A stretch of DNA of 64,000 nt. Origin: Zasmidium citrigriseum. Lineage: Eukaryota; Ascomycota; Dothideomycetes; Mycosphaerellales; Mycosphaerellaceae. The notes under the pieces are model-generated. The model had not been told where the DNA came from. It was given only the letters and a program-made list of their open reading frames with translations, and ran no database searches. Shown here in pieces: positions 1 to 64,000 of this stretch; within the stretch, counting starts at the first letter, position 1, and each line of letters begins with the position of its first letter. The position numbers and the translations under genes were made by a program. The stretch covers positions 558,001-622,000 of the forward strand of contig NHNW01000014.1 in assembly GCA_002786025.1 (NCBI GenBank), in the 5' to 3' direction.

Positions 1-537
1 TCGATATTAAAAGTAGCTAGTAGCCTAGATACTTCTTTAGGGAATAACCTCGCTACTACGCTAACGCTACTAACTACGTTAATAACTAGGCTACCTAAGG
101 GAGCCGAATTAAGTCTCGCCCGTTAATCTAGCGCTAAACTAGTACTCGTACTACCTACGATTTCTCGTAAAGTTCGATAATAGTTTAAAGCTATTCTAGA
201 AGATTAATTCGCTCTACGACGAAGCTAGCGTTTAATTAAGGCCGCCTCTCGACTAACGGATAATTAGCCTTCGCTTTTTATTACCGTCGTTTCCTCTACC
301 TTAAGTAGAAGCTAACGATAGAATCTCTAATAGCTTATATTACGAGGATATTCTATAGAATAAACCTATAGGTATCGACGCGCTTGTCGTATATATACTA
401 ATTACTCCTATTACCTTCTTACTTCTAACCTTAGCGTAATATTTATATAAATAGCCGTAGATAAGCCGCGAAGTAACCCGAGCCGCGCGACCGTTTACTA
501 TCTAATATACTTTCTTTTAGAATCGTTTCTTCTACTA

Positions 538-3066
538 ATATTTAAACCTAGTACTACTATCGTCGTAATACCTCTATAACGTAAACCTAATAATAGCGGC
601 GCTCTAGCGACTACTACCTCGAAGCGTAAGAAAACGACCTCTAACTTACTCGTACTCTTAAAGCGCGTAAAGGCTAATACGACTACTAATAATACGGTCG
701 TTAACCCCGCTTTAGCCGCTTAGGCGGCGGTATTATAGGCTAAGTCTAAGGGGATATTAGCGAAGTAGAGCGAGTCGAAGAGAGATAAGATAGCCGAGTA
801 GATCGCCGCTTAGAAGATAAAGGAAGACCCCGAAGGCTAGATAGCGAATAATAATAAGGCGATTACGTAAGCCTAGGAGCTCGGCGAGATACGTAAAGGT
901 ATAGACCTAGCGATAGTACTCTTCCCTAAGTCCTTCGATATCGAGGTCCGCCTAACGGAAGAGTATAAGTTAGTATTCGCTAATAACCTTAACTAGATTA
1001 GCTCTAAGTAGATAGAGTAAGCTAGTATCGCTAGGCTAAGCTACTATACTAATCTTCGTAACGTATCCGCTTAATAGCTAAATAATCTTATAGAGAGAGA
1101 GTATTTACTCTATAATATAGTCGCGTAGGAGGCTAAACCTAAGAAACTTAAGGTAATCTATAGCGTCTCGTAGAACCCTACGAAGCTTAATAAACTCGGT
1201 AGCGATACTCCTTACTATAAGTTTAGTAAGATACCCTTTAACCTACTCTTAAGCTAGTAGATTATACTTCGCGAGCGCTATTACTAGCTCGTTAAGTACC
1301 GCGATTACTATTAAAACGAGGATTAAGGCTAGTTAGAGTACGTAAAGTTAGAGCTCTAGAACTTTATATAGAGAGTTTAAGGTATAGTTAGTATTCGTAA
1401 CTATTAGGAGATATTTAAGGAGAGTTCTAACGCTATAGCTAAGGTAGTAGCGAAAGTACTAGAGGCCTATATTCTATTCTCTAAGCTACTAATTACGAAG
1501 AAGTCTTTCGATAGCGTTAAGAATCGATACGGAGGCGAAGCCTATTAACCGAAACTACTTAAGAATTAGTACTTCTATAAGCTAATAGGCGAGAAGTAGC
1601 TAATACCTTAGTAGTATAATAATAGTAAGCGTACCGCGTTAAGCGCCTACTACGAGAACCTTTATCGAGCTTAGCGCGGAGATAATAAGGCGCTACCGCT
1701 AATTATATAGGTTAACAGTACGACTATAGTAGATTATACGAATAAGAAGTTTACTACTAGCGACTCCTAGATAAGGGACCTTCTATAAGATAATATCGCG
1801 TCGTTCGCTAGCTTATCTAGAATACGTAGTATAATAGGTACTAAGGTCTAATTACGCTAGTACTCGATTTATAAGACTAACTTAGCGAGGGATACCTTAG
1901 AGTATTCGCTTATACTCTATCTATTCGAATACCTACTAGACGAGGGTAGTCTTATTTAGTAATTCCTTAGCGAGGAGTTCTTCGACGACGCCTTCTAGCT
2001 ATTCGTAAATACGGCTACTTAGAATATATTATAGGTCTAGCTTACGTAGTAGAAAGGCTAGCCTAAAGTATAGGATATAATCCGCTATATCCGAGATTAG
2101 GCTCTATATATACCTTAGACTTAGATCGATACTAGTTATAAAGATATTAGTCTCCTCGACTAGAAATCCTAGGCTAGTACGATCTTCTATCTCCTACTCT
2201 ATATAGCTTAGATTAGACTATAGTAAAACGACGATAGTTTAGTATTACTATAGTTTACTAATAGCTTTACCTAGGTTATAGTAAAGTTAGTAAAGTACCC
2301 TTAGTCCTAGTAGCTACCGATTATCGACGCGCTTTATATATTATACCCCGCTAGCGTATATATATTAGCCCTAGGCGATATCCCTAGCGAGTACTATAGG
2401 CTTAAGAAAGAGGTACTAGTAACTCTAGAACTAGAAGCCCTAAGGGTAACTCTACTACTAAGCTTAAAAGTAGTCCCCTCTACTATAAAGCCGACCGCGT
2501 TAAAGGCTAAGGGTAAATAAAAAGTAGATACTCCTACGATTAAATCTAGCGATAACGGATCGACGCTAGAATAGGCCTCTAGAAGCGACGAGGAGGCGGA
2601 CCTAGCTCTTAATAAGAAGCTTTCTAAGGTTATAAAGAAGGAAGCTTAAAAGGATTATAACCTAGTCCTTACCTAACTCGAGGCTAAATACTTCTAGCTA
2701 TAGGAATATATAAAAGTCCTAACTATATAGTATTCTTATATAACCTTCCGCTAGGAGTCGTAGATTATAGAAGCGGAGCGTCTAGTCGAGTAGTTAAGAA
2801 TCTACTACTTAGAGTATAAGTTTAGTATAAAAGGTTAGCCTAAGACGTTTAACGCTACCGTTACTAAGCTCCGTAAGATTACGCTAAAGTTATAGGAACC
2901 GCTACTATATAATACTCGATTTACCTTCGAGGCCTAAGGCGATTATAGTACTAGCGATAATAATAAAGGTAGACGAGCTCCTAAAGATTCTATAGTACCG
3001 TATCTTAGAAAAGGAGTATAGAGAGTAGGTTAATCGCCTCCTACGAGCCTAGATTCCCTAGTCCTC
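538..3066 (+). pseudogene. Unidentified long RIP-degraded reading frame A
   Basis: Frame beginning at an ATA (538, probably a mutated ATG) stays coding-like for about 840 codons. Its stops are TAG or TAA, as expected from RIP of CAG, CAA or TGG, and they are much rarer than in the other two plus-strand frames. The first 40 residues are Thr/Asn rich with a basic patch (SKRKK near codon 31), followed by a Lys/Glu-rich region. I do not recognise a transposase, reverse transcriptase or gag motif. It is presumably the first gene of an older mobile element because RIP acts on repeats. The exact ends are uncertain. Confidence 0.45.
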
Positions 3067-4220
3067 TAAGATAATACTTTAGTACTAGGTTACTCTAGTA
3101 TTTAGCGCTTACGCCTTTCTATTACTTAAAGGCGACTCTAATATAGCGTATTTCGTACGCGAACTTAAAGTACGGAATAAGAAGGTTAAGGCTAATACTT
3201 ACGAGACGAATACTAATCTCGCTCGTTATATTCGCGATAAAGTTAGCCTAAATAATTATATCTATAAGTTTCTAGCGTACCGAGACTACTACGATCTAGC
3301 CCTTATCTATCTAGAAGGAGCGCTTACTAACGATAGCGCGTTAATAGCCCCGAGCTACTTCGACTTCTCCTTATATCGCTCTAAGCTACTTCCTATAGAG
3401 AATCTCGATTATACTAAGAAGATTACGAAGATTCGAGGTTAGTAGATAGAAGTAGCGGTAGCTAACCTAGCGATTATTAAGAATATAGGTAAAGAGGAAG
3501 CTTAAGCTATCTTAAGAGTTTATATACCTATCCTCGATTACCTATAGGAGAGGAACTTCTAACGTAATCTTACGGCTACGCGCTTATTACTTAATAATAT
3601 CTTAAATAAGGCTAGATACGTAGATAAGACTTACGACTATAAGGTTAAGGGAATAGTACTAATATAGTTCTAGCGCTAAAGATATCCCGAGATTACGCTA
3701 ATCGAGCTCGAATCTTAGAAGCTCGATACTACCTAGCTCTCTAACCTAACTACGTCGATAGCCGCCCTATTATCTATAGGTTAGACTCTATAAGTCCCTT
3801 TCGTTATAGCGATATCTTACGAGGATTACTCTACGGAGGATATAAAGGACAAAGTAGAGCTATAGTTCTAATTTAGCTAGCCTAATAACTAGGAAGATAA
3901 GATATCTCGTACCTAGAAGATTTAACTTATTAATGCCGTTAACTACTATCGAGTAGACTTTAAAGCTAGCCCTACGATAATCTAGCGCGTTACGGACTTA
4001 CTTAACTATATACGCCTAATATACTAGTAATAGTACTTTAATAAGAATATAAAGGAGGTAGTAGGCTAGCTATTTTCTACGGACTAGGTACTAAAGAACT
4101 TAACTACGACGACTAACTAGATTAAGCGGAACTTCTAATAGTATCTCGTACTAGACCGTAACGAGGCCTTCGTATAATTAGACTAGCCTATATAGGCGCG
4201 TCGATAGCTAGGCTAAGTTC
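2942..4220 (+). pseudogene. Unidentified RIP-degraded reading frame B (overlaps frame A)
   Basis: Around 2942-3066 the coding-like frame changes by +1 relative to frame A, then continues for about 420 codons to near 4220. Frame B starts with a run resembling a coiled-coil segment (VDELLKIL near 2966-2990) and contains Tyr-rich stretches. Tyr is inflated because RIP turns His and Cys codons into Tyr. The overlap with a +1 offset could be a programmed frameshift, two overlapping genes, an intron or simply an indel. No family is recognised. It ends just before a G-rich run at 4355-4366. Confidence 0.4.
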
Positions 4221-4379
4221 TTTAGCGATTAAGGGATAGTAAGGATAGTAAGCGGGTTAGAAGGAGATTTTCTTTTATACCTATAGTATAGTAGATATTT
4301 TTACTTATAATAGTCTAGCTAGAGAGTACTCGAGGCTAAGTACTTTACGAAAGGAGGGGGGGGGGATTTTACTACGGAA

Positions 4380-4590
4380 GTAGTAGCGTAAGCCTATATA
4401 GCCTTCTAGCTAGCTAGCCTAGATAGGATATATAATTATATTACTATATTACGAGAGAGCGCTTCCGTACTAGTAGTAAGTAGGTAGGTAAGAACTTAAC
4501 TAGTATACTATAGGGTTAATAGATCTCTCGAAGCTTAATATAGTTATACGTAGAGTAGTTATCTATTATAATAACGGACTATAGGCCTAG
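4380..4590 (-). mobile_element. Tc1/mariner-like transposase, 3' part (split by Gypsy insertion)
   Basis: On the minus strand the segment just left of the Gypsy element encodes a DNxST-like motif around 4550-4563 whose Asp codon (4561-4563) matches the second catalytic Asp of Tc1/mariner DDE transposases (the DN[AC]S.H motif). The Cys and His codons after it have become Tyr codons by RIP. When the Gypsy element and one CCTAG target copy are mentally removed, the frame joins that of 12152-12960 without a shift, giving about 85 codons between the two catalytic Asp residues, as usual for the family. Downstream of this motif the sequence is too degraded to follow. The left boundary is a guess. 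Confidence 0.7.
4586..4590. repeat. Target site duplication CCTAG (left copy)
   Basis: CCTAG directly precedes the left LTR and is repeated directly after the right LTR at 12147-12151. Five-base duplications are typical of Gypsy integrases. Confidence 0.85.
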
Positions 4591-4821
4591 TATTAGGCTT
4601 TACCTAGATACGTAGGCTAGGTTACGTAACGAAAGCGAATAGCTATAGAAACGATAGTAGGTAAAGGTATCCCTTAGATACGACTTAGACTAATAACTAA
4701 GGAAGGAAGAGTATCTAAAGTATAGTATAAAAAGTACTATAGGCGCTAAGCTAGCGCTCTATAGGCTTATTACCTAAGGTATCCCTTAGACTAACTTTAT
4801 TAGAGTAAAGCTATCCTTATA
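4591..4821 (-). repeat. 3' LTR of Gypsy element
   Basis: 231 bp beginning TATTAGG and ending CTTATA; undoing RIP at the ends would give the usual TG...CA termini. It differs from the right LTR only at two dinucleotides (TA at 4675-4676 and 4771-4772, where the other copy has CG). Confidence 0.93.
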
Positions 4822-4839
4822 ATTGCCTCCTTCTCCCTA
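4822..4839 (-). other. Polypurine tract
   Basis: Directly inside the left LTR, the minus strand reads AGGGAGAAGGAGGCAAT, a purine run that would prime plus-strand cDNA synthesis. Its place beside this LTR independently shows that the element is oriented on the minus strand. It keeps one of the few surviving TG dinucleotides in the tract. Confidence 0.8.
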
Positions 4840-5297
4840 GACGATAACTCTATCGTTATATAGATATCCCTAGCGCCGTCTATCCGCCGCTAATAACCTA
4901 CGAACCTACGCGAGGATCGAATACGGAGTTAGGTAAGGATTTATCTATTTACTTAGATATAAAATCTAGTATTAGATATAGCGGTTTCGCGGTAGTAAGC
5001 TAGTAAAGCTCGTAGACCCTTTATAGAATATAAATAAATCTTACCTACTTTCCCTTTACTACCTATAAAGATAGTAAAGCGCGTAATAAGCTAGCGTCTA
5101 TATATAGGCTATAAGAGTATAAGAGAACTTCTACTAGCTAGAAGAATCTTCTTCCTTTAAGCTCTCGATAACCGCTCGCCCTCTACGCCTCGCTATCTTC
5201 TCTCCTCGCTCCGCTCTTCTCCTCTTCTACTCGCTAGCTTTAAGCCTTACTATATAATACTATTAATATCGCTAGCTTTACGCCTATTAATATTATT

Positions 5298-6359
5298 ATA
5301 TCTAACGAGACTCCTAAAGGCCCTAGCCTTAATAGTACTACTATTACGCTATTAGCCCTCTAGAATAACGCTATTAATACGACTACCTCCTCTACTTCTA
5401 CCTTACCTAGCCTTACCTAGCCTATTATACTTAGTACCTAGCCTAGTCGCTCCTCTCCTATCGATAAGCTAGCGACTCCTAAGCTTATCTCCTCTCGCGC
5501 CCCTAGAGTTATAGCGGCCTTTATTAAGAATTAGGCTAACGAACTATATCCTAACTACTATAATACTTACGCGCTCGATAGCTTTACGAAGAAAGGCTAC
5601 CTAGCTATCCCTAATAAGAAACCCGAGCTAGACGCTACTAACTACGCTAGCTTATTAAAGGCGAGAATCTATAGCCTCGCTAAGAACGCTATCGAGTAGA
5701 ATATTACCGCGTACTTCTCCTACCTTACCTACTAGATCTAGTTCGCCTACTAAGCGTACCGCGATAGTTACGCTAACTTTACTACGCTAACGTATATTAA
5801 GAAGAAGCCTAGCTATATTAAGTACTTCCTCTACTCGCTTACTAATAAGGCGTATAAGCTAGTATATTCCTCTATTATTCCCCTAGCTTTACGCTCGCTA
5901 ACCTTCTTCTAGTTCTATCCTAACGAGTATACGACTTAGCTCGTCCGCGCTTTAGTTAGTACGCGTAAAGACTTCGAGTTAGTAGCGTTCCCTACGGATA
6001 GTAACGTTAATAAAGAGGAGGCTAAAGAGTTAGCTAAGTAGATATTTATAGTACGTAATAAGTTCTAGGGGTATATATATAAGGATAGCGAGAGTTAGAG
6101 TACTTAGGCTACGCTTAAGAAGAAGGGAAGCTAGGGTAGCGCTATCTTTATACTAGTAGCTAGTAGCGGTAGTTTATTAGTTCGTATCGAGGATACGATT
6201 AAGTAGTAGGGTAGGGAGATTATTCGCGCCTTAAACGCGCTAAAGGTCGAGATAATAAATATTAATTAGGTAGTTATAGCCGTAGAGACGGCGATTCGCG
6301 AGGGTTCCGCTAAGGGTAGTTAGAAGAGCGATTCTAACGAGGAGATAGCTAAGGGTTAA
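5298..6359 (+). pseudogene. Extra antisense reading frame inside the Gypsy element, unknown product
   Basis: Between the pol chromodomain (minus strand) and the 3' LTR, the plus strand holds a frame of about 353 codons from ATA 5298 (likely a former ATG) to TAA 6357-6359. I count about 19 internal stops, all TAG or TAA and so explicable by RIP, whereas the neighbouring frame shows a stop every few codons. The inferred product starts with a Ser/Thr/Pro/Asn-rich stretch of about 70 residues, followed by a Lys/Tyr-rich, probably helical region and an acidic/basic tail. I recognise no domain. It could be an accessory gene of the retroelement or a captured host gene. The true end is uncertain because any terminal codon may itself be a RIP product. 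Confidence 0.5.
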
Positions 6360-6539
6360 GATAATAATTAGTTCTTAGGCGTTCTTCTATATCTAGGCTT
6401 TAGCTCTCTATATTAGTAATAGTATTACGCTAGCTTTATACGTAGCTATTTTTTAGGTAGTCCTAAGTCTTTACTATTTTTAGTCTTACTATCTTTCCTT
6501 TTCTTTAAAGTATTAAGAGTTAGGTTTTTCTTAAGGAAG

Positions 6540-9500
6540 GTTTCTAGCGCCTCGCTAGTATTACGTAGGTTTTCCGCTAGCTCCTAGGTATTTTCCTTAT
6601 AGCTATAGCCCTTCTATTTAATAAGCTAATAAGCCTTTCCTTTCTTCTAGCCTTTTTTAAGTATCTCTTCGACTTAATATTCCTCGGCGCCGTTAATCTC
6701 CTCTAGTAGCGGCTATACGCTATCGCCTTTATAATATAGTTCGAGTAGCGATATATAGAATATAGGGTAGATAGCTCGTAGGCTTATTAGTAGCTTTAAG
6801 CGGTATACTTAAAGGCTAACTTATTCTAATACTTCGAAAGGTCTAACGAATTTAGCGCTAAACTTCTTCTTTAGCCGTAAGGAGCGGAGATTTCGTAAGC
6901 TTAATATTACCTTATTGCTAGCTTTAAACGAGTAGGGTTTATACTTCTTATTATAGTACTTCGCTTAGTACTCGCTAGCGTAAACTAGGTTTTCTCGTAG
7001 CTCCTCTTAGACCTTTACTAGCTATTTAGCTTATTCCTTAACTATAGGGGGTAGAGGTTTATCTCTCTCTTCTATAGTAACGTTCTCGTTACTAGGCGCT
7101 CGTATATACTTCGTATATATAGCGTAAAACGGGGTTAACTTTAGCGAAGCGTACTAGGCGTTATTTTACGCGAACTTAGCCTATATAAGCTAATAGGCCT
7201 AGTTGTCTTAGTAGTAGTTAATAAAGTACTATAGATAGGTTTCTAGCGTTTAATTCGTTCGTTTAGTCTAACCGTTAGTCTATAGGTAGAAGGCGGTAGA
7301 AAGCTAGTATTTTACCTTCTATCTCTATAGTAGTAAAGACTAAAAGGAACTAGTAAATAGGCTACCTCGATCGGAAACGATTAATACTAGTAACCTAAAC
7401 CGCGTAATTAACTCCTTCTTAATAACGTTAGTAAGCTCGGTAGCCGTAATAGTAGAATCTACTAGTACGAAGATAGATAGCTTAGAAAGCCTATTAATAA
7501 TAATAAGGATTATATTAACGACTCCTCTCTAGCTTTACGCTAGTAGTAAGCCGACGATAAAGTCTATACTCTAGTAAGATAGTATCTTATTAGGCTCGGG
7601 TATTTATAATAAGCTTAACTCGCTATATAGCTTATATATCTTATACTTATTACGCTAGTAGACGTCGTAACGCTCGATATATATCTAGATATCTTTAGTA
7701 AGGTCTCGCTAGTAGTACTTACGGTATAAAGCCTTCTCTAACTTAGCTTCTCTAAAGTAACCTACGCTTAGATTATTATAGTTACGTTCTATAATTTTAG
7801 CCTTTAGAGCTAGATCCTTAGGGACGAATACGAGGCTATTAGTAAGAAGTACGCTATCGCGGCTTAGGCTCTACGCTAGCGATACGCTAGCTAACTCTAT
7901 CTACTCTTCCCTAGCGTTAAGCTATCTTAACTTCTTAAGAGCGAAGGCGTCCCTCCGTTAGGCCTCTTTAATTAGCGTTAATAACGTTAACGGTATATCT
8001 AAGTAATAGCTTTCTCCCTTTACGTACTCTATTACTCTCCTTCTCGAAGTATACCTAGCGTAACTAACGCGGGTTAATAGCGCCTTCCCGTCTCTTCGAG
8101 TTAGTATAGTAGATTTTAATCCCTTAGTACTAGAAGCTTTTATACTCCTATAGGCGTTACTTCGTAACCCTAGCGTATTACCGTTATAACGCTAATCGCC
8201 TAGAATTAGGAGTACTATAGTAGAGCCTAACCTAGTCTCTTCCTATAAGGCTATAATCGAGCCTAATAACCGTCTATCGTTTATCGTTTACTCCTCTAGC
8301 GGCTCGCCGTCTATCTAAGCTACCTCCTAGCGGACTAAGAGGTACTCGTTTATTCTAGAGGTATACGCCTATCGATTAGAAAACTTTAGCTACTAAGTAA
8401 GAGTTTTATACTCGTTAAGCGCTTAGACCTCCTATAGTCTTTCCTTACTACTAGTAGTACGTAAAGGAGAATCTAGAGACTACGCTTAACTCTAGGTAAT
8501 CGCTAAGTTTACGTCGACGTCTCGTTCGAGAGTTTTATACTCGTTAAACGCTTAGACTACTTATAGCTCTTCCTTACTACTAGCGGTACGTAAAAAAGAA
8601 TCTAGAGACTAGGCTTAACCCTAGGTAATCGCTAGGTTTATATTAGCGTCCTATTCTTTATAGATTATACTTTATAAGATTAGTAATATTATTATAGTCG
8701 CTTCTACGCGGTCCTCTAGCTTATAGTTAGAGCGTTACGAGAGTCTATCTATAGGGTTCTTTTTCCCTTAGCGATAGATAATTTAGATATCGTACTACGC
8801 TAGCTCTTCGCTATATCTAGCCTAGTAAGAAGATAGCGTCTTCGTAGTACGGAAGTACTTAAGGTTATCGTAATCCGTAATTATCGGAATAACGTCCTTA
8901 TAAGATAAGACGTATTAACGCTAGTATCTTACGCTCTCGACGATAGCGAGTAGCTCTTAATTATAGGTATAATACCTTAACTCGGCTCCCTTTATCTTAC
9001 GGGAGTAGTATATAATTAGATACTAGTACTTATCGTTTAGCTAGCGTTTATCCGTTAATACGAGCTATACTAGAATACCTAAGATAGCGAAGGTAGAGGT
9101 ATCTATCTCGATCCTTATATCCGTATTCTTTAAGAAATAAGCGAGGATAGGCGCTATTATAAAGCGGGTTTTTAGCGCCTAAAACGCCTCGAGAGCTTCT
9201 TTACTTATAGGGAAGTAAGTCGCTCTACTTCGAAGAAAGGAGGTCTATTATAGGGCCTACTACCCGCGTATAGCCCTCGATAAACTAGTAGTAGAAGTTC
9301 GTAAAGCCTAGGAATACCTATAATTCCTAAAAGTTTATTAGAGTAGGCTATTTAAGGATACTCGTAATACGCTTAGGTTCTATTAAGATTCTCTCTAGCG
9401 TTATAACGTATCCTAGGAAGTCGATCTTCTAAACCTCGAAAGTATATTTCGAAGGTTTAGTATATAGGCTATATTTATAGAGCCTAGCTAGGACCTCCCT

Positions 9501-11880
9501 AACGTATCGCTAGTATTCCTCTAGTATTAAGCTATAGATAAGAATATTATTAAGGTAGATAATATAAAAGTTATCTACTAATCTAGTAAGGTACTAGTTT
9601 ATATACGCCTAAAAGGTAGCTAGCGCGTTAGCTAAGCTAAAGGGTATAATAACGTACTTAAAGTAGCTATATCGATAGCGGAAAGCTATCTTCTACTTAT
9701 TGCCTAGGCGGATTTAAATACGATAATAAGTATTACGAAGGTTAATCTTCGTAAAGTACTTAGTACCCTATAACCTATTAAGTAGTTTAGAAATTAAGGG
9801 GAGAGAGTACCTATTTTTAGTAGTAATCGCGTTTAAACCGTAGTAGTCGACGTAGAGTCGTAGGCTACTATCCTTCTTAGGGACGAAAAGGATAGGGGCT
9901 CCTACTAGGCTAGTAGAAAGCTAGAGTCTCCCTAGCTTTACGTTCTCGAGTATATAGGCTTAAAGAACCTTAAGCTATTCTAAGCTTAAGGGGTAAATTA
10001 GTCTATACGATAGCGACTTATCGTCTTATACCTCGATAGTATAATTATAAGGTATACTATCTAGTATAAAGGTAGCCTTCTTATAGTTAAAGACGTCCGC
10101 GTAGTCCTTAGCCTAAGCGGGGACTAGTCGTATATCTAGTAGTCCGTTATTATTATCTATATTACGCTAGTCTAGGACGATAGTATATATATATAGTTCG
10201 CCTTTAATCTCGATAGCGAAATCCTTAGGGTCTATAATAACCGCTTTCTACTCGCCGTTAGGGAACTAGAAGGTCGCGTTCCTCTAGTTAATAATAGGGT
10301 TATATTAGAATAACTATAGGCGGCCTAGAAGGATAGAAGGCTTATCTATCTTAATAGCTTCGAAACGCTAGCGGCTATCTAGCTTCTAGTTAGTACTATT
10401 AGAGGTTCTAATATTAAGGCGGTATATACCTAGGGATCGATATTCCTAGTTAAAAATAGTCCGCGCTCTTACGATCGAGTACCTATTAATATAAAGGTAG
10501 TATAATAGTACTAACTTCTATAATATAAAGTTATAGTCGGCTCCCGAATCTATAAGTCTAGAAGCCTTAATAGAAGGAGTAGCGTCGTCTTAACCGAGCT
10601 CGACGTTAGCGTAAACGTAGCGTAAAACTAGCGGCTTATTAGCTTCCTCCTTCGATTCTCCTAGTCCTAGGTATATAGAGGTAGTAGTAACTAGGACTAG
10701 TCTTTTTTCGGTTAGTAGTAGTCTTTAGCCTAGTAGCCTAGTTTACTATAGTTAAAGTAGGTATTATCCTAATTCTAGTTCCTAATAGGTATATAGTTCG
10801 CGTTCGAAGCGCTAGCTCCTCGCTAGGGTCTATTATTTATACGTAGGGTAAACTACGGGCGATTATTACCTTAGTAGCGAGGAGGTTTATTCCCTAAGCC
10901 GCTCGCGTTACCCCTAGGGTTTAGTTTCTTATCCTTATCTTTATCCTTATCTTATAAAGGTTAGTAGAGTATTCCTTTAAGACGAGAGAGGAGTAGAAGG
11001 AGTTCTATCCTCTTAAGTAGAAGAGATCCCTAGCGAAGGAGTTCTATTCGTAAAGCCTAGGTAATACTAGCGATAAGTAGGTATAACCGCTATTTCTCTA
11101 TAAACGGTTCTATATTAACTTCTCGTTCTAGATTCTCTAGGTAAGTAGTAAAGTTAGCGACTCGCTAGCTAATACCTTACTTATACGTAAAGAGCTAGAC
11201 CGCGAAATCTATCGATCGATTAATAGGGTCCTTAACTTAGTCTATAAGCTAGATATATAGGATAGACTAGTATTATCGCTCTCGTCCCTCTATCGATACG
11301 AAGAAGTCCTAATTAGTAGCTACTCGTCCCTTAAGATACGAGATAGTATAGGCGTATCGCTCCCGTAAGAAGTAGTAGATATAAGGTTATATAGCGAAGA
11401 CTATATTATATAATCTAATAAACTCTTTCGTAGCGGTAATATTACCCCTACTAAAATCCTTTAGTACGCTAGGGCGTAGGTTCCTCTTAAGCGTAATAAG
11501 TTATATCCTCGTCTCTATAGGAAGAACCTATCGTATATCCTTATCTTCGCTATCTTTAAGAGGGTCGTAGGTAGTTAGGATTAGTAGAGTATAGCCTATT
11601 ATATTAGCCTACTAGCTTAAAGACTACGGTTCGTCGTCGCTATTAGATAGCGCTCGTAGGCGTTTAGTACCTATAGCTACTTAGCCCTAGGTAAGTATAG
11701 TTTCGATAATAGCCTAGATATCGTTAGTAGTAAGTAGTAGTACTAGCGGTAGTTTATCTTAGGGTTAGTTAAGCTCTAGCTATTCTTCGATATCTTAGAG
11801 TTACTTATCTAGGTTAGAGCTAGGGTTTAAAGTAGGCGTATTACTACCTCTCTACTATCTTATAGCTATCGTTACGCTAT
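6540..11880 (-). pseudogene. Degraded gag-pol of the Gypsy element
   Basis: Minus-strand remains of gag and pol. Visible landmarks: a CCHC knuckle with its Cys codons turned into Tyr (10,717-10,765); the protease active-site DSGA still intact (10,530-10,560); the reverse transcriptase box where the expected YLDD is now YLNN (9546-9557), because each GAT preceded by T lost its G; the integrase CxxC turned into YxxY (7658-7669); and a chromodomain with EEI.., LIK.KGY and ENT.E signatures (about 6540-6690). Stops are TAG/TAA in place of Gln and Trp. A 129-bp in-frame tandem duplication lies at 8401-8658. gag must occupy about 10,700-11,880; I did not fix its start. Confidence 0.88.
8401..8658 (-). 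repeat. 129-bp tandem duplication within pol
   Basis: Two adjacent copies starting at 8401 and 8530, each beginning GAGTTTTATACTCGTTAA, with a period of 129 bp (43 codons, so the frame is kept). Copies differ at several sites, partly outside the RIP context, so the duplication predates the last RIP. Confidence 0.75.
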
Positions 11881-11886
11881 ATAGCT

Positions 11887-11915
11887 AGATTCGAACGGAT
11901 ATAGAGTTATTAGAA
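11887..11915 (-). other. Possible primer binding site
   Basis: Just inside the 5' LTR, the plus strand shows ATTCGAACGGATA, which resembles a tRNA T-loop and T-stem (TTCGAAC), followed by about 11 bases that could be an acceptor stem and a mutated CCA. A tRNA-primed element would carry the tRNA-like sense strand here, since its own strand is minus. The 3-base gap to the LTR and the RIP damage make this tentative. Confidence 0.35.
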
Positions 11916-12146
11916 TATTAGGCTTTACCTAGATACGTAGGCTAGGTTACGTAACGAAAGCGAATAGCTATAGAAACGATAGTAGGTAAAGGTATCCCTC
12001 GGATACGACTTAGACTAATAACTAAGGAAGGAAGAGTATCTAAAGTATAGTATAAAAAGTACTATAGGCGCTAAGCTAGCGCTCTATAGGCTTATCGCCT
12101 AAGGTATCCCTTAGACTAACTTTATTAGAGTAAAGCTATCCTTATA
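11916..12146 (-). repeat. 5' LTR of Gypsy element
   Basis: 231 bp, same length and ends as the left LTR. Retains CG at 12000-12001 and 12096-12097 where the 3' LTR has TA. Confidence 0.93.
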
Positions 12147-12151
12147 CCTAG
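12147..12151. repeat. Target site duplication CCTAG (right copy)
   Basis: Matches 4586-4590 on the far side of the Gypsy element. Confidence 0.85.
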
Positions 12152-12975
12152 ATATAGCGATATATATAGTAAGATATACTACTAGATCTATATAAGAAAC
12201 TCTAGCCTATAGACGGTACCCTTCTTAATTCTTATATAAGGAAGCTAGCTATTAATTATATATACTAGAAGGATAGTATATATAATAGAGGCGTACCTAT
12301 AAAGTATTATTATCGCTAGACTACCCTTTAGTACCTATCTATAGCGTTAGACGGCCGTCTTCTTACTATAATAGGACTCGTCTACGTATATTAATTAGTC
12401 CCTCTTATAGCTAGCTATATAGACTAGGTAGGAAGTAATAGTAGTATCGTCTCGTTAACTAGCTCTATATTATATTACCTTCTAAGTATAGTCTACGTCC
12501 TTCCGAGCGTTATTAATAGTCGTTACTATAACCTATACTAAGAACTCTATTACTATTAGATCCTAAAGCTCTTCTACCTATAAACTATTATTCTTTATCT
12601 ATTATTTAATTATAAAGTCTCTAATCGCTAGAGTAATCTTTTTTAGCCGCCTAGGCTTACCTTTAGGCCTATAGATAGTACTATACTATCTAAAGGTTAT
12701 AACGAGTCGCTTAATAGAATATTTACTACTAGAGGGATATATCTATATCTATATATTACTACTAGAGAGGCCTTATTATAAGAGGACTTCGATATACGCC
12801 TTATCTATATTATCGAAGGGCGCTATAGCTAGAGAGTAGCTATAGAAGGTAGTAATAGACTACTAGAGGATAGGCTATTAATATATTAATTAATTAAGTA
12901 AATATTCGAGTAATAGGGCGATAGGGTAGGGATTAAGAGAGATTAAAGTTATAGCTATAGTATAAATTAAGGTAG
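12152..12975 (-). mobile_element. Tc1/mariner-like transposase, 5' part (split by Gypsy insertion)
   Basis: Minus-strand frame with RIP stops only. It shows the order expected of fungal Tc1/mariner transposases: an N-terminal helix-turn-helix-like region with a STIYR-like run, a PRRLKKIT linker around 12,640-12,660, then YVDES at about 12,374-12,388 whose Asp codon (12380-12382) corresponds to the first catalytic Asp, and an RIKKGT segment typical of the following strand. The coding frame resumes at 4590 on the other side of the Gypsy element. Right boundary and terminal inverted repeats could not be fixed; RIP stops at about 13,015. Confidence 0.72.
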
Positions 12976-13015
12976 TAGGTATAGTCTTAGCGCTCTACGA
13001 AACTCCGCTAGGGTT

Positions 13016-13517
13016 TTGCTTTCTAAGAATAAGGAGTTAATTAAAATGCTAACTAAGCCTAATAAAGTACGACATTTCGTTTGCTTACTACTAACAATTC
13101 GGATCGAATGCAGCTACGAAAACGAAACTAATTCCCTAATAGTCGTCAAGAAGGCCTGTACGGTCTCGTTCGTTGACATATCGGAAGGCACGTTCAACGA
13201 TCATGAACAATGGACCAGGATAGATTGTGCAGGCAAAGTCTCACAGGACCCCTGACCAGGCGAACTTAGAATAGTTAATGTAGACAGCCTTTCGAGACAG
13301 AAGGATGATCGAAGGGACCAAATCACACGACCTTGGATATCCATCATAGGAGAAGAAATAACGCCCAACTCTCAAAGCATTGCGGATGAAGAATCTCCGC
13401 TACATACAAGTCGTTGCGACACATTTTGCAAGCCTGGTATGGCCAGCGATGCTTGGGAGAGGCTCGAGTTTGCGAGCGGCAATCGTAGGCTCGGGATACG
13501 CCATGCATTTTGGGAAT
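13016..13517. other. Boundary between RIP tract and euchromatin
   Basis: Normal CA/TG use resumes here over about 100 bp. A 79-codon plus-strand ORF (13016-13255) runs out of the RIP tract and looks like chance. No gene is supported. Confidence 0.6.
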
Positions 13518-14781
13518 CTATCGAAGGAGGAGGTCGACCCTTCGGCCTTTCATGCAGCCTTTCCATTCTTGATAGCGAGAGCCACCCTGAGCTTCGAACC
13601 AACAAGGCCAGTCTTGCTCCCAAGCCTTGAATGTGCCTTGGTTGACTTTCGCGATGCCGTGCCATGCGTGCGCGCTCTCGCCGGTGAAGAGCAATGCGTC
13701 ACCGTGTTTGAGGCGGAGAGCGGCAAGCTGATGGCCAGGGGCGTCGAAAGTTGGCGGTGGAGGGTTTGCTTGCCGCTGTTGTTCTTGCTCGGTGTAATAG
13801 TCATCGTCCAGGCCAACAATGTGCTCGCGCCAGCTGTCTTCGGCTTCGTCAATGTTTGGAGAGGACGGTTTGGCCTCCTTAACCTCGACTGGTGTCATCT
13901 GCCTTCCAACGATGAAGATCCCCTCGCAGCCGAGTGAGACATGAATAAAGGATCCTTGATTTACTTGTTCCTGTCGCAGGCTCATCTTGTCCTTGGGGGA
14001 GGAGATGTAGGCAGAGGCGGAGCTCAGCTGTAACGGAAAGATCCCCTCGATGAGACGCTTAATGTTTGTTGGCAGGCCTAATGTGATCCACTGCAGCTTC
14101 TCTACAAACGTTCGAACAGATATCGGAAAGTTGACCCAGGACTCTTTCAGGCGAGGTTGGAACCTCAAATGAGAGGCCTTTGGATCGAAGAACGAAGTTG
14201 GCGCCCCTTTAAGGGCGGACGTCTCGGGATAGGTGACATGATACTCATCATGCAGGTTGGTTGTATTGGAGGGAATGGATAGCTCGCGGTGTAGCAGTTG
14301 ATCCAACAGTTTCTTCCCAACTAGATAGTTGCTCAGTATTTCTGGATAAACGTAAAGTCCTGACGTCTTCGTAAGCCTGGATCACCGAGTGAGCTTTGCT
14401 GTGCTAACCAGGAAAACCTTCGACTTCGTACACAGCGCTGGCTTGTATGGAGTGTGGATGTCTGGTCGATACATTGCAGTGGTTGAAAGAACACTCTCCA
14501 ACAAAGTCGAACCAAGCCAGCTGTACATCGATGTACTGGTCGTGGTGCAACGCCATTGATTTCGGCCAACAATGCTTGAGTCTTGGGTTCGAGACTGGCG
14601 TATTCTGGCTCCTCCGAGGAACATCTATTACTGATGGACATAGCCTTAGCGAGTTGCTATCGAGTTCCCCGATCCAATTATAGAATTCTTGAATGGCAAT
14701 TGGAGGTTCCGATGTCATAGTACGTATTTTCCTGGCGGTAGTTTGGCGTTCGTGGTTCTCGAAAGTTTGAGAATGGTCCAA
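13518..14781 (-). pseudogene. ALKBH1-like 2-oxoglutarate/Fe(II) dioxygenase pseudogene
   Basis: The downstream 262-codon frame (14306-13518) resembles fungal AlkB homologue 1 proteins, which oxidatively demethylate nucleic acids. It has LLHRELS and TNLHDEY near the N-terminal region, VSLGCEGIFIVG, the HGDALLFTGES strand, a WHGI that would supply the second iron His, and a C-terminal RRVDLLLR like the 2-oxoglutarate-binding Arg strand. The usual HxD iron motif is gone: at that place the sequence is SLRQEQ, and the loop is about two residues short. Upstream family-like sequence is scattered over two frames (IDVPR in one, EYASLEPKTQALLAEING in another, then VYEVEGFPG back in the first). The only plausible intron (donor at about 14,407, acceptor at about 14,370) does not restore the frame. 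I therefore call it a decayed gene beside the RIP island; a sequencing error remains possible. Confidence 0.6.
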
Positions 14782-14786
14782 TTTGT

Positions 14787-16664
14787 ATTCGTGAAGTGGA
14801 CATGGCGTGGCTATGTCAGGTCTTGAGTAGGGCGGCAGCCTGTGCCATACGATATATTTAGCCCAGCGCTTCCTTCAACTCTTGGATAATGGTCGTGTGC
14901 GATGGCTAGGAAAGTCCACTCAGACATGACTAACAAATACGTCTTGTCCATCTTGTAAATGTGACTGTTCAACGTTCAGTTGTTGATCATTCACGTTCTT
15001 GTAGCATGCGACAAAAATGCGGCTTTGGTCAACGAGCATGCCTTCGCACGTGACGTGATCTGAGATTTACTCGTGCCTAGGAGTACGCAGCGAGTCTTTC
15101 TCGGAATCCGGCGGGACGTTTTGTCAGTTCGGCATACCGAACGACTCAGTGGAGGTCTCACTTCGAAGCAAGAGTTTGACGTCTGCCCATCTTGCGGTGC
15201 CATGAAGGCCCTACCACCTTTGATTGCGGCCTAAGCTGACAATGGTACATTTCAAATGGTTCCCTCGCCACCCAGAAGATCTCCAGAAGATAGGCCGGCG
15301 AGATGTGTGCATCTGCCCCGCCGGCAGTCTCGACGCGTTTGATCAGCTATGGTCGTGAGTCGTGCACTTCGGTGGCTGGAAGCTCGAATCGGCTTTTGAG
15401 CGAGAGGAGCGCTCACAAGCGACACGTTGATTTGACGAAAGGCCATCTCACTGGGGAGTCCGCACTGCTGCAGGAACAGTTCCTCGCTTGTCCTCGTGCA
15501 TATCATCAAACGGATCTGCATTGCCGGTTCGGGCTTGCACGATCACCGCATACCGTAGAAGCTGCAGGCAGGCCTGGAGCTGTGCCCTGCAGAGAAGATC
15601 GGTTTGAGCGGCGAGAGGGCACGAAGAGCAGCATGGAGGATTGGTGGGAGGGTGAGACGGGTGGTGGCAGACTTTTCGTTGATTGTGTCGTGCAACGCGA
15701 GAGCCAGCGTTTGAGAAGCAAGGTGCCCAGAAGGCTGGTGTTCGAGCCGGCAACAGACCCCGGTTGGGTCACTGTCCTCCGCACACACGTGGAGGTCTGC
15801 CGTGTGGATGAAACGCAAACGGAGCAGCAGGACGGGGAAGCTGTTGTCCAGCACCGTCGAGCACGTTGCGGCAACCTCCCCCACGCGCATGTGCAGACGT
15901 TGGCAGCAGGCTTGCTGTCGCCGTTACAGATCATCCTCATTGAATTATCCGTGTGAAGTGATAGCCTGTGCCGCACGAACGCACGCTGCTGCACTCCGCT
16001 CGCAAGCTTGAAGCGGTGGTCATGGTTGAGAATAGGGGTTGCGACCAGGATGTATCACACGCCGATCCCGAGCCAGCGAGCCTGAACCTGAATCAGTGTG
16101 CAGCAGACGCGCCCGCAGAGACCCTCCCGGGATGCGCAGATTTTCGCAGTCGATGCAGCAGAAGAGAGAGCAATAAAAACTGATGTGTTTGTTCCCTGCT
16201 GCAGCACCACTTCCAGGGCAGACTCGGCCACGGACGTTGCTGAGGGCATCGCAATTTCTCCAAACACTGCACTTGTCCCTCCCGAGAGCAAATCGGACGC
16301 TTCCCCCTGCAGCTGCCGTCGCGCCTTGCCACTTGCAGACAAGGTTTCGACGTGAAGTTGGCCGTGCTCACAGCTCGGAGCTGGCAGCATTCAATTGCGC
16401 GCGCTGCCTCTCCATATCGCCGGCCCCAAGCTCCAGCTCCTCTGCTGCTCTGCTCTGGACGCTGCCATACCGGTACCATCACCACCATCCCGCAGGCGGC
16501 CAGTATCGCCAGCGTCGTTGCTGGGCAGCGAGCAGGCGGCCGCTATATTGCAAGCTTCCGGGGCCCACGGCTCCTCAGGACAGCCCGACAGCTACTGCAC
16601 ACGCTGTCGACGACTACTTAAACTCTGCGACGCTCGCTAACGACAACATCTCGAGACGACGGCC
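14787..16664. other. Intergenic region without supported gene
   Basis: 1.9 kb between the ALKBH1-like relic and the DENN gene. Several open frames of 70-220 codons overlap on both strands (the longest 15303-15956 plus), none with family resemblance. The last 600 bp is GC rich and may be the long 5' leader and promoter of the DENN gene. Confidence 0.5.
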
Positions 16665-19632
16665 ATGGCGCCCTCTTTCACCACCCGTCCACGTTCTGGA
16701 GACTCGTCTGCTCGCCCCGTCAGCCGCGACGACGACAACCTGGTCATTCCCAATCGCACCTCGTCGTTGCACTCGCGCATCACCCAGCCCGTGCCAGGCG
16801 CCATGCCGCAACCAAAGACCGGCAACCGTGCTCCCAAGACATTGACCCACGCCTACATGGTGTGCGGTGTGGGACGAGAACCATCGCAATGGGTGAAAGC
16901 ACCGCCACCAGCGCAAGGAAAGATTGGGCACATGAAGGGTGCCGTTGGACAGTTTTGGCTGCCAGAAATTCTGGGGAGCAGCCCTCGGCTGGAGCAGGAC
17001 AATGAGATTGCCAGATCGCTCCATTCGGCAATGAGGGTACATTCAATTTTGAGCACAATTATTGGTTCACGATAGACTGACATTTCTTAGGCTTGTTTCC
17101 CTCACGATGTCGAAATCTGCACCGGCACCACCCAACCCCATTGCGTCCACCACGCATTCGTTTTACAACAAGATTCTTCCCACACACTATACGGCATCGC
17201 CCTGCGTGTATGGTCACGGGCCGATGAGAAACGCGCCGAGACGATTCGCGACCTTCGCAGGCGCACCGAGGCGGACTATTACGACCAGCCAGGCGAGACC
17301 TACTGGATTCCATACTGTCTGTCATTCTTGTCGAGATACCCACTATACAACTTGCTTGGAGACTACCTGCGCGGTATGTGGATCCACTGGAACAAGGCTA
17401 CCAATCTCTTCCACGCTGAAGAAGTATCCCGAATCTTGAGCTTTCCAGCTCCACGCTTGAACGACTTGGTGCGAATCGACATGAAGGATTACGCTCTGTG
17501 CTACCAATTCCCACCTTCACCCAATGGATTCCAAAACTTCGCCATGTGGCCACTGTTCAGCTGTCTGTCGATTCCCAACATCATTGGTGTGTTGGAAGCA
17601 GCAGTCTCGCCAACCCGACGCATCATCTTCATCTCTCACTACCCGGCTATGCTGACTGTCGCCACTGAGACCGTTCGCTTCATGGTTCGAGTGTACGAAT
17701 GGAGCGGTCTCTACGTTCCAGTCGTGCATGCGCGCCATGTCAAGGAATTGGTTCAGGAGCCTGGCCCATATATTCTGGGTGTTACTGCTGAATGCCGAAC
17801 GCTCTTTACCGCTCCCCAAGATGCGCTTGTCGTCGACCTTGATCGCAACTTCGTCTTGACATCCAGCCCACCCAGCGCATGGAGCGCGAAACAGCGACAA
17901 AAGCTCATCTCGCGAATGACCCAGGCCTTGAACGGCGATGTGGCACCCACTGGAGTACCGCAGCATCTTCGTTCGGCTTACGGGGGTGGCAAGCTCATCC
18001 CAGCTGGGCAGATCATTGTAATGCGCGGAGAAGTTGAGAGTGTGCAAGATCCTGGTTGGTGGAATCAAGATGAAATCATGAAGGTCATGGATCATGCATG
18101 CGAGAAACTCGTGAGTGGTAATCGAAGTTCTATTATCTCGCAAAGGCTAACTTCAGGGACAGGGCAAGAATACTGGTGTCAAGGCCATGTTCGGTGGTTC
18201 GCAAAAGAAGCCTCTGATGACCAAGGTATCCATGCGACACTTGAACGAGATTGTTCGCGAGCGGAACCAGTACTCCCGAGACGCAATGGAGGCATGGCAA
18301 GATTTCATCAATCTCAAGGGACGCATGGACACCGAGCTCACCAAAGTCACCAAGCGCAATAACTTCTTGGTCGAGGAATTGGAGAGCTGGAAACAACAGT
18401 TCCTCAAGTTCCAAGCCTTTGCTGAGCAACTCACCAAGGAGACGAATGAGCTCAAGATCAAGATTGAAGGGCACAAGCGCGAGAATCGCCGCCTCACATC
18501 GCTCATCGATCAGCAAAAGGACGACACTGCAAGACTTACGGTCCGTTTATCCGGCACTGAGAAGCAGAGAGACGATGCGTTGGAGGCGCTTGTGCTTCAG
18601 CAAGAGATTGCCGAGGAGCTCGAGCGTGAACGCAAGAGGAATAAGAAGGACCTCTCAGCATTGCAACACACCAACGCCACCCTTCTGCGACAACGTGACG
18701 AAGCTCAACGAGTTGTCCTCCACCTGCGCGCTCTCATCGACGGTCAAGCCCACCACATGGAGCACATCGTCAAATCCCTTGGCGACAACCCTGGAGGTGC
18801 TGAGTTCTTGGACGCGGAAGAAGAGCTTGAGGATGGCGAGACCGAGAACAAGGACACCAAGGACCACCCTGAGGTTGGCACGCTTCGAGGAGTGTTTGGA
18901 TTGGGCTCAAGAACGTCATCACGGGCAAGCACGCGACAGTCATATCGCATGGATGGTGAGGATGTCTCCTCTGCAATGGAGTCTCGCCTCCAGCAGACTT
19001 CGGCTGCTCGCAAACGTCTTTCAGAACTCAGTATGACTGACGTGGCAGACCGACATCTTCGCGACAAGACGGACGCCATCGCCTACATCATCCGCAACAT
19101 CTCCGAGCAGTGCGCCGCCGCCGTCGAAGGTCTCGATCTCGCACGCCGTGCCGATACCTCGAGCGCTGCCAGCGAGGGTGGCGATGACGAGGAAAGGACT
19201 GAGTCGAGGAAGAAGCGTGGAAAGAGGCCAGTCAAGAACCTTACACCTGACTCTGCGGAGGGCGACCAAGATCAGCAGAGCAATGCGGGCTCTGAATCGG
19301 AGTTTGGCGACGGCAGGACAGGGAGCACAACCGGATCATACCTGCACCCTAAGAGGTCATCTGTTGTCCCACCAACTCCTGATCTTGTCCACGATCGAAG
19401 CTCGACGAGCATGAGTGTCGGCAGCGAGAGCACGGCCGCCACGCCACAACGACACAGCCTACAGAGTCAGTACAGCAAGACTCATGACGACATTCCAGAG
19501 GTGCCGACGCATATTGTCGATCACGAGCACGGTCACACTCTCGAAGAGGTTGTTGAAGTGCCAGAGGAGCCCGTCACCAAGTTCAGCACCAATGGCCTTG
19601 AACACCGACACGAACAATCCCAGCAGGCATGA
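16665..19632 (+). CDS. DENN (AEX-3) domain protein with C-terminal coiled coil
   Basis: Three exons: 16665-17036, 17091-18110 and 18157-19632, giving 955 residues. Introns are 54 and 46 bp, GT-AG, and both joins keep the frame. The first 55 residues are polar and probably disordered. The tripartite DENN module (upstream, central and downstream parts) spans roughly residues 60-460; highly conserved runs include RYPLYNLLGDYLRGMWIHWN, the IPNIIGVLEA strand and a DLDRNFVLTSSPP segment. Residues about 475-650 form a strong coiled coil, and the tail is acidic, Ser rich and disordered. DENN proteins generally act as Rab guanine nucleotide exchange factors in membrane traffic; the specific Rab cannot be read from sequence. 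Start chosen as the first ATG giving a family-like N-terminus. Confidence 0.9.
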
Positions 19633-20176
19633 CTCCACCGACGCTCCTTGCAGAGGAACTCGCGCGGTCGTTTCCCCGTCATGCCAATTTTCACGATGTT
19701 TTGATGCGCTGAATTCGCGAGGAGCCCGGCGCTGAAAATGGAGTCCAGAGTCTGTGATCAACACCACCTTCACCCAACCCGAATTACCGAGATACCGCAC
19801 GTTTGCTGTCACTTTTTCGACCGAGATACTCCCTTTTGCACTTGAATTGAGCTGATTTTGAATACTTGCAACTTGATGTCACTCTCTTGACGGCCTGTCT
19901 AATACCCACTTTCTGCTGAGAACGAGCGAGGACGGAACTGAAGTAGATAGCGAGATATTGGATTGGTGTCCGTCTCCTCTGTCAGGATATGAAAATGAGC
20001 AATATACAATTCCACCTTCCGTATTCCTTTCTCTTTCGTTGCTCTTGCCCATGTTGGCGCTCCTTCCCTTTGGACTTTCACTTACCCAGAAACCTTAAAC
20101 CGACTTCACCTCATCTCCTTCGATCCACTCCTCCATTCTACGCACATCACCAGAAATTGCTCCCGCGTCCATCGAG
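19633..20176. other. Intergenic region
   Basis: About 540 bp holding the 3' end of the DENN gene and the promoter of the HEI10-like gene. The stretch just before the next ATG is pyrimidine rich. No ORF is supported. Confidence 0.5.
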
Positions 20177-21419
20177 ATGGACTCTGCGCTCCGCTGCAAT
20201 GACTTGAAGTGTCGCAACCTCCTCAACAACCAAGCCGTGGTCACGACTTGCAGGTGAAGCACCCTTACACCACTCTCACCTGAAGCCTACTGCTAACGTA
20301 CCCTCAGCCACATCTTCTGTCTCCCCTGCGCTGACCACCTCGAACTCACCGCCCCCAAAGACGGCCAACGCAAGTGTCCCGCCTGCCAGACCTACCTCCT
20401 CAACCCGGATGATGCGGTCGTGACTTCCCTCAACCCAAGCGAGGATTACAAGACCAGCATCCTGAGCGGCCTCAGCCCGACAGTCATAATAGAATGCGCT
20501 GGGAGGGGATTGCAGTTCTGGACATATCAACTGGCGCAGGAGATTACGTATCAGGAGTTCTTAGGCAACAGTCTGAAGACCAGGTATGGGCAGCTTGGGC
20601 AGCATTTCGATGCGGTAGTGAGGGAGGCGAATGAGGAGAATGGGAAGTTGCTGGCAAGGATTGAGGGTAAGTTCAAGATACTCTGTGCTGTGTTGTAGGG
20701 TTCTGACCGATGTGGTGCAGCTTTGCAGGCGCAGGACCAAAGCATGAAGGAGAAAGTTCACCAGATGGAGATCAAGCTCAAGGAGAAAGACAAAGTCTAC
20801 AACCAAATCAATAACATGTATCAAAAGGCCAAAGGACACTTGATGTACTCAGGACTCGAACAAGCTGCTGACGAGGACGCTGAGGAGATCGTACAGACCG
20901 GCACGCAGTTCCGCAACTCTCAAGCACAGCATCCTGGCAGGCGACCACATCGGGCTGGCAGCAACGGCAGTGGAGAGCATGAGAGGGTAGTGAATCAGAG
21001 CAGTCAGTTCCTGCCGCCAGGGTTGTCATCGCAGATGCCTCGAGCGACGCAGAGTTCTCGTAAGTCATGAGCAGAACCCCACGCTGCGTGCATGAGCTGA
21101 CCATATCGAAGACACTGCACCTGTCCAGACACCGTCTCATCGTCAACGCCTACCGCAGCAGAACCTGCCACCGCCCACGTTCGGTCATTACAACTTTTCG
21201 AATACTCAAAATACAGCTTCACACCTCCGCCACGACTCTTTCCGCCATGGAACACCGATGGGCGCTTCCCAAGTTGGACGTGCTATCAATCCAGGGAGAG
21301 GCTACGGCATGAGTACGAATGCTCGAGTGGGTCGGCCACAGGGATCGCAAGGACAGGCCTTCAGGAGTGGCCAATACGCACCGGTTGCAACTGGCAGACC
21401 GGCATACTTCCAACAGTGA
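20177..21419 (+). CDS. HEI10: HEI10/CCNB1IP1-like RING E3 ligase
   Basis: Four exons: 20177-20253, 20308-20666, 20721-21059 and 21112-21419, giving 360 residues. All joins are in frame and the introns are 52-54 bp. The N-terminal RING finger uses C7, C12, C25, H27, C30, C33, C49 and C52. It is followed by the conserved NPSEDYKTSILSGL segment, a coiled coil at about residues 120-200 and a disordered Gln/Ser-rich tail. Near the C-terminus, SHLRHDSFRHGTP matches the conserved tail motif of HEI10-type proteins. In Sordaria and plants HEI10 marks meiotic crossover sites on the synaptonemal complex and acts as a SUMO/ubiquitin ligase; in mammals the relative CCNB1IP1 also influences cyclin B. A role in crossover designation here is inferred from family. 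The last exon is small-residue rich and its acceptor (AAG at 21111) is non-ideal. Confidence 0.85.
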
Positions 21420-21928
21420 TCAAAGGAGACCACTCTCAATATGTCAGGGGCTTACTGGGATGTTGGACTTGCTTTGATATGCTCTACGATCACAGTTGAT
21501 GGGCAGGGTATCTTGATGATATTGTATCTCTTGTACTTGATAAGATGCTGATAGCTATGTTGACGATGCATTGTCGATGGCTCAACGCAGTGAGTCGAAA
21601 GGGAGTTCTCATAGAATGGTCGAAGTGTTTCTGTGCAGTTCAAGTGAATCTTCCAGCCTGATCAGGAACGTGACTTGATGCACTTGCAGGTGAATTGGAA
21701 AGGTACTTAACTCTTGGATCCCCCATCTTCAACTCTCCTGTCCCATCAGTCCTCCAAACCTCGAAATCTCCACCGTCCATGAAGCGTTCGCTTTCCCTCC
21801 AGCTGCCTGAGGCACCCACGCAGGCGCTAGCGCCATCTGAAACGCGGACTTCACGCATCCACCCGCATCACAATAGCAGCAACAATAGCTCTGCGCTCAA
21901 CAATAGCGCCCCCATTGACGACAATACC
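21420..21928. other. Intergenic region
   Basis: About 510 bp between the HEI10-like gene and NUP49. An open frame from 21695 runs into the candidate first exon of NUP49 but looks like 5' leader. Nothing else is supported. Confidence 0.45.
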
Positions 21929-23949
21929 ATGTCGTTCGGCCGCAGCAACTCGCTGTCCATAAATACGGGCGCGACCAACTCTCTCTTGTAAGTCCAAACC
22001 ATCTCTTAACACACTCTTCAGAGCACAAAGAATACGCCCATACGCGACATCCCTTGCTTCCCACGGATACGGACATCGACATGCCAGCGAAGGTCAGCCG
22101 TGCCGAAAATTTCGAACGTCATCCCGTGCTTGAGTCCCCGGCTGTGTTTGCACGCATGCCGGACGAGATCGCGAACAACGGATTCGAACTCTCCTCCCAG
22201 GGCAATATCTTGAACGCTCCTCCTCGGCCGGTTGCTGGAGCTCGATCTGCTGCTCAACTTGTTAACTATCGGTCTACTGGACCTTCTCGACCTTCGACCG
22301 ATATGCCTTCTGGTCTCTCTCCCGACCAACCGGACGCAGAAGCGCAAGCACAGGCGAAGAGACAGGCAAACGTGAACGCATTCGACGCCGCGATTCAACA
22401 AAAACGCAAATTGGAATCCGGCGACAACCAGAACGGAAGCGCATCTACTCAAGGGCCTTCACTGACAAACAACAGCTCTCAGCAGCAACAACAACAGGCG
22501 CCAGCCTCGAGCGGCGCCGGCCTCTTTGGCAACACCTCGACTCCTCAAGCCTCGAACCAGACGACCGGCGGTAGCGGCCTCTTCGGCAGCAACACCCAGC
22601 AACAGTCGCAACCACAACAGACAGGTGGAATATTCGGCGGCGCGACCAACAATACCCCACAGCAGGGCAGCAGCCTCTTCGGCAACAACCAGCAAAATGC
22701 TCAACCACAGCAGAGCGGTGGAATTTTCAGTGGCATGAACAATCAGCAACAGTCGCAGCCACAACAGACTGGCGGCTTGTTCGGCAGCACGAACACTCAG
22801 CAGCAGCAGAATCAAAGCAGCAATTCGGGCAGTCTGTTTGGAAACCAGCCAAATCAGCCTGGTGGAGTGGGTGGAATTTTCGGCGGAGGAGCTGCTACAT
22901 CACAGAACAACGCTGGTGGAGGTCTCTTCGGCGGAGGCAACACTCAACCAAAGCCCAGCATCTTTGCTGGCGCCAGCTCTGGCCTAGGTAATTCGGCGAC
23001 GATGGGCCAGGGAACCAACATGTTTGCAAAGCCAGGACAGCCCGCCAGTGCTACCAACGCCGGAAACCTGTTTGGATCCGTACACCAGCAGGCTCAGCCA
23101 TCTCTCTTGGGTGCTGCTCAGCACTCTCGCCTCAACCAGTCTGCACCATTCGGTCGACTCAGCATGGGACAGAGTGCAGCACCTACCAACACTGTCGGCG
23201 CGGTCAAGGTCGATCTGGCCAGCCTGAAGCCCACCACTCGTTTCGATGACTGCGTCGATGAAGTTAAGCAGCAGCTCGAGCAGATCGACGAGTTGATTCG
23301 CAAGCAAGAAGACTACTGCAAGGTGATCGAGTCTTTCTGCCCCAAGCACGGCGACGACGTCAACTCAATCGCGCCTGATGTCGACTATGTCAGATCTAAG
23401 GCCGACGATGTCGAGCAGGCACTCATTTCTGACGCTCAGGGTGTGGAGGCACAGCGTAAGAATACCGACAAGGACGCCGGCGATCTTGAACGCTGCCATC
23501 GTATCATCACCAACCTCGCTCTTCCTCAAGCATACCAGTACACCGGTCTCGGAGGCATGTACGGAGCTCAGCAGCGACCACAGCAGAACATTCCAACTCC
23601 AGTCGGCGAGGATCCGAGCAAGTACGACATGGACCTCATTGGCAACTACTTTGTCCCGATGGCGATGGAACTTCAGGGCACAGTCGACAACTACGCGAAG
23701 ACTCTCACCGAGATCGAGAGCCACATGCGCGTGATGGAGAGCTCGGCATACATGCAGGCACAACAGCTCGCTCAGCAGAAGACAGGCATGGGAGGTGGTC
23801 AGATGAATGCCGACGACACTGTCCGCGAACTGGCCGACACTCTCCGTGGCTTCGAGCACAGCATCTTGGGCGTCGCTGGCGTTGTTGGCGAGTGTCGTGA
23901 GGGCGTCAACGAGTTGATTCTGGGACGTTTGGGTGGAGGTTTGCCATGA
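21929..23949 (+). CDS. NUP49: FG nucleoporin Nup49 (Nup58/Nup49 family)
   Basis: The main exon runs to TGA 23947-23949. After a 150-residue region comes a Gln-rich GLFG-repeat domain (about ten GLFG/GIFG units between 22520 and 23080), then a C-terminal coiled-coil domain beginning SLKPTTRFDD that is diagnostic of Nup49, which binds Nsp1 and Nup57 in the central transport channel. Two N-terminal models exist. The simplest starts at ATG 22081 (622 residues). I prefer an upstream exon 21929-21987 encoding MSFGRSNSLSINTGATNSL, an FG-nucleoporin-like start, joined in frame to 22098 (636 residues). That acceptor is weaker than a good-looking CAG at 22021, but the latter would make a 34-bp intron and break the frame. 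Confidence 0.85.
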
Positions 23950-24690
23950 GAAGTCAATACAGCGAATTGACTCGGTAGTACCGGGCTTCCTTTATTGCTC
24001 GGCATTGGCATTGGCGTTGAATGAGAAGGATACCCATGAAAAGACAGGAATTTGCATGAGCGAGGGCGTTTGTACTACTACTTGCTACCACTACTGATAC
24101 CGCATGGCAAGATCCATGTCGAAGAGCATCCCTCAGATGCTGAGATGTTGTATGAAAAAGCGACTTGAAAATCATTCATCTGTTCACAATTCCTGCTGTC
24201 TCGGGAGCGGCTTCCACTTTGGTAGCCAGCAAGCGGATGTGAAGAACTCCCGCCGAAAGACCCTCTTTCACTTGCTCTTATCGCCTTAGCTCCACCTCTA
24301 CTGCACGACGTTAGTCACTGACAGCTACTACATGTAGATCTTGCATAAGTCGTCCATTGGCGCGCCTTACGCCGCCTTTCTCTTCCTCTCTTACCATTGT
24401 CTGCTTGCTCTCTCCCACCTTTCTTTGCTTTGTGGCGGTTGGAGCGCGAGCGAGCCGTGGTATGCGCGGAACACAGTAAGCTGCTGTCACGAGTCTTCTC
24501 GCCTCTTACTATTCGCTTGATCCTGTCATACCGCTTAATACGTTGTGGAGGTCGTACGGCACGCCATTACGAACCTGTTCTCACGCGAAGTACGAAGACC
24601 GGTAGAACTGAAGAGCTTGACGCCACGAGCGGCATTGGAGCGTGATACAGACACAACCAACAGGAACACAAGAGACAGCCGCCACACAAA
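23950..24690. other. Intergenic region
   Basis: About 740 bp of untranslated and promoter sequence between NUP49 and the MATE gene. No supported ORF. Confidence 0.5.
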
Positions 24691-26763
24691 ATGAGCTCCA
24701 ACAAGCCCATCGACGTAATGCGCAACCGCAGCGGCTCGCCCTCGACCTCGCGAAGTCTGGGCACGAGCTACCGCTCACAACACCATATCGCGGCCATCGC
24801 GGAAGAGGCCATTGCACAAGACCTTCAAGATGACGAATTCGACGACGATGATAGCGAAGCACAGATCGACGGCAATGGCGAGCTCCTCTCCCGTATCCAG
24901 ACCGCGCCTGAGATGCCCACGCTGGGACCGCATAGTATGACGGGATACTACCGCCGACCATCGATCATGGCGGCGGGCCCAAGGCCGTTTCTGGGCGCGC
25001 AGCAGCCAGAAACGGTGGTTCCTGTGGCGCAGGACTGGGAGGCGGCGATTGGGGAGGAGAGGAGTCTTTTGAGGGACAACCATATCATTCCGCCGAAACA
25101 CCCTAGACGAAGGGAGAGTGGGGCAAGTGAGGGCGGTTTGAGGAAGATGATAAGTACGACGTTTAGTGTGAGGAAGAGGAGTAGTGTCATGGGTTTGGCG
25201 GAGGAGGGACATGCCAATGGGGATGGACAGGGGACCGTGGACGAGCAGACGGCATTGTTGGGGCCGGAAGGGAGGGATCCTACAGCGCCGTATGGAGGAG
25301 AAGACAGTCCGGAGAACATCGCGAAGAAGTGGGAAGAGGCGGTAGAAGGGGGCATGATCCATACGACGTGGCAGCGGGAGACGAAAGTCCTGACGAGATA
25401 TTCGGCGCCGCTGATTTTCACGTTTATCCTCCAGCAGAGTTTGACGTTGACGTCGGTCTTTACGGTGGGACATATTGGCAAGAATGAGCTGGGTGCTGTG
25501 AGTCTGGGTGCTATGACGGCGAATATTACGGGTTATGCGGTATATCATGGGCTGGCGACGAGTCTGGATACGTTGTGCGCGCAGGCGTATGGGAGTGGGA
25601 AGAAGAAGCTTGTCGGGCTGTATTTGCAGCGGATGGTGTTCTTCCTCTGGGTCATTACGATTCCGATTGCGGTGCTATGGCTGGCTGGAACGCAGATTCT
25701 CATGAGAATCGTCCCCGAGAAGGAGATTGCTGAGCTGGCTGGTGCATATCTCAAAGTCCTGATCATCGGAGCCCCGGGATATTCGTCTTTCGAAGCCGCG
25801 AAACGATACGTCCAAGCCCAAGGCCGTTTCGATGCGAACTTGTACGTCCTCCTCATCGCGGCGCCGCTCAATATCTTGATGCACTATCTCTTCGTCTGGG
25901 TCTTTGACTGGGGCTTCATCGGCTGCCCAATCGCGGTCGTCACAACCGAGACCCTCATGCCAATCCTGCTGCTTCTCTACGTCCGCTTCGTCGGCGGCAT
26001 GGAGTGCTGGCCCGGCTTCACGCGCAAAGCGTGGACAAATTGGGGTCCTATGGTGCGTCTCGCGCTCCCGGGTCTCATCATGGTCCTGGCCGAATTCCTC
26101 GCCTTCGAAATCCTCACCCTCGCCTCCGCGCGCATCTCCGCCGCTCATCTGGCCGCGAACACCGTCATGCAATCCGTCAGCGTGCTCACGTACCAACTCC
26201 CCTTCCCACTGTCCATCGCGGCTTCCACGCGATCCGCGAATCTTATCGGTGCTGGCTTGCCTGATGCAGCGAAGGTCACGACGAAAGTCACCTTTTTCAT
26301 GGGCGCTGTTATTGGGATGTTCAATATGATCATGCTCTCGTCGCTCAAGGACTACATCCCCCGACTCTTCACCAGCGAAGCTGATGTCGTGCTCCTCGCG
26401 GCACATGCGCTCCCGGTCAACGCCGCACTGCAACTCTTCGATGCCCTGGCGGCACAAGCTAACGGTCTCCTCCGTGGACTCGGAAAACAGGAAATCGGTG
26501 GCTATGTGAATCTTTTTGCTTACTATGTGGTACGTTCCACCTGACCCCAAAACAACAAATCTTAAAACTGACTTGACGTGCCACAGATCGCCCTCCCACT
26601 GTCTTTCGGCCTGGGGTTCGGTTTACATTGGGATCTCGTTGGACTTTGGACTGGTCCTGCGCTGGGTCTGGCGATTGTTTTTGGGTTTGAGGTTGTTTTT
26701 ATTTATCGGACGAGTTATGAGCAGGCTAGTGAGGAGGCTGCTAGGAGGAATGCGGCTGGTTAG
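24691..26763 (+). CDS. MATE family multidrug/cation antiporter
   Basis: Two exons, 24691-26529 and 26587-26763 (57-bp intron), 671 residues. Residues 1-225 are polar, acidic and disordered (a DDEFDDDDSE run near 50), the usual cytosolic tail of fungal vacuolar MATE proteins. From about residue 230 come twelve predicted membrane spans in two MATN halves; conserved signatures include LDTLCAQAYGSG in the first half and ANTVMQSVSVLTYQLPF in the second. MATE proteins export organic cations and metabolites in exchange for H+ or Na+. The yeast relative Erc1 confers ethionine resistance. The short second exon supplies the last two spans. Substrate is unknown. Confidence 0.93.
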
Positions 26764-27721
26764 ATTGGGAGTCAAAAGGCTACGACAGATGCCGATGAAA
26801 AGGGGTTGCATGTGGCGTTTGTGATTTGAAACGGCTGTGGGTATGGTCACAACTATGAGTGTGTATGTAGATGGGGTTCACGGGAAGGTTGTATATAGTG
26901 TCATGTATTATGTTACATGCACTTATGGGCATGTGCAGTGCGATCGAACGCTTTCAGAAGATCCTTGTCCATTTGACCGGCAAAAGAATAAGAGGTAGAA
27001 TGATTGACGCTCGAACTAGGAAATGGCAAAAGGGAAGGGGCATGGCCGGAGCCATACCACTACGACATAGTCGCATAACGAATCTGGTAATTCAGCTACT
27101 TCCCTGAGAGACTCTGGTTTTCAAGTGGTTTATGGAACGTGGTGCTTGAGCTGTGTTGACTTAGCTTGCGGTGGACATGGACTAGCCCGAGGATCACATG
27201 CTTGCGCGCTGGCGAAGCACAGGCCGACTTTCACAAGACTAAACTGATACTGTCTTTTTGATCGGCATCAATTACCAGCACTGATTGCGTCTGTAAGGAG
27301 ACTTTTATCGAGAATACACGTCGTGGTTGCACATATCCACGACGACCCGGTTTCAACCTGAACACCTTCTTCCTTCTTCTTGTGTCACGCATGACAATTC
27401 ACGAACACCGCCTAGGCATTGGATCTATGTGTGCTACATGATATCAACGGCTTGAGTATTCCAATACCAGCAAACTACCTTTCCAAATCGCAGAAAGATC
27501 TACTGGATACCCAATACCGTCTTTGCGGATTTGAGAATCTGGTCATCGGGCGGAGAGATGGCCAGCGCATTGCGCACGCTGTTAGCAGAGGCTCGTGATC
27601 GCTGAGAGGATATGTACAAATACCCAGAAAGTAGGAGTAGGCGATTGCAGCAAAAGACGACTCTGCTACACCTTTCGCTCCCAATCCCTCAACTGCCAGG
27701 CAGCATTCTCTCAGGCTCATC
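26764..27721. other. Intergenic region
   Basis: About 960 bp, the promoter side of the histidine-rich peptide gene. Short overlapping frames only; nothing supported. Confidence 0.5.
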
Positions 27722-28081
27722 ATGAAGCTCACTCTCCTCAGTCTCGCCTCTCTTCTCCTCGCGGTCTCGGCCGTAAGTCCACCGACCCCCTTGCCTTTCA
27801 CCAGTCCACTCTCACTAATACACTGCTAGGCCCCAGCACCGAAAGAAATCCACGAAATCCATCACCACCACCATGCCGACGGCACCGAAATGTCAACCAC
27901 TGAAATGGAGAATATGAAGCGTGAAGAGCCCGCTTCTGGAGTCCATGAGATTCATCATCACCACCATCACCATGATGAGAAGCGAGAGGCGCATCAGGGG
28001 CATATCCATACTTCCGAGGGAGAGGGAATGGCGGAGGCGAGGGAGGAGAGTGATGTTTATGGGACATTGTGGCTGAAGTGA
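27722..28081 (+). CDS. Small secreted histidine-rich protein, possible Kex2 precursor
   Basis: Two exons, 27722-27772 and 27830-28081 (57-bp intron placed exactly at the signal peptide end), 100 residues. MKLTLLSLASLLLAVSA is a clear signal peptide. The mature part contains two related segments, IHEIHHHHH and VHEIHHHHHHH, plus scattered His, Asp and Glu, which would bind Ni, Zn or Cu. Two dibasic sites, MKR-EE and EKR-EA, flank the second His segment; KR followed by EA is the arrangement trimmed by Kex2 and Ste13-type proteases in yeast alpha-factor precursors. Processing into peptides and metal binding are inferences. It has no cysteine. The gene is convergent with FAD1, 178 bp away. Confidence 0.8.
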
Positions 28082-28259
28082 AGATCTTGAGGTGACAGAT
28101 GGTTGGTTTGAACTGGTGATAAGTGGGTTTGTGTGTGGTGTATGAACATGTACGCTGCATTGGAGCATGGTCTCTAGGTGTCTCTTACCAAATGCCTTCC
28201 TCTTCCCAAGAATGATATAACGTTGTATCCCCCTTTGATAGCGATCACCTCTCCTCCTG

Positions 28260-29358
28260 CTACCGATCTCTCCCCAACCTCTCCTCCTCATCCTCAATCA
28301 ACTCATAGGCCGGTCGATACTTCACCCCGTCCCCTACACCTTCCACTCCTGACACAGCCAACGCCGGATTTGGATGCGTATCCGTCGTGCCCCCTAGACT
28401 TGTATAACCCATGTCATATAACTCACAATACTCCACGCCGACCTCCCTTATAAACGTCCAAATGTCCGCATAATGCCAATCGATCACCGGATGGATTCGC
28501 ATGAAACTCGGCCAGCCGCCATCGGTAGGGTCAAAATGCGTCAGATTGGCACCATGGGGATCTGTTCGACGCGTACCGACAAATATGGCGCGAACAGTGG
28601 GGTAATCCGAGAGATATGCAGCGAATGCCTCTTTCATCGGTTTGTGGTACTGGGCGAGAGAGAGGTGATATTTGGCTGCGGAGCGGGAGACGAAGGTCGT
28701 GACGGAGGGAAAGGGGTTCGGCGAGACGATGTAGACGGAGCGGAGAGTTGGAGGGAGGGCGACAGGTTGCTCGCGGGACGGCGGTGGCGGGTGGGAATTG
28801 TTGACGACGGTGGTGGAGGGCGGGGTGGGATTGCCGGTGGAGTGCGAGTGCAGGGCGGCGAGGTAGAGGATCAGCAGGACCAGGCAGTCCTTGCCGCCGT
28901 TGTAGGAGAATGAGAGCTCATCGAGACTTTACCACATATTCATTAGCAAAGAATATCAATCGATGTCTAAGTAAATATATCACTCACCTGTACTTCTCCA
29001 ACGCCTGCGAGATAACACCCAACGATATCCTGGTCTGCTGCTGCACCTGCCTCACTCTCTCGCTCCCCGGCGGCCGCTCCAGCAATTCGCACACTCGCTT
29101 GTGCACGCGCTCGCACTGCTCCGCCAGCGACTGCGTCTCGGCTACCTCATCCTTGAGGTTGTGGTCGGGGTGGAGGGGAGCTGCTTTCGCCGACGACTCA
29201 TCGGTGCGGGCGGCGGGCATCACCGACGACGCTTTCAGGCATGTAGACACGTTATGAGAGAAGGAGAGGGCGCATGTTCGGTGGAGCAGGTGACGGGCTG
29301 AAGTGAGCATTGAGGATGGATTGGGACCCTGCGGTGGAAATGCCGACGCGGATGACAT
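28260..29358 (-). CDS. FAD1: FAD synthase (FMN adenylyltransferase)
   Basis: Two exons, 29358-28988 and 28926-28260 (61-bp intron), 345 residues. The protein belongs to the PAPS-reductase-like fold used by eukaryotic FAD synthases, which make FAD from FMN and ATP. Conserved parts are the SFSYNGGKDC nucleotide-binding loop at the start of exon 2, VGTRRTDPHG, the FDPTD..WP..MR.HPVIDWHYADIW segment and YTSLGGTTDTHPN, ending with the family tail RPAYELIEDEEERLGR. The intron join gives YSLDELSFSYNGG as in relatives. The first 45 residues before MPAARTD are Arg/Ser rich with few acids and may be a mitochondrial presequence; starting at that Met (29220) instead would give a cytosolic form. Confidence 0.93.
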
Positions 29359-29692
29359 CGGTGCTGTTCGCTTCGGCGGGGCTGGAGGGATGGCGGGGCA
29401 GTGTTCTGCTGTAGAAAGATATCGAAGGGAAATTGAACTCTATGCAACAGACAATGGTATTGAGAGTGTTTGGGACGACGATATTGTGACTCCCGGCTAT
29501 GGGATATCTTTTATGTCAGACCGGACACTGAGGAACGTTGCCGTAGATGTCGGTATCTCAGCCGGGAACCGCATAGGTGGAGTGCTCAGCTAGTATTACC
29601 GATGGATTCAAGCCCTCCCTCACAGCGAACCCTTGCCGATGAACGTGAAGAGAGGGAACACCTTGCGATGCTGTTCTTCCTCTTGACGTCAA
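29359..29692. other. Intergenic region between FAD1 and TAP42
   Basis: 334 bp serving as FAD1 promoter and TAP42 3' region. Nothing coding is supported. Confidence 0.5.
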
Positions 29693-30760
29693 TCATCCTC
29701 TGTTCAGAGTATTGCCACTCCCCTTCGGATTTGCCTCGACATACTCATCCCACTCTCTGGCCTTCATCGTCTCTCTGTCCGCAGCTTCCATATCATCCTC
29801 ATCCACTTGTGGCTTGACTTCACTCTGCGGTCCACCACCTTCGATCATGCCTCCCCGTCGCCGCTCCTCTTCGAGATACTCGTCGATGCTCATGGTGGGT
29901 AGGCTGTGATCCGGTCTGAACACGCCATCACGGAACTCTTCCCTCTTGCTCGTTAGAGTAAAAGGACGTAGTGGCTTTCCACTGTTATCCAGTAGAGGCC
30001 CACGCATGCCAGCAGAGAGATGCCGTGAGTCTAGTCTCTCGCTGTATCCATCTGCATGTCTGCCGTTTCGTTCTCTTGCGTCGTTGGGCTGCTGTCGTTG
30101 GTCTGGAGGCGGCGATGGAGGCGCCAGAGACAAAATGTGCAACTCCTGACCTATGGATTCGAGGGAGGCGAAGGTCTGATGCGTACAGTACGCAATGTTC
30201 GTCAACTGGAGCTTTCGATATGCCTCGTCGTCGTTCTGTACAATCTGTGGATTCTGTCGCAGGTATTCAAGTTGCTGCTTCAGTGCCTTCTCTTCTTTGA
30301 ATCGTCTGATCTTTGCATCTCTTCGTGCTGCTGGGTCTCTCGTCGATGCGGTTGAGAACGTATTTGGTGACTCTTGATACTGCTCAAAGAGCTTCGCATC
30401 ATCCTTCGATAGCAGATCGTAGTTGTCCAACTGCTTCAGATATCGCTCGTAGCTCTGCTGTGCTCGTTGCAGGTTTGCTTTGCGCTGCTCTTGCCCGTTG
30501 ATTCGTAATACTAACTCGGCGACTCGGTAGTTGAGGAGAAGGTATTGGAGGTCAGCTGTTCCTATGTCTTCGAGGGACTCGTTCGGGCTGAATAAAGATA
30601 TCTGCCCGGCGATTTCGAGGCATTCTTCGTACAGCTGGATCGCCAGCAGAAGGTTGTCTTGGAAGCTGGCCGAGTTGCTGTCGTAGCTGTTCTCTATCGT
30701 GCCTCGCTTTTGTTCGGCTTCTGAATAAACAGAGCGAAGGCTTCGGTGTTCATCTGACAT
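29693..30760 (-). CDS. TAP42: Tap42/alpha4-like PP2A-binding protein
   Basis: Intronless, 355 residues from ATG 30758-30760 (MSDEHRSLRS); an in-frame upstream ATG at 30844 would add 28 polar residues and is less family-like. Tap42/alpha4 binds the catalytic subunits of PP2A-type phosphatases downstream of TORC1. The N-terminal two thirds is all helical and TPR-like (LYEECLEIAGQISLFSPNE, YLLLNYRVAELVLR). The C-terminal third contains the conserved PLRPFTLTSKREEFRDGVFRP strand, SIDEYLEEERRRG and the acidic tail with REWDEYVEANPKGSGNT. Divergent from DCL1 with a 331-bp shared promoter. Confidence 0.93.
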   Translation of the reverse strand: MSDEHRSLRSVYSEAEQKRGTIENSYDSNSASFQDNLLLAIQLYEECLEIAGQISLFSPNESLEDIGTADLQYLLLNYRVAELVLRINGQEQRKANLQRAQQSYERYLKQLDNYDLLSKDDAKLFEQYQESPNTFSTASTRDPAARRDAKIRRFKEEKALKQQLEYLRQNPQIVQNDDEAYRKLQLTNIAYCTHQTFASLESIGQELHILSLAPPSPPPDQRQQPNDARERNGRHADGYSERLDSRHLSAGMRGPLLDNSGKPLRPFTLTSKREEFRDGVFRPDHSLPTMSIDEYLEEERRRGGMIEGGGPQSEVKPQVDEDDMEAADRETMKAREWDEYVEANPKGSGNTLNRG

Positions 30761-31091
30761 CGTCGTAGCTGCTCGTGTTTGCTGGTGAAGCTGTTGTTTG
30801 TTGCAGCTGCCGCTCTCGTGCTTGACATCTGATTGAAGATTCACTCCACGGCTCGCGGCAGCTGGCTAAGCGAGATGGTCTGTGCGTCTGGCGCTACTGC
30901 CGCCCGCTATTTCTCGGCGGCGGCACCTTTGATGAACTCAAACATGCAAACACGACCCCTTTGCTCAGCATCTGCACGCTGCCGCTGCCGCCTCGATATG
31001 AGCGGTGACTATTGATCTCCGAGCACAGAGCATACATCTCGGTGCTCGTCTTTGCTCTGCCACTGACACTCCAGCACTACCGTCGCCCATC
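30761..31091. promoter_or_regulatory. Shared divergent promoter of TAP42 and DCL1
   Basis: 331 bp between the two start codons is all that separates a TOR-pathway gene and the Dicer gene. It contains no ORF that extends either gene convincingly. No specific factor site is claimed. Confidence 0.5.
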
Positions 31092-34000
31092 ATGGGCGCT
31101 CCAGAGGCTCCACCGCCAAAGCCCAAGGATGAGGACCAGTACGACAATGCCTCAGATTCCGAAGACGAACTGCCACGTGGCGGTCCAGCTACCAACTTTG
31201 TCGAGAAGCGTCGCGCTCAGAAGGCCATCTTCGACACCTGGCTCACAAGCTCCGCCGGACAGGAAGCATTGAAGCCAAAGACCAAGGATGGCCGCAACAA
31301 GGAGGAAGCCGACGAGATGCAGTCCATCCACTCTCTACTGGCCCAACAACAGAGAGGTAGCCAGATCGTCAAGAACCCACGCGAGTATCAGATTGAATTG
31401 TTCGAGAGGGCCAAGAAGGAGAACACCATCGCTGTCCTCGACACTGGATCCGGAAAGACTCTGATTGCCGTACTGCTCCTTCGATGGATCATTGACAATG
31501 AGCTCGAGCGACGAGCGGCCGGTCATGCGTCAAAGATCTCATTCTTCTTGGTCTCTTCCGTCACGCTGGTCTACCAGCAATTTTCCGTGCTCGAATGCAA
31601 TCTGGATCACAAGGTCACACGGCTTTGTGGAGCAGACGGCGTGGACCGCTTCAACCATGCAAAATGGCAGCAAATGTTCGCCGAGAACAAAGTCATCGTC
31701 TGCACCGCTGAGATCCTGTTCCAATGCCTGTCTCACAGCTACATCTCCATGAAGCAGATTAACCTGCTGATCTTCGACGAGGCTCATCATACGAAGAAGA
31801 ACCACAACTACGCGAGGTACCCGCCCTGACATGCCGCTTTTGATGCGTTACTAATTGAGGCATAGGATCATCAAGGACTTCTACTTGCACGAATCTATTG
31901 CTGATCGACCGAGAGTCTTTGGAATGACAGCAAGCCCAATCGATGCAAAGACAGATGTCGTCCAGGCAGCGTCAGAACTGGAGACATTACTCAATTGCAA
32001 GATTGCCACTACGAAAGACATGAGTCTGACGGACGCAATCAAGCGACCGGAGGAAAACGTGCTGAAGTACGATGCATTGCCGCACGCGAATTACGCAACG
32101 CCGTTGTTACACGCTCTCAATACCCAATATGGACACATCGCCTGCTTCAAGAGTACTTTGAGCCGAGCCACCGAAGTCTCTCGACACCTGGGACGATGGT
32201 GCGCCGATCGTCACCTCTTGACCACGCTCTCGCCCGAGAAATCTAGGAAGTTCGAGGTTGAGGTCGAGAAGAGGTATCACGCTCGGAAAGGCCAGCAGCA
32301 GGTTGCGGATCTGGATGCAGACGTTCAGGAGATCCGTGACGCGATCGCCTTCGTGCAACAACAAAGTGCATTGGTTTCAGCCATTGGACCAAACGATCTC
32401 AGCTCCAAGGTCCTGCAGCTTCAAGCGTATCTACGGATGCAGTTTGAGCGGGAATCGAATCATCGCTGCATTGTCTTTGTCGATCGTCGCTCAACAGCAC
32501 GACTTCTGAATGCCCTCTTCCAAATCATCCGAACTCCGCACATGCGCCCCGATTTTCTGGTCGGCTCTCGGTCGGGCGGTGTTGACGAAGAGAACTTTTC
32601 GTTCAGACAGCAAGTCGTGACGCTGCTGAAATTCAGAAAGGGGGAGCTGAACTGCCTGTTTGCTACGTCCGTGGCAGAGGAAGGTCTTGATGTCCCAGAC
32701 TGCAACCTCGTCATTCGCTTCGACATGTACAACACCATGATCCAGTACGTGCAGTCAAGAGGAAGAGCAAGAAATCAGAACTCGAAGTTCATTCACATGT
32801 TGGAGAATGGCAACTCCATCCACGAACAGATCCTGGGCGAGGTCCGCTGGCAAGAGTCCAGCATGAGGCGATTCTGTGATCTGCTGCCGGACGACAGGAA
32901 GCTACAAGGCAGCGAAGACGGCCTTGAGCTGTTGATGGAAAAGGAGAAGAACCTGCAGACCTACACCGAGCCTTCGACATCAGCAAAGCTGACGTACGGC
33001 AACGCTTTGGGAATTCTCGCCCATTTCATTTCCGCGATTCCGACTGAGAGCGACGAACCACAGCATCCGACATATGTGGTGTCGAGTCGAGGATCGAAAT
33101 TCATCGCCGAAGTCGTCTTGCCGCCAAACGCTCCCATCCGGTCTGCACTTTCCAAGCTGCATACCAAGAAGATGCTTGCGAAGCGATCTGCGGCATTCCA
33201 AGCGTGTATCGAACTCCGGAGGAAGAAGTACCTCAACGAGCACTTTATGCCCATATATCAGAAGAAGCTCCCAGCTATGCGCAATGCGTTGCTGGCGGTC
33301 GATTCGAAGAACAAGAACGAGTATAGTATGCTGATCAAGCCGAGCATCTGGAAGGAGCAGCGAGGTACCCTGCCGACGGAGCTCTCTATCACTATCATCG
33401 ACTTTCCACAAGGTCTCGAGACTCCACATCAGCCCATTGCAATGCTCACGAGAACACCAATGCCGCAGTTTCCGACATTCCAGGTCCACTTGAACGATGG
33501 CCGTGCGTCTGAAGTGGTATCTACAAGCGTTTCTGCAGCTTTGCCTCTTGATGAGAAGACCCTGGCCAAGTTGACACGCTTCACGATGAAAGTCTTCGAG
33601 GACGTCTTCAGCAAGACGTATGAGGAAGATGCCGCCAAGCTGTCTTACTGGATTGCACCTATTCGTCGCTCGCAGGACCCAATGAATGCAGCGGTAGCTG
33701 GTGTTGATCCTCTCGCTGCTATTGACTGGGCCCTGCTTGACGAAGTCTTCAAGCATGGCAACTACAGCTGGACACCGGAGATGAAGGACAGCTTTCTGGC
33801 AGACCGCTTTCTGGTCGATGTGTGGGATGGCAGCCGGAAGTTCTACTCCAAGCAAGTCGATCCATCTCGCAAGCCGACGGATCCCATTCCCGAAGGCGTT
33901 GCCAAATCGAAGTTCACTGGCTCCATTCTGGACTACAGTATCAGTCTGTGGAAGAAGGCCCGCAAGGAGCGTGATCCACTCTGGTCTCGTACTCAGTCTG

Positions 34001-35721
34001 TCGTTGAAGCAGAGAAAGTACTCCAGCGTCGGAATTTACTCGCTCCTGCCGAACAGAAGGAGGTCAACCAGGCCACGAAGGCATATCTTTGTCCTGAGCC
34101 ATTGCGCATCTCTGCCCTTCCCACACAGGTTGCTACCTCGTGCTTTGTCTGGCCTGCCGTCATCCACCGGTTCGAATCGTATCTCATTAGTATTGAGGGA
34201 TGTACTTCGATTGGCGTTGACTGCGGACCGAACTTTGCTCTGGCGGCGTTCACGAAAGACTCCGACAACCAGGGCGACTACGAATCCGATGAGAGAGTCA
34301 ACTTTCAGCGTGGAATGGGCGAGAACTACGAGCGTCTTGAGTTCATTGGTGACACCTTCCTCAAGACTGCGACCACCCTATCGACCTTCATCCTGAACCC
34401 CAACGAGAACGAGTTTGAGTTTCATGTGCGGCGGATGCAGATGCTCTGCAACAAGAACCTCTTCGAGACAGCTTTGGACCTCAAGCTGTACGAATACATC
34501 CGCAGCATGTCTTTCAACCGTCGATACTGGTATCCTGAAGGACTGAAGCTTCTCGTTGGTACTGGTGTCATCAAGGGCCAGGAGAAGGAGATGTTCCACG
34601 AGGCAAGACAGCATGCCCTTGGCGAGAAGACGATTGCCGACGTCTGCGAAGCACTCATCGGAGCCGCGTTTCTCGCTAACGACAAGCCTGGTGCTTGGGA
34701 GCCCAGTCACTGGGAGAATGCTGTCAAGACTGTCACCACGCTCGTCAGCAGCACTGATCACCAGATGCTGAAGTGGGAAGATTACAAGACGGCGTACGAG
34801 AAGCCGGCGTATCAGACCGGGGACGTCACAGCAGTCCAGCGAGATCTGGCTGAGAAGGTAGAGCGCGAGCATCCTTACCATTTCACCTACCCACGTCTTC
34901 TCTACTCCGCCTTCGTTCACCCATCGATGCCATTCATCTACGAAAAGGTGCCCAACTACCAGCGACTGGAGTTTCTGGGGGATGCTCTTCTGGACATGGC
35001 CTCGATCACCTACCTCTTCTACAAGTACCCAGACAAGGACCCGCAATGGCTCACCGAGCACAAGATGGCAATGGTCTCAAACAAGTTCCTCGGAGCACTC
35101 TGCGTTAACATCGGCTTCCACAAGCACCTCCGCCACCACCACGCAAAACTCCAGCACCAGATCCAAGACTACGCCACCGAACTCATCGAGGCTAGACGCC
35201 TGGCGGGCGAGGGCGTGGATTACTGGACCACCGTCTCCGACCCGCCAAAGTGCCTCCCAGATATCGTCGAGGCCTACGTCGGCGCCATGTTCATCGACAG
35301 CGACTTCGACTACCGCGTGGTGCAGAACTTCTTCGACATGCACATCAAGCCGTACTTCCTCGACATGACGATCTACGATACGTACGCCAACAATCACCCT
35401 TGCACGCATCTGCATAACCTCTTGCAGACGACGTTCGGATGCTGCGATTACCGTTTGATGGCGAAGGAGCTGCCGAGTGTGGATGGAGTCACGGAGCGGA
35501 AGGATGTGGTTGCTGTTGTGATGGTCCACGACAAGATCATTGCGCATAGCAAGGGGAAGAGTGGCCGGTACGCGCGGTTGAGGGCGGCGAATGGAGCGCT
35601 GGAGACGCTGGATGGTCTGGCGCCTTTTGAGTTCCGGGCGAGGTTTGGGTGTGACTGTAAGGTGGATGAGGAAGATGGGAAGGTTGAGGGTACGGGATTG
35701 GGTGAGGATTGTGCGGTCTGA
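31092..35721 (+). CDS. DCL1: Dicer-like endoribonuclease 1
   Basis: Two exons, 31092-31816 and 31866-35721 (49-bp intron with TACTAAT branch site), 1526 residues. Order of domains: DExD/H helicase with LDTGSGKT (about 116-123) and DEAHH (about 229-233), FGMTASP, helicase C-terminal part with EEGLDVPDCNLVIRFD and QSRGRARN (about 510-550), Dicer dimerisation domain (about 610-700), RNase III a with ERLEFIGD (about 1061), RNase III b with QRLEFLGDALLD (about 1272), and a C-terminal dsRNA-binding region ending in EFRARFGCDC. Both RNase III domains keep their acidic catalytic residues. I see no clear PAZ domain, as is usual in fungal DCL1. It would cut dsRNA for quelling and antiviral or transposon silencing. 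Start taken at ATG 31092; the frame is open further upstream only from non-ATG codons. Confidence 0.95.
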
Positions 35722-38007
35722 GAAAGGATAGAGAGGGCGTTCCTGCCTGCTGCGGTGGGTATCACGGGCGACGACATCACGACTAGAATAGATTCCGGAT
35801 AGAAAAGAGGGAGCCCTAAGTTACTGGCTCTGACCTTGAAATAGAACAAGCATTGCATATACATACAAGTTCCAAGTCTCGAGTGAGGTATAGATAAGGC
35901 GAGGAGAGAATCAACGACCTTGGTTCGGATGGCTCTGCCGTACCATGTTTTGCAGCGCACTCCAGTGGCATACGGAGAAGCTTTAGAACTGATGTCTCAA
36001 TTCGCAGGGGTCATATAGCAGGGGACTGTGCAAGGTTGGGGCGAGTTGATCCCGCACTTGCTCGGTCGACGCCATTGCTGTGACGGCCAGGGGAGAAGAT
36101 GGGGCAGAGAGGAGCTCTGCTTCTCCGGAAAGGTCGAACTCTTGCTTTTGTGACGAATCGTATTGAGGTGTCTTGCCTGTAGCAGTCTGAGACAACTGAT
36201 GCTTTGGTAGCGCGATGGCGGCGATGCACGAGGGGAGGGGATGTCGTCTGATTTGGCTTTTTGAAGTTGACATGGATGTCTGCTTCGGTATAGGGTGTTG
36301 CTTTGGGAGCTCATCCTTGTTGCCGACGATCTTGACGGCTCCTTTGACAGTCCTTGTGGAGAGTGCGTGGGGGAGGAAGTGAAGCGAGAGAGTGGTGCTG
36401 CTCGAGCATGTGAGCTTTGTTTCGAACCAATTACTCCAGGCCATCTTCTCGATGTTGCCTGTTTGGTCAAAGAAGTTGATAATTGGAAAATGTGTACCTT
36501 CCGAAGATCTGCAGTAGGAACGTAGGGACTCGTCGACGCTACGCAATGCCGACCGTATTCATTCCCACCGAAGGCGGTGTCCAGATCCTAGACGCATGGT
36601 TTTGAGCATGTGAGGTGTAGTCCGTTTGATCTTCCCGCTCCCTCGGCTTCTTCCAGATGTGGCGTACAATAGTGTAGAGTTGATGAGGAGGATCCCGTGC
36701 GGGATATCCGATCCTCCAGCAACGCCCCTCGCTCGCATGGAGAGACTGTTCATCAGTCTAGTCCATGGGGAAAGGGCCGAAACGAAATGGATTTGTTTTG
36801 AGGAACATGTGAAAGTACGACGATCGGTTCGAGGAAGAAACCGAGAGTTTGCGTTTCACAGTTATGTGGCTGCAGGTTGCTGGGGTCTTCTGGACAAGAC
36901 GTCGATCTCTCATCTGCTGGGTACTTCGAGGGGTTTGAAGTCGCTCGCATTTCTTCCGAGTCCGTGCCTCAAAATCTCCATGTTTGATGTGGCTGTTGGA
37001 GGTTCTCAGCTCGGTGGAATAGGAGACTGCAGGATCGAAAGGAGGAATCAGCATCCCTTGGACGTGCTGTCGCTCACCATCTATGAATAAACGTCAGGCA
37101 TCCTCCAACAATCCCAGTTAGTGAAATGAAATAGCACTGATAGAAGGACTTCGTTCCTTCTCTGCTTATCGGCACACAGCTCCTTCAAGCAGGTGCCTTG
37201 CAGACGCCCCTGGTCCTGGGGAGCTTGGAAGGCTTGAGGCTGAGGCTGCAGACGGGAGATGGGTCCGACGAGTGGGATGCATGGTTTTGAGTTGCGCGGG
37301 ATCAGAGTACCGGCGGTTCATGACGAGCAACGGCAGCTGTCACTCTGTAACCGTCAACGGGGTGCTTACCCCGGAGGTCGGAGAGGTCTTATCCTGTGCC
37401 GCAATATCACGAAGTTTCAGGGAAGAGGTGAGGTGTGAACGAGCGGGAGAGTGCGTGGAGGGGCCTATTCGCTAGGCGGCGGCGACATGGGAGTATGCAG
37501 TGATGGATGGAGCAGCATCGGGAGGCGCAGAGAAGCTCGAGGTGAATGAGCTCAGGCTTGGCAGGCAAGGCGGAGGAGCGTCTGGTCTCGCCTCGCAGAT
37601 GCAAAGGATGCCGTTCTTATCGCACCCAATCCACCAATGGCCGTCAAGCGGCTTTTCCTTCAGTCAATCCTGCGCATAATCCACAATATCGGCCGGCTCG
37701 AGTGCAGTTGTGCGCGTGCGTGCGGCAAGGACAAACAAATGGAGGTGTGCTTGTACGAGAGCTGGGATGGGGTGGCAGCTGGTCAGCCGGTTCCACGAAA
37801 TTGGCCGCCCAGCAGAGAAGAAGCAGCGTTGCTATCTCTCCACTGCTAGCACCGGAATATAATTGTTGTATTCAGCAGGACCGCTCGCGTGCCTTTGCCC
37901 TTCATCAAGCTTTACTTTATCAACGGCTGCAGGATGGAGAATAAGCGCTAGCACCCGACCTGTGGCTCGGATCTCGCCCTGGGAAGCACCTCGCGTGCGT
38001 GGTGATT
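35722..38007. other. 2.3-kb intergenic region without supported gene
   Basis: Between DCL1 and TSC1. Open frames of 60-190 codons overlap on both strands (35983-36546 minus, 36626-37090 plus, 37546-37944 plus), with low-complexity or unlikely composition and no family resemblance. It may contain the long promoter/leader of TSC1 or a small unrecognised gene. Confidence 0.45.
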
Positions 38008-41000
38008 ATGGCTTCGTCGAGTACAAGGTGAGAGCTGTCCCAATGTCTTCCTCTGCCCCATGCTGCTGCTGTCGCTACTCCCTCCTCCATGTCCATCCAA
38101 GGCCGAGGCAGAAGTCCGCTTGCTTACGACCACGGCCATAGGACCATTAAAGATGTCACCAAAGCCCTCCAGTCCCACTTCACAGGGTCCAAGATCCCTT
38201 TGTCCCTACCTTCCGAGAGCCGGCGTATGCTCCAGGCCTTTATCGATGAGCACGATGGGAGGATAGACTTCGACGAGGCTGCCAAGGCCAATCAAGAGCT
38301 GAAGCACTTTTGGGATCGATATGTTGGCACGAGCTCGCAGAAGCTCGGGGCTTTTGTAGGAGTGTTGAAAGAGCTGCGGCCGGCGATCGTTAACGATGAG
38401 GATCTTTTGGAGTGGTATCATTTGGCAGGAAAGCCGGTGATATGTGCGGCGTCATACAAGAAGGCAGCACTAGAAGATGCGCACGAGTTTGTTACGAGTA
38501 TCATGGTTTACGATGACGACGAGCAAGATGCCAAACAACGACAGAAGACATCAACACGGGTATGCAACGATCTGCTGGGCATTTACATTGCACGTACAAG
38601 AGGAATTGGCGAGCACGACGAATTCGTGGCTCCGGATAATGCACAGATCGCGAAGCAGGTGGAGGGTGTGCTGGTGGCTTTTGGGAAGAAGATGCCCAAG
38701 CAGCTCTTCAACAGCCTGGACGATCTCATTCTGCGGGAGGATACGCGGTTGCAAGGCCTGACGCTTCTCAGCGCATTCCTCCAGCATCAGGCGCCGCATC
38801 TTTACCTGGTCGACCAAACCTCCCTAGTGGATAACCTGCTGAAATGCCTCATGAACGACACCTCCACGACCATCCTCTCCGTGGCGCTGAAGTCCTTGAT
38901 CATGCTGTTCCCTCACATTCCGCACGCCCTGAGCCCTCGACTCCCCCGACTATTCCTCATCTACAGCAGACTCCTTTGCTGGGAGAAATTCAGCCCGCTC
39001 AGCACCGAAGCACAGAAAAGTCTGGTGACCGACGATCGAGTGGCTGCCGATGATGAGGATTTTGGCGATGTTGGAATAGATCCCACGTGGGAGAAGGCAC
39101 GGCCAAAGGAAGGAGTGGTCGAACCCGCGACGCCGGAAATCATGACCTACTTCACCTACCTTTACGGCCTATATCCTCTCAACTTCATGAGCTACATTCG
39201 AAAACCGCGACGATTCCTCAAGAACGTGGACTTTCCTGGTGCGGACGATTTTGACCTCGATCAGGCAGTGATTCGAAGCAGGAGCGACCAATTCCGGCAG
39301 GTGCACCTTCTTCACCCGAACTTTTACAACTTGACTGTCGAGGAGGAGTTGATCGATCCCAAATGGCCAAAGATGGACCCAGCGGATGTGGTTGCTGAGT
39401 GTCATAGCTTGGCCATGAACACCAAGCCAGCGTTGCTGAGCCCAGGACCACCACCCACCAGCCGACTACCAGACTTACCTCCTCTGCCCCCGATTCCCTC
39501 GAGTAACAATGGTTCAGTCTCGCCTGCAATCAGTCACACTAGCTTTCGCTCTGGACATAGCTGGCGAGACACCCAGTCAACAGCTGTTGGCGGTTTCGAT
39601 GGAGAGAGTCCAGTGCTTGGGCCAATGGATGACAAGCAGGATCACATGCGTCCTAGCACGGCGCCTGGTAGATCTGCCATGTCGCCAATGCTCGAAGATT
39701 TTCCAATGCCAGCAGGCCCTTACTTCTCACCTCCAACCAGCAAAGATGCGCGAGAGCCGACGAACAACCTGGAGTACCTGCAGCAGAAGCTCACAGCGTT
39801 GCAAAACGATCTGAGCTTCGAACGCTGGCACAAGGCGCAGTACTCTCAACACATCGGGCAGCTCATGAGGAAGAATGTCAAGGATGCTACAGTAGAAGCC
39901 GAGACGCTGAACCTCATCAACGCCAACAGAGCTCTGAAACAGCAGCTGGAGCAAGTTCGCAGTGCACGAGAAGCAACCATCAAGGATTCGAATCTCACCC
40001 GGAAGCAGGCCAGCAATCTCGAATCGAATATGACGGAGCGATTCAACAAGTTGAAAAAGGAGCAGGAGACGTGGGCCGCGGATGCTGATGAGCTCAAGAG
40101 ATTACGAGCGGAGATGAAGCATTATCGTGATCTGTTATCGACTGCGGAAGCGCGAGAACTGAACAAGTCGCACGAGGTTGAGATGATGAAGCGTGACATG
40201 GAGCAATTGCAGAAGCTTCAAGCCAGATTGAAAGAAGCGCAGACCCGGATCCGCGAATACGAATACCGCGAGTTCGACTTCGAGCAGGCCAAGAGGGAGC
40301 AAGAATTGTTGCAGAGCGAGAAAGAGACCTTGCAGATGAGGCTTCAACGTCAAGAGCAGGATCGCGAACGGACCAAGAAGATGTACGCCGAGAGAATTGC
40401 AGAGCTTGAGGCACAGCGTGAGTTGGGGACGCCTCACGAACATCGACCTCCGACAGCTTTGTCTATGGACAACCACGCAACACACCAAGCGCTTCTGGAT
40501 ACTCAAGCAAAGCTAGCACAGCTGAAGAAGGCACACTCTCGACTACTGGAGCGCTTCACAGATCTGGAGATGGAGTACCAGTCCTGCAAAAACCAGCTGG
40601 AATCACTACAAGGCTACGGCGGCGACGCAAGCCGCAACGGCAGTGTAGGAGGCTACAGCGACCGAACACCAGACGCCATGAGTGGCGGACTCGGCTATCG
40701 CGGGGGCGTAATCGAGAGCGTATACGATGTAGCCAGCGAGTACGGCGTGCCTTCCGAAAGCGGCTTCACGAGCGTGAGCCAGAGCGATCCGACGCCGAGA
40801 CGATATCAGGACCGGAACAATCTTCCCGTTTCGCCCATTTCTCCGCCGAGAAGCGAGGCCACCTTCAACTCTTCTGCGGGTTTGACCTGGAAGCCTCCAT
40901 CTACTGCGCATAGTAGTGCTCGGTCGTATCAGTCGAGTGTTGCGCCGCAGGGGTACAATCCTACTGCGCCTTTGGCCGCGGATGAGAGGAGTGTTGTTAG

Positions 41001-41252
41001 TGGGCAGAGTGGTGGGAGTGGAGGGGAGAAGTCGGGGAAGCCGAAGATTGCGGCGAATAGTGAGGTGAGGGTGTATGGCAGAGGTGAGTAATCATTATGC
41101 TGTATTCGTGAACGATACTAACAAGTCGTCTAGGTGGCGCGCAAAATATCAAGATGAAGCCCAAGGAGAAAGAGCAGGCGAAAGCCGAGAAGACCAAATC
41201 TGGAGGTGGCGGAGGATTAAAATCTCTGAAAGGATTTGCGGGACTGAAATGA
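38008..41252 (+). CDS. TSC1: TSC1/hamartin homologue
   Basis: Preferred model has three exons: 38008-38027, 38142-41083 and 41134-41252, giving 1026 residues. Exon 1 encodes only MASSST plus part of Arg; the 114-bp intron has a GCTTACG branch site and the join yields MASSSTRTIKDVTKALQ, which resembles the usual N-terminus. An unspliced start at ATG 38089 would give 1037 residues. Hamartin is the scaffold of the TSC complex, which restrains Rheb and thereby TORC1. The helical hamartin domain occupies about residues 10-390, then a Pro/Ser-rich linker, and a long coiled coil at about 545-835 that would bind TSC2. The tail is Ser/Gly rich and ends with a Lys-rich exon 3 (GLKSLKGFAGLK). Confidence 0.9.
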
Positions 41253-41573
41253 TAATGGATAATGAGTGTTGGGAAAAGTTGGGTGTCATCAAAAAGGAAA
41301 GGGTGTATGCTTTTGGGTGGTACTTCTTGATACCCTTGTACGGAAGAGCCTGGACGTTTTGGGTGTTCATTTCCTTCCACAATGAGAATTGCTTGCTGAA
41401 TGCTTGGCAGGCCTCTTTCCATGTCCCCCGACCTGTTGTCATCCTGGGTCGGCCAAAAGACTTGTTACCGGCATCTCCAAGACTCCGAGCCGCTCCATGG
41501 CAATGCGACCTCTCAAAGTATATTGAGATCAGTGCAACAACTTGGAGATGCCACGCCGGAACTCGACAAAACT

Positions 41574-42239
41574 CTATGGCCGACCGAGCACGACGCTCTG
41601 TCCTATCCTGGGTACGTGATGTGAGTCCGCGGGCACAGACAGCCATTGCGCCTCCGCCGCCATCAACAAATCCATGGCCTCGCCCAAAGTGGGGTTCTCC
41701 AGCAGATCAACACCCACCGACCGCTCGTACCACGAGACCATCGGCCGATGCTCCCCGCGATAGTCTTCTCCCATGTGGTACTTCTTGGCCGTGTACATTC
41801 TCACGCTCGAGACGGGAAACGAGACATGCCACTCATGCGTCCGCAGCTCGCGCCAGGATCCCGTGGGTGGCTTCTCTGCCGTCGGGAGGTTCTCGCCACC
41901 ATAGCCGATGAAGTCGAAGTTGATGCTGTATCTCTGGCGCTTCTTGCTCGGCGCGTGCTCGATTCGGATTTTGAAGCCGTAGCCTTCGGGAGTGCTGATC
42001 GTCCTGCGGAGTACGGAGCGGTTTTCGTTCTTGTAGCTGGCTTTGCTGGACTCGGCGGGAGATGGCTTGGGTTTGGCGGTGAAGGGGAGGCGTTGGAGGC
42101 GGGAGGAGTCGGCGATTGTGGCGCGGAAGGTCTTGCACACGCGCTTGCTTAGGAGGAGCGTTTTGGGATCGAGGAAGAGCAGAATTGCTTCCGTCAACTC
42201 TGTTATTGCGAAAACCTTCTCCGCGGCGGTGGGTGCCAT
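41574..42239 (-). CDS. F-box-like protein, cluster member 1
   Basis: Intronless, 221 residues from ATG 42239. N-terminal 45 residues form an F-box-like helix bundle (ITELTEAILLFLDPKTLLLSKRVCKTFRATI). Further features shared with its neighbours are a TPEGYGF strand, a TGSWRELRTH motif and a TLGEAMDLLM motif near the C-terminus. F-box proteins bind Skp1 and recruit substrates to SCF ubiquitin ligases; in this fungal family that role is assumed, since the F-box is divergent and no known substrate domain follows. First of five adjacent copies on this strand; a shared upstream motif lies 208 bp before the ATG. Confidence 0.8.
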   Translation of the reverse strand: MAPTAAEKVFAITELTEAILLFLDPKTLLLSKRVCKTFRATIADSSRLQRLPFTAKPKPSPAESSKASYKNENRSVLRRTISTPEGYGFKIRIEHAPSKKRQRYSINFDFIGYGGENLPTAEKPPTGSWRELRTHEWHVSFPVSSVRMYTAKKYHMGEDYRGEHRPMVSWYERSVGVDLLENPTLGEAMDLLMAAEAQWLSVPADSHHVPRIGQSVVLGRP

Positions 42240-42572
42240 GGTAGGTCTGGGAATGGAGTATGTCAGCCAATCTTTGGAGCCCTAAAAGATCGAGACTTCC
42301 GTCGAGAAGGAGCCTACCTCTCTGATCTCTTCGTCGACGGGGTTGTTGGGAAGTCGAGTGGTGGAGTGGTGTGCGTCGACGGCTGTCATGGAGTGGGGAG
42401 AGGAGGGAAGAAATAAGAGGTGCGAGAAGCGGCTAGCGGTCCGAGTCTTGGCATTCATGTGAAAGTCAAACCCTGGCTAACGTCCTCCTCTCTAGTCCTC
42501 AAAGACGACGTTGCATACAAAATCTTCCGCCCAATACACACACCCTTTTCAATGTGCTCATCTCAGCCTTCC
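42240..42572. other. Intergenic region between F-box copies 1 and 2
   Basis: 333 bp, the promoter of copy 1. Contains the shared CTTGGCA..CATGTG motif at 42447-42466 and nothing coding. Confidence 0.55.
42447..42466 (-). promoter_or_regulatory. Shared F-box-family upstream motif (copy 1)
   Basis: Plus strand reads CTTGGCATTCATGTGAAAGT, 208 bp upstream of ATG 42239. Near-identical words precede the other family members. Confidence 0.65.
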
Positions 42573-43202
42573 TCAGAGCCTGCGGCTGGGCGTTGTCCAG
42601 ATATTGGTATAGTAAACCGAGTCAACTCCCATCACCAAATCCAGCACCTCGCCCAAAGTCGGATTGTCAAGGTCCACCACCACAGACCGTCTATACAATG
42701 GTACCTTTCCTCCACGGGGCCGAGCCCCCTCCGTCGTCGCTCTCACGCACCTCACGGGCAATCGGACGTGCGACTTGAACATGCGCATTTGCCGCCACGA
42801 TCCCGTGGCTGGCTTGCCCGCCGTCGGCGATCTAGGGCTGTTGAAGGTGAAGCTGATGCTGTAGCTTGGCTCGATGGCTTTGGAACTGAGCGGCTCGCGG
42901 AAGACGAAAATGCGGAATTGGTAGTTTTCCGGTGTGGCGATGAGTCGTTCGCTGACGAACGGGTTGCTGTCGAGGTACCAGGGTTTGCTGTGCGAAGTGG
43001 TATCTTGCTTGGGGATGAGAGAGGATGGGAGGTCGAGAAAGAGTCTGCGCTGTATGGGCTTCGAGGCGGCGATGGTAGCGGCAAAGGTCTTGTTCACTCG
43101 CTTGGAGAAGAGCAGCGTTTTCAGGTCGATGGCGTCGTCGAGCAAAATGATTTCTGCCAATTCCGGTACGCCGAAGCATTTCTCTGCAGCGTTGGTTGCC
43201 AT
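42573..43202 (-). CDS. F-box-like protein, cluster member 2
   Basis: Intronless, 209 residues from ATG 43202; the frame is open 153 bp further upstream but that part is Pro/His-rich leader. F-box-like start VPELAEIILLDDAIDLKTLLFSKRVNKTFAATI, with an extra short loop (DDAID) not seen in siblings. Also carries ATPENYQF, ATGSWRQMRMF and TLGEVLDLVM. Same family, orientation and presumed SCF role as member 1. Confidence 0.8.
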   Translation of the reverse strand: MATNAAEKCFGVPELAEIILLDDAIDLKTLLFSKRVNKTFAATIAASKPIQRRLFLDLPSSLIPKQDTTSHSKPWYLDSNPFVSERLIATPENYQFRIFVFREPLSSKAIEPSYSISFTFNSPRSPTAGKPATGSWRQMRMFKSHVRLPVRCVRATTEGARPRGGKVPLYRRSVVVDLDNPTLGEVLDLVMGVDSVYYTNIWTTPSRRL

Positions 43203-43705
43203 CTTGATAGTTTGATGGTGATGTGGTTGGCGTGGCTTCTTGTTTTGCGGCGGAGAAAGAAGGGCAGGAGCGACGAGCAAGCAAGCGGGAGAAGGAGACA
43301 GGGGTTCGGGTCTTGGCATCATGTGAAAGTGGAAGGCTAATGATCCAAGTAGCATCTACCCTAACTCAGACCTTCGCCACACACTTTATAGATATATAGG
43401 AAGCAGGCCATAGTCTATTCCATCACAACCTTCCAATTCAGGCTCAACCCCAAAAGTACTCAAACAGGAGGCGACCGCCTCCTCACTGCACAATCCACAA
43501 GCTTCTCCACAACCGGCGCTCCTTTTCCCACGGGCATTGACTCGCTGCCCATATTGTGAAGTCGATAAGAACAGTTGCTAATCTCTGCTTAGGCTCGTAG
43601 CATGTGCCGTAGCTCAGTCCCAAGTCTTAATACACTCTGCAGTGAGAAACGCTTGCCAAACTCTGATCAGACCTCGTGCATCTTCCCACGCCGTATAAAT
43701 CTCCT
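43203..43705. other. Intergenic region between F-box copies 2 and 3
   Basis: 503 bp, promoter of copy 2. Contains the shared motif at 43312-43330. No gene is supported. Confidence 0.5.
43312..43330 (-). promoter_or_regulatory. Shared F-box-family upstream motif (copy 2)
   Basis: CTTGGCATCATGTGAAAGT on the plus strand, one T shorter than copy 1, 110 bp upstream of ATG 43202. Confidence 0.65.
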
Positions 43706-44416
43706 CTAATCAAACGGAACGAGCGACACCCTTGGCCGCTTCATGTTCACCCTCCGAGAAGGCCGCGCGAAGTCCCGCAAATGAGAGCTCTTGAGCGACG
43801 TCAATGTATCCAGCATCTCGCCCAAAGTCGCATCCGCCCGATCAAACCCGTGCGCCCAGCTCTGATACCATGCACCCGAGTTCCTTCGATCCTTAGGCTG
43901 TCCCTTAGAGTATCTCTTGACGTCGTGAATGCGGAACTTGAAATGATGCGTGTGCATCTTACGCCAGGAACCGGTAGCTGGTTTCTCTAGCGTCGGCACC
44001 TTGTCGTCATCGAAGGTGAAGATGATGGAGGTCCCACTGAAGCAGGACCATTCTGATTTGACGTTGAATTTGTAGCCCTCGGGAGTGGTGATGGTCTTTG
44101 TAGCGCCGATGACCAATGTGTTCTTGTTTGAGAGCTCGGCGTCCTTGGAGTTCGTGTATTCGATGGCTGGCAGGCTCGGGTCTTGGGCGAAGAAGAGCTT
44201 GCGCTGGAGGTGGGTGGACGAGGCAATGGCGGCGTTGAACTTGAAACGGTCAGTAAATGTCCCGGACATACTGCTGCCTTCCGATTTACGCACATCTTTG
44301 TTCACACGCTGAGACAGCAGCAGTGTTTTCTGGTCCACCTCGAGGAGAATTTGCTCAAGTAATTCTCCAATAGAGAACACTCTCTCCGCTGCACTGGTCT
44401 CCACGCTGGTCTCCAT
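43706..44416 (-). CDS. F-box-like protein, cluster member 3
   Basis: Open frame of 236 residues from ATG 44416. F-box-like IGELLEQILLEVDQKTLLLSQRVNK, then TTPEGYKF, ATGSWRKMHTHHF and ATLGEMLDTL. Compared with siblings, 18 residues interrupt the F-box between RVNKD and FNAAIAS. This 54-bp insert (about 44,265-44,318) starts GTGCGTAA, has an ACTGAC branch-like site and ends CAAG, so it is probably an intron that happens to be in frame and stop-free; splicing would give 218 residues with a normal F-box. Confidence 0.78.
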   Translation of the reverse strand: METSVETSAAERVFSIGELLEQILLEVDQKTLLLSQRVNKDVRKSEGSSMSGTFTDRFKFNAAIASSTHLQRKLFFAQDPSLPAIEYTNSKDAELSNKNTLVIGATKTITTPEGYKFNVKSEWSCFSGTSIIFTFDDDKVPTLEKPATGSWRKMHTHHFKFRIHDVKRYSKGQPKDRRNSGAWYQSWAHGFDRADATLGEMLDTLTSLKSSHLRDFARPSRRVNMKRPRVSLVPFD

Positions 44417-44531
44417 GTCGGCGATCGACTTTCAGCGACGGTGGATTGGGCCAGTGTCTGTTGTGAAGAGGGGAGAGAAGAAATAAACGGGTGTGCGAAA
44501 GCGCACTAGCAAATGAACCAGGGTCCCAGTC

Positions 44532-44551
44532 TTGGCATTCATGTGAAAGCT
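44532..44551 (-). promoter_or_regulatory. Shared F-box-family upstream motif (copy 3)
   Basis: CTTGGCATTCATGTGAAAGC on the plus strand, 116 bp upstream of ATG 44416; 19 of 20 positions equal copy 1. Confidence 0.65.
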
Positions 44552-44677
44552 GATGGCTGACGAGCTACACAAAATCTGCCTTACAGGATAATGCCATCGA
44601 CTTCATTCATACGCTATTTCGAAATACTCTCCGAACCTCTTACCATTGTGAAACGGCAGTGCTCCTGCTGCAGATCA

Positions 44678-45247
44678 TCAATTCGGCTCCACGCCAGGTT
44701 CTCCCACGTACTTCGTGTCCAACGCATTTTGCTCACTCAACCAGTCCCTGGCATCAATCGCAAGATCCAACAATTCTCCCAAAGTCGCATCCTCCCGGTT
44801 TGTCTTTACACAAATCTCCAACTCGTCCTCAACAACAATACCAACTTGCTTGCCATTCTCGCGTAGTAGCCCAGCTTGCATCTTCCTCCACGAGCCTGTG
44901 GCTGGCGCTTCCTTCGTCGGCGAGGCGGCCTCGAAGATGAACAACAGATACTTGTTTTCTGTGACGATGCTGAATTCGTAGTGCTCGGGCGTCTCGATCT
45001 TGTGTGGCTTGAAGAAGACATTGGGGTTTGGTTGCATCGAGGTCGCTGTGTTCGGAGCCGTGGCTGGCTCTGGCTTGCGGTACAGGGCACGCTGCAACTT
45101 GACCGAGGAGGCGATGTTGTCGCGGAATGTCTTCGAGACACGCTCGCAGAGTAGGAGGGTCCTCGGGTCGCACTCAAGCAAAATTGCCTCGAGGAGCTCA
45201 TTGGTGTTGAGTACCTTGTGCATTGCGTCGCTGTCGCCCGGCGCCAT
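44678..45247 (-). CDS. F-box-like protein, cluster member 4
   Basis: Intronless, 189 residues from ATG 45247. F-box-like TNELLEAILLECDPRTLLLCERVSKTFRDNI, then ETPEHYEF, ATGSWRKMQAG and ATLGELLDLAI. The region between F-box and TGSWR is Ala/Pro/Thr rich. Same orientation and presumed function as its neighbours. Confidence 0.8.
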   Translation of the reverse strand: MAPGDSDAMHKVLNTNELLEAILLECDPRTLLLCERVSKTFRDNIASSVKLQRALYRKPEPATAPNTATSMQPNPNVFFKPHKIETPEHYEFSIVTENKYLLFIFEAASPTKEAPATGSWRKMQAGLLRENGKQVGIVVEDELEICVKTNREDATLGELLDLAIDARDWLSEQNALDTKYVGEPGVEPN

Positions 45248-45342
45248 GTTGTTGATGGTGGCGAGTGCTCTGGGCTGAATGACTCGAGGAGCGGGAGGTT
45301 AAGAGGAGGAAGAAAGCAGGAGAAGTGGGACGGTTTTATACC

Positions 45343-45358
45343 CTTGGCATTCACATGA
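45343..45358 (-). promoter_or_regulatory. Shared F-box-family upstream motif (copy 4)
   Basis: CTTGGCATTCACATGA on the plus strand, 96 bp upstream of ATG 45247. The CATGTG core of copies 1-3 is CACATG here. Confidence 0.6.
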
Positions 45359-45457
45359 TCTGCTGAGCCGGCCTTTTAATTGGTGCACCCTGAAAGCAAA
45401 GCAAGTCACTATCCGATCGGCCCTCAACCTCCCACATCGCCTAGTCTCTGGGTTTCC

Positions 45458-46072
45458 TCAACCGCGACGAGCTGGTCCGCTCCAGCCCCATGCCACGATA
45501 TCAATCGTGTGCTCCTGCAGCATGTTGACGTACTTTAGCTCCTCGAACTCTGCCATCCCTTGTGGCTCCGCCTCCATGAGCCGATCCACGATCTCTCCGA
45601 GCGTCATGTTCTCCCCTCGAAGCTCCAAATAACGGAACCGCCAGACCTGCTGTTCTTGCTCACGCCGGAGGCGACGTGACACATCCCACGGCAAGTCATG
45701 GGCTTCCTCCTCCCAATAAAATGCCATTGCGCACTTGCGCTTCGCCACCTTTAAGTTGCGCCAAGAGCCTGTTGCAGGTTCCATGTCGGTGGGAAGTTGC
45801 CCGAGAAAGTTGACCTCGATCTCTTCTGGGGTTTCGAAGCCATTGTGGATAGCAATGTGGTAGCCTTCTGGCGTGATGATGGGGCGCTTGGTGATGGCGT
45901 GGGGCAAGGTGTCGTCATTGAGGCAGAACAGCTTAGGTGAGCACTTGATCGTATTTTGAAAGGTCTTGCTCGTGCGCTGGGTGAGGACCAGAGTGCGGAG
46001 ATCAAGATGGGAGAGCACATGCTCGATAAGCTCCACTGTGTCGAAAACCTTTTGGACGGCTTCTGATGCCAT
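45458..46072 (-). CDS. F-box-like protein, cluster member 5
   Basis: Intronless, 204 residues from ATG 46072 (an upstream in-frame ATG at 46228 adds a 52-residue hydrophobic leader that siblings lack). F-box-like TVELIEHVLSHLDLRTLVLTQRTSKTFQNTI, ITPEGYHI, ATGSWRNLKVAKR and TLGEIVDRLM. The central part is shortened and a basic RRLRREQEQQ helix follows the TGSWR motif. Confidence 0.78.
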   Translation of the reverse strand: MASEAVQKVFDTVELIEHVLSHLDLRTLVLTQRTSKTFQNTIKCSPKLFCLNDDTLPHAITKRPIITPEGYHIAIHNGFETPEEIEVNFLGQLPTDMEPATGSWRNLKVAKRKCAMAFYWEEEAHDLPWDVSRRLRREQEQQVWRFRYLELRGENMTLGEIVDRLMEAEPQGMAEFEELKYVNMLQEHTIDIVAWGWSGPARRG

Positions 46073-46606
46073 TGTGATGGTGCTGGTGGCTTCGATGTGT
46101 CGGATTTTGAGGTTGTTGTATATTGGTGTATCGAAGTCGGTTGATGTCAGAAGAAGAAAGAGCGAAGACGAGATTGAGGGAAGGGACGACAGGGTAGCGA
46201 AATCAGAGCTCTTGCCTCTTGGCATCACAAGCTACCACTTTCCCCCCTCGCATCTACCATACCAACGTTCCCCTCTTTGAAGACAAATTACGATCAGGAC
46301 TGGTTAATGCCAGCACCTGACGTCTATGCAAATTGAACTGACCAATCTTAGAAACCCAGACATGATGCTTCTTATCTGCTTTGAGCATCCTCGTACGGGC
46401 ACGAACGAATACGGAATCGTCTCCTGTTGTGAACAAAATACACACTACTCAGGTCGAATACAGTCTTGACCTCGTACAAAACAGACTCCTGGACTAGAAA
46501 TTCAGACTAAGGCGCCAGAACCCTCCTGAACGATCCGGAACGACAGACTTCCGCACTACCATGCGTGATGACCTAGACTTCCCAGGCCTCATACGGCTTC
46601 CGCTAC
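46073..46606. other. Intergenic region
   Basis: 534 bp between F-box copy 5 and the 3' end of the metalloprotease gene. Apart from the diverged motif copy, nothing is supported. Confidence 0.5.
46218..46229 (-). promoter_or_regulatory. Shared F-box-family upstream motif (copy 5, diverged)
   Basis: CTTGGCATCACA on the plus strand, 146 bp upstream of ATG 46072; only the CTTGGCA half is well kept. Confidence 0.45.
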
Positions 46607-47947
46607 CTACAAACGAAACATGTATCCGAGATCTCGCTTCTGCGGAGCAGGCGCGGCAGTAACGGTATTCGCGATCGACCAGTCGGTGCCTGAGAAGTGT
46701 GCCATCTCACAGTACTGACGATAGGCGTCGGGAAGATCCAAGGTCGAGACGCCCAATCCAAGTATAGCCGTGCTCGCGAACTGCTGGTCCGCCGACGGTC
46801 TCCTGCCATCTATTGCAACGTCATGTATGATCTCGGGTCCATAAGGTGCTTTTGCTTGGCCCCTGCCTTCCGACTTCAAATAGAATGGACGATCCTGATC
46901 TACACAGGCTCGTCAGCATGCTCCATCTCTCCATGACTGGGTTTCTAATGGCGTCCGCATGCTTGCTTACATTGGGAACCAGACAGAGCATGGAAAAGCT
47001 CATGGACAATGACTCCTGCCTGAAACCTCCAGTCTCCAATATACGCGCTGGAACCAGGCCCAGGACTCGGATTGATGCTCTTCCGGATGTCCGAACGGCT
47101 GAAGAAACCGGGGCACAAGACAATCTGGATAAGTGGCTCGTTGGAGGATGCCGTGTCTATCGTCTGGGTTATCGCCAAAACGCCGGGGGTGTAGCAGATC
47201 GACGAAGTAGGACTTTGTTGATTTGTATTCGGACGCATGACAACCCTCTGAACGTTGTCGCCGTTCTTCTTTCCGTCACGGACATACCACACAAAGCTGC
47301 TTCCGTCTGAGTCATCCCGATGTTAGCTCAAAGACACTATGAGGATGAAGGGTGAAAGTGATCCTCACACTCCTGGTCTGTCGTCTCGCCCAGCTTGTTG
47401 GGATCGATGTCGCCGGCCTCATCTGTGTGTATATAGCGACTTGCATCGCATGTAAGGTACGCTCTATCAGGTCCAAGTCGGACTCCAGGGCTACGTGAGT
47501 CCAGTTGGACCGCCTGCCCATTGAGCAGGTTGGAAATGTAAGTGAGCTCCACTGGGATGCATCAGCTGTTTTCATCCTGTGTCAACTCTGATTGACAACC
47601 TCTCACATACTTTGTACTGTACCCATTGTCTGTTGGTCATCACCGGTCAGACCTCCTGAAGAAGACCTTCCGTAAAGGTCTGTACCGAACATGTTATGTG
47701 CATTCTGCATGAGGTTTCGTGTATTGCCGCGAGTCAAGGCATTGCCAGTCGCTTGCTTCAATGTGTTGGTGGCACTCAGACCATCGGAGACCAGTCTGTA
47801 TGCATCTTGGAAAATAGCGTTGATGGTGGACTGTTGGCTCGTGCACGATGAGTCCAGCATGAAGAGGTCGTCAACGTCGCTTTGAGCCAGGACTGGAGTA
47901 AGGACAGAGGTAGCGAGGGAAAGACTCAGCCAAAGACGAGAAGCCAT
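46607..47947 (-). CDS. Secreted zinc metalloprotease (HExxH)
   Basis: Four exons: 47947-47611, 47551-47369, 47306-46971 and 46899-46607, with introns of 59, 62 and 71 bp and all joins in frame; 382 residues. MASRLWLSLSLATSVLTPVLAQS is a signal peptide. The zinc-binding helix is VIVHELFHAL with H275, E276 and H279, followed directly by an intron. The layout resembles fungal secreted M35/M43-like endopeptidases, but I do not see the GTxDxxYG third-ligand motif of deuterolysins, so the exact family is open. Six or more Cys residues suggest disulfides. It sits inside the F-box array and lacks the shared upstream motif. Confidence 0.82.
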
Positions 47948-49501
47948 GGTGGAGAGTTGCTTGTTGGGCAGAAGCAGAATGTCGGATACTTGATATGCTT
48001 TGGTCCTTCCAGCATCGAGTCTGCTGCTCCTCCCACCATAGCTGGCCTCCCCGAGAGCTGGTGAGACTTCTCAGCTCCCAACATGGCTCCAATAGTTTCT
48101 TCAATAGTTCTTCCATGGTGTGATGCCACCAACAGTGGATTCTAGACTTCGCTACTGGCTGCTGAGCGCTGACTGACAGACTGGCGCTTTACACAGCGGA
48201 TCGCAATGGCGTTAGGTGGGCTGCACAGATCGAGCTTTCTCGGATGGAATATATCCAATCAAAGAGCAATAGTACTCTCTTTAGAGAAGTCGGACGTCCA
48301 ATGACGGGCGCGACAGCTCCAACGGAAGGCTTCTTTAGGTCTCGACTGCTATCCTGGGGCAAGGCTGCGCCCAGGCTGCCATTGCAGACGCTTTGCTTAC
48401 TGTCATGACACTTGGAAACTCTGAACTTCAACGCCTCAGAAACTTAGGTCTAATCCTAGATTCCGAGTTGCTTAGCATATTCAGGCACAATGCGATGTGC
48501 GTTGCATCAGTTGCGGCTTTATCCTTTGGAATAGCATGGACGCTCTAGACCATGTACTAGCGTCTGGATCCAACGCCTCGAAGATGTTATAAAATACCCG
48601 ACGGCACACGCATCAGTGATCTGCCACCGAGCGGTGTGCTTTAGTAGCAAGCGATGTCTGGACAGGCGGTGAACCGGACACTGTCACATTTTGAGACATA
48701 CAAAAAGACTCTGACACAACATTAGAATGATTGAATAGTAATCTAAGAAGCAACGTTATGATATTGGAGGAAGTGACACCTTCACCTAAAATCGCACTGG
48801 AGTCCTCGCACGGACTAGTTCTGCGAAGCACTAGACCGCATTGGGAAATTTGCATGTGCTTGCCTCCCAGGGCTGGAACTCAACATATCGCAAGATTGAA
48901 TCCTTGGTCGCAGACAATTCCTCCGTACACGGAGCTAGAGCACGTTGGCAACACTTCATGGTCATGTGGCCCATCAATTTTCCTTTTAGCGTAGGGGTTT
49001 GAAGAATGCGAGGCGCTGAGTGGTCGCAGTGCAGGCTGTCTTTGGCAAACGGTGGCTGACAGGATTCCTCGCTAACATGCTGCTCGACTCAATATACCAA
49101 CACCGAAGAGGCGACGCTTTAGCGGCGGATCGAAGTCCTAAAATCGAGAAAATTAATATCGTTCTGGTATACCGAGGGCAACGAGGAGTGATCAATGTTG
49201 GCGGCGCTGCGCCCTACAACTCCTTCTGGACATCTGCTACCTCGTTCGCCGGCCACCACGATACGCCGCGTGGTTTTGCACTGTCCAGACTCTGGAAGAC
49301 CGACGTATGGCGGTACAGAACTGCTGATGCTATGGGTTGGACTGTTGGTGGAGTGGTTCAGATTTGCCCGCTGGAGCTAACTCATCGATTTCGGTCCAGT
49401 CCACCTCCCGCCTTCTACATTTGTACAAAGTCATGGCAGTGATCAGGAAGTACAAATTCTGGCTCGTGGACTGCTATTCTGTGACCTCGCATCACGGCGG
49501 A
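47948..49501. other. 1.55-kb intergenic region without supported gene
   Basis: Divergent promoter space between the metalloprotease and the SGNH gene. Short overlapping frames only (longest 49020-49442 plus, 140 codons, unlikely composition). An ORF upstream of 49502 is in frame with the SGNH gene but would bury its signal peptide. Confidence 0.45.
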
Positions 49502-52500
49502 ATGGCTTCAACATTGTTACAGTGCTGGCGCAAAGCCACGACCCGCTTCTACCTTGTGCCCTTGATCTTGACCGTCTTCGCTGATGGACTCGTAGCCCCC
49601 CTTCCAAGCACTACACAGCTGCAAGTCACCACGCTTGCTTCAAGCGTCGCCAGTGCCATCCCTTCCGGCGTGGTCCCCGACTTCTCCTCCGCTCTTGCCA
49701 TCGAAGCCTCCGTGCGACATGACTTGAGGCAATTATCTAGCCATGTCGCGTTGCCACTACCTTCCAACATTCAGAATTTCCCTGACTACAAGGCCGTTGC
49801 TCAGCTGGCCAGAGGCCCTCTACCTCCCATTCCAGCTGGTGTCGGACTTCCGAATACCGAGCAGATGATCTCAAACCTGATGGCAGAGACCAATCTGTCG
49901 TTAATCCGTGGGAGAGATGTCTCGGAGCGTCAATCCGGCCTTCGGGTCATGGTCGTGGGCGACAGTATCAGTCATGGGCAGCAAGGCGACACCACATGGC
50001 GCTTTCGCATCTGGCAATGGTTTCGTTCGCAGGGAATAGCTATCACCATGGTGGGACCTTACACGGGGACCTTTCAGTCGACGACGGCTCTGGCTGGAAA
50101 CAATCAGCCTCCCACACAGCCTCCACCGCTCTATAACTCTGGAGGCGGTACACCTCCCACTACCAGTGACTCCAATTACAACGGAGCATACGCCAACAGT
50201 GTGGATTCTGCCTTTCTTTCTAATGATGCTCACTTTTCAGTTTGGGGCAGGTACGTGTTCATGGAAGCGAGGACTGGGTCTGAACGAAGTGACTCTTTGG
50301 ACTTCTCGAGGACTTCAAACAAACGGAAGGACGTATACTAACGTACATCTAGGACTCTTGCCGCTGATCAAGGACTTATACAGCAAATGCTCCAGAACTA
50401 TCCAGCCGATCTGATCCTTCTTGAGCTCGGCTTCAACGATTTGGGCTTCTTCGTTAGCGATGCCCAGGGCACGATTAACTCCATGCAATCCTTCGTCACA
50501 AATGCTCGGAAGGCCAATCCGAATATCAAGATCGCTATCGCCAATGTCCCTCAGCGAACGTATATCAGAGATCAGCTTACGTCGGTTATTACCGATTACA
50601 ACAATCGCCTAGTCAACGCTGTCAAGCAATGGACCACAAACGTCTCGCCTCTTACACTCGTTGACTTCCAAGGGAACTATGCCTGTGGAACCACCTCCTG
50701 TCCAGCAGGTACTTGAAATTGCCCACTGCCTATTTAATCTGAAATGATACTGATCCGGTCTTAGGATACGATGGATTACATCCAAATGCGTACGGCGAGT
50801 ACATGATTGCCAACGCATTCTCGAAATCTCTTGTGGCCAACTTTGGGATTGGGAGCAGTCCTTTGCCTATTCCAAATCAAAACGACGCCAGTCTCGTTCG
50901 ACCCATCGGTACACCAGCTAACTTCAAAGTCTTTACAAGCCCGCAAGGAGCCTCCGCCACATGGGACCCTGTCTTCGGGGCCTATAGCTATGATGTATGT
51001 TTTGATGTCACCTGGCCTTACTTAATCGACAAACCCACTGATTTCTGCAGGTCGATGTTAGCATCAACGGAGGTGGTGGAGGATTCTCTGGGCCAGGTTC
51101 AGTACAGATTCCCAGATGGGACTCGACCTGGCCATTAGACGGGTGGTCCTATGCAGTCCGTGTTCGAGCTTCATGTGGTAACCAAGCAGGGGCATGGACG
51201 ACTGTACAGACAGTAACGGCACATCCACGGCTGGCTCCACCTCCAAACAATATTCGGGTCGTTCCAACGTCAGATGGATTTACTGTTACTTGGGATCCAC
51301 CTACCGGACCCTACACGAACAACATTGTTGAGTATAATGTTATTTACTGGGACACCGTCCCAGAAGACTGTCAGTTTGTTACGGGAGCAGCGTTCAAGAG
51401 CAGCCCGGCCAGAATCAGTGAGGGAAAATGCGTGACCTGTCCGTAACAAGAAGAAAGCTGACATATCTACTCCCCGCTCCAGCCGGCTTGCAAGCAGGGA
51501 AGAACTATCTGGTCGCACCGGTGACTTGGAACTCGAATGGACAAGGCCTACCATACATTGCACACAATGCCGTTCCGGGATCAGGCACACCCGCAGCCCC
51601 TGCAAATTTAAAGGCTGTGTCGAACGATGCTGCGAGCGTGCAGTAAGTGGCATACATCTTCCGAGGTCCCATAGCGATCCCAACGCTGACTTCCGAAACA
51701 GTTTGACTTGGGACGCCTCAAGTGGCTCTGGGGGCTACGAAGTCTTTATTCGCAATGCCACTGGCGGAGCGTTCCAGTCCCTCTCGAATGTCACTGCGCC
51801 ATGTCTTGATGACTTCTTCTTGTTTCCTGGGACGGACACCTACGAGTTTGCGGTGGCGGCTTTCAATGGGAACAATGAATCCCCTCGAGGCAGTGGCGTG
51901 ATCCCTCCAAAGGCCTCTGGTACGTCCACGTAACATGTGCTACCCACTCATGCGGCGCCAAGTACAAAATACAGGGATCAGAACGAGGATACTGACTAGT
52001 CTATAGGGTCCGCCGGTAGTGCAACATGTCCGCCTGCCCCTTCTTGGTGCCCTGGATTCGGTCAGCCTTACGGAGGCCCTTCAGTTGGAGGCTGTGCCGG
52101 ATGTGGCAACAGCGGCGGCCCACCAGCGGCCACGACAGGAACCAGCAGCGGTGGAGGAGGTGGAGGATCAGGTTCGAGCACCACAATAATCGGCGGAACC
52201 ACCACAACCGGAGCCGATGGAAAGACTACAGTTCGTGGAGGGACAACCAGCGTCGTTGGGGTATCGACCAGCAGCTCTGGTGGATCAGGTGGATCAGGTG
52301 GCTCAAGATCGACCACCATAATCGGGGGCACCACGTCGACGATCACCTCCGGAGGCACGACGAGGACGACCGTTTCGGGTGGCACAACCAGTGTCATTGG
52401 TGGCGGTGCAGGAGGTGGTGGAACGTCTTCTTCCGGCCTCCCGCCGGTATCAAGTGGCTATCCGCAGTCGAACAACGGCTACTGCTCTGGTCCTGGTTGC

Positions 52501-53680
52501 AATGGAGGAAAATGCACATCAATTCTTTGCGCCTCATTCGGATGCATTGGAAGTGGCTGCGATCAGTCGACAGGCCGCTGCAGTCATCCCTCGGACTGCA
52601 CCCCTCTTGGTTGTATTGGACCGAACTGCATCAATGGACAATGCAAGGGCTCGGGCTGCGTCACCAAAGGTTGTACGGGATCGGACTGCAACTCGAACAA
52701 CGGCCATTGCACTGGCCTCAACTGCATTGCAATCGGTTGCATTGGCCCTCTCTGCCCGAGTAACGGGATTTGTACTGGTCCCAATTGCTCGGAGACCACT
52801 TGCACTGGCCCGAATTGCGAGAATGGCCATTGCGATGGTCCAAACTGTAGTGAAGGCGATGTTGATCAAGGGGGTGGCGATGCTGCGGTAAGCTGAACAA
52901 GCATTCGAATTGTACTCGTACGATATCTAACAGTTTCTACAGCCTGCAGATGATCCGGATGACGATTGCGGTGAAGACGGCGACGGCGTGACTGCAGCAC
53001 CCTCTTGCAGAGTGACCTGCTACAGCACAACGATGGGTGCATCACAGTCGTGTACGACAAACTGCCAGACTCGAACTGGATGCAGTTTGACGCCCACAAC
53101 GACGACGACGACGGTACCGACCAATGCGTATGTCATTCCGACGCCAGTTTATGATCTCTATGACTTCTCTGCAAACACCGATTCAGCGATAGAATCGATG
53201 GCCGCCGCCGACATGTCGACAGAGAACTCTCTGAACTCTCAGAGCGCTCCCTCATCAGGAACACCCACAATGACCCGGCCGCCTGCCACTACGCCCGCGT
53301 CTGCGACTCCATACCCGACAAACAGCGGCTCCATCTACAGTGTAGCATGTTTCAGCTCACCAGGACATACTGCATTCAGCACGGCCAGCCTCACAAGCGT
53401 TGCATCAGCCATGTGCAATGCGGGATACGCTTTGGATTCTTCTCAAACCTATCATGCGGTCGGCTACAGTGGAGTGAATGCAGCCATCCGATGGGCGACG
53501 AATACCACCGGCTGTCCAGCACAGACGTCTACTGCTTTGAAGGGGCCAATTTGCTCGGCATTGTTCATCCAGGCCTATCAGAGCAATTGTGCTAGCGGTG
53601 CTCCAAGTCAATATGGCGGTGGTTACGTCTATGCGTTGCAATCGGCTGGATGTGTGGAGGTCGTTGTGTCTGATCCTTGA
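49502..53680 (+). CDS. Large secreted SGNH hydrolase with FnIII-like and Cys-rich modules
   Basis: Eight exons: 49502-50250, 50353-50708, 50765-50994, 51051-51417, 51483-51642, 51702-51919, 52007-52887 and 52943-53680; all phases agree, 1232 residues. A signal peptide (TTRFYLVPLILTVFADGLVA) is followed by an SGNH/GDSL esterase domain: VVGDSISHG with nucleophile S155, LGFNDLG (N278), and DGLHPNAYG with D371/H374. Next come two fibronectin-III-like domains (about 410-620), a Gly/Ser/Thr linker with TTIIGGTT repeats, a cysteine module of repeated CxGxxC units (GPNC, about residues 815-940), an acidic Ser/Thr linker and a unique C-terminal domain with six Cys. Related esterases deacetylate polysaccharides; the rest looks made for binding cell wall or glycan. 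Substrate unknown. Confidence 0.85.
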
Positions 53681-53888
53681 ACAGTCTTTGACGGAGTGAG
53701 ATAACCGGAAACGGCGTTGGAGGTGCGACCTCGATATTTCAAGTCTTCTCAAGGCGGGCATCTCACAGTGCAGCTGAGACTCTTTTACCAGCTCGTCTTA
53801 TGTCTTCTCCTATTCCTCTGATTCGCCATTCATCACCAATAAGGTCACAATCTTTCTCATTTTGAAACAAGACCATGAGCCACTCCCA

Positions 53889-54425
53889 TCACTCATCGCC
53901 CTCCGCCACATTCAATCTTATCGCATGCCACTCCTTAAACCCGCTCGCCTCCCTCGCCTTCGCCTTCATCAGCGCCTCCAAGATCTCTCCGAACGTCAGA
54001 CACCTCCGCCACAGCTCCACATGCCGAAACATCTCCGTACCCTGCTGATCCTGATAGAACAACGACGCACAAGCCGGCAGCGGAACATATGTATACATCT
54101 TGGCCCATGAGCCGGTCGCCCTTCGATCCGCCGCAGGGAGGTCGCTTTCCCAGAGAAAGTCGAACTTGATGGACTTCTGGAGGTTGTAGATTCGGAACAG
54201 GTAGAACTCTTCTGTCGCGATGGGGTGTGGGAGGTTGGTGACGAAGTCGTTCGGTTCGGCTCGGCGCTTGAAGAAGAGCTTGGTCTGGAGTTTTGAGGAG
54301 CCCATGATGGTGGACTGAAAGGTTCTGGATACTCGTTGGCTTAGTAAGAGGGTCTTTATGTCGACTTCCAGCAAAACAATCTCCAGAATTTCCGGTATCG
54401 CGATGGCTTCGTGTGTGGCACCCAT
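53889..54425 (-). CDS. F-box-like protein, cluster member 6
   Basis: Intronless, 178 residues from ATG 54425 (frame open to 54524 without family resemblance). F-box-like IPEILEIVLLEVDIKTLLLSQRVSRTFQSTI, then ATEEFYLF, ATGSWAKMYTY (Arg of TGSWR replaced by Ala) and TFGEILEALM. Begins the second F-box block, after the SGNH gene. Confidence 0.8.
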   Translation of the reverse strand: MGATHEAIAIPEILEIVLLEVDIKTLLLSQRVSRTFQSTIMGSSKLQTKLFFKRRAEPNDFVTNLPHPIATEEFYLFRIYNLQKSIKFDFLWESDLPAADRRATGSWAKMYTYVPLPACASLFYQDQQGTEMFRHVELWRRCLTFGEILEALMKAKAREASGFKEWHAIRLNVAEGDE

Positions 54426-54572
54426 GTTGGCGGCGGTGGCTATGGCATTCGGTGGTGGCAGTGGTAGTTTGTTGTTGGTTGCAAGTTTGAAGGACAATTC
54501 AGACGTCTCTTTTTGGGTGGGCAAGAGTTACCAAGTGAGAGGCAAGATTTCGGAAGCGAAACCCTAAAATGA

Positions 54573-54591
54573 CTTGGCAATCACATGCGAA
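54573..54591 (-). promoter_or_regulatory. Shared F-box-family upstream motif (copy 6)
   Basis: CTTGGCAATCACATGCGAA on the plus strand, 148 bp upstream of ATG 54425. Confidence 0.6.
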
Positions 54592-54691
54592 GGTACGCTA
54601 AGATCTTGACCCTGCCGTAAATCAAATCGATCAACCCCAGTGCGCTCAATCTATCCAAACCGTTGCTTGCTCTCCCAGTCCTTCCACAGGA

Positions 54692-55240
54692 TCATGCTGC
54701 TTCGGAGATTCTTCCCACCGCCCAGTCCACGAGATCTCCCAGGCAAGCCTGCTGCAACTCTTCTGGCAGCCGCACGAACTTCACTACAGGGCTCTCGTCC
54801 TCTTCATCCTTCTCCCACGTGATCCCAAGATAGATCCGCCTCGTCTTCCCTCGCCACGTGTGCATTTTCCTCCACGATCCCGTCGCCGGTTCCTCCCACG
54901 TCGGCAATCCTCCTATCCACTCCAGCTCCATAGTGTCGGCATCTGAAAGTTTGTCGTAGATGTAGAACCAGTAACCCTCGGGAGTGATGACTGGTTTGAT
55001 GAGGTAGATGAAGAGCTTGTTGGCCTCGTCGAGAGTCGTGCGAGCAGGAGATCGTATCAGAGCTGGGTCTCGTTTGAAGCATAGAGCTCGCTGGAGTTTT
55101 GGAGAGTTGGCGATTGTGTCTTTGAAGGCATGGCAAGTTCTTTGGCTTAAGAGCAGGGTCTTGATGTCGTTGATATTGAGGAGAATGAGTTCGAGCAATT
55201 CTTGAGTGTGGATGACTTTCGAGACTGCTTCGGATGCCAT
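54692..55240 (-). CDS. F-box-like protein, cluster member 7
   Basis: Intronless, 182 residues from ATG 55240. F-box-like TQELLELILLNINDIKTLLLSQRTCHAFKDTI, ITPEGYWF, ATGSWRKMHTW and a diverged C-terminal CLGDLVDWAV in place of TLGE. I found no copy of the shared upstream motif in the 250 bp before its ATG. Confidence 0.8.
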   Translation of the reverse strand: MASEAVSKVIHTQELLELILLNINDIKTLLLSQRTCHAFKDTIANSPKLQRALCFKRDPALIRSPARTTLDEANKLFIYLIKPVITPEGYWFYIYDKLSDADTMELEWIGGLPTWEEPATGSWRKMHTWRGKTRRIYLGITWEKDEEDESPVVKFVRLPEELQQACLGDLVDWAVGRISEAA

Positions 55241-55702
55241 GATGTCGGTGACGTAGGTGTGTGAGATGACGGGCGATCTGCTTGCAGAAGCATTCGTAAA
55301 GAGGGAGGAAGAGACGGAATTCGTCATGGTAATGTAGCGTCCTATGCATGAGATATCTGCAATCAGCTGCAAGATCAACAGCTGCCGATTCAGACTCATT
55401 GCGTTCGGCAAAAATTGGTCTTCTCGGGCAGCCGGAACAGTGTCACAACAAGTGATAAGATGAAGCAGGTGATATCATTGAGGACAAGTCACAGGATTGC
55501 GATCTCTATTTCATCTGCTCGCTGTTCTAAAGTACGCCATTGCAGGGTGTCTTCTCAATTGGATGTCCCCGTAATCAGCCCGAGCTTGTCTCCAAGGGTC
55601 AGTCTTCTATTGATGGATGGAGCAACATATCAATGAGACCTCTCTTACGCCGTCGAGCCATATTATGCCAGTCTTGCGCTTGCTGCTCCATCACTAGCCC
55701 GA
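55241..55702. other. Intergenic region between F-box copies 7 and 8
   Basis: 462 bp; an open leader precedes copy 7. No gene or shared motif seen. Confidence 0.45.
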
Positions 55703-56290
55703 TCAGCTATATCGCCTAGCTGCTGGTCGTGCCATGCGTTCCTTGTGCTTGGCGATGACATGGTCAACCACCTCTCCCATCTTCATCTCAGATGGATATC
55801 GCGACGGGCCCCAATGCAAATCGAACGTTACGAAGGTAGAGCGGCGTTCGAAGCTGGCCAAGCAGTAAGCCTCCCGAGCCAATGGCTGGAACATGAGCAT
55901 ACGCCGCCAGCTGCCAGGCATCGAGTAGGGAACGTCGATGAGGCCGTAGACGTTCTTGGGACTTCTGAAGGACCTTCGTTTGAATATTGTCTCTTTAGGA
56001 CGTTTTGATAGCTTGTAGAGCAGAGGGTTCGCCGACTCGTCATTCGAAGTAATCTCGGACTCGGGCTTGGGCTCGAACCAGAGTGCACGTTGCAGGCGGT
56101 GGGAGTCGTCGATGGTCGCCTTGAAGGTCTTGCTGACTCGCTGACCTGTGAATTGTGTTAGAGACCGCTACAGCGTCCTTAAAAGGCAGTACAGCGACTT
56201 ACTCAAGAGCAGCGTCTGCATATCCAAGTTCTCGAGAATTTCCTCAAGCAGCTCGGTAGTGCCGAGCACCTTCTCGACCGCCGATGTCAT
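55703..56290 (-). CDS. F-box-like protein, cluster member 8 (with intron)
   Basis: Two exons, 56290-56203 and 56145-55703, 57-bp intron, 176 residues. The intron splits the F-box after MQTLLL, phase 1. F-box-like TTELLEEILENLDMQTLLLSQRVSKTFKATI, then MPGSWRRMLMF (GSWR kept) and MKMGEVVDHVI. Exon 1 length and phase equal those of member 9, so the two are recent duplicates or keep an ancestral intron. Confidence 0.8.
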
Positions 56291-56672
56291 GTTGGCGATG
56301 TGGTGTTGAATTTTCGTGTGCGTGCGACGGAGATTGTAGAAGCGCAGGTCTGCGATAAGCCACGTGCGCTAAGCCGCTAGTGCCCGATTTCCCGCTTTCA
56401 CATGTCAGATTAAAGGGGGAGCGTGAGTAGTCTTCATATCAGATGTTAGAAAGCTCCAAGTGAACAAACGACAAAATGCAATCAGTGACAAAATTGGTGA
56501 GTACGTGCCTTTCATTTCACTTCAATCGACTTTGTGCTTTTCTGTTACACTGCCAGAAGCATGCAGCGGCTTTCCTGAAACCCACGTCTCGCCTCGATTC
56601 AGAGTCTCTACCGTCGCAATCTCGCCCAATGTGTACTGCCTTGGTCTGTAGGATGCCGATTCTTCTTGAACT
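56291..56672. other. Intergenic region between F-box copies 8 and 9
   Basis: 382 bp, promoter of copy 8; includes the shared motif at 56396-56407. Nothing coding is supported. Confidence 0.5.
56396..56407 (-). promoter_or_regulatory. Shared F-box-family upstream motif (copy 8, partial)
   Basis: TTTCACATGTCA on the plus strand, 106 bp upstream of ATG 56290. Only the CACATG half is conserved, possibly in inverted orientation relative to copies 1-4. Confidence 0.45.
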
Positions 56673-57266
56673 TTAGTCCGCCATCTCGAGAGTACTGCAC
56701 CACTCATCGAAAAACTCCACCACCCTGCCCATCTTGAAGCCCTCCTTGTCCTTGGTCAAGTCAATCTTGAAATGCTTCAACACGTTCCATCCCATGCGTC
56801 TAGTCGCTGATCTCTCAAGACAGATACCATAGACGGCCTTATCATTCTCTTGTTGGAATGGCAGCATGCGTGCCCAACTGCCCTTCGGAGGGTCGGGCAC
56901 CGCGCGGAAGTGGACCACGTTGGATAGGACTCTGTGGTGGTCGAGGCTGATGAGGTTGAAACGAGCCGCAAATCTCTCTATGAGTGGGTTGTACTTGTTG
57001 TTCCCGAGCGCTTTGATCTGGGCCTTCGACATTGGCTTCAGCCACAGTGCACGCTGCAGCGGCAAGGAGCCGTCGATGGTTGCTTTGAATGTCTTGCTGA
57101 CTCGCTGGCCTGAAGAATCACATGGTTAGCGCCATAATCTCATGTGACAGAAGAAGGCCACTATGCCTTGCCACATACAGTGTAGCAGGGTCTGCATGTC
57201 CAAGTTTTCGAGTACGGCCTCCAAGAGCTCAGTAGTCGCTAGCACTTTGTTGACGGCCGACGCCAT
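56673..57266 (-). CDS. F-box-like protein, cluster member 9 (with intron)
   Basis: Two exons, 57266-57179 and 57109-56673, 69-bp intron, 174 residues. F-box-like TTELLEAVLENLDMQTLLHCQRVSKTFKATI, split after LLH by a phase 1 intron at the same place as member 8. Also KGSWARMLPF and FKMGRVVEFF. Members 8 and 9 form a sub-branch with GSWxRM and KMGxVV instead of TLGE. Confidence 0.8.
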
Positions 57267-57404
57267 GTTGTCGGAGGTGTGGGTGTGGGTTGGTACGGAG
57301 GTGGATGTCTGGAAGAGGTTGTTGCGTATGTGCGACAGCTCAAGCGAGGAAAGCGCGAAAGAAAGCAGGCAAACGAAGGACGGAGACACTAGCGCCAGTC
57401 TGTG

Positions 57405-57420
57405 CTTCCACATGTCAAGA
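57405..57420 (-). promoter_or_regulatory. Shared F-box-family upstream motif (copy 9, partial)
   Basis: CTTCCACATGTCAAGA on the plus strand, 139 bp upstream of ATG 57266; it keeps CACATG and, on the opposite strand, a CTTG. Confidence 0.4.
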
Positions 57421-57523
57421 GTCTGTCAGAAAAGTTCGTTATTCCATCATGATACCTATACAATCTAGCAGACGGGTATCTCAAAAAGCCACAATTTCCC
57501 TCCCATGTCTTCAGACGTCCAAT

Positions 57524-58983
57524 CTACTTCTTGACGATACCGTCCTGCTGACTCCTCTTGTAACCAGGGAATTGCTCAAGCTGGCTCTCGTCCAAATTCT
57601 CAAGCTGAGGGCAAGCCAACTGACCCATCAGATCTCCAATCGCATCGGTCAGCTTGGCGATAGAGCCGAGCAACACATCCGGCTTCGCATTCGCCGCGAA
57701 TTGATATGCGAGACAAGCGAACTTGTTGCCATTGAGGAGGTCGGCGCCGTTCATCACGCCTCCGGTCAAGTCTTCGACGTTGACGCCAGTGAAGGAGTTG
57801 GTCGTTCCGGTGTTGCCGCCGATGTCGAGGAACTTGGGGTACAAAGCGGCTGCGTTGGCCAGATCCGTAAGGAAGTAAGCTTGATCGTATGGGTACTCGA
57901 TGGCTCGTCGGTACTGCACAGAAGTCAGTGTCGTCACACATTGCTATGCGTCGCAGGTGTAACATACCCAATTCTTTGGAATGCTCTCTTGACCTTGGTT
58001 GGCGGTGTAGGAACCCTCAGATCCGGTCATACCGAACCAGGTGGCGATGTTGTCGTAGGAGAGCTGGCCGTAGGGATGTTCGGCGCTGTGGTTCGCCATG
58101 AAGCGGTAGATGAAGGTGTAGCTAAAAACGACGAGGTCAGCAATGATCCATAGAGGGACCATGGACAGGACTAGTACGTACGCGGCAGGCTGGACAGCAA
58201 CGCCGGTGAATGGACCGTTGAAGAAGTATGGGTTGTTGGCGATCTGTTGGTCGAACCGCTTGCTGCGGAATTTGGTGAGAGAGTTCAGGTCGACATAGCC
58301 GCCGGGCGAGGTGGCGATCATATCGTTGAATTGATCTGCTTGGGTCTTGTAATCGTTTCCTTCTTCATAAAGGTCGGGTCTGGTCGGCGAGGCATCAGAT
58401 TCGTATCTATTGCAACGATGGTTAGTCAACTGCAAGATCAGAACGATTGTGCGATGGCGTACTTATTATGGCTGCCACTGATACCATTGCCGCCACCGAG
58501 AAGTCCACCAAGCGAGGCTGGTGGTGTTCCGCCGATAGACCACGCGGTTCCAGAGCCATCGATAACAGCGCCGTAAGCTGCAAGGAAGAGAGCCAGGCCA
58601 GGTCCCATACCGACCACATTCATCGTGGCGTCGACGAACTCAGTGATCGTGGCATAGCCGTTATGTGGCAGGAAGCCATGGTTGGCGAAAGCATTCAAAC
58701 CGGGACAAGGACCTCTCAAATCGTTAGGACCAGGTGCGACGTATTCGTGACCTGATCCTTCTCCAACATCGACAAGCTGCTTCTCGGCGTCGAAGATAGG
58801 CACAGGCTCGAAGATTTTCGTTGCACCGTCGGCGGTAGTGAGGCCCTGACGTTTCAGGTGTTCGTTGGCAGCCTGCATGATCTTGGGATCCCGGGCAGCA
58901 GCATCCTGCATAGCCTGGAAGGGAAAGGCCGTAGCCGTCGTGGCCATAGCCAACACAAGGCGTTGAGACGTCGAGAACTTCAT
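57524..58983 (-). CDS. Secreted heme-thiolate peroxidase (chloroperoxidase/peroxygenase family)
   Basis: Four exons: 58983-58463, 58406-58182, 58121-57968 and 57913-57524, 429 residues. Introns of 56, 60 and 54 bp; the 60-bp one is in frame and lacks a stop, so an unspliced frame reads through it. MKFSTSQRLVLAMATTATAF is a signal peptide. The heme-ligand motif is RGPCPGLNAFANHGFLPHNG with C93. The acid-base glutamate is probably E176 in YESDASPTR, where peroxygenases usually have EGD; FMANHSAEHPYG follows. Such enzymes use H2O2 to oxygenate or halogenate aromatic and aliphatic substrates outside the cell. The N-terminal 85 residues before the PCP motif are longer than in short peroxygenases. 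Substrate unknown. Confidence 0.88.
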
Positions 58984-59919
58984 GGTTGTGTCGTTGAAAG
59001 TGTTTCGCACCCAAACGGTGGATCCAGAGAAAAGCGAACACAACCGGAACGACGACCTATATATCGCAACCACTCGTCCGTCGGCCCAGTCCACTCACAA
59101 CGCTCCCGACTAATCATTTTTGCTTTCCGTAGCAATTGGTCGACCATGCCTTCCCTATCAAGGCATAACGCCTTGCGACGGTGCAACCATCGTCATCGGC
59201 GCAAGCCTGATCGACAGTACTGAACCCCAGTCTTTCCCCAGAAAGCACAAGAGTCTTGCGGGGACGAAGCGAGATGTAGATTTGTATCGTTCAAGTCCAT
59301 GTCGATCATAGCCGAATCCTTTCTAGACCGAACGAATTCGAACGGTAGACACAAGACGTCCCCTCTTTGCGGTGCGAGCGCACTGCGGCGGCAGTTCTGC
59401 TGGCCAGTCAACTTGGTGGCATTTGTTTTTTCCTAGTATATTGGGTGGCGAAGTCTCTTAGAGTGCGTCACGGAACATGAGGAAGGTGCGTCGTCGGTCG
59501 CTCACGTGAGGACCCTTGATTTGATAAAGTGAGGCTCATTTAACCTCGACTTCAAGGTTCTGACAGATCGAAAGTGTATCAACCAGGATTCCAACCACAG
59601 TGCACCTCTGTCGCAAGCGGCCGTCTTGGCTGGATCAGCATTGTTCGAAGGATGGCTTTGATGTGTATCGGATCTCAACGGTGGGAGCTCATCTCGAGGA
59701 TGGCTGATAAGAACAGAAGAGCTTCTTTTCTTGGCTATTCATACTCGTGACTCGTGTGTACTTCTAACATGTGTACCACCATCCCATTACCTAGCAACAA
59801 GAACGCTCACTCCTGGTATCGCATCGCTTCAAGCAGACGCTTTGCATGATGCCGCTGATTCAACGTCGCGAAAGTGTGGGTATCCCTTGAATGTACTGAC
59901 TCCAGAGATGAAATCCGAC
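58984..59919. other. Intergenic region
   Basis: 936 bp between the peroxidase promoter and the 3' end of the CSC1 gene. Short overlapping frames only. Confidence 0.5.
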
Positions 59920-62900
59920 CTAGTAATACACCTTCTCCTCGTAAATGGGAGGTCGACCGCCCTCCGCATCCCAGCAGACCTTGTTTTTCTCGTCGAGATA
60001 GGCGCCGTCATCGGTAATCGGAATTACTTTGCTGGTATCGCTGACTTCTTGCCTGCTGACGCCCATAGGATCGCGAGGAATCCAAAGAAGCGGCGTGTCG
60101 GCAATGATGGCAGGATTGTAGAAGGCAGTCTCTTCCTCCCGTGGCGAGTAATGGATAGCAATGTCCTTTGGAACCATTCGCCGCATGGTCTCATAGTCGG
60201 TGTAGATGTCGGGTCGTAGCCACTTGACGAAGAAGTTGGGCTTCTTGTGGGGCGCTGGTCCGACTTCATGGACGCCATTTGTGGCATGGCCTTCCTTTGC
60301 GGAGCCGTCGACAGTCTCGTGCACGCCGTTCTCGCCATCCAGAAGACGCTGCTCTTCCGCGTCCAGACTCTTCGGCAGGTAGTTCAGCAGCGGGGCCATG
60401 GCACTGTTGAGGCTGATCTGGTAGAGAGCCGTGAAGATCAAGAAGACAATCATGAGGATCAGTGGACCGAGTGCCCCGACGCTGGTGCCAGTAGCGATAG
60501 CGAACAGACCAATGAGGCAGACCTATTAAACGTTAGTAAGCTGCTACCACGAGGCATTCGGGAGTTGCTCACCTCTGCAACGTAAAGTCCGACGAACAAG
60601 TGCTGGAGAGCTCGTGGGTAGACCAGACCCTTCGTGTCGATGACAGCGTTGGACACAAACAGGAGGTTGTATCTGTATGCGAAGTAGAACAGGAAAAGAC
60701 TGATAGCGGCGAATCCCAAGACTAGAGGAGCAATGGCGGCGTAGCAGATGGCAATGACGAACAAGTTGGTGTAAATGGGGAAAAGAGTACCCCAGCCGAT
60801 GCCAGAAAGTGAGATCCAGCGCTTGTACATCTTGCGGGGCGTCTTGTCGAGTATCTTGCCGAGAAGCATGAACTGCCAGATATTAGTGTCTGCTTGAGAT
60901 TCGTTGATGTATGGGGCAAACTTACCAGGATGAGTCCGACCAAGCCAAGAAGTAAGCTCGACACGATAGCAAGGCCCTGAAGAATGAAGTACGAGAGGTA
61001 GAAGGTGCTCGCCAGAGGTAGGTTGTTTGCGAGGATAGTCGTAACGGAGGCCGGATTCTGGGAGACTTTCTGAACCACCGAGGATGCTGCGCTTCCTAGA
61101 GTGGCCACCAAGAAGACCTGAACGATTTGGAAGGCCAGAGGGTTGTTAGCTTGAGAGACCTCTTGGGGGAAGACTTCTGTTCTTCAATCTACTCACCGAA
61201 ATAACTGTTCTGCACACTCAGTTCAACAGCGCTGGCCGTGGGGTCACCCTGAGTCTTCGCGGCGAATCGTAGGATGATTGGCAGGAGTGACATCAGTACA
61301 GCCAGGAGGATCGTCGGCAGCAGACCGGTAACGACGCCGAGAATGACTTTGGGAATATCGTTGATGAAGTCGAGCCATGGGAGGATACAAGTGAGGTAGT
61401 TGATGTTGCTGATAGCACCCACGACGGCGACAGGGAACGACCAGAACTTGGAGAGGTCAGCACATTGTTTGTGGGGGAAAAGGAGGGGCTTATTCTGCTC
61501 CTGAATTTACGTACGATGATCAGAGCAACGAGGAATCCAATAACGACGATCTGGCGGATGACGCGCTCCCACCATTTGATACGGAGATTGCCCCAGTTGA
61601 CCTACACATTGTGTATCAGCAAAACATATGGTACGGCTCGATTATCCTCGGAATACCTACCTCTTCAGGAGTCATGCCGATGAAACGAGGTGCCATCTGC
61701 AGGATCTGATGGTGCGTAAGGCTCTGGTAGGCGGCCTGAGCCAATGCGGTTGTCTCGAACTCAACGAAAACCGAGTTGAGCTTGGTTGCTTGAAGATTGC
61801 GGTGTTTCGCCTGTTCGGCATCGACCTCGGGGATGAGCTTCTTCAGCTCGGTACGACACCAATCGATTGTATCCACCTTCTTGCCGATAAGAGGCTTGAG
61901 ACGATGCGTAGGGCGCTCTTTGGGGCTGATGTATCGGGCGGCAAGGGAAGTGCCTTCGCCGATCGAAGCCTCTTCGGATGCTGAACGTTCTCCCTTCTTT
62001 TCGGCCTTCAGACGGTTGGCATTGGCAGTCTTTACGAGCTTCGTCTCGGCAGCCTCGAGCTTCATGGCGGCCTTGTCTCGATCTCCAACCTTCTCTTCCA
62101 AATCCTTACAATCCGTGGCAAGCCAGATGCGACGAACACCGGGATTCAGCATTCGCTTCAGCTTGGTCTCATCCATGAACTCTTCCGGGACAGAGGTGTA
62201 GAGGACCGTACGTGAGGAAATTCGACTGGCGTACAAAGGAGACATCAAGTATGCTTGGCGCAAGTTGATGTAGTAGATGCTGTGAGAAGTCAGCTTAACC
62301 TACTCAATGAGTCGCCCAATCTCGAGATACATACCTCTCCCTCGTAATCGTATAGATTATGAAAGAAAAGTAGATGATGGCGCATCCGGCATGAGCAAAG
62401 TACTTGTAGTAGTTGTTGGTCACGTTTGCGAACGTGAGCAGATCCAGCTGCTTCTTGCCTCCTCCTCCGGTGGCATTGATTGGAAAGAGAACGGGCCAGG
62501 TGATAGCACATCCCACGAGACAGCAGACGACAGAGATTTTGATGAATCGCAGAAAGAGGTAACCGTCGAGCGTATGGTGGTTGAGGACGTATGTGTCGGG
62601 CATCGACCAGAACTCGCTGACCCACCCGAGCATGCCATCCTTGGGCCGGGGCGTCTTCTGCTCATCTCGTAACGAGCCGACAAAGGTTCGGGGACGGTAG
62701 TAGCGAGGGAATTTGTTCCTCAGCAGGAGGAAGAGGGCTAACCAGACTGTTTACAAAATTGTCAGTATATCTCCTCGTGCTTTCGAGAAGAAGCTTCGTA
62801 CCAGCAGCATAAGCGGCGACTACTCAATGGTTAGCAACAAGTCATTCTACCACAGATAGAGGATATGTACCTGGCGCAAGGGTAGACAGAATCGAAGTAA

Positions 62901-63046
62901 CAGAATTGCTATCTTGGTCGCTTTGAGATGAACCTATGTTACTGTCGTTCGATTGATTCTGTAGGTGAAGTGAGGTTAGCCTTTGCTGGTCAGAAAGCCA
63001 ATTGAGTTCCGAGGCGTACAATGTTCGCCGAGCAGCTGTTTCCCAT
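59920..63046 (-). CDS. CSC1: CSC1/OSCA-type mechanosensitive or osmosensitive cation channel
   Basis: Ten exons: 63046-63020, 62958-62871, 62819-62802, 62746-62335, 62279-61661, 61601-61515, 61446-61197, 61149-60926, 60872-60573 and 60522-59920. All phases fit, 875 residues. The family (DUF221, calcium-permeable stress-gated channels) has about eleven membrane spans. Seen here: short extracellular N-terminus, an ALFLLLRNKFPRYYRPRT span end, the conserved MPDTYVLNHHTLDGYLFLRF segment, a cytosolic RNA-recognition-like domain (about residues 190-380), then the pore spans (FWSFPVAVVGAISNINYL, AFQIVQVFLV, WGTLFPIYTNLFVIAICYA) and a soluble acidic tail. Exon 1 encodes 9 residues and exon 3 only 6 (18 bp). 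The acceptor of exon 8 could also be 61162, adding four residues. Confidence 0.92.
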
Positions 63047-64000
63047 TTTCGGAGACTTCAGCTCCTGCGGGAGCGCGTGATTCGAGGTCCGATGTGCGCT
63101 CCGTCGCTGGGCTCGTCGCTGACAATGCTGTCGAGGAGGTGGTGGTGGCCCGGTCGCAAGAAGTGAAGAGGACAGGGAGAAAAGGCTCCTGGCGACGACG
63201 TCTGAGTCGCGGCGCGTGGGTGAATCGAAAGCGGGCTAGCGGTCAAATGTTGGCGCTGCACGGACAACGTCACTATTTTGATTGCGACAAGCGAGGAATC
63301 TCTCGACGCTCTTCACATGCTGCCCAAGAAGCTGTCTCGCGGGACATGTGGCTCGTGTTATATCTCTGTCCTGCTTGACGGTTTGACAGGCTCTCCATTT
63401 CGCACGACAATGGCCGTCGACACTCTAGCTGCAACAGGCCACTCGTTGCGATGCCACGCAGCGTCAGGCCTGCTGAGACACGGCCAAGAGACTGTTCGAG
63501 CCACACCGCAGCTCCCTCTCAGCCACAGCAAGGCCGATCTGATGCTGTTTCCCTGGTTTCATCACGCGCGGCGGCTCTCCTCTGGAAAAGGGTAAACTCG
63601 CGTCCACATGAGCCGATAGCGATACGACAAACACCGTCAATCAGCGCAGAAACCAGCAAATTTCTGCTTGCGATTCTCATTTTGTTGAGAGATGATGCTG
63701 GACGATAGCCCGGGCGCCTCTTCGGACTCTGCGAAACCTGTCCGGCAAATTTCTTGCCTCTCGGATACACAGAGCGAATTGGGGCGTTGTACCTAGTGTT
63801 CGACAGGGGCCGCCAGCAAATAGCCCCTGCTCTGGCGGTGGCTGGTGCCAGTTCGAGGCCGCGATCGAACGAGATTTCCGCGACTTCACCTTATCGCTTG
63901 CCTGACACCCATGCACAGCTGTACCACCATGTCGACAGCAACAATCAAGGCAATGCACGCCATGCAGCCGTGGACAACGAGAGAGGTCTGCGATAACGAT
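63047..64000. other. Right-end region without supported gene
   Basis: About 950 bp upstream of CSC1, with overlapping short frames on both strands and no recognisable product. A gene may begin beyond the window. Confidence 0.45.

What the first reader, a model, noticed from the sequence alone, without database searches (positions are those of the whole stretch)
5298..6359. Antisense extra gene inside a Gypsy chromovirus, next to its 3' LTR
A frame of about 353 codons runs opposite to gag-pol between the chromodomain and the polypurine tract. Stops in this frame are few and RIP-explicable, unlike the alternative frames. No known domain is visible. An accessory gene carried antisense by a retrotransposon could be a regulator or a captured host gene, and could be previously undescribed.
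Basis: partly seen in the sequence, partly recalled or inferred. Interest (0 to 1): 0.75.

Follow-up and report, generated by a model that had tools for sequence, protein, structure and literature searches.

The report
Antisense accessory gene in fungal retrotransposon
A heavily mutated jumping element in a fungal genome carries, back to front beside its usual genes, an extra protein gene of unknown family whose versions differ far more between copies than the neighbouring part of the element; one similar case is known from grey mould, so the arrangement is not new, but no relative of this gene was found.

Summary
The frame is real. A 7.56-kb Ty3/Gypsy chromovirus lies on the minus strand (4591-12146; 231-bp LTRs, TSD CCTAG), with a plus-strand gene at 5298-6371 between pol and the 3' LTR. 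All 15 long chromodomain/integrase matches found in this genome have it next door. In 14 of 14 uninterrupted copies its length is a multiple of three; it has the element's strongest three-base periodicity; a codon model trained on pol, right in 4 of 4 controls, picks this frame. One further copy has a 1-bp frameshift and a large insert. Transversions show no pol-like purifying selection. Instead the gene carries deeply diverged alleles on backbones with few transversions, with sharp edges: allele exchange, with relaxed or diversifying selection. No relatives were found in Pfam, a 5.8-billion-protein collection, or elsewhere in the genome. Antisense genes in this position are known (plant Grande, Retand, RIRE2; fungal brtn of Boty). 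Verdict: a real, unnamed accessory gene, a new member of a known kind; homology to brtn could not be tested; function is inferred only.

The parts
4586..4590 (.). Target-site duplication CCTAG, left
   Evidence: same 5 bp at 12147-12151
4591..4821 (-). 3' LTR (231 bp) of the minus-strand element
   Evidence: pairs with 11916-12146, four mismatches, all of TA versus CG type
4826..4837 (-). Polypurine-tract-like sequence near the inner end of the 3' LTR
   Evidence: read directly; function inferred
4822..5297 (+). Leader between LTR and antisense gene; pyrimidine-rich stretch about 5161-5234; would hold an antisense promoter or 5' UTR (inferred)
   Evidence: sequence; GC skew -0.30 in 5001-6000
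5298..6371 (+). Antisense accessory gene, about 357 codons; 19 in-frame TAG/TAA in this copy before 6357
5298..5540 (+). Variable S/T-rich N-terminal part of the gene with block-wise allele differences
6311..6368 (+). C-terminal block; two main haplotypes among 13 core copies (columns 6317-6357)
6372..6424 (.). 53-bp gap between the two convergent genes
6425..6427 (-). Probable pol stop, a stop codon in 15 of 15 copies
   Evidence: a second shared stop lies four codons on
6527..6679 (-). Chromodomain
   Evidence: PF00385 E 1.2e-8
7325..7810 (-). Integrase: zinc-binding part 7643-7810 (E 1.4e-4) and core remnant 7325-7510 (E 0.025), both below Pfam's curated cut-offs
8792..9112 (-). RNase H-like domain
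   Evidence: PF17917 E 1.9e-20
9402..9884 (-). Reverse transcriptase
   Evidence: PF00078 E 9.3e-18
11916..12146 (-). 5' LTR
12147..12151 (.). Target-site duplication CCTAG, right

Best explanation
It is a protein-coding accessory gene of a Ty3/Gypsy chromovirus, placed antisense and tail-to-tail with pol, between pol and the 3' LTR. Shown: gene, strand, frame, presence in every long copy found, allele-wise divergence with edges at the gene, RIP decay of all copies found. Inferred: it was transcribed from its own promoter in the 3' LTR or the 476-bp leader, and made a basic protein of about 357 residues with an S/T-rich, variable N-terminus; its fold is not resolved. By analogy with plant GENE23 and TRP28 proteins, and with the same placement as fungal brtn, I think it most likely acted in the nucleus or in particles to regulate the element's own cycle. 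Its diverged alleles moved between elements by recombination, probably template switching between co-packaged RNAs. How likely: coding antisense accessory gene about 0.9; recombining diverged alleles about 0.8; regulator of the element's cycle about 0.45.
For: 15 of 15 long matches to the chromodomain/integrase end (of 19 matches; the other 4 are fragments of 64-103 bp) lie beside a copy of the gene. 14 of 14 uninterrupted copies have lengths 1071, 1074 or 1077. Periodicity and TA phase. Codon model trained on pol: the true frame ranks first in 4 of 4 leave-one-out control pieces, and the claimed frame ranks first of six for the gene (-3.758 per codon, next -3.789) and its middle (-3.713, next -3.775). 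Position-2 composition fits plus-strand coding (G 0.13 read plus, 0.26 read minus; pol 0.12-0.15). Transversions in 5541-6310 by codon position: 26/32/50 for the C62 copy against the window copy (p 0.013), 18/23/40 for C62 against C83. ATG is kept at 5298 in 4 of 14 copies. Allele edges, C62 against the window copy: 7-26 transversions per 100 bp in the eleven windows over the gene, 0-1 in the eight windows after it, 3 in the window before it. Mosaic haplotypes among 13 copies. Recombination between subfamilies by template switching has been proposed for the fungal chromodomain element crapaud (PMC10787394, passages).
Against: Transversion rate at codon positions 1+2 (92/694) equals that at fourfold sites (9/64), ratio 0.94, while pol in its own frame gives 0.16 on the same pair and 0.04-0.09 in the other comparisons: no strong purifying selection, and this ratio does not single out the frame (among 13 core copies the claimed frame has the highest ratio of six; for C83 against the window copy another frame is lower). 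No third-position excess for C83 against the window copy (16/14/17) or among the 13 core copies (17/18/13). Amino-acid identity between alleles is no higher in this frame than in the others (0.51 against 0.51-0.56). Replacement scores are highest in this frame (2.6-3.3 sd on transversion codons, next best 1.7-2.6), but the same test misses pol's true frame, so I give it little weight. One of 15 copies has a 1-bp insertion that shifts the frame; a second copy shares it with a compensating 1-bp deletion. The leader also varies among core copies (11 informative columns in 418 bp). No transcript evidence. The AlphaFold2 model is useless (mean pLDDT 31.5). The regulatory role rests on analogy only.
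Confidence: 0.6

Rival explanations
1. The antisense transcript, not the protein, matters: convergent transcription over pol makes double-stranded RNA that silences or limits the element, and the frame is drifting.
For: Tail-to-tail genes with about 53 bp between stops; replacement rate near the fourfold rate; PMC7264820 (passages) raises dsRNA regulation for antisense aORFs.
Against: Codon periodicity, frame kept in 14 of 14 uninterrupted copies and pol-like codon choice in this frame need past selection on a protein.
Confidence: 0.2
2. A captured host gene, or a gene of another mobile element, fixed in the family.
For: No Pfam domain found; capture is discussed as an origin of extra ORFs (PMC7264820, passages).
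Against: No match in the own genome at E 0.01 beyond 17 stretches, all in this family's copies. No protein match at E 0.001 or, for a 14-copy profile, at E 1, although the collection holds Dothideomycete proteins (1328 matches for a host control). RIP-changed residues lower the sensitivity.
Confidence: 0.12
3. Not a gene: a chance open frame in RIP-saturated DNA, or a frame shaped by another gene on the other strand.
For: Minus frame 0 has nearly as few stops (22 against 20); TA phase alone cannot tell the two strands apart; alleles show no strong purifying selection.
Against: Codon model with controls, position-2 composition and, in comparisons with C62, third-position transversions favour the plus frame.
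Confidence: 0.05

Closest known systems
brtn, antisense gene of Boty-like elements (Botrytis cinerea; Zhao et al. 2011 Virology, paper not held; seen as cited in PMC8365987, PMC7264820, PMC4227169)
   Same: Extra gene antisense to gag-pol, between pol and the 3' LTR, in a fungal element whose gag-pol includes a chromodomain (passages).
   Different: Host here is a Dothideomycete by its gene content, not Botrytis. Sequence relation untested: no brtn sequence was available.
Plant antisense aORFs: GENE23 of Grande, RIRE2, Retand TRP28, PvRetro13
   Same: Same place and orientation; present in most copies; function unknown, nuclear or DNA-binding role suggested for some (PMC7264820, PMC11963269, passages).
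   Different: Retand is a non-chromovirus lineage (PMC11963269 abstract). No Transposase_28 or other Pfam match here.
crapaud (Podospora anserina chromodomain LTR element)
   Same: Fungal, RIP-affected, subfamilies that recombine (PMC10787394, passages).
   Different: Its diverged variants are in the 5' half of the LTRs (abstract start); a figure legend shows two ORFs only.

Membership tests
Ty3/Gypsy chromovirus | LTRs with target-site duplication | tested here: met
Ty3/Gypsy chromovirus | Order RT, RNase H, integrase, chromodomain | tested here: met
   the integrase matches are below Pfam cut-offs
Ty3/Gypsy chromovirus | gag | tested here: inconclusive
   no Pfam match in 10931-11620
Antisense aORF between pol and 3' LTR (aORF-3R) | Open frame antisense to gag-pol between pol and 3' LTR | tested here: met
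   open apart from TAG/TAA in RIP-saturated DNA
Antisense aORF between pol and 3' LTR (aORF-3R) | Present in all or most copies of the family | tested here: met
   15 of 15 long chromodomain/integrase matches
Antisense aORF between pol and 3' LTR (aORF-3R) | Conservation similar to other element proteins | tested here: not met
   gene far more diverged than pol between alleles; PMC7264820 gives this as an observation, not as the definition
Antisense aORF between pol and 3' LTR (aORF-3R) | Antisense transcription | not testable with these tools
   no RNA data
brtn | Sequence homology to the Botrytis protein | not testable with these tools
   no brtn sequence available; no homolog in the protein search
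Transposase_28 (TRP28) antisense ORFs | PF04195 match | tested here: not met
   not among the Pfam matches up to E 1; RIP-changed residues lower the sensitivity

The most novel reading that the evidence does not exclude
The antisense gene is a multi-allelic, recombining specificity locus inside a retrotransposon: old alleles are kept and swapped between otherwise similar elements because the product recognises self versus other elements, or escapes a host restriction factor, and rare alleles win, much as envelope or compatibility genes do.
Probability: 0.15. Interest if true: 0.75.

Novelty: new member of a known kind. Interest (0 to 1): 0.42.

Why it matters
Antisense accessory genes of LTR elements are a recognised puzzle: repeatedly present, function unknown. 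This is a fungal case outside Botrytis and Sclerotinia, and it adds a testable feature: allele divergence confined to the gene, with sharp edges. If sister species show the same, the gene marks where selection acts in such elements. It also shows that codon phase, a codon model and transversion-only tests can find a gene in DNA where RIP has erased nearly every CA and TG.

Tried and rejected
Stop counting as proof of the frame: rejected, because every stop in RIP-saturated DNA is RIP-explicable and minus frame 0 does nearly as well. Replacement scores (BLOSUM62 against shuffled partners) as proof of the frame: highest in the claimed frame, but the same test on pol is highest in a wrong frame, so it was demoted when I checked this report; the codon model was added then. 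Pfam on one copy and on all 14: only sub-threshold matches (Mer2 E 0.11; SNAPC5 in 8 of 14, best 0.014). Protein collection: none at E 0.001 (3299 candidates), none at E 1 for the profile (the 7993 best candidates scored). Viral contigs: 7 pattern matches, none confirmed. AlphaFold2: mean pLDDT 31.5, so no fold search was made. First alignment with loci in mixed orientation: discarded and redone. One search failed on a missing file. In one search the windows beyond 7880 and, for the C62 copy, below 5130 were disregarded, because insertions and locus ends spoil them. The 88-column gap of C83 at its insertion site was left out of the indel count. The apparent LTR divergence of the C62 copy came from an insertion: its LTR lies about 10.8 kb further.

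Full report
The window's first 12.7 kb are RIP-saturated: in 1-12000, CA and TG make up 0.02% and 0.05% of dinucleotides, TA 18%. RIP changes CA to TA and TG to TA (PMC3017866, passages). The genome is 44.4 Mb in 148 contigs. A host gene in the window (TAP42-like, 29693-30760 minus) matches proteins named as from Lecanosticta, Hortaea, Dothistroma and Friedmanniomyces endolithicus at 77-83% identity, and unnamed ones at up to 91%, so I place the host in the Dothideomycetes; the species is not known to me.

The element lies on the minus strand. LTRs at 4591-4821 and 11916-12146 (231 bp, four mismatches, all TA against CG) are flanked by CCTAG on both sides. Pfam finds reverse transcriptase, RNase H, an integrase zinc domain (below cut-off) and a chromodomain in that order; no gag match. 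The sequence at 4826-4837, near the inner end of the 3' LTR, is polypurine on the element's strand. A DNA search finds 15 long matches to the chromodomain/integrase end, plus 4 fragments of 64-103 bp; all 15 have the antisense gene beside them. These searches score only the best candidates, so copy numbers are lower bounds. One of the 15 is split by a large insertion in the gene (C83, two matches).

The plus-strand frame starts at 5298, where 4 of 14 copies keep ATG, and ends at a TAG at 6369-6371 shared by 14 of 14. Lengths are 1071, 1074 or 1077 in 14 of 14. Pol's probable stop, shared by 15 of 15, is at 6425-6427, so the two genes converge with about 53 bp between them. Stop counts alone are a poor argument: 20, 26, 57 on the plus strand and 22, 29, 66 on the minus strand. 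Codon structure is a good one: TA dinucleotides are 42/39/103 by phase, and the base-by-phase chi-square per 400 bp is 40-46 in windows over the first half of the frame and about 21 over the second, against 1.6-4.8 in windows over LTRs and leader and 2.9-21.4 over the rest of the element; one window in the neighbouring repeat, 3801-4200, reaches 27.8.

TA phase is symmetrical between strands, so strand needs other evidence. A codon model trained on four pol pieces in their own frames ranks the true frame first of six in 4 of 4 leave-one-out controls, and ranks the claimed frame first for the gene (-3.758 per codon; next, minus frame 1, -3.789) and for its middle part 5541-6310 (-3.713; next -3.775); the leader shows no such plus frame 0. 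Position-2 composition agrees (G 0.13, as in pol 0.12-0.15; read on the minus strand it would be 0.26). Third-position transversions in 5541-6310 agree for C62 against the window copy (26/32/50, p 0.013) and against C83 (18/23/40), not for C83 against the window copy (16/14/17). Replacement scores are highest in the claimed frame (z 3.3, 3.2, 2.6 on codons with transversions; best other frame 1.7, 2.6, 2.4), but on pol the test is highest in a wrong frame (n 5-14 codons), so I do not lean on it (the version with all changes has the same fault).

Selection was measured with transversions only, because RIP makes transitions. Pol in its own frame gives a positions-1+2 to fourfold ratio of 0.16 for the C62 copy against the window copy, and 0.04-0.09 in the other comparisons. 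The antisense gene gives 0.94 for C62 against the window copy, 0.92 for C62 against all 13 core copies, 1.35 for C83 against the window copy, 0.96 for C62 against C83, and 5.0 over all pairs of 13 core copies, the last from few independent events. So there is no strong purifying selection. Among the 13 core copies transversion columns fall 17/18/13 by codon position, with no third-position excess. This counts against a strongly constrained protein and is why I speak of relaxed or diversifying selection.

The most telling result is where the divergence sits. Against the window copy, C62 has 7-26 transversions per 100 bp in the eleven windows from 5280 to 6380, 3 in 5180-5280, 0-1 in the eight windows from 6380 to 7180, and 0-4 in those to 7880. 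Third-position transversions are 69 of 347 codons in the gene against 13 of 460 in integrase/chromodomain (p 1e-15), and fourfold sites 9/64 against 2/143 (p 5e-4). Since silent sites in the gene are also old, faster protein change alone does not explain it; the gene carries an older allele on a younger backbone. C83 is closer to the window copy in the 5' part but shares its 3' block with C62 (0 transversions in 6280-6380, against 7 from the window copy). Among 13 core copies the informative purine/pyrimidine columns form linked blocks with conflicting groupings: 5301-5323, 5352-5354, 5382-5536 and 6317-6357; 195 of 703 column pairs are incompatible with one tree. Pol (38 of 120) and the leader (30 of 55) also show incompatibility, so recombination is general. 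The gene holds 38 informative columns in 1074 bp, pol 16 in 1508 bp, the leader 11 in 418 bp, so the leader is also variable among core copies. Template switching between co-packaged RNAs has been proposed for crapaud (PMC10787394, passages).

Indels in the gene: eight events by my count, six of them multiples of three (p 0.02 against one third), leaving out the gap at C83's insertion site. In the leader part 5130-5297 the indels are of 1 and 4 bp, and pol 6500-7900 has none. A 1-bp insertion near 5867 is shared by C62 and C83; in C62 a 1-bp deletion about 38 bp on restores the frame, in C83 none does.

No relatives were found: Pfam, the protein collection, viral contigs, or elsewhere in the own genome at E 0.01. 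The protein control shows that proteins of the host's clade are in the collection, but the query bears RIP-changed residues and placeholders, so sensitivity is reduced, and RIP-ruined element genes are probably seldom predicted as proteins elsewhere (my inference). The AlphaFold2 model (mean pLDDT 31.5) carries no information on the fold.

Literature: antisense ORFs between pol and the 3' LTR are an established kind. I recalled the Botrytis case and then found it cited. PMC7264820 (passages) lists Grande, RIRE2, Retand, PvRetro13 and, in fungi, Boty of B. cinerea and S. sclerotiorum. PMC8365987 (passages) and PMC4227169 (passages) cite brtn; I did not see the original paper. PMC11963269 (passages) describes TRP28 antisense ORFs and suggests DNA binding. 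My searches for a Dothideomycete case (listings; term look-ups in PMC3248453, PMC4112212, PMC3017866, PMC13041039) showed none, within that open-access library only.

Conclusion: a real antisense accessory gene, a new member of a known kind, with an unusual allele structure. Its role as regulator of the element's cycle is an inference by analogy; a specificity locus kept diverse by selection is the boldest reading that I cannot exclude.

Noticed in passing
window 1-4350: A second RIP-saturated repeat left of the element, with long plus-strand stretches open apart from TAG/TAA; no convincing Pfam match in six frames of 601-4202 (best DUF3209, E 0.0097, below cut-off).
   Followed up: partly
window 8400-8640: A 112-nt direct repeat (88% identity) inside pol, between RNase H and integrase.
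   Followed up: no
window about 9115-9400, minus strand: Reverse transcriptase and RNase H lie in different frames in this copy: an indel or a programmed shift.
   Followed up: no
window 12000-14000: Sharp change from RIP-saturated DNA (GC 33-41%) to gene-bearing DNA (GC about 48-61%).
   Followed up: no
L014 and contig C62: About 10.8 kb separates the leader (6021-6178) from the LTR (16950-17391) in this copy: a nested insertion.
   Followed up: partly
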